This document shows positions 1-21,376 of a stretch of 21,376 bases of DNA, piece after piece (within the stretch, counting starts at the first letter, position 1; each line of letters opens with the position of its first letter). The translations under genes and the position numbers were made by a program. The notes beneath the pieces were generated by a model that was not told the origin of the DNA, searched no databases, and saw only the letters and a program-made list of their open reading frames with translations. The DNA is taken from positions 1 through 21,376 of IMG/VR virus record IMGVR_UViG_3300010885_009882. The stretch is one strand, 5' to 3'. The stretch is from a virus.

Positions 1-2346
1 AGTTTGGACGAAGGCATTACTAGTATTCAGGAGGCTTATGACTTCTTCTATGATGGCGATTACAACAGTCGCGGCGATGTCACTAGACTACGCGATAAGA
101 TGCAAAATGAATACTACGAATGGTTAAGCGAGCAGTTTGACAGCCGTTGGGACAGTGACGAGTCGGAATTTGTCTACAATTACATTAAAGAAAACGCTAG
201 CACAGAAGAAATTGCAGAAATATTAGGCATTGAACTTGACGCAGACAACTATCCAGACACCGTTGATCGACAAGCATATCGCGATGCCACAGATAAAGTC
301 GTTGAAGAGGGCTACGGCAACTACTGGTATGACCAAGCACGTGAAAGTGCGCAAGAAGATTTTAATCAGAATGCAGATTTAGAATCAGAATGGCTGGAGT
401 CCCGTGACTTGAATACCATGCAAGATATTGAAAATGAATACAACATGAATTGGCCTCACTGGTATTCACAGGGTGGTGGCGAAGCCAGCATTGAAGATGT
501 TGCCAACGAATTCCAGGATGCAATAGGACGTGACGTTCGGGCCAGCGGCAACTACCACAGTGGCGGGGTAACAAGACCCAGCCCAACAGCACAACACTAT
601 ATTGTAGAACCTGATGGCAGTTTAGAAGCCGATGACAACGATGATGTGGGCTTGGAGTTTGTATCACCACCACTACCCATTGATGAAATACTCAGCGACT
701 TGAACAAAGTCAAACAGTGGGCCAAGGTATATGGATGCTATACAAACGATTCAACAGGCCTGCACATCAACATCTCAGTGCCCAACTACAGCAGAGAAAA
801 TTTGGACTTTGTTAAGTTGGCATTGCTAATGGGCGACGAGTATGTGTTAGACAATTTTGGTCGTGCCGGCAATACCTACGCTAAATCAGCAATGAAATTA
901 GTGCGTGATCAAGTGCGTCAAAAGCCTGACGAAGCTGAACGTTTGCTGGACAAAATGAAAGGCAACCTGGATAGTTTGGCAAGTAAGGCCATACACTCTG
1001 GAGTTACTTCCAAATATACAAGTATCAATACCAAAGACGGACACATTGAGTTCCGTTCGCCCGGTGGCGATTGGCTGGATGAAAACTTTGACAAGATTGA
1101 AAACACCCTGTTGCGTTTCACAGTGGCCATGAGTGCGGCCCTGAATCCAGAAATGTATCGCGAAGAATATCTAAAGAAACTGTACAAGTTGTTGACACAG
1201 GATGACAAAGGGTCTGACACTATCAAGTACTTCAGTGAATATGTGGCAGGCAAGATTCCTGCTGCCGCCCTGCGTAGTTTTGTTAAACAAGCACAACTAG
1301 AGCGCAAGTTAAAGCAAGGCGACACCGAAGGTAAGAAATATTGGTGGCGTGTGGGCCGTCCAGGATTTGGTGCCAGTGTTGAAGTGGTTGCTACCAGCAA
1401 GGAAGAAGCCATTGAAAAAGGCAAAGCAGAATACCCAGATTGGGCTGATGCTAAAGATATGACTGCTAAACCATTGAGTCCTTATAACGAGCCGCCGATT
1501 AAAGACCCTACAGGCGATGCTGAGTTAGATAGCATACATCAAGAACTCGGGTTACAGGCACCTGCCAGCTATGAAATTTACAACAGACAAACTGGTAACT
1601 CAGTAGAAGATGCACCTGCTAGAGTAACTAATGACGCAGAAGCAATTGCTCATCTTGAAGATTATTTTGAACATGGTCCGCATGGATTACAACCCACTCA
1701 AGCCGCACGTATGTTTAGCATTAGGTCTGTGCGCAGGCAAGCTAGTCCTACTGCACCCAGAGGTAGAGAATACCAAATCTTTGATCAAAACAGTCAACAA
1801 ACTGCGGCAGCATTCTTAGCACCAAGTGACGAGGCAGCATTGGCCAGACTGCTTCAGTATCAGCGTAGTCACCCCGATGATCCCTATGGTGTGCGAACTG
1901 CCAATGGTGTTGAAGTGGTTGACATAGACATGCCAATAGCCCCGGGTCGTGCGGCCACAAGCCCAACAGGACAGTGGAAGATTGTTGACGGATTAAATCG
2001 TGAAGTGTTCCGTTTCCGTCCTGCAGAAAACACCAGAGCCAAAGCTAATGAATTGGCTGCTGTATGGGCAAGAGAAAACAACTTTGACGGCAACTACCAA
2101 GTGGAGCCCGCAGAAGAAGCACAATCAGGTAGTACAACAGACCTGGCACAACAACGAGCTGTACCTGGCACATTCACCGGTGCTTGGCGAGTGGTAGATT
2201 CTGACACCGGACAAGAATTATATAGATTCTCAGGCATCGGCAATCGACAAGCAGATGCCAACCGTGTGGCCGCAGATTGGCTAAGACAAAATGGTCCAGA
2301 AGATGCAAACATGACAGAAATTGAAGTTCTGCCAATCGTGAGTTGA
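1..2346 (+). CDS. Amidoligase-like (COOH-NH2 ligase) protein with repetitive C-terminal half, 5' truncated
   Basis: The frame is open from base 1, so the true start lies upstream; a TTG at 4 is only the first possible start codon. At least 781 codons are visible. Numbering from codon 4, the middle carries the signatures of the amidoligase family (glutamine-synthetase-like fold): LEFVSPP near 217, TGLHINIS near 251, and a Lys-Tyr-Thr...GHIEFRSPGG block with E349 and R351. Members of this family form amide bonds between carboxylates and amines using ATP; the substrate here is unknown. The N-terminal ~170 residues are acidic and rich in Asp, Glu, Tyr and Asn. From about residue 447 the protein turns into roughly five diverged repeats of a beta strand plus helix. 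The stop is one base before the next ATG, so the two are probably co-translated. It may be a virion protein acting on cell-wall or peptide substrates. The family call is fairly secure, the role is not. Confidence 0.75.
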   Translation, partial: SLDEGITSIQEAYDFFYDGDYNSRGDVTRLRDKMQNEYYEWLSEQFDSRWDSDESEFVYNYIKENASTEEIAEILGIELDADNYPDTVDRQAYRDATDKVVEEGYGNYWYDQARESAQEDFNQNADLESEWLESRDLNTMQDIENEYNMNWPHWYSQGGGEASIEDVANEFQDAIGRDVRASGNYHSGGVTRPSPTAQHYIVEPDGSLEADDNDDVGLEFVSPPLPIDEILSDLNKVKQWAKVYGCYTNDSTGLHINISVPNYSRENLDFVKLALLMGDEYVLDNFGRAGNTYAKSAMKLVRDQVRQKPDEAERLLDKMKGNLDSLASKAIHSGVTSKYTSINTKDGHIEFRSPGGDWLDENFDKIENTLLRFTVAMSAALNPEMYREEYLKKLYKLLTQDDKGSDTIKYFSEYVAGKIPAAALRSFVKQAQLERKLKQGDTEGKKYWWRVGRPGFGASVEVVATSKEEAIEKGKAEYPDWADAKDMTAKPLSPYNEPPIKDPTGDAELDSIHQELGLQAPASYEIYNRQTGNSVEDAPARVTNDAEAIAHLEDYFEHGPHGLQPTQAARMFSIRSVRRQASPTAPRGREYQIFDQNSQQTAAAFLAPSDEAALARLLQYQRSHPDDPYGVRTANGVEVVDIDMPIAPGRAATSPTGQWKIVDGLNREVFRFRPAENTRAKANELAAVWARENNFDGNYQVEPAEEAQSGSTTDLAQQRAVPGTFTGAWRVVDSDTGQELYRFSGIGNRQADANRVAADWLRQNGPEDANMTEIEVLPIVS
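1342..2283 (+). repeat. Five degenerate strand-helix repeats in the amidoligase-like protein
   Basis: Units start near 1342, 1570, 1771, 1975 and 2185. Each opens with an aromatic then alternating hydrophobics (WWRV, YEIYN, YQIFD, WKIVD, WRVVD), passes a short loop, and ends in an Ala-rich helix closing on Tyr or Trp (examples: ANELAAVWA, ANRVAADWL). The last two units are the most alike. Repeats of this sort often serve as binding or spacer modules; the ligand is not apparent. Confidence 0.6.
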
Positions 2347-2347
2347 T

Positions 2348-2983
2348 ATGCGAGCTACAGAATTTATAACCGAAGCATTTGATAAACCGTATGAACTACT
2401 TCGATGGGAAAAGGGCGACTTTGGTGATGTAGACGCAATAGCACGATTAGATGACGGAACTTTTCTAAGTATTATGTTCAACAAAGGATTTAGTAAAGAT
2501 TCAAAAGAGGAAGCATGGAGTGTTGAATTCTATAGAAACAACAGCCAAGAAGTCACAGGCGAAGGCGATCAACAACGTGTGTTTGCCACTGTGTTAAGTG
2601 CTATACAAACGTTTATTAAAAAGTATACTCCTAATAGAATAACCTTTTCAGCCAGTAAAGAAGTTGAGCAAGGACAAAACGCACAAAGTAGAGCTAGGCT
2701 ATATGATAGTTTAGTACAGCGTTATGCTAGAGCATGGGGTTTCAGAGCTTTTCGTGCAGACACTGGCAACAAAGTTATATACGAATTGTCTAGAATACAA
2801 AAAGAAATCGAAGAAAACTTTGCGGATGGTAAAAATCCTGGACGCAAGGGTTTGAGTCGCAGAGTGGGCATACCTAAAAAAGCCACACTAGGCAAGCTGG
2901 AAAAGATTGCTCGATCCAGTACAGGCGAGCGCCGCAGGATGGCACAGTGGCAACTAAATATGAGAAGAGGTAAGAAAAAATGA
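2348..2983 (+). CDS. Putative internal virion protein with basic C-terminal tail
   Basis: 211 aa, function unknown. It begins MRATEFITEAF, very close to the T4 internal-protein capsid-targeting peptide (MKTYQEFI-type), with a possible prohead-protease cut after E9. Residues ~15-140 form a mixed alpha/beta domain. The last ~50 residues are strongly basic (GRKGLSRRVGIPKKAT..., ending NMRRGKKK) and look like a module I recall from other marine T4-like phages. Such a tail suits DNA or RNA binding inside a filled head. The start lies one base after the stop of the upstream gene, and its TGA overlaps the next ATG (ATGA), so it sits in a translationally coupled series. Virion localisation is inferred from the N-terminus and context only. 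Confidence 0.7.
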   Translation: MRATEFITEAFDKPYELLRWEKGDFGDVDAIARLDDGTFLSIMFNKGFSKDSKEEAWSVEFYRNNSQEVTGEGDQQRVFATVLSAIQTFIKKYTPNRITFSASKEVEQGQNAQSRARLYDSLVQRYARAWGFRAFRADTGNKVIYELSRIQKEIEENFADGKNPGRKGLSRRVGIPKKATLGKLEKIARSSTGERRRMAQWQLNMRRGKKK

Positions 2984-3717
2984 GATCAAGTGAATTCGTA
3001 TTCGAAAAGTGGAGCGAAAAATACAAAAGCAGTATTAACTGTAGCCACCCTCGAGGCTTTTCACAAAAAGCACACTGTGCCGGTAAAAACAAACAGAATG
3101 AATCTGTTGAGATGGAGATGGTGTGTGAAGCGTGTGGCATGTGTGAAACACATGGCAATGTAAATGAAATTAAAAAAGGTGCTAAAGACTCAAATGGCTA
3201 TACCCGTTGCTGGCCTGGCAAACATGCTGAAGGCACCAAAAAGGGCAAGAATGGTGGGCAAGTTCGCAACTGTGTGCCCAACGAATCGCAAGGTGTGGCG
3301 GAAGGCTTAACAGAAGAGTTTGATCTTATTGAATCTATTGTTGAAGGCATTGCTGAACACAATGGCGTAGATGCTGAAGCAGTATGGGCGGACTTAGAAT
3401 CTCTAACTGAAGATGAGTTGTATGCGTTTGCTGTGACTTCTCAGTTGAATGAAGACTGGCAGAAAGCCAACAAGCGCGACAAAACAGATGGCATGAGTCA
3501 AAAGGCTGTAAATTCTTATCGCAGAGAGCATCCTGGATCTAAACTAAAGACTGCTGTGACTACCAAGCCCTCAAAGTTAAAAAAGGGTTCAAAAGCCTCT
3601 AAGCGCCGCAAGAGTTATTGTTCACGCTCACGTGGACAAATGAAGATGCACAATATTTCATGTGCTAAGACTCCAGACAAGGCTATTTGTAAAGCACGAC
3701 GTCGCTGGAACTGTTAA
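2980..3717 (+). CDS. Cys-rich basic protein, putative internal virion protein
   Basis: 245 aa, no enzymatic family recognised. The N-terminus MRSSEFVFEKW matches the targeting-like pattern of its neighbours. There are 11 Cys: two in residues 21-33 (INC...KAHC), a CxxCxxC knuckle (VCEACGMC, ~47-53), one in YTRCWPG, one in RNCVPN, and four in the basic C-terminal 40 residues. The spacing suggests metal-binding modules. At residues 105-109 stands GVAEG, a plausible prohead-protease site that would separate the Cys-rich N-terminal part from an acidic linker and a Lys/Arg-rich tail. It starts inside the ATGA overlap with the preceding gene. Its TAA shares the palindrome TTAA with the stop of the convergent desaturase gene, leaving no intergenic terminator. 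Confidence 0.7.
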   Translation: MRSSEFVFEKWSEKYKSSINCSHPRGFSQKAHCAGKNKQNESVEMEMVCEACGMCETHGNVNEIKKGAKDSNGYTRCWPGKHAEGTKKGKNGGQVRNCVPNESQGVAEGLTEEFDLIESIVEGIAEHNGVDAEAVWADLESLTEDELYAFAVTSQLNEDWQKANKRDKTDGMSQKAVNSYRREHPGSKLKTAVTTKPSKLKKGSKASKRRKSYCSRSRGQMKMHNISCAKTPDKAICKARRRWNC

Positions 3718-4418
3718 CTACGCAACTTAGCAAGTCTTAGTAGTCTAAATAGACTGAACCACATCCAGCCTATATCAAATTCAAACCAACGTCTGCTTAG
3801 TCTAGGGTTAGCAGGCTCTGCATGGTGATTATTGTGCAACTCCTCTCCCCCAATCCATATACCCCAGGGCATTAAATTGGTTGATTTGTCTTTGGTATCA
3901 ACACTCCTATACCCCCACCAATGTCCAACTCCGTTAATAACACCTGCGGCGTGAAAAGGAATCCAGAGCATTTGTATACCCCATATCAATATGCCCCACG
4001 CACCAAATAGCACAACATCAATAATGAACATTAATAAAATGCCTAGTCTACTGTGACGAGTGTACACATTGCGTTCAATCCAATCGTCCGGCGTGCCAGC
4101 ACCATATTGTTGTACCATTTCAGCATCTTTGCTGGCACTGTGATACAGGCCTGCGCCACGAAACAGCACACGGCCTATGCCGTACACATGCGGACTGTGT
4201 GGATCACCCTCTTGTTCAGTGAATCTGTGATGCTTACGATGTATTGCTACCCATTGTCGTGTAACCATGCCTGTGGTCAGCCATAGCCAAGCTCGCATAA
4301 AGTGTTCTAGTACAGGAGCAAAGATGATACCGCGATGTGCTTGCCCGCGATGTAGGTACAATGTAACACAGATTATAGTAATGTGTGTGACTATTAAGGT
4401 ATAGATAAGTTCAGTCAT
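3714..4418 (-). CDS. Membrane fatty acid desaturase (acyl-CoA/acyl-lipid type)
   Basis: 234 aa, the only convincing gene on the minus strand. All three histidine boxes of the membrane di-iron desaturases are present: HRGQAH (H23-H28), HRKHH (60-64) and HNNHH (195-199), plus an extra His in GVGHWWG (~166). Hydrophobic stretches at ~5-22, ~38-52, ~124-142 and ~144-163 fit the four-helix membrane topology. The protein is shorter than many bacterial delta-9 desaturases, but the core is intact. Such enzymes insert a cis double bond into acyl chains using O2 and reduced ferredoxin or similar. In a phage this is an auxiliary metabolic gene, probably adjusting host membrane fluidity during infection. 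It lies convergent to the gene on its 3' side and divergent from the gene at 4501, so it must have its own promoter in 4419-4500. Confidence 0.9.
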   Translation of the reverse strand: MTELIYTLIVTHITIICVTLYLHRGQAHRGIIFAPVLEHFMRAWLWLTTGMVTRQWVAIHRKHHRFTEQEGDPHSPHVYGIGRVLFRGAGLYHSASKDAEMVQQYGAGTPDDWIERNVYTRHSRLGILLMFIIDVVLFGAWGILIWGIQMLWIPFHAAGVINGVGHWWGYRSVDTKDKSTNLMPWGIWIGGEELHNNHHAEPANPRLSRRWFEFDIGWMWFSLFRLLRLAKLRS

Positions 4419-4500
4419 AGTGTATTTAAGTAGAACTACTGATTTATAACCACTGCTAAATTGCTAATTTAACTATGCGGTTAATTACGCTAAATACAGT
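4419..4500. promoter_or_regulatory. Divergent promoter region with paired TAAATACA boxes
   Basis: The 82-bp gap separates the two outward-facing genes. On the plus strand TAAATACAGT (4491-4500) touches the ATG at 4501. On the minus strand TAAATACACT (4419-4428) touches the ATG of the desaturase. The boxes match at 9 of 10 bases and resemble the 3' part of the T4 late promoter (TATAAATA). If they act as -10 elements the transcripts would be leaderless or nearly so. A minus-strand TATAAATC also lies in the gap. Confidence 0.5.
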
Positions 4501-4782
4501 ATGAAACAGTTTATTCGTGTGCTATGTGACGTTGATTGTGCTTGGACAGATCCTGCGCCAGTGTATCGTGTGTACGTGGATGACGAATTATTTGCTGAAA
4601 GAACCTGGCGATGGCGGGATCAGTATCTGGAAGAAATGATACAGATTGAAGCAGAGCCCGGTGAATATGTAATCAGCTATGAACTTGTTGATTCTCCTGG
4701 AGCAACCATACGTGTTTCGAATATGCGTGTGGATTATGGGCCAGGCAGAATAGTAGATAACACATTAAAGATACTGAAATGA
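4501..4782 (+). CDS. Small beta-rich protein of unknown function
   Basis: 93 aa, no family named. Alternating hydrophobic residues (RVYVDDELFAERTW, then GEYVISYELV, then TIRVSNMRVDYG) suggest a small all-beta sandwich, of the kind seen in carbohydrate-binding or virion decoration domains. It lacks the MRxxEF N-terminus of its neighbours. The ATG follows immediately after TAAATACAGT with no Shine-Dalgarno, consistent with leaderless expression. Its TGA overlaps the next ATG. It is the first gene of the plus-strand series after the desaturase interruption. Confidence 0.65.
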   Translation: MKQFIRVLCDVDCAWTDPAPVYRVYVDDELFAERTWRWRDQYLEEMIQIEAEPGEYVISYELVDSPGATIRVSNMRVDYGPGRIVDNTLKILK

Positions 4783-4979
4783 GAGCACAGGAATTTATCA
4801 AAGAAAATGCGTCAGTTGGCAGCACCAGTTCTGGCAGTGTGGCCACAGTGGCCATGCCCATGGGTGGCATGCAGTCAAGAAATCCCGATAGTTTCTTTTC
4901 TGGTAAATATACCACGGACCCTTTTCCCAACACACCGAAAAGTATGAGAAAGAAAGCAAGGAAAACAAATGTTAAGTGA
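4779..4979 (+). CDS. 66-aa protein with capsid-targeting-like N-terminus
   Basis: The peptide opens MRAQEFIKENAS, the closest parallel in the window to the 2348 gene's N-terminus, followed by a Ser/Gly/Met-rich low-complexity stretch and a basic end (KSMRKKARKTNVK). There is no predicted enzymatic core. It could be a small internal head peptide, scaffold fragment or DNA-condensing cargo. It overlaps the previous gene by ATGA and the next gene by 11 bases, so expression is coupled on both sides. Confidence 0.65.
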   Translation: MRAQEFIKENASVGSTSSGSVATVAMPMGGMQSRNPDSFFSGKYTTDPFPNTPKSMRKKARKTNVK

Positions 4980-5409
4980 TTTACTAAAGACCTATTTGGC
5001 CAGTACATTTTCGTACTATTTAAAAGCACACTATTTCCACTGGAATGTAGAAGGACCTGACTTTGGTGAATTACACGAATTCTTTTCCAACATCTACGAA
5101 GATTCCTATTCAGCTGTGGATCCCATTGCTGAATACATCCGTACCACAGAAGAATATGCTCCTGGCAGTCTCAGCCGCTTTTTAGAATTAACGCAGATCC
5201 CAGATCAAACCAAAGTGCCACGTGCTCGACTGATGCTGGAAGAATTACTCGCAGACACCCAAACAATGATTGGCATGAGCAAGCAGGTGTTTGATGCTGC
5301 CTCTACCGAAGGTCGTGAAGACATTGCAAACTTTGCTGCCGAACGCCAAAGCCAACATGGCAAGTATCAGTGGCAACTGAAAAGTTACTTAAAGGACTCG
5401 AGGGCATAA
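4969..5409 (+). CDS. Dps/ferritin-like protein
   Basis: 146 aa, close to the length of Dps subunits. Residues 21-58 follow the Dps ferroxidase pattern: H24-W-N-V-E-G, H36-E, D51, A-E55. Against the classical set (His, His, Asp, Asp, Glu) the spacing is exact, but the first Asp is replaced by S40. Dps proteins form 12-mers that oxidise and store iron and protect DNA from peroxide. In a phage the protein may protect DNA during infection or be packed with it. The changed ferroxidase residue leaves open whether iron is oxidised. It starts at ATG 4969 inside the previous gene (11-base overlap) and ends one base before the next ATG. Confidence 0.75.
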   Translation: MLSDLLKTYLASTFSYYLKAHYFHWNVEGPDFGELHEFFSNIYEDSYSAVDPIAEYIRTTEEYAPGSLSRFLELTQIPDQTKVPRARLMLEELLADTQTMIGMSKQVFDAASTEGREDIANFAAERQSQHGKYQWQLKSYLKDSRA

Positions 5410-5410
5410 C

Positions 5411-6109
5411 ATGGATGAAATTTATAGTATAATGCAGAGGCTTGCATTGATTGAAAGCACTATCACTCCAGATAATGTTACCAAAGGATTGAACGCACAA
5501 CAAAAATCTGTGCCGCAGATGCCTGCATTATTTAAAATGCCTGACCAAGGTCCTGTACTGGGTGGAGATCCTGATAAGAAAGCCTCCAGTGCTGGCTACA
5601 TGGTTGGCTCTAATGAAAGTGAAGAACCTGAGCAAGATGCACTGGAAGAAGAAGTTGCAAGTGAAGACAAGCTGGACCGAGTTAAAAAGTCTTTTGCTGA
5701 TTATCTTGACAGCATCGCTGACGAAAAGAAAGACACTGACTTAAAAGATAAGGTTCGCGTAGATCGTGACATCAGTAAGCGGCCTGCAAAAGATGCCAGT
5801 ATTGTTGCCAAACAAGTGGTTGGTGTTGCAGAAGACCCGACTGAAGAAGATCCCATTGTACAAATGCCCACAGCACCGGTACAAGAGCCTACCTATGCTG
5901 AATCAGCACCGGTTAAAACCATTGCGTTAGAAGATGGTCGTGCTTGTGAAATACATGGCGACGAACGTAATGGATTTGAAATTCGCCACGGTGGCCGTTC
6001 ATTGAAGAGCCGCTTCAAGAACTTAGACCAAGCACAGATGGCATTGGAAATGTACCAGGCCAGACAACGTAAACAAGATCTGTCAGCCGACTATATTGAG
6101 GAAGCATAA
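5411..6109 (+). CDS. Acidic protein, putative structural or prohead protein
   Basis: 232 aa, very acidic, largely disordered by composition (runs of Glu, Asp, Pro, Ser). The N-terminus (MDEIYSIMQRLALIESTITP) then KGLNAQQKSVPQMPALFK looks like a protein type I recall from marine T4-like phages near structural genes. GVAED at 5822-5836 is a candidate cleavage site. The C-terminal ~60 residues (DGRACEIHGDERNGFEIRHGG..., then a helix DQAQMALEMYQARQ) form a small folded module. High acidity with protease-like sites recalls T4 core/scaffold proteins, but I cannot assign one. TAATG overlap with the next gene. Confidence 0.65.
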   Translation: MDEIYSIMQRLALIESTITPDNVTKGLNAQQKSVPQMPALFKMPDQGPVLGGDPDKKASSAGYMVGSNESEEPEQDALEEEVASEDKLDRVKKSFADYLDSIADEKKDTDLKDKVRVDRDISKRPAKDASIVAKQVVGVAEDPTEEDPIVQMPTAPVQEPTYAESAPVKTIALEDGRACEIHGDERNGFEIRHGGRSLKSRFKNLDQAQMALEMYQARQRKQDLSADYIEEA

Positions 6110-7401
6110 TGAACCTATTTGACCTATATGAAATGCGAGACTCACGTGACGCATATGAACGTGACGTTGATAACAGCCGCGTTGGCATGAACCAACAGTC
6201 TCGTGCAGATGTCACAGGCGAAGAAGAACCCAGTGGCGTCTTTGCTGTGGTGATCGATGGCAGGCCTTGGAAGACTGGCTCCAGCAACGAAATGTTTGGC
6301 ATTGCTGAACGTGTGGCCAACAAGTATCCAGATAAAAAAGTTGCTGTTAAATGGCCCACTGGTCAGTTGAATGTGATTAAACCAGGAATGGCAGAAGGCT
6401 GGAAGGGCGCACTGGCAGGCGGTCTTGCTGGCGCGGCATTGGGCAGTGTAGCTCCGGGATTTGGCACAATACCAATGGCCGCACTTGGCGCATACGCTGG
6501 TCATAAAATGGGCGACGAAGGATTTAAGGATCCAGACGCTGAATATAAAAAAGCACAAAAACTTAAACAGCAACAGCAACAAAACAAAGGTGTAACAGAA
6601 AGCGATGAATACAGCGCAGTAACTGGTGCTATCACTCGCAGAATCATAACACAACATCCCGAAGTGCTGGCCAAATACGGTCCGGCCATAGTCAGTCAAG
6701 CCATTGACGAAATTGCAGACTTTGTGGGAGATGTTGATGAAATTGGCTCCAGTGATGTTTCAGGATGGGTCAGTCAAGTGATCCGTAGCTTAGGGAGATT
6801 TGCTCCTGTAAGAGATGAAGGTGTAGCAGAAGGCCACACAGAAGTCAAAGACAAAGAAGGTAAAGTTGTTAGTTGGAAAGACGACTCAGAATGGCACCGA
6901 GCTGAAAAAAACAAGCAAGGCCAGCCCAAAGATCCACGTGGTGTAGTCACACACTTGAGCGATGTTGCTCGTCGTAAAACTGCTGCCCAACAAGGCGTGC
7001 CAGAAGGTGAAGTAGACAGCGACGGATACTCTGTTGATCACGCTGACTCGGGCGAATACGATTACGAGGGCGACCAAGCAAAAGACCAACTAAACACCAT
7101 TGTACGTGCGGCTCGCAGACTTGATGGCCTGTTAGATGACGACGAAAACATGCCAGAGTGGGTGCAGATGAAAGTTACCCTGGCTGCCGACTACCTTGAC
7201 ACAGCAGCCGACTACATTGAATCCAATCAAGAACCTGAACTGGCCGAAGGCGACCGAGTTGGCAATATGGATGCCGATGCATTTGACGCGGCAATGGCAC
7301 GTCTTAAACAGTTAGCAGGCGCCGGGCCGCTAAAGACTGTGTACGACAAAGAAAAACGTGTGTACCGAAACATTCCAACAGCGGTACAACCTAAAAAATG
7401 A
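6109..7401 (+). CDS. Modular 430-aa protein with glycine zipper, putative internal virion protein
   Basis: Start ATG shares bases with the upstream TAA (TAATG). Modules in order: an N-terminal MNLFDLYEMRD leader; an alpha/beta module (GVFAVVIDGRPWKTG...) to ~95; a glycine zipper at ~97-140 (GALAGGLAGAALG..., GHKMGD) that could insert in a membrane; a Gln-rich linker; a helical module at ~173-230 (RRIITQHPEVLAKYG...FVGDVDEIG); a charged linker; and a helical module at ~326-372 (DENMPEWVQMKVTLAADYLD). The linkers carry MAEG, GVTES, GVAEG, GVPEG and LAEG. Those sites fall between the modules, as expected if a protease releases them. A membrane-active zipper in a virion protein would suit a role in DNA entry, which is an inference. 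Confidence 0.7.
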   Translation: MNLFDLYEMRDSRDAYERDVDNSRVGMNQQSRADVTGEEEPSGVFAVVIDGRPWKTGSSNEMFGIAERVANKYPDKKVAVKWPTGQLNVIKPGMAEGWKGALAGGLAGAALGSVAPGFGTIPMAALGAYAGHKMGDEGFKDPDAEYKKAQKLKQQQQQNKGVTESDEYSAVTGAITRRIITQHPEVLAKYGPAIVSQAIDEIADFVGDVDEIGSSDVSGWVSQVIRSLGRFAPVRDEGVAEGHTEVKDKEGKVVSWKDDSEWHRAEKNKQGQPKDPRGVVTHLSDVARRKTAAQQGVPEGEVDSDGYSVDHADSGEYDYEGDQAKDQLNTIVRAARRLDGLLDDDENMPEWVQMKVTLAADYLDTAADYIESNQEPELAEGDRVGNMDADAFDAAMARLKQLAGAGPLKTVYDKEKRVYRNIPTAVQPKK

Positions 7402-7475
7402 GAGCGAACGAATATCCAGTATTGCCCGAAGATGACGGATACGATCGTTTCCGCAATCCCTACTCACCAGTATAA
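7398..7475 (+). CDS. 25-aa microprotein
   Basis: ATG at 7398 overlaps the TGA of the upstream gene (ATGA), and its TAA at 7473-7475 overlaps the ATG of the deaminase gene (TAATG). The peptide starts MRANEYPVLPEDDGYD and ends NPYSPV. The N-terminal MRANE resembles the MRxxEF series. Overlaps on both sides argue that it is translated, or at least that the reading frame couples translation to the next gene. Function unknown. Confidence 0.6.
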   Translation: MRANEYPVLPEDDGYDRFRNPYSPV

Positions 7476-8107
7476 TGCTGTTAAGTGACTTCAGAATTCG
7501 AAACCTAGACAAACTAGATCGCATTCTAGTGGATCTCTGCAGTGAAATTGTTCGAGCCAAACGTGACCACACTGACCTGGGCATGGTTGCTGCCGCAGTG
7601 CTAGATCCCAACGACATCTGCGTGAGTGCCATAAACTATCCTGCCAAAGATGGTTCACGTGTACACGCAGAACGTGCGGCAATGGATGCTTACCAGGAAC
7701 AGTTTGGCAGCATTCCTGCGGGCAGTATCATAATCACCACACTGAGTCCTTGCACAGAAGACATGCCAGATCGTCATGGCGAAAGTTGCACTGACTTGAT
7801 CAATCGTTCCGGTGTACACAAAGTGTATGCAGGCTACGCAGATCCATCACAGGATGAAGTGCGTAAAAAGTTTCATGTCAAGACCACAACAAACCCACGC
7901 ATCAAAGAACTGTGCAAGGCGTTTGCTGACACATTTTTAAAAGATCATTTAGACGAGTTATCATTCCTGGGATCACAGTGTACCAAAGACTGTTCCGGTC
8001 ATCGTGCCGGATATGAATGGTCAAAGCGCAAAGGATTACAGCAGGGTAACTCACCCTGGTCACCAAGTTTTAACAAAGGAGCCGCACTAGCGGTTGCTGG
8101 AAAATAA
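7475..8107 (+). CDS. Zinc-dependent cytidine/dCMP deaminase-fold protein with fused C-terminal Cys/His tail
   Basis: 210 aa. The deaminase signature is HAE (H64, A65, E66) followed by TTLSPC (C93) and a second Cys at C105, giving PC-x11-C instead of the usual PC-x2-to-x4-C. H64, C93 and C105 would hold the catalytic zinc and E66 shuttle the proton. The likely substrate is a cytosine-containing nucleotide, but the odd spacing leaves base or nucleic-acid deamination possible. After residue ~165 comes a separate module, C169-TKD-C173-SGHRAGYEW, a pattern I recall as a recurring tail in marine phage proteins. The gene is coupled to the microprotein by TAATG and is followed by a folded intergenic stretch. 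Confidence 0.75.
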   Translation: MLLSDFRIRNLDKLDRILVDLCSEIVRAKRDHTDLGMVAAAVLDPNDICVSAINYPAKDGSRVHAERAAMDAYQEQFGSIPAGSIIITTLSPCTEDMPDRHGESCTDLINRSGVHKVYAGYADPSQDEVRKKFHVKTTTNPRIKELCKAFADTFLKDHLDELSFLGSQCTKDCSGHRAGYEWSKRKGLQQGNSPWSPSFNKGAALAVAGK

Positions 8108-8110
8108 GAA

Positions 8111-8206
8111 CACACCTTAGGACCGGTACTTGTTACCGTAAGTGTGGGGCGGCTACTGCCCTGGACGGCCCGATTCGCTACCGGGAATCCAAAAGTGTAG
8201 CACTTT
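8111..8206 (+). ncRNA. Strongly folded intergenic segment, four successive hairpins
   Basis: Hairpin 1 (8111-8146): cacac/gtgtg, tta/taa and cggta/taccg with bulges and a 5-nt loop. Hairpin 2 (8147-8161): gggc/gccc with a 7-nt loop. Hairpin 3 (8162-8191): tgga/tcca and cccg/cggg around a 9-nt loop. Hairpin 4 (8192-8206): aaagtg/cacttt with a 3-nt loop. The whole stretch is upstream of the promoter at 8217, so it would be the 3' end of the deaminase transcript or a separate small RNA. No T-run follows, so it is not a simple intrinsic terminator. No known RNA family is recognised. Confidence 0.45.
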
Positions 8207-8216
8207 ACCAAACTTC

Positions 8217-8244
8217 TTGCATTATTAAAATAACTCTGTATAAT
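8217..8244 (+). promoter_or_regulatory. Sigma70-like promoter
   Basis: TTGCAT (8217-8222), 16-bp spacer, TATAAT (8239-8244), within CTGTATAATA. The expected start is near 8250-8252, giving a leader of about 15 nt with GGAG at 8256-8259 before the ATG at 8266. Confidence 0.7.
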
Positions 8245-8265
8245 AGTATTTTTACGGAGAACCTT

Positions 8266-8526
8266 ATGACAACAAAAACATTCAACGGCGATCAAAAGAT
8301 CAAACTCACACAGATCATCAACGAAGGCATGCAAGTCATGCACGAAATTGACACGCTTCAAGGCGGTCTTAACGACACCATCAAAGCCATTGCAGAAGAA
8401 CTAGAAGTCAAGCCTGCTATCTTAAAGAAGGCCATTAAATTGGCGCACAAGGCGGAATTTGGTAAAGAAAAGCAGGATCACGAAACACTTGAAACAATTC
8501 TTGAGACCGTTGGTAAAACTCTGTAA
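8266..8526 (+). CDS. Small helical protein, probable DsbA-like dsDNA-binding/late-transcription factor
   Basis: 86 aa, all-helical and charged. The pattern (N-terminal helix with EGMQVMHEIDTLQGGL, NDTIKAIAEELEVKPAILKKAIKLAHK, acidic last helix) fits the T4 DsbA type: an 'xxxLNexIKxIaxElgvkpkxfkxaixxxhK' core at similar total length (T4 DsbA is 89 aa). DsbA binds double-stranded DNA near late promoters. It has its own promoter and a good ribosome binding site (GGAG, 6-nt spacer), so strong independent expression is likely. It overlaps the next ATG (TAATG). The assignment rests on remembered similarity and could be wrong. Confidence 0.6.
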   Translation: MTTKTFNGDQKIKLTQIINEGMQVMHEIDTLQGGLNDTIKAIAEELEVKPAILKKAIKLAHKAEFGKEKQDHETLETILETVGKTL

Positions 8527-9575
8527 TGCTACAACCTCTGCGTTCTTTCGGCAATAAGTCACTGAGGGGCAAGATATGTCTCAGCCCGTTTAACACAGTG
8601 CATATCAATATAGCAGGCGATGTACATATTTGTCCGTGTCCAGGCTGGCAGCCGCAACAGGTAGGCAATATCTTTCGACAAACTTTGGACGAAATATTAT
8701 CGTCTCCTACGGCAGTGGCCATTCGATCTAGTATCATTGACGGATCTTATCAATACTGCAATGAAAAACAGTGTGCGTTGATACTCAATGGTCATCTTAA
8801 TGATCATTCCAACGTTCCGCCCAACATAGCACAGCAACTTGATGACCCAACTCGTTATCAACACCCAACCACTATTGCATTCAATATAGATCGTGTGTGT
8901 AATCTCAGTTGTCCTAGTTGTAGGACCAGTGTTATCAAAAACACAGAAGAACAGATAGCAAAGCAACAACAAATAATTGATACAGTGGTTGCAAACCTTG
9001 TACCCAGACAATCTGATTGTGATCTAGAATTTATCACCAGTGGTGCCGGTGAAGTTTTTGCCAGCAACATGGTTATGTCTGTGTTACAACAACTTAGTTT
9101 AGACAAATTGCCAAAACTGAGACTTAATCTTCATACCAATGGATTGTTGGCACCCAGTAAATGGCATCAAATACAGCACATTGAATCAGCAGTGTTTTTG
9201 GTAACAGTGAGCATTGATGCTGCCACATCTGACACTTACGAGCAGGTTCGTCGTGGCGGCTACTGGCCTGATCTCATAGCAGCCATGAAATTTTTGCAAA
9301 ACAAAAAACAAAAACTTGGTTTTGAACTCAGAGCAAGAATGATAGTCCAGCAACGTAATTACGCTGAGGCCGAAGAGTTTTATCATCTTTGCCAAGAGTT
9401 TGGTGTCGACAGAGTAGAGTACAGTAGATTGGTTAACTGGAATACTTGGGGTATGCAAGAGTTTGTTCAAAATGATGTTTTTAGCCCAGCACATCCGGAA
9501 AGATCATCGGCACTACAAGTTATGAAAACTATCAAAACCTTACCAAACACATGGTTTGAAGGAAATTTTAATTGA
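8526..9575 (+). CDS. Radical SAM protein with N-terminal SPASM-like Cys cluster
   Basis: 349 aa. The core motif C125-x3-C129-x2-C132 (CNLSCPSC) binds the [4Fe-4S] cluster that cleaves S-adenosylmethionine. Downstream, ITSGAGEVF (~167) and LHTNGLL (~206) fit the radical SAM barrel. Ahead of the core, residues 18-83 hold C18, C36, C38, C78 and C83 with the text typical of SPASM auxiliary-cluster domains (INIAGDVHICPC...GNIF...LDEIL). SPASM normally follows the core, so the order is reversed. SPASM enzymes often modify peptides or form carbon-carbon or carbon-sulfur bonds. The partner or substrate may be the product of the next gene, whose TTG start overlaps this stop. Confidence 0.85.
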   Translation: MLQPLRSFGNKSLRGKICLSPFNTVHINIAGDVHICPCPGWQPQQVGNIFRQTLDEILSSPTAVAIRSSIIDGSYQYCNEKQCALILNGHLNDHSNVPPNIAQQLDDPTRYQHPTTIAFNIDRVCNLSCPSCRTSVIKNTEEQIAKQQQIIDTVVANLVPRQSDCDLEFITSGAGEVFASNMVMSVLQQLSLDKLPKLRLNLHTNGLLAPSKWHQIQHIESAVFLVTVSIDAATSDTYEQVRRGGYWPDLIAAMKFLQNKKQKLGFELRARMIVQQRNYAEAEEFYHLCQEFGVDRVEYSRLVNWNTWGMQEFVQNDVFSPAHPERSSALQVMKTIKTLPNTWFEGNFN

Positions 9576-10492
9576 AACTACACATAATTTTTCAGGACGA
9601 ATTATTAATTGAAATTATTCTGTTACAGAATGATGCTGTAACCAAATGGTTTAAGCATTTTCAAAAATTTACCGCCAACAAAAATTATTATAATCCCTGT
9701 CTAATACACTCTTCAGAATGGATCAATCAATACCGTGGTGTCATCAACCCGGACTGGGATGAAATACTATCGGCAATTTTGGAACTAGAAAGTCTTGGTT
9801 ATCAACTGCCGTGGTCAATTCCAGAGACATTTGATTTTCAACAGAAAACCTTGAATCAACTGCACCGTTTTTTCACTTATAATGTGTTATGGTATCACGA
9901 ACTATCTGACAACCCGACTAAACAAAATCCGTTTGATCCACAGTTCAAGCTACCCCCAGATATCAATTTTCAGCAATGGTTAGGCTTAATAAATCGCATA
10001 AACACATCAGTACACAAACTAGAAAATTTCACTGCCCCGCACGAAAATAAAACATTCATTTGCAATCAGTATCCACTATCGTTTTTGGCATTTATGCCTG
10101 TTAGAAAATCTTACACAGACTTAGAGCCTTGGTTACAATTCACCGAAGAGGAACAAGTGCATAACTTTACTGATTATTTTGCCAGTGATTTACCACAAGT
10201 TATCTTAAATCGATCAATACTAGGTAAACCTGTGCTCCAGAGTTTCTACGAAAACGATGATCTCAATGCACACGACTGTACCGGCCGACTTGGGTCGTAT
10301 GGAGGGTGTGAGATTGAGTTGAATCAGAACAGAAAGCAGATCTACCGGTCAGATCGATTTATTCAGTGGGCAGCATCTCACGGCAGAACTATAGAATCAT
10401 TACCTCTAGAATTTCCCATTGGGTATGTCAAGGATCCACAACCACTGCTGAATAAACTGCATGGATTTAAAAAAGTAGAGTTTGTTGACTAA
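9572..10492 (+). CDS. Unknown protein coupled to the radical SAM gene
   Basis: 306 aa, no family recognised. The start is TTG at 9572, overlapping the upstream TGA (TTGA), with GAAGGAA 7 nt before it; no ATG would give the full conserved-looking N-terminus. The protein is rich in aromatic residues, Asn and Gln, with an LNQLHRFFTYN segment near 90 and a DDLNAHDCTGRLGSYGG segment near 228. There are no membrane segments. The region is visibly richer in A+T than the flanking replication genes, which suggests a different origin. The overlap with the radical SAM gene makes a substrate, partner or co-transferred function likely. Confidence 0.7.
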   Translation: MKLHIIFQDELLIEIILLQNDAVTKWFKHFQKFTANKNYYNPCLIHSSEWINQYRGVINPDWDEILSAILELESLGYQLPWSIPETFDFQQKTLNQLHRFFTYNVLWYHELSDNPTKQNPFDPQFKLPPDINFQQWLGLINRINTSVHKLENFTAPHENKTFICNQYPLSFLAFMPVRKSYTDLEPWLQFTEEEQVHNFTDYFASDLPQVILNRSILGKPVLQSFYENDDLNAHDCTGRLGSYGGCEIELNQNRKQIYRSDRFIQWAASHGRTIESLPLEFPIGYVKDPQPLLNKLHGFKKVEFVD

Positions 10493-10510
10493 GATAAGTA
10501 TTAACGAGTC

Positions 10511-10558
10511 GCCCACATTACGGGCATGTATCACGGCTAACCGGCCACAAACGGAGAA
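10511..10558 (+). promoter_or_regulatory. Hairpin and Shine-Dalgarno ahead of the DNA polymerase gene
   Basis: In the 68-bp leader gap, gccc (10511-10514) pairs with gggc (10522-10525) across a 7-nt loop, and cgg/ccg (10534-10543) can form a second short hairpin. GGAG (10553-10556) then precedes the ATG by 4 nt. In T4 the polymerase gp43 represses its own translation by binding a hairpin in the same place. The likeness is positional only; the loop sequence differs from T4. Confidence 0.4.
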
Positions 10559-10560
10559 CA

Positions 10561-13218
10561 ATGAGTTATATTGACGCACTATTTGATCGTGAACACGATA
10601 GGATTCACGTTGTAGAACGCCGAGACGGCGTGAGGAAATACCAAGAGTATCCTGCCAACTACATCTTTTACTACGACGACCCCAGAGGCAAGTTCCAAAG
10701 CATCTACGGAACACCTGTGAGTCGCTTCAGCACACGCAACAACAAAGAATTCCGCAAGGAAGTTCGTATGCACTCCAGCAAGCAATTGTATGAGTCAGAC
10801 ATTAATCCAATCTTTCGTTGCTTAGAAGAAAACTACAAAGACCAAGACGCACCCGAACTCAATGTTGCATTTTTCGACATTGAGGTAGACTTTGATAAAG
10901 AGCGAGGTTTCTCGCCTGTGGAGGACCCATTCAATCCTATCACTGCAATCTCAGTCTACCTAAGTTGGTTGGATCAATTGGTCACACTGGCAGTACCGCC
11001 CAAAGGATTAAGTTGGGAAACTGCACAAGAGCTTGTGAAGGACTTTGACAACACTGTGTTGTTTGATCGAGAAGAGGACATGATTAAAACATTCCTGGAC
11101 TTGATCGAAGATGCAGATGTGCTGTCAGGCTGGAACTCAGAGGGATACGATATTCCGTATACCGTGAATCGTTGCACTAGAGTACTAAGCAAAGATGACA
11201 CACGCAAGTTCTGCCTATGGGGACAACTGCCCAAGATGCGTATGTTTGAACGCTTTGGTAGCGAGAGCCAAACATATGACTTGATTGGACGTGTGCATAT
11301 GGACTATATGCAATTGTATCGCAAGTACACATACGAAGAACGTCACAGTTATAGTTTGGATGCCATTGGTGAATATGAACTAGACGAGCGCAAGACCCAG
11401 TTTGAAGGCACATTAGATTCGTTGTACAATCAACACTTTAAAAAGTTTATTGAATACAACAGACAAGATACACTGTTGTTGCACAAACTGGATCGTAAAC
11501 TACAGTTCTTGAGTCTAGCAAGCGAACTGGCACACGCCAATACTGTGTTGTTACAAACCACAATGGGTGCTGTGGCAGTGACTGAGCAGGCCATCATCAA
11601 TGAAGCACACGAACGTGGCATGGTGGTGCCCAATCGCAAGCAACGACTAACAGATGACGACACACAGGCCGCAGGTGCGTATGTTGCGTACCCAAAGAAG
11701 GGCTTGCATGATTGGATTGGATCTGTCGACATCAACAGTTTATACCCATCTGCAATTCGTGCCATGAACATGGGACCAGAAACAGTGGTAGGACAACTGC
11801 GTCCCGTCATGACTGATCACTACATCCGAGAAAAGATAGCCAAGGGTGCAAGTTTTGCAGCCGCATGGGAGGGCCTGTTTGGCAGCTTGGAATACACTGC
11901 TGTGATGGAACAGCAACGTGGTACAGAGATCACCATTGACTGGCAGGATGGCACTGAAAGCACACACAGTGCCGCAGAGATCTGGACCATTATGTTTGAC
12001 AGCAACCAGCCTTGGATTATGAGTGCTAATGGAACTATCCTTACATATGAGAAGAAGGGTATCATCCCAGGTCTGCTGGAACGTTGGTATAGTGAACGTA
12101 AAGAACTGCAGGCCAAGAAAAAAGAAGCTAAGGACAAAAAAGAAGAAGCATTCTGGGACAAGCGGCAACTGGTCAAGAAGATTAACTTGAACAGCCTTTA
12201 TGGTGCTATTTTGAATTCTGGCTGTAGATTTTTTGATCATCGTATCGGGCAGAGTACTACCTTAACTGGTCGTGCCATTGCCCGGCATATGGATGCACAC
12301 ATTAATGAGTGTATCACAGGGATATATGACCACACAGGTGAAGCCATTATCTATGGTGACACAGACTCCTGCTACTTTACTGCGTGGCCAGTGTTAAAGA
12401 AAGAAGTAGCAGAAGGTCGCATGGAATGGAACAAGGAAACTGCCATTGCGCTGTATGACTCCATTGCTGAACAAGTCAATGAGAGTTTTCCGGGCTTTAT
12501 GGAACAGGCGTTTCATTGCCCAAGAGAGATGGGTGCGTTGATTGCCGCAGGTCGAGAACTGGTAGCAGATCGTGGATTGTTTATCACAAAGAAACGCTAT
12601 GCTGTGAACATTATTGACTTGGAAGGCAAGAGACTGGATGTGGAAGGCAAGAAGGGCAAGACCAAGGCCATGGGCTTGGATCTGAAACGCAGTGATACAC
12701 CCAAGGTTATTCAAGACTTTTTGCTAGAAATTCTAAATAGTACATTGCATGGTGCAGATCGTGAATCTATCATTGAACGTGTTCGTGAGTTCAAATATGA
12801 GTTTATGGAACGTCCGGGCTGGGAAAAAGGTTCACCCAAGCGTGTGAACAACTTGACCAAATATGCGGCAGAAGAAGCAAGACTTGGTAAAGCCAACATG
12901 CCCGGGCATGTGCGAGCGGCCATGAACTGGAACAACATGCGTAAGATGAACGGCGACAATTACAGTATGCAAATTGTGGATGGTATGAAAACTATTGTGT
13001 GTAAACTCAAGTCAAATGCTCTTGGATGGACAAGTATTGGGTATCCCACAGATGAACAACGCTTGCCTACGTGGTTTATAGAACTACCGTTTGATGATGG
13101 ATTGATGGAAGCAACTGTTGTGGATCAGAAGATTGACAACTTGTTGGGCGTGTTGGACTGGGACTTGGCAAGTGCAACCAACACAGAGAATACATTCCAA
13201 ACTTTATTTGAATGGTGA
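10561..13218 (+). CDS. 43: DNA polymerase, family B, T4 gp43-like
   Basis: 885 aa (T4 gp43 has 898). The 3'-5' exonuclease motifs are FFDIE (D106, E108), WNSEGYD (N192, D197) and YNRQD (Y299, D303). Polymerase motifs are DINSLYP (D390, motif A), KKINLNSLYG (539-548, motif B) and YGDTDS (D600, D602, motif C), with KKRYA at 677-681. All catalytic residues are kept, so both proofreading and synthesis should work. The C-terminus ends in NTFQTLFEW, which suits a clamp-binding peptide. The start is ATG with GGAG upstream. The clamp gene lies two genes downstream, as replication genes cluster in T4-like phages. Confidence 0.97.
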   Translation: MSYIDALFDREHDRIHVVERRDGVRKYQEYPANYIFYYDDPRGKFQSIYGTPVSRFSTRNNKEFRKEVRMHSSKQLYESDINPIFRCLEENYKDQDAPELNVAFFDIEVDFDKERGFSPVEDPFNPITAISVYLSWLDQLVTLAVPPKGLSWETAQELVKDFDNTVLFDREEDMIKTFLDLIEDADVLSGWNSEGYDIPYTVNRCTRVLSKDDTRKFCLWGQLPKMRMFERFGSESQTYDLIGRVHMDYMQLYRKYTYEERHSYSLDAIGEYELDERKTQFEGTLDSLYNQHFKKFIEYNRQDTLLLHKLDRKLQFLSLASELAHANTVLLQTTMGAVAVTEQAIINEAHERGMVVPNRKQRLTDDDTQAAGAYVAYPKKGLHDWIGSVDINSLYPSAIRAMNMGPETVVGQLRPVMTDHYIREKIAKGASFAAAWEGLFGSLEYTAVMEQQRGTEITIDWQDGTESTHSAAEIWTIMFDSNQPWIMSANGTILTYEKKGIIPGLLERWYSERKELQAKKKEAKDKKEEAFWDKRQLVKKINLNSLYGAILNSGCRFFDHRIGQSTTLTGRAIARHMDAHINECITGIYDHTGEAIIYGDTDSCYFTAWPVLKKEVAEGRMEWNKETAIALYDSIAEQVNESFPGFMEQAFHCPREMGALIAAGRELVADRGLFITKKRYAVNIIDLEGKRLDVEGKKGKTKAMGLDLKRSDTPKVIQDFLLEILNSTLHGADRESIIERVREFKYEFMERPGWEKGSPKRVNNLTKYAAEEARLGKANMPGHVRAAMNWNNMRKMNGDNYSMQIVDGMKTIVCKLKSNALGWTSIGYPTDEQRLPTWFIELPFDDGLMEATVVDQKIDNLLGVLDWDLASATNTENTFQTLFEW

Positions 13219-13221
13219 TCT

Positions 13222-14187
13222 ATGAAACTCAGTGAATTAGTTGCATATCGCAATCATCTGTCAGGGTTTGATGTTGACAACATCCAACATACTGCACGGC
13301 ATAAGCTAGAAGAAATTGTTTACACTGTACAGAATAGTGTGATACAGCCACGTGCGTTTACCCAAACTCTAAAAGAAGATCAAACTCGTGTGGTAAATGC
13401 GTTTGACCATTTTGCGTCTACCTTAAACGAATTAACAAATGAGTTAGACAGTATGATCAAGACGGCTGAAAAAACACAGTATGCCGAAAGCACCAGGTTG
13501 TACACTGAAGAAATGGCACGGTATGGTCGACTTGACGAGGCCACCAATAAAAAAGTTAATCAGCACATTCTAGATCGCCGCATGCCAATGACTGCAGACG
13601 TTCAGCAAATGATTTCTAATCGCATTAAAAGTTATGCTGATTGGAAATACTCTGGATTGATTATTCGCCCAGGGGTTGAAACATTTATCAGCGACTTGGT
13701 GGCACTTGACCCACTGTACATTGTTGACTACAGTAAGGAATTATTGCAGCCAGCATTGAGTATTTTTCCAGAAGAATATCGGCGTCGACTAAGAATATAC
13801 CAGCAAGATCCATGCTCTACTGATGTTCTGACCACAATGCCCGACAATCAATTTGGCATGTGTTTAGCATTTAACTTTTTTGAGTTTACCACACTAGAAG
13901 TAGTAGAGAAATACTTAAAAAGTATTTTTACTAAACTACGTCCTGGAGGTGTATTGGCAATGACATTCAACGATTGCGACCGAGCACACTGTGTTGCGTT
14001 GGTTGAAAAGAATTTTTGTTTCTATACTCCAGGAAACCGAGTAAAAACAATTGCAAAATCAATTGGATACCGACAACTGTTCAGTTGGACAGATACAAAC
14101 AATCTAACTTGGCTAGAACTGCGTAAACCCGGTGAGCTTGAAAGCATCCGTGGTGGACAGACTTTGGCAAAAATACTTGACAAATAG
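13222..14187 (+). CDS. Degenerate class I methyltransferase-like protein with helical N-terminal domain
   Basis: 321 aa. Residues ~1-110 are helical and charged, probably a coiled coil (FASTLNELTNELDSMIKTAEKT). From ~150 the sequence follows a SAM-methyltransferase plan: IIRPGVETFISDL in place of the GxGxG loop, then LYIVDYS as the acidic strand end, FGMCLAFNFFEF as motif IV, and LRPGGVLAMTFND as the post-motif. The SAM-binding glycines are mostly missing, so it may be inactive or bind SAM differently. It follows the polymerase gene by three bases and precedes the clamp promoter. Its substrate is unknown. Confidence 0.6.
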   Translation: MKLSELVAYRNHLSGFDVDNIQHTARHKLEEIVYTVQNSVIQPRAFTQTLKEDQTRVVNAFDHFASTLNELTNELDSMIKTAEKTQYAESTRLYTEEMARYGRLDEATNKKVNQHILDRRMPMTADVQQMISNRIKSYADWKYSGLIIRPGVETFISDLVALDPLYIVDYSKELLQPALSIFPEEYRRRLRIYQQDPCSTDVLTTMPDNQFGMCLAFNFFEFTTLEVVEKYLKSIFTKLRPGGVLAMTFNDCDRAHCVALVEKNFCFYTPGNRVKTIAKSIGYRQLFSWTDTNNLTWLELRKPGELESIRGGQTLAKILDK

Positions 14188-14188
14188 C

Positions 14189-14217
14189 TTGCAAAATCTA
14201 AATAAATCATATACAAT
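14189..14217 (+). promoter_or_regulatory. Sigma70-like promoter for the sliding clamp gene
   Basis: TTGCAA (14189-14194), 17-bp spacer containing CTAAATA (14198-14204), TACAAT (14212-14217). AGGAG at 14225-14229 precedes the ATG at 14238 by 8 nt. A second -35-like TTGACA (14177-14182) lies 16 bp before TAAATA, so an overlapping alternative promoter is possible. Confidence 0.6.
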
Positions 14218-14237
14218 ACACAATAGGAGAATTAAAC

Positions 14238-14960
14238 ATGAGAGATCATTTATTAGACTTGGTTGAACACACACTGGATTTGGGTGTGATCGATTTGGTA
14301 AAAATTACAGGCACAGAAGAAGACACAGTTATTTCTGGACTGGCCGAAGACAGGTCCGTGGTAGTTGAGGGCAAGTTTGCCAATCCGGTACCAGACTTCG
14401 TTGGCAACTTTGGTATGCCCAACTTGGGCAAACTAAAAATCTTGTTGAACTTGCAAGAGTATCGTGAGGATGCCAAACTCAGCATTACACGTCGTGGCAC
14501 AGGCGAGCCTGATGGTATCAACTTTGAAAACAAAGTAGGTGACTTTAAAAACAGTTATCGTTTTATGGCTAGTGAAATTGTGAACGAGAAACTTAAAACT
14601 GTCAAGTTCAAAGGTGTCAACTGGCACATTGAATTTGAACCAACCAATGCCAGTATCATGCGTTTGAAGATGCAGGCACAGGCCAACAGCGAGGAAACGA
14701 ACTTCCAAGCAAAGACAGAAAACGGCAACTTGATGTTTTTCTTTGGTGATCATTCTACACATGCTGGTAACTTTGTGTTCCATTCAGGTATCACCGGTCA
14801 GTTAAAACGTGCATGGAGTTGGCCCATCAAGACATTTATTTCCATCATGGATCTTACAGGCGACAAGGTTGTTAAAATCAGCGACGACGGTGCCGCAATG
14901 ATCACTGTGGATTCTGGTCTTGCTGTTTACAACTACATTCTACCAGCACAGAGCAAGTAA
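14238..14960 (+). CDS. 45: Sliding clamp, T4 gp45-like
   Basis: 240 aa (T4 gp45 has 228). The pattern of two repeated alpha/beta halves fits the clamp: MRDHLLDLVEHTLDLGVIDLVKITG..., the LNLQEYREDAKLSIT strand-turn, then FKGVNWHIEFEPT and the C-terminal GDKVVKISDDGAAMITVDSG with the closing strand AVYNYILPA. It forms a trimeric ring that tethers the polymerase and, in T4, also activates late transcription together with gp33 and gp55. It has its own promoter and a strong ribosome binding site, consistent with high demand. TAATG overlap with the next gene. Confidence 0.9.
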   Translation: MRDHLLDLVEHTLDLGVIDLVKITGTEEDTVISGLAEDRSVVVEGKFANPVPDFVGNFGMPNLGKLKILLNLQEYREDAKLSITRRGTGEPDGINFENKVGDFKNSYRFMASEIVNEKLKTVKFKGVNWHIEFEPTNASIMRLKMQAQANSEETNFQAKTENGNLMFFFGDHSTHAGNFVFHSGITGQLKRAWSWPIKTFISIMDLTGDKVVKISDDGAAMITVDSGLAVYNYILPAQSK

Positions 14961-15169
14961 TGGAAACTAAAAAACGCACAGTGGTCAGGATGCTTACATA
15001 TCGTCTGACTGCATGGCTGTTTACAATCTTTTGGACATACTTATTTACTGGCAATCTAGGCAACTCGGCAGGCTTTGCTACCGCACTGCATATCTTATTA
15101 AGTGTTGACTATTACATACATGAACGAATCTGGCTTAAAGTTAAATGGGGGAAACTTGACTCAAGATAA
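14960..15169 (+). CDS. DUF2061 family small membrane protein
   Basis: 69 aa. The N-terminal KKRTVVRMLTYRLTAWLFTI and the ending DYYIHERIWLKVKWG are the family signature, with two hydrophobic helices (about 12-30 and 37-54) between. DUF2061 proteins are small inner-membrane proteins of unknown function, found in bacteria and in marine phages. The start overlaps the clamp stop (TAATG). The 3' end overlaps the next gene by 14 bases if that gene starts at TTG 15156. Confidence 0.85.
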   Translation: METKKRTVVRMLTYRLTAWLFTIFWTYLFTGNLGNSAGFATALHILLSVDYYIHERIWLKVKWGKLDSR

Positions 15170-16808
15170 TTTAACTGCCAAGCAGAATGACTATGCAGTG
15201 TTCTTGCCTGCTATTTCAGGATTCTATGCCACGTTCATAGGCAAGCAACGTGATCCAGTCAATGGTCCATATGTAGAACCAGCACGTATGCCACAGGGCA
15301 TGCTGGACACGGAGCAGACGAACTTGCTCAACAGTCAAAAAGGCCTGTATCCATATGTAGAACCAGCACGTGTGCCACAGGGCATACCGGACATGGAACA
15401 GATGAACTGGCTCAATAGTTCTAAAGGCCTGTTTCCATACAAGTGGAGTCTGTATTCCGGTGGTCATGCTAACCTAGATCTTAACAAGCCGGACTGGTCG
15501 GAGGATATGGTACGTAATCGTGAACCTGGCACAGTGATCTTAGGCGACTCTGGTGGATTCCAGATTGCCAAAGGCCTGTGGGAAGGTGACTGGAAAGCCA
15601 ACTCAGGTTGTGCCAAGGCACAGAAGAAGCGTGATGCTGTGCTTAAATGGTTGGATGGTGTGTCTGATTATGGCATGATCTTGGATATTCCAACCTGGGT
15701 CATCCATGACAAGAAGGCCAGTGCTGCCTGTCAGATTACCACACTGCAAGAAGCAGTTGACGCTACCAAGTACAACAATGAATACTTTATGAAGCATCGT
15801 AAAGGTGTCAAGAATGGTGGTGCCAAGTTCTTAAACGTGTTGCAAGGTGCCAATCATGCTGACGCAGACCGCTGGTACGACATGATGAAAGAATACTGTG
15901 ATCCTGCCAGATACCCCGACACACATTTTAATGGCTGGTCAATGGGTGGACAGAACATGTGCGATGTGCATCTGGTGCTACGACGTTTGGTAGCACTACG
16001 TCATGATAACTTGTTACAACCGGGTGTTCATGATTGGATGCACTTCTTGGGCACAAGCAAGTTGGAATGGGCTGTGTTACTCACCGTGATTCAAAGGGCA
16101 GTTCGTAAGTATGTGAATCCACAATTTACCATTTCCTTTGATTGTGCCAGCCCATTCCTTGCCACAGCCAACGGACAAGTATACCACGAGATTGTGTTGC
16201 CACACAACGGAAAGTGGAGTTACAGAATGAATCCCATTGTGGATGACAAGAAATATGCCGCAGACACACGCCCATTTAGCCAAGGTGTTGTGGCAGATGG
16301 ATTGATTGATACATTTGAAGACAGTCCTATTAGTCGGCGTTTACAAATGAAAGATATTTGTTACTACAAGCCAGGCGACCTAAATAAAATCGGCAAAGAA
16401 GGCAAGACATCTTGGGATTCATTTAGTTACGCATTGCTTATGGGACATAATGTTTGGCTACATTTGGAATCAGTACAACGTGCCAATCGTGAGTTTGATG
16501 CTGGCAATAGGCCTCGGATGATGTGGGATACAAACGGCGATCACACTAAATTTGAGGACATTGTAGAAGCAATCTTTGCCACGCCCGATCGTGCAGAAGC
16601 AGAGGCTATCATTGAGCAGTACGATCGTTATTGGATGGACATTGTGGGCACACGTGGGTTCAAAGGCAAAAAGGCCAAGAACGCACATACTCAATTTAAT
16701 AGCCTGTTCGAAACTGTTGACACAGATACGGAAGATAGTGTACAATCAGATGAAGAGGAATTGTCTGTAGACAATTTAGATAAACTTGAGCAGGAACAAT
16801 CTCGATGA
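15156..16808 (+). CDS. tRNA-guanine transglycosylase-fold protein, DpdA-like
   Basis: 550 aa from TTG 15156, which has GGGGG (15147-15151) four bases upstream and only 14 bases of overlap with the previous gene. ATG 15120 and GTG 15102 are alternatives without a ribosome binding site. TGT-family marks are GDSGGFQ (D131), SMGGQ (262-266, matching the GGLAVGE loop) and SFDCASP (D329, candidate nucleophile). The CxCxxC zinc site of bacterial TGT is not seen. Such enzymes exchange guanine for a 7-deazaguanine base; phage DpdA proteins do this in DNA. Near the N-terminus lies a 28-residue tandem duplication. The C-terminal ~40 residues are acidic. DNA rather than tRNA as substrate is inferred from family and context. 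Confidence 0.75.
   Translation: MTQDNLTAKQNDYAVFLPAISGFYATFIGKQRDPVNGPYVEPARMPQGMLDTEQTNLLNSQKGLYPYVEPARVPQGIPDMEQMNWLNSSKGLFPYKWSLYSGGHANLDLNKPDWSEDMVRNREPGTVILGDSGGFQIAKGLWEGDWKANSGCAKAQKKRDAVLKWLDGVSDYGMILDIPTWVIHDKKASAACQITTLQEAVDATKYNNEYFMKHRKGVKNGGAKFLNVLQGANHADADRWYDMMKEYCDPARYPDTHFNGWSMGGQNMCDVHLVLRRLVALRHDNLLQPGVHDWMHFLGTSKLEWAVLLTVIQRAVRKYVNPQFTISFDCASPFLATANGQVYHEIVLPHNGKWSYRMNPIVDDKKYAADTRPFSQGVVADGLIDTFEDSPISRRLQMKDICYYKPGDLNKIGKEGKTSWDSFSYALLMGHNVWLHLESVQRANREFDAGNRPRMMWDTNGDHTKFEDIVEAIFATPDRAEAEAIIEQYDRYWMDIVGTRGFKGKKAKNAHTQFNSLFETVDTDTEDSVQSDEEELSVDNLDKLEQEQSR
15267..15434 (+). repeat. Two tandem 84-bp copies inside the TGT-like gene
   Basis: Copy 1 is 15267-15350 and copy 2 is 15351-15434. 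They match at 72 of 84 bases by hand count and at 20 of 28 residues (PYVEPAR(M/V)PQG...KGL(Y/F)). A third PY begins right after, at 15435. The reading frame is kept. Confidence 0.9.
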
Positions 16809-17341
16809 TTAGAGCAGGTCACGAAAACATTAAGTTTTTCACTGGCACGGAAGTAGAACATACTCCTGCCTATGGTAAGAAAACACTATTTGTAGTTGGG
16901 CTACAGCCAGCCAGCGAGATTCAAGACTGGATAGATGACTTTGCCGCCTATGAAGATGCCGCACAGCACATTGAACACATTTACTTTGGTGCCAACATGA
17001 GCTTTCCTAATCTAAAGGTCAATGACGGTGCTGAATGGGCCAAGTGGGAAAATATGATTTATCATTTCCTGGATCGAGACTATGTCTGTACACTAGATGT
17101 AGATGTGTCCAGTGCGGAAGGCCTAATCGAAGGCGGGTTTTGTGAACGACACAACTTCATTCCAATGATTTCAGTAAAATTACCCTATGTACAACTGCTA
17201 GGATACAATGCTACAATCAAGATTGATGACAGAGATTTTGCCGCAACCAATCCAGGTGTGTGGTGTCACAGCGTACACACATTAAAAAAACGCACAGTAT
17301 TCACTCCATGGTCTAAATACACAAAGGACAAAGCAGTATGA
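16805..17341 (+). CDS. Unknown protein of the deazaguanine block
   Basis: 178 aa. It starts in an ATGA overlap with the TGT-like gene and ends in one with the next gene, so it is tightly coupled to both. An alpha/beta fold is likely (TLFVVGLQ, HIYFGANMSF, VCTLDVDVSSAEGL). A conserved-looking core reads CERHNFIPMISVKLPY then IKIDDRDFAATNPGVWCHS, with three Cys and several His that might bind metal. I recall similar proteins in marine T4-like phages but no assigned function. Position suggests a partner of the base-modification enzyme. It lacks the CxxxCxxC of QueE. Confidence 0.65.
   Translation: MIRAGHENIKFFTGTEVEHTPAYGKKTLFVVGLQPASEIQDWIDDFAAYEDAAQHIEHIYFGANMSFPNLKVNDGAEWAKWENMIYHFLDRDYVCTLDVDVSSAEGLIEGGFCERHNFIPMISVKLPYVQLLGYNATIKIDDRDFAATNPGVWCHSVHTLKKRTVFTPWSKYTKDKAV
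17313..17319 (+). promoter_or_regulatory. CTAAATA box, possible late promoter
   Basis: CTAAATA followed by CAC, 18 bases before ATG 17338. It is the same TAAATACA core found at both starts of the divergent region at 4419-4500. It lies inside the upstream coding sequence, so it could be chance. Confidence 0.25.
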
Positions 17342-17790
17342 CACAACGAGAACAAGCACTGGCAGAACAAGCCGTCAGGATCATGAGCCAGGCAGAAAGA
17401 AAAATCTGGGTCACATTCCGCAAAGAAGGCATTCACAAGTACCCTGCTGCCGCAAGTGATCCTGCACTGGCCACGGGCGATGAGTATGATGTTAGCTTTC
17501 TCGGAGTGCCGCATAGACATATCTTTCACTTCCGTGTTTGGATTGATGTATTTCACAACGATCGAGACATTGAATTTATTCAGTTCAAACGCTGGTTAGA
17601 GAAACTGTATGCTGGCGGAACACTGGAGCTCAACTTTAAAAGTTGCGAAATGATCAGCGATGATCTGTACTTACAAATTGCCGCTCGGTATCCCGATCGT
17701 GCAGTGTGGATCGAAGTGGCCGAGGATGGCGAGAACGGCGCTTTGATCAAATATGAAATTTCTCGTCCTAATCTTAACATTAAAATTTAA
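17338..17790 (+). CDS. Possible T-fold (QueD-like) protein
   Basis: 150 aa. After an N-terminal helix comes VPHRHIFHFRVWIDV (H59, H61, H64), then RDIEFIQFKRWLEKLY, then LELNFKSCEMISDDLYLQIAARYP and VWIEVAEDGENGALIKYE. This order of a His-rich strand, a helix with a DF-like start, a second helix after a Ser-Cys-Glu, and a last strand with Glu resembles 6-carboxytetrahydropterin synthase (QueD), which follows FolE in 7-deazaguanine synthesis. The similarity is in layout, not in clear identity; the usual QueD Cys and zinc HxH are only partly matched. ATGA overlap with the upstream gene. Confidence that the gene is real is high, in the function low. Confidence 0.55.
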   Translation: MTQREQALAEQAVRIMSQAERKIWVTFRKEGIHKYPAAASDPALATGDEYDVSFLGVPHRHIFHFRVWIDVFHNDRDIEFIQFKRWLEKLYAGGTLELNFKSCEMISDDLYLQIAARYPDRAVWIEVAEDGENGALIKYEISRPNLNIKI

Positions 17791-17800
17791 AGGATTTACC

Positions 17801-18022
17801 ATGGGTAAACAAGCAGTATATTCTAACCCCAAGGCCCAGGCCGCGCAGGATGAGCTGGAACACTTTCTAGACTTCTGCCGCGATTATGGATATCGCTTCA
17901 ACGAAGCAGACTTGTATAACTTCAAGAGTTATGCTTGGCAACAGTACAACAAATTTTCACAGGGCAAAAATGCTCGTGACATGTGGGCAGAGGACGCTCG
18001 TCGCTTGAATAGACCTATCTAA
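17801..18022 (+). CDS. Small protein of unknown function
   Basis: 73 aa from ATG 17801, chosen over an upstream in-frame start because AAGGA (near 17789-17793) sits 7 bases before it and the longer version would overlap the previous gene. The peptide is rich in aromatics and charged residues (ELEHFLDFCRDYGYRFNEADLYNF...YAWQQYNKF), suggesting a small helical protein. No motif or membrane segment is evident. It ends two bases before the glycosyltransferase ATG. Confidence 0.65.
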   Translation: MGKQAVYSNPKAQAAQDELEHFLDFCRDYGYRFNEADLYNFKSYAWQQYNKFSQGKNARDMWAEDARRLNRPI

Positions 18023-18023
18023 C

Positions 18024-19226
18024 ATGAGAAAATTATTCTACATGGGTCTCGAGAGTTACGAGGCTCGCTATACACTACAACTCACAGAGTGGAATCGACG
18101 TGTGTTTGACAGACGCGGACTTGATGTAGTTTATGTTCCTGGCACAACCATTGATAACTCACAAGCAATCAGTGTAGGACAAGTGCTAGACGCACATGGT
18201 CGCAGTTATTTTTCAATGAGCCAAATGATGAACTTGGTTCAAATGATGCGTAAAGGAGAAGTCACAAGTGAAGATGTTATCTACTTTGAGGACATGTTTC
18301 AACCAGGTATTGAATCCTTGCCATATATATTTGATCAAATTCCTGCTGATCAGCGGCCCAGGGTATATGTGCGCTGTCTTGCTCAGTCCATTGATCCTGA
18401 TGATTTTGTACATGTATGGGGTATGGCAAAGTGGATGGGCCTCTACGAACACATGGTTAATGAATTCGTTACAGGAGTTCTCGCCACAAACGAAGAGATG
18501 GTTGCTCATATGCGCATTGCTGGATGGACTGCTCCTATATATAATATTAGTGGCCTAGCATTTGGTAAAGAAGAAGTACTGGAACGTATTGGTGGCACAG
18601 ACAATATCAAACCATTTGGCGAACGCAAACGTCGGGTAGGATTTGCCGCACGTTTTGACCAAGAGAAGCAACCGGACTTCTTTATGGATCTGATTGAGAT
18701 GTATGGCCACTTGACCACAGAGCCCTGCGAGTTTGCCATCTTTTCCGGTGGCCCATTGCGTAGTAACAATCCCCGGTATCTTGAACGTGCTAGAATGTAC
18801 GAACAAGAAGGCAAGTTAAAAATTTACGACAACATTAGCAAGAACGAATACTATGCTCATCTTAACGACACTCGTGTGCTTTTTAATTGTGCTCTTCAAG
18901 ACTGGGTCTCTAACACCGTCAGTGAGGCTGATACTCTTGGTTGTAACGTGCTCTACCCTGCTTATCGCAGTTTCCCCGAGACTTTCGCAAATGATCCCAA
19001 CCGTTTATACGTTCCCTGGTCTATAGATGATGCTTATCACAAAATGCAAAACTTGTTACGTGATCCGCACCACAACATGGGCTTGATTTCAGATTGGAAC
19101 AACGGCACTATTGATCGCGTAGTTGACATTATGACTGGCCAAGGCGAGCAATGGAACCGTGCAGGCAATCGCTATCGTGACCACACTGCACATGAAAAAT
19201 ACCAAGTAAGAAGAATCGAAGAATGA
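18024..19226 (+). CDS. GT-B fold glycosyltransferase (GT4-like)
   Basis: 400 aa. The N-terminal half ends near TGVLATNEEMVAHMR, a common inter-domain feature of GT4 enzymes. The C-terminal half starts with RRVGFAARFDQEKQPDFFMDLI (the 'GRL..KG.d.li.A' equivalent), then a FSGGP strand, a KIYDNISKNEYYAHLNDTRVLFN segment (the phosphate-loop region) and TVSEADTLGCNVLYP, where E is the usual nucleotide-sugar-binding acid. It would transfer a sugar from a nucleotide donor. Its acceptor could be a virion protein, a host glycan or a modified base. The next two genes would supply sugar nucleotides. ATGA overlap with galE. Confidence 0.75.
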   Translation: MRKLFYMGLESYEARYTLQLTEWNRRVFDRRGLDVVYVPGTTIDNSQAISVGQVLDAHGRSYFSMSQMMNLVQMMRKGEVTSEDVIYFEDMFQPGIESLPYIFDQIPADQRPRVYVRCLAQSIDPDDFVHVWGMAKWMGLYEHMVNEFVTGVLATNEEMVAHMRIAGWTAPIYNISGLAFGKEEVLERIGGTDNIKPFGERKRRVGFAARFDQEKQPDFFMDLIEMYGHLTTEPCEFAIFSGGPLRSNNPRYLERARMYEQEGKLKIYDNISKNEYYAHLNDTRVLFNCALQDWVSNTVSEADTLGCNVLYPAYRSFPETFANDPNRLYVPWSIDDAYHKMQNLLRDPHHNMGLISDWNNGTIDRVVDIMTGQGEQWNRAGNRYRDHTAHEKYQVRRIEE

Positions 19227-20167
19227 ACATAGTAGTCACAGGTGTTGCTGGTTATATCGGTGGACAAGTTGCCTTGCAGTTAAAAGATGCAGGGCATACT
19301 GTTACGGGAATTGACCGCAGGCCGTTACAACCGCATCAAAAAGGTCTACTTGACAGTTTTGTATTGGCAGACTTTGATAGTGATACTGCATTTAAAAAGT
19401 TGTTAACTATGCGGCCCGATGCTGTTGTGCATTGTGCCGGCTCTAGTCTAGTTGGTCCCAGTATTAAGAATCCATCCGATTATTACTTTAACAATGTGGC
19501 CAAGACATTGGAGTTGATTACTTTCATAACACGAGCCATGCCTAAGACTAGAATTATCTTTAGTTCCAGTGCGGCCACATACGGCGAGCCTATTATGGTT
19601 CCGTGTGACGAAGTTGATCCCACAGAGCCAGTTAGTCCTTATGGCCAAAGTAAACTGATGATTGACATGATGTTAGAATCGTACCACCGAGCATACGGAC
19701 TTGATTATGTCTCATTTCGTTACTTCAACGCCTGCGGTGCAGATCCCCGAGGGCGACATGGACAAGAACCTGGTGCCACACACATCATTGCCCGTGCGTT
19801 AGAAAGCCTTAGAGATGACCAAGAGTTTACGCTGTATGGCGACAACTATCCCACACCAGATGGCACTTGTGTTCGCGACTATGTACACGTAGATGATATT
19901 GCGCGGGCACATGTGTTGGCGTTAGATCAAACAATTCTTGCAGGCATTTACAATCTTGGATCGAACACAGGTACCAGTAATCGAGAAATCATTACGGCAG
20001 CGGAACGTATCACAGGCCGGACATTAAAAGTCATAGTAGGTGAACAACGTGTAGGCGATCCTCCTATGCTGACAGCCAGTGCAGATAAGTTTAATGCTGT
20101 AGCCGGTGCATGGCAATCACATAAGTTGGATGACATGATTCAGCATGCATGGGCCTGGTATGTTTGA
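19223..20167 (+). CDS. galE: UDP-glucose 4-epimerase-like SDR (GalE family)
   Basis: 314 aa, extended short-chain dehydrogenase. The NAD-binding loop is GVAGYIGG (7-14), then D31 for the ribose, SSSAATYGEP (114-122) with the catalytic Ser/Thr, and the YxxxK pair Y140/K144. FRYFNACGADP and RDYVHVDDIARAH are typical GalE text. GalE interconverts UDP-glucose and UDP-galactose through a keto intermediate; related enzymes act on other sugars. ATG overlaps the upstream TGA (ATGA) and the end overlaps the aminotransferase gene. It most likely feeds the adjacent glycosyltransferase. Confidence 0.9.
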   Translation: MNIVVTGVAGYIGGQVALQLKDAGHTVTGIDRRPLQPHQKGLLDSFVLADFDSDTAFKKLLTMRPDAVVHCAGSSLVGPSIKNPSDYYFNNVAKTLELITFITRAMPKTRIIFSSSAATYGEPIMVPCDEVDPTEPVSPYGQSKLMIDMMLESYHRAYGLDYVSFRYFNACGADPRGRHGQEPGATHIIARALESLRDDQEFTLYGDNYPTPDGTCVRDYVHVDDIARAHVLALDQTILAGIYNLGSNTGTSNREIITAAERITGRTLKVIVGEQRVGDPPMLTASADKFNAVAGAWQSHKLDDMIQHAWAWYV

Positions 20168-20756
20168 TAAAATTTTACAGTTTGAAAGATCACTAGCAGA
20201 GTTCACAGGCGCACCTTACGTGATCATGACTGATTGCTGTACACACGCTATCGAACTGTGTTTACGTTATGATCAAGTTACGGAGTGCAAGTTTACTCCT
20301 TACACCTATCTGAGTATTCTGATGACCATGCACAAACTAGGCATCGAGTACGAACTACTGGATCATGAATGGCAAAGATGGGTTGGCGAATATCCCATAC
20401 TTGGAACACGTATTTGGGATAGTGCTCGTAGACTTGAAAAGAACATGTACAGAGAAGGCTCTATGCAGTGTTTGAGTTTTGGGCACGGTAAACCTTTGCA
20501 CATTGGACGTGGCGGAGCAATCTTGTTGGATGATGTTGTTGCATATGATACTATATTGGCACGACGATATGATGGTAGAGATTTGACTATATCGCCGTGG
20601 GAAACACAACAAGTGTTCCGAGTTGGATATCATTACAAGCCCACAATCGAAGAGGCTGTTCGTGGATTAGAGTTATTGGAAGATGTAAAACTAAATCAAC
20701 CAAAGCCAATCTCAGTTGATTACCCAGATTGCAGAAAAATAACCATTGTTCCTTGA
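20160..20756 (+). CDS. Half-length DegT/DnrJ-like PLP aminotransferase
   Basis: 198 aa from ATG 20160 (203 aa from ATG 20145; both overlap galE). The fold type I marks are GAPYVIMTDCCTHAIELCL (~17-35, binding the PLP phosphate region), IWDSAR (D87, in the place of the Asp that holds the pyridine nitrogen) and SFGHGKPLHIGRGGA with K111 as the Schiff-base Lys. Family members are usually about 370-400 aa and transfer an amino group to a keto-sugar. This one ends soon after the PLP-lysine part, so it lacks the usual C-terminal domain. It could be a natural short form that works as a dimer, or a decayed gene; the reading frame is clean and coupled to galE, which favours use. Confidence 0.65.
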   Translation: MFDKILQFERSLAEFTGAPYVIMTDCCTHAIELCLRYDQVTECKFTPYTYLSILMTMHKLGIEYELLDHEWQRWVGEYPILGTRIWDSARRLEKNMYREGSMQCLSFGHGKPLHIGRGGAILLDDVVAYDTILARRYDGRDLTISPWETQQVFRVGYHYKPTIEEAVRGLELLEDVKLNQPKPISVDYPDCRKITIVP

Positions 20757-20781
20757 CAACGACCTAAATACCCTGTATAAT
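20753..20781 (+). promoter_or_regulatory. Near-consensus sigma70 promoter
   Basis: TTGACA (20753-20758), 17-bp spacer, TATAAT (20776-20781): both hexamers are perfect. The -35 box overlaps the stop of the previous gene. A CTAAATA box (20764-20770) sits in the spacer. The start is expected near 20788, about 35 nt ahead of the TTG. Confidence 0.8.
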
Positions 20782-20822
20782 AACACAATGGCAATCCACT
20801 GCCTTAACATCGGAGACTATGA

Positions 20823-21376
20823 TTGAAAAAAGAATTTGCACCACATCCAGTGTTTCACTCGGATACTAAAAAGAAATTTATACCAGACCGCCTTGGCAAT
20901 AATGCCATGGAACCATCCCCAATTACAACAGCAACTGAAATTATGTCAGACAAAGATTACCAAGAAGGTTACCTAGGCGATGCTATTCGCTTCAAGATGA
21001 AACGTGACAACAAACGTTTCTGGGCCGGCGATAACGTCAGTGACTACCTGCACGAAGGTGATCGAGAACGACTAATTGACGAAGCCGCAGAAGCGTTTGA
21101 AACAGTGCTGGATCGATTGCTGATTGATCGTGAAACAGATCCCAACTCTAAAGGCACAGCAAGACGCTTGGCCAAAATGTACTTTAACGAAATAATGGCA
21201 GGTAGATATGAACCAGAACCAGATGCAACAGCTTTCCCCAATGATTCAGCGGATCGATATGAAGGAATGCTTGTGGTGCGTAGTGAGCTTCGCAGTATGT
21301 GCAGTCATCATCACCAACCTGTCAGTGGCGTTGCTTATATCGGGATTATTGCCGCTCAAAAGCTCATTGGCCTTAG
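20823..21376 (+). CDS. folE: GTP cyclohydrolase I, 3' truncated by window edge
   Basis: 184 codons visible. The TTG at 20823 directly follows an in-frame TGA (20820-20822), so no longer start is possible, and GGAG (20812-20815) lies 7 nt before it. The ATG at 20819 in another frame gives only 16 codons. GTARRLAKMYFNEIMAG corresponds to the 'TP.Rva.my.e...G' helix of FolE, and SMCSHHHQPVSG is the zinc and catalytic site (Cys, His, His). It turns GTP into dihydroneopterin triphosphate, the first step toward folate or 7-deazaguanine. The N-terminal ~60 residues (PHPVFHSDTKKKFIPDRLGNN...) have no clear counterpart. Next to a TGT-like enzyme, the deazaguanine route is the likelier purpose. Confidence 0.88.
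   Translation, partial: MKKEFAPHPVFHSDTKKKFIPDRLGNNAMEPSPITTATEIMSDKDYQEGYLGDAIRFKMKRDNKRFWAGDNVSDYLHEGDRERLIDEAAEAFETVLDRLLIDRETDPNSKGTARRLAKMYFNEIMAGRYEPEPDATAFPNDSADRYEGMLVVRSELRSMCSHHHQPVSGVAYIGIIAAQKLIGL

Follow-up and report, generated by a model that had tools for sequence, protein, structure and literature searches.

A conserved jumbo-phage gene cluster proposed to place a sugar-decorated 7-deazaguanine in DNA

Introduction

Modifications of phage DNA with 7-deazaguanine are a known camouflage against restriction. The window, meaning the whole stretch of 21,376 nucleotides of viral DNA analysed here, raised the question of which base its genes would make and where that base would be placed. 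Genes for a TGT-like protein, a conserved protein (16805), a T-fold protein (17338) and FolE were located on one strand within 6.2 kb, and their frames overlapped or adjoined (Table 1). This agreed with the original prediction, in which 7-deazaguanine genes were clustered within about 6 kb, and the linkage was kept in relatives. Our analysis leaned, by a modest margin, towards the region being part of a large myovirus-like (jumbo) phage cluster for a sugar-decorated 7-deazaguanine in DNA. The deazaguanine part of this proposal was well supported. We infer the glycosylation of DNA, with attachment of the sugar to the base. The family assignments (FolE, QueD, QueE, TGT-like, T-fold, glycosyltransferase and sugar enzymes) and the conserved linkage were established from sequence or predicted structure.

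Table 1. Features of the cluster in the window.
Position	Strand	Feature	Basis
15156..16808	+	DpdA-like TGT-superfamily protein, proposed DNA guanine transglycosylase	550 aa, TTG start; motifs, Tgt profile similarity
16805..17341	+	Conserved core protein	178 aa, 4-nt overlap with TGT-like ORF
17338..17790	+	QueD-like T-fold protein without catalytic Cys (phrog_17812)	AlphaFold, PDB comparison, hhalign
17801..18022	+	Small conserved ORF, 73 aa, between T-fold and glycosyltransferase genes	Conserved in relatives
18024..19226	+	GT-B (group 1) glycosyltransferase (GT18024), proposed to add sugar to modified base	PF00534 E 1.1e-3, below its cut-off
19223..20167	+	GalE-type NDP-sugar 4-epimerase	TIGR01179 E 1e-86, above cut-off
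20145..20756	+	Half-size DegT-type aminotransferase homologue, 203 aa, proposed sugar-amine role	PF01041 2.1e-11
20753..20781	+	Perfect sigma-70 promoter before folE	TTGACA-17-TATAAT, 12/12 match
20823..21376	+	GTP cyclohydrolase I (FolE), cut by window end	PF01227 8.6e-11, phrog_2197, NCBIfam FolE

Results

Linkage of the cluster in relatives

FolE alone also has a role in folate synthesis, and unrelated genes for folate, sugars and hypothetical proteins might have come together here by chance. To measure linkage, we retrieved loci with only the 17338 protein as query and counted the genes within 3 kb of the T-fold gene. The TGT gene was found in 60 of 63 loci, the 16805 gene in 52 of 63, the glycosyltransferase gene in 59 of 60 and the 17801 ORF in 50 of 60. 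The order TGT-16805-T-fold-glycosyltransferase was observed in most of the mapped jumbo relatives. Since the linkage persisted in these loci, in hundreds of contigs and in 11 named phage lineages, a chance neighbourhood was considered extremely improbable.

Base synthesis genes

FolE was identified in the window as predicted, despite its truncation (Table 1). It carried the C-x-H-H motif and was full-length in a relative (L267). The 12/12 promoter was found upstream of folE in 20 of 171 relatives, many of them near-identical, versus 2 of 855 random stretches. A family search detected FolE and QueD in 23/23 related phage records. The QueE-type radical SAM protein was also detected in all 23, in 22 by TIGR03365 and in PA5oct by a QueE profile. 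With these three enzymes in every record, the 7-deazaguanine DNA-modification pathway of the original prediction was well supported. The window ended inside folE, and the present phage probably encodes QueD and QueE, judging from its close relatives.

The original prediction had placed FolE and QueD at the start of preQ0 synthesis and had suggested looking for QueC and QueE in the rest of the genome. QueE was recovered throughout, as described above, but QueC gave no acceptable match in the 23 related records, some of which were fragments. Apparent QueC matches (PF06508) were rejected; the one that was checked by Pfam was an NAD synthase (5.6e-50). In the absence of QueC, 7-carboxy-7-deazaguanine (CDG) or a derivative should be the end point of the pathway, and preQ0 became an unlikely product unless the host supplies it.

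The TGT-like protein

The TGT-like ORF was read from TTG at 15156, with GGGGGAAA just before the start. D131 was located within DSGGFQ and D329 within FDCASPF. The prediction of a TGT-fold enzyme with these two residues was borne out. Both showed no variation in a 19-member alignment, and DSGG and FDxASPF were present in 218/218 TGT-like homologues. In the profile comparison with bacterial Tgt, VLQG aligned with IIQG, FNGWSMGG with FDGYAIGG, and ISFDCASPF with MFDCVMPTR. The hhalign score was 38, compared with a decoy maximum of 27 (0/60 decoys reached it), and the hhalign probability was only 34, although the motifs were collinear. The ORF gave no match in Pfam (including PF01702), PHROGs or NCBIfam. 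PDB searches with profiles built from the three families (TGT-like, 16805 and T-fold) returned nothing relevant, and no useful information came from hhalign runs against individual sequences from CAjan, X1 and phi19:2.

A homologue in Vibrio phage 2.275.O (HMM 3e-71, motifs DSGGFQ and YDSSSASQF) was located among QueF, YhhQ (the preQ0 transporter), FolE, QueE and QueD, which is a canonical queuosine-type cluster. This location supported a DpdA-like role, and we infer that the TGT-like protein is DpdA-like with DNA as its target.

The classical substrate of TGT enzymes is tRNA, and sugars are known to occur on tRNA bases, as in galactosyl- and mannosyl-queuosine. The cluster might thus serve queuosine-like tRNA modification, or small-molecule synthesis, instead of DNA. 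However, the tRNA-TGT zinc-site motif CxCxxC was found in 0/218 TGT-like homologues, the cluster adjoined a DNA polymerase gene, and queA and queG were not noted among the annotated neighbours. We therefore considered a role outside DNA unlikely.

The 16805 protein

The 16805 protein had 225 homologues. Its gene adjoined the TGT gene in jumbo relatives and was located beside FolE in Acidovorax phage ACP17. Structure prediction gave a model with pLDDT 89. The sole structural match of related function was QueE (5th5, Z 6.1, 130 residues), and STAS proteins scored equally. No match at E < 0.001 was obtained in a viral structure library. A QueE paralogue without the Fe-S cluster was hinted at by a motif alignment made by eye and by the Z of 6.1. 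The profile comparison with QueE fell within the decoys (3/60 as good) and did not support a sequence link, and we make no such assignment. The radical-SAM CxxxCxxC Fe-S motif was found in 0/225 homologues. Our guess is that 16805 might work together with the TGT-like protein, by binding the base or by forming a complex with it.

A T-fold protein that is not QueD

The original prediction had suggested a possible T-fold protein at 17338 and had implied that it was QueD, and structure prediction upheld the fold. The AlphaFold model (pLDDT 90) had the b-b-a-a-b-b order of a T-fold, and its best PDB matches were QueD/PTPS (Foldseek probability 1.00). Comparison with E. coli QueD gave Z 10.7 and rmsd 2.4 over 108 residues. 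The hhalign probability against QueD was 85.7, and 0/60 decoys were as good. The identity as QueD was ruled out because the catalytic Cys of CxxxHG(H/Y) was replaced by Leu in 236/236 members of the 17338 family. The true QueD in relatives was encoded further downstream and kept the Cys in 113/113. The 17338-type gene was located near FolE, and mostly near QueE genes too, in 11 named phage lineages. We propose that 17338 acts on CDG, and it could be a DpdL-like enzyme. Membership of this family offers an easy way to spot deazaguanine phages that lack QueC.

The glycosyltransferase and sugar genes

Positions 18024-20756 encode a glycosyltransferase and sugar enzymes, which were part of the cluster and had been missed in the original prediction. 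The linkage of the glycosyltransferase was the most unusual part of the cluster. GT18024 homologues were located beside the T-fold gene, or one gene from it, in ACP17, PA5oct, Phosso, Xanthomonas phage X1 and BUCT-ZZ01. These five named lineages all had a TGT/DpdA-like protein, of which two types were seen. No GT18024 homologue was found in the six named phages in which the T-fold gene has a different putative partner.

NDP-sugar gene content varied among the clusters of relatives. Among 133 ORFs between the glycosyltransferase or FolE gene and QueE in 12 phages, 24 were RmlD-type, 23 Epimerase and 13 DegT (the sets overlap). In 125 control ORFs, none of the three was among the 25 families that occurred most often. 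Types of dTDP-glucose dehydratase, RfbH and NDP-sugar C-methyltransferase also occurred in the sugar cassettes, and the short form of the DegT-type homologue was kept in relatives. No obvious annotated sugar-making genes were found beside the glycosyltransferase in ACP17, X1 and Phosso, where host sugars would be needed.

These genes could also be explained without a sugar on the base. The T-fold protein would convert CDG to the final base (e.g. 7-deazaguanine by decarboxylation), the TGT-like protein would insert it, and the glycosyltransferase and sugar genes would serve virion or cell-surface glycans. Such an unglycosylated base is a possibility, although a clearly weaker one than the sugar-decorated base. 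Six named phages, e.g. Cellulophaga phi19:2 (phiST group), Vibrio D479 and Aeromonas Ahp1, carried the T-fold gene near FolE, and often QueE, without the glycosyltransferase. Surface glycans are also the usual reading of nucleotide-sugar clusters in jumbo phages (PMC7824862). However, the glycosyltransferase tracked the T-fold and TGT genes in the five named lineages and in 59/60 relatives. The flippase PF01943 and the initiating sugar-phosphate transferase PF02397, the sole LPS-assembly families tried, were found in 0/22 records. GT18024 was the clear glycosyltransferase within the cluster, and few others were present. One weak GT2-like match was observed in the clusters of two records (G003 and G009).

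T4 glucosylation of hydroxymethylcytosine in DNA is an established phage precedent, and a dCMP-deaminase-like gene was located at 7475-8107. The glycosyltransferase might thus decorate another base, e.g. a hydroxymethylated pyrimidine, parallel to the deazaguanine system. The TS/hydroxymethylase family (PF00303), however, was missing in 18/24 glycosyltransferase carriers, including ACP17, X1 and BUCT-ZZ01, which disfavoured a hydroxymethylpyrimidine as the sugar acceptor there. In addition, the T-fold gene was present in some phages without the glycosyltransferase, whereas the reverse was seen in few cases. Decoration of another base was considered improbable.

Discussion

We propose that a sugar-decorated 7-deazaguanine would arise as follows. 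FolE, QueD and QueE, the last two encoded downstream of the window in relatives, would convert GTP to CDG. The T-fold protein 17338, which keeps the T-fold site and has lost the QueD nucleophile, would process CDG and might remove its carboxyl group. Guanine in DNA would be swapped for the resulting base by the TGT-like protein, and the GT-B enzyme would then add a sugar. A variable cassette (GalE, aminotransferase, dehydratases, C-methyltransferases) would supply the NDP-sugars, and the decorated base may shield phage DNA from restriction enzymes. Against the sugar step, CDG and 7-deazaguanine have no obvious hydroxyl to which a sugar could be attached. Within our incomplete literature coverage, we found no report of a sugar on 7-deazaguanine in DNA.

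In the cluster and its relatives, as in the phage DpdA/preQ0 systems of Enterobacteria phage 9g, CAjan and Vibrio nt-1 (PMC6884629), genes for FolE, QueD and QueE were grouped with one for an insertion enzyme of the TGT superfamily. The cluster and its relatives differed in that no QueC was found and in having an extra Cys-less QueD-like T-fold protein, the 16805 protein, a linked glycosyltransferase with sugar genes, and a TGT-like protein that has diverged beyond the reach of the family models now available. The Cellulophaga phiST group (phi19:2) had FolE, QueD and QueE together with a T-fold protein of the 17338 family (35% identical), and QueC was not found. In the phi19:2 locus, no glycosyltransferase or 16805 homologue and no TGT of the present type were found. 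Cui et al. 2023 reportedly described the CDG decarboxylase DpdL, dDG and dCDG modifications, and phage pathways ending at CDG or a derivative. We know of no sugar step in those systems. T4-type glucosylation of hydroxymethylcytosine follows a similar idea, in which a GT-B enzyme attaches a sugar to a modified base after replication, but the base, the enzymes and the sugar supply differ, and the hydroxymethylase family was absent in most carriers. In the jumbo phage PA5oct, we found the TGT-like, glycosyltransferase and T-fold homologues in a row, plus a distant 16805 copy. A deazaguanine system has been reported for this phage (PMC7824862); in the passages of that report on PA5oct, the glycosyltransferase is not linked to the deazaguanine genes, and the sugar clusters are read as polysaccharide systems.

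More broadly, we give roughly even odds to the idea that jumbo phages of one family carry a glycosylated 7-deazaguanine in place of guanine. The base would bear a phage-specific sugar, including dideoxy and branched ones, by means of a DpdA-like family that current models miss, a QueD-like enzyme that has lost its Cys, and a glycosyltransferase dedicated to the base. If true, base replacement and base glycosylation, the two best-known strategies, would be combined in one system, and this would account for the nucleotide-sugar pathways inside queuosine-type blocks of jumbo phages. The base and its variable sugar would then form a camouflage system, and the variation among the sugar genes would point to an arms race with those host enzymes that detect DNA modifications.

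Organization of the gene cluster

The record is a viral contig of 21,376 bases. Its family B DNA polymerase was closest to those of the jumbo phages Phosso (469 kb) and Atu_ph07, which suggests that the source is probably a large myovirus-like phage. All cluster ORFs lay on the same strand, downstream of the polymerase run.

Features of the window and their coordinates
Feature	Position	Strand	Remark
Large ORF	1-2346		putative amidoligase domain (PF12224)
Desaturase homologue	3714-4418	-	homologue of a fatty acid desaturase (phage contig)
Ferritin/Dps-like protein	4969-5409		
Radical SAM/SPASM protein	8526-10492		then directly an ORF without any Pfam match
TGT-like ORF	15156-16808	+	
ORF 16805	16805-17341	+	conserved core gene
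T-fold ORF	17338-17790	+	
Small ORF	17801-18022	+	
Glycosyltransferase GT18024	18024-19226	+	
GalE-type epimerase	19223-20167	+	
Short DegT-type protein	20145-20756	+	only ~200 aa, same short form kept in relatives; SFGHGKP...GRGG stretch similar to PLP-lysine motif
folE promoter	20753-20781		perfect sigma-70 (TTGACA-17-TATAAT), folE's own; conserved in close relatives
folE	20823 to window end	+	truncated

Probable deazaguanine pathway

The original prediction of a 7-deazaguanine DNA-modification pathway at 15156-21376 was well supported, and the cluster is very probably such a system. FolE and QueD were each found by family searches in 23/23 related records. QueE-type proteins occurred in all; TIGR03365 hits, below the model's cut-off, accounted for 22 records and a QueE profile for the remaining one, PA5oct. 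The window itself stops within folE, and in its closest relative, G001 (TGT 92% identical), QueD and QueE lay 4-10 kb further on. In most jumbo relatives, an insertion of about 40 residues displaced the third Cys of the QueE cluster motif (CxxxC...CDS), as in L267:19002-19877. QueC was not found by family search in the 23 related records. This argues against preQ0 as the product, as first proposed, and the pathway likely ends at 7-carboxy-7-deazaguanine (CDG) or a derivative. The one apparent QueC hit examined was an NAD synthase. A phosphoribosyltransferase-family gene, which may salvage or activate the base, lay near QueE in several clusters (L276:4920-5429; L231:15946-16377).

The TGT-like protein matched nothing in any family library searched. 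D131 (DSGG) and D329 (FDCASPF) were invariant in an alignment of 19 diverse members, and motifs of both types were present in 218/218 homologues. The bacterial Tgt profile was collinear through the catalytic half with a score of 38, compared with ≤ 27 for 60 shuffled or reversed decoy profiles. Since the hhalign probability was only 34, much of the assignment rests on motifs and context. The strongest context evidence was Vibrio phage 2.275.O: its homologue (HMM 3e-71) sits beside a QueE-profile match (3e-75), and neighbouring genes carry the annotations preQ0 reductase (QueF), COG1738-family preQ0 transporter, GTP cyclohydrolase, QueD, and queuosine biosynthesis. Based on the motifs, the Tgt comparison, and this locus, the protein was treated as DpdA-like, with putative DNA activity.

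T-fold protein and protein 16805

The T-fold of the 17338 protein was confirmed by its predicted structure (pLDDT 90), which matched QueD and PTPS. Its profile matched phage QueD with a probability of 85.7, and 0/60 decoys were as good. The zinc-site HxH, the upstream His, and the C-terminal Glu were retained. However, the QueD nucleophile Cys was Leu in 236/236 family members, which ruled out QueD itself; true QueD, with Cys in 113/113, had a gene of its own. The family lay near FolE, and mostly also QueE, in ACP17, phi19:2 (phiST group), Phosso, RHph_I1_18, X1, Bakedbeans, Ahp1, D479, BUCT-ZZ01, and MA9V-3. PA5oct also carried it, with FolE and QueD elsewhere in the genome. The missing QueC together with the presence of this family suggests that the protein may act on CDG. 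Our best guess for the reaction would be CDG decarboxylation, guided by DpdL, reportedly a CDG decarboxylase described in 2023.

The 16805 protein, proposed as a component of the pathway, had 225 homologues, and in 52/63 loci its gene was no more than 3 kb away from that of the T-fold protein. Homologues were also encoded in ACP17, where FolE is close by, and in PA5oct, at a distance of about 27 kb from the T-fold gene. The predicted structure of the 16805 protein was confident (pLDDT 89) but gave no strong match. The longest low-scoring alignment was with QueE (Z 6.1, 130 residues), and STAS proteins scored slightly higher over 90 residues. By sequence comparison, the QueE resemblance was within noise.

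Glycosyltransferase and sugar genes

GT18024, a GT-B glycosyltransferase, was a weak member of Glycos_transf_1. Its homologues were separated from the T-fold gene by 0 or 1 gene in PA5oct, ACP17, Phosso, X1, and BUCT-ZZ01. When only the T-fold protein was used to retrieve loci, 59/60 had a homologue within 3 kb; these loci were the best matches to the window's protein and hence related to one another, so the five named lineages are the more independent evidence of linkage. No homologue was found in the region read of six named phages carrying the T-fold gene. These six shared the st12798 family (L233:12798-13577; homologues in L287, L289-L291, and L293), which may be the base-insertion enzyme of these phages.

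The stretch from the glycosyltransferase (or folE) to QueE contained a total of 133 ORFs across 12 jumbo clusters, with overlapping matches to RmlD-type proteins (24), epimerases (23), and DegT (13). Dehydratases of dTDP-glucose types, RfbH, NDP-sugar C-methyltransferases, and methylcobalamin radical SAM methyltransferases were also present. Sugar families were absent from the 25 commonest families of 125 control ORFs elsewhere in the same phages. B12-binding radical SAM proteins occurred at L281:8854-10776 and L275:8329-10335, and in some clusters such proteins matched a KedN5-like methyltransferase model. At L282:10893-13224, an RfbH-size DegT aminotransferase was followed by an acetolactate-synthase-like TPP enzyme, a pair reminiscent of the synthesis of branched dideoxy sugars (yersiniose-type); a comparable DegT lay at L277:9298-10614.

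Two other destinations for the sugar were considered. PMC7824862, which already noted a deazaguanine system in PA5oct, interpreted jumbo-phage sugar clusters as polysaccharide genes. The 22 records searched for a flippase and for an initiating transferase of lipid-linked glycans yielded neither. The PF00534 matches within clusters were GT18024 itself, and the two GT2 matches were both weak. A hydroxymethylpyrimidine acceptor would be unlikely in 18 of the 24 GT18024 carriers, because they lack the thymidylate synthase/hydroxymethylase family. No report tying the deazaguanine system to sugar clusters was found in the literature covered; a key 2023 paper fell outside that coverage, so the novelty of this link is provisional. 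The main weakness is chemical, namely the attachment site, and the balance leans slightly toward a sugar attached to the modified base.
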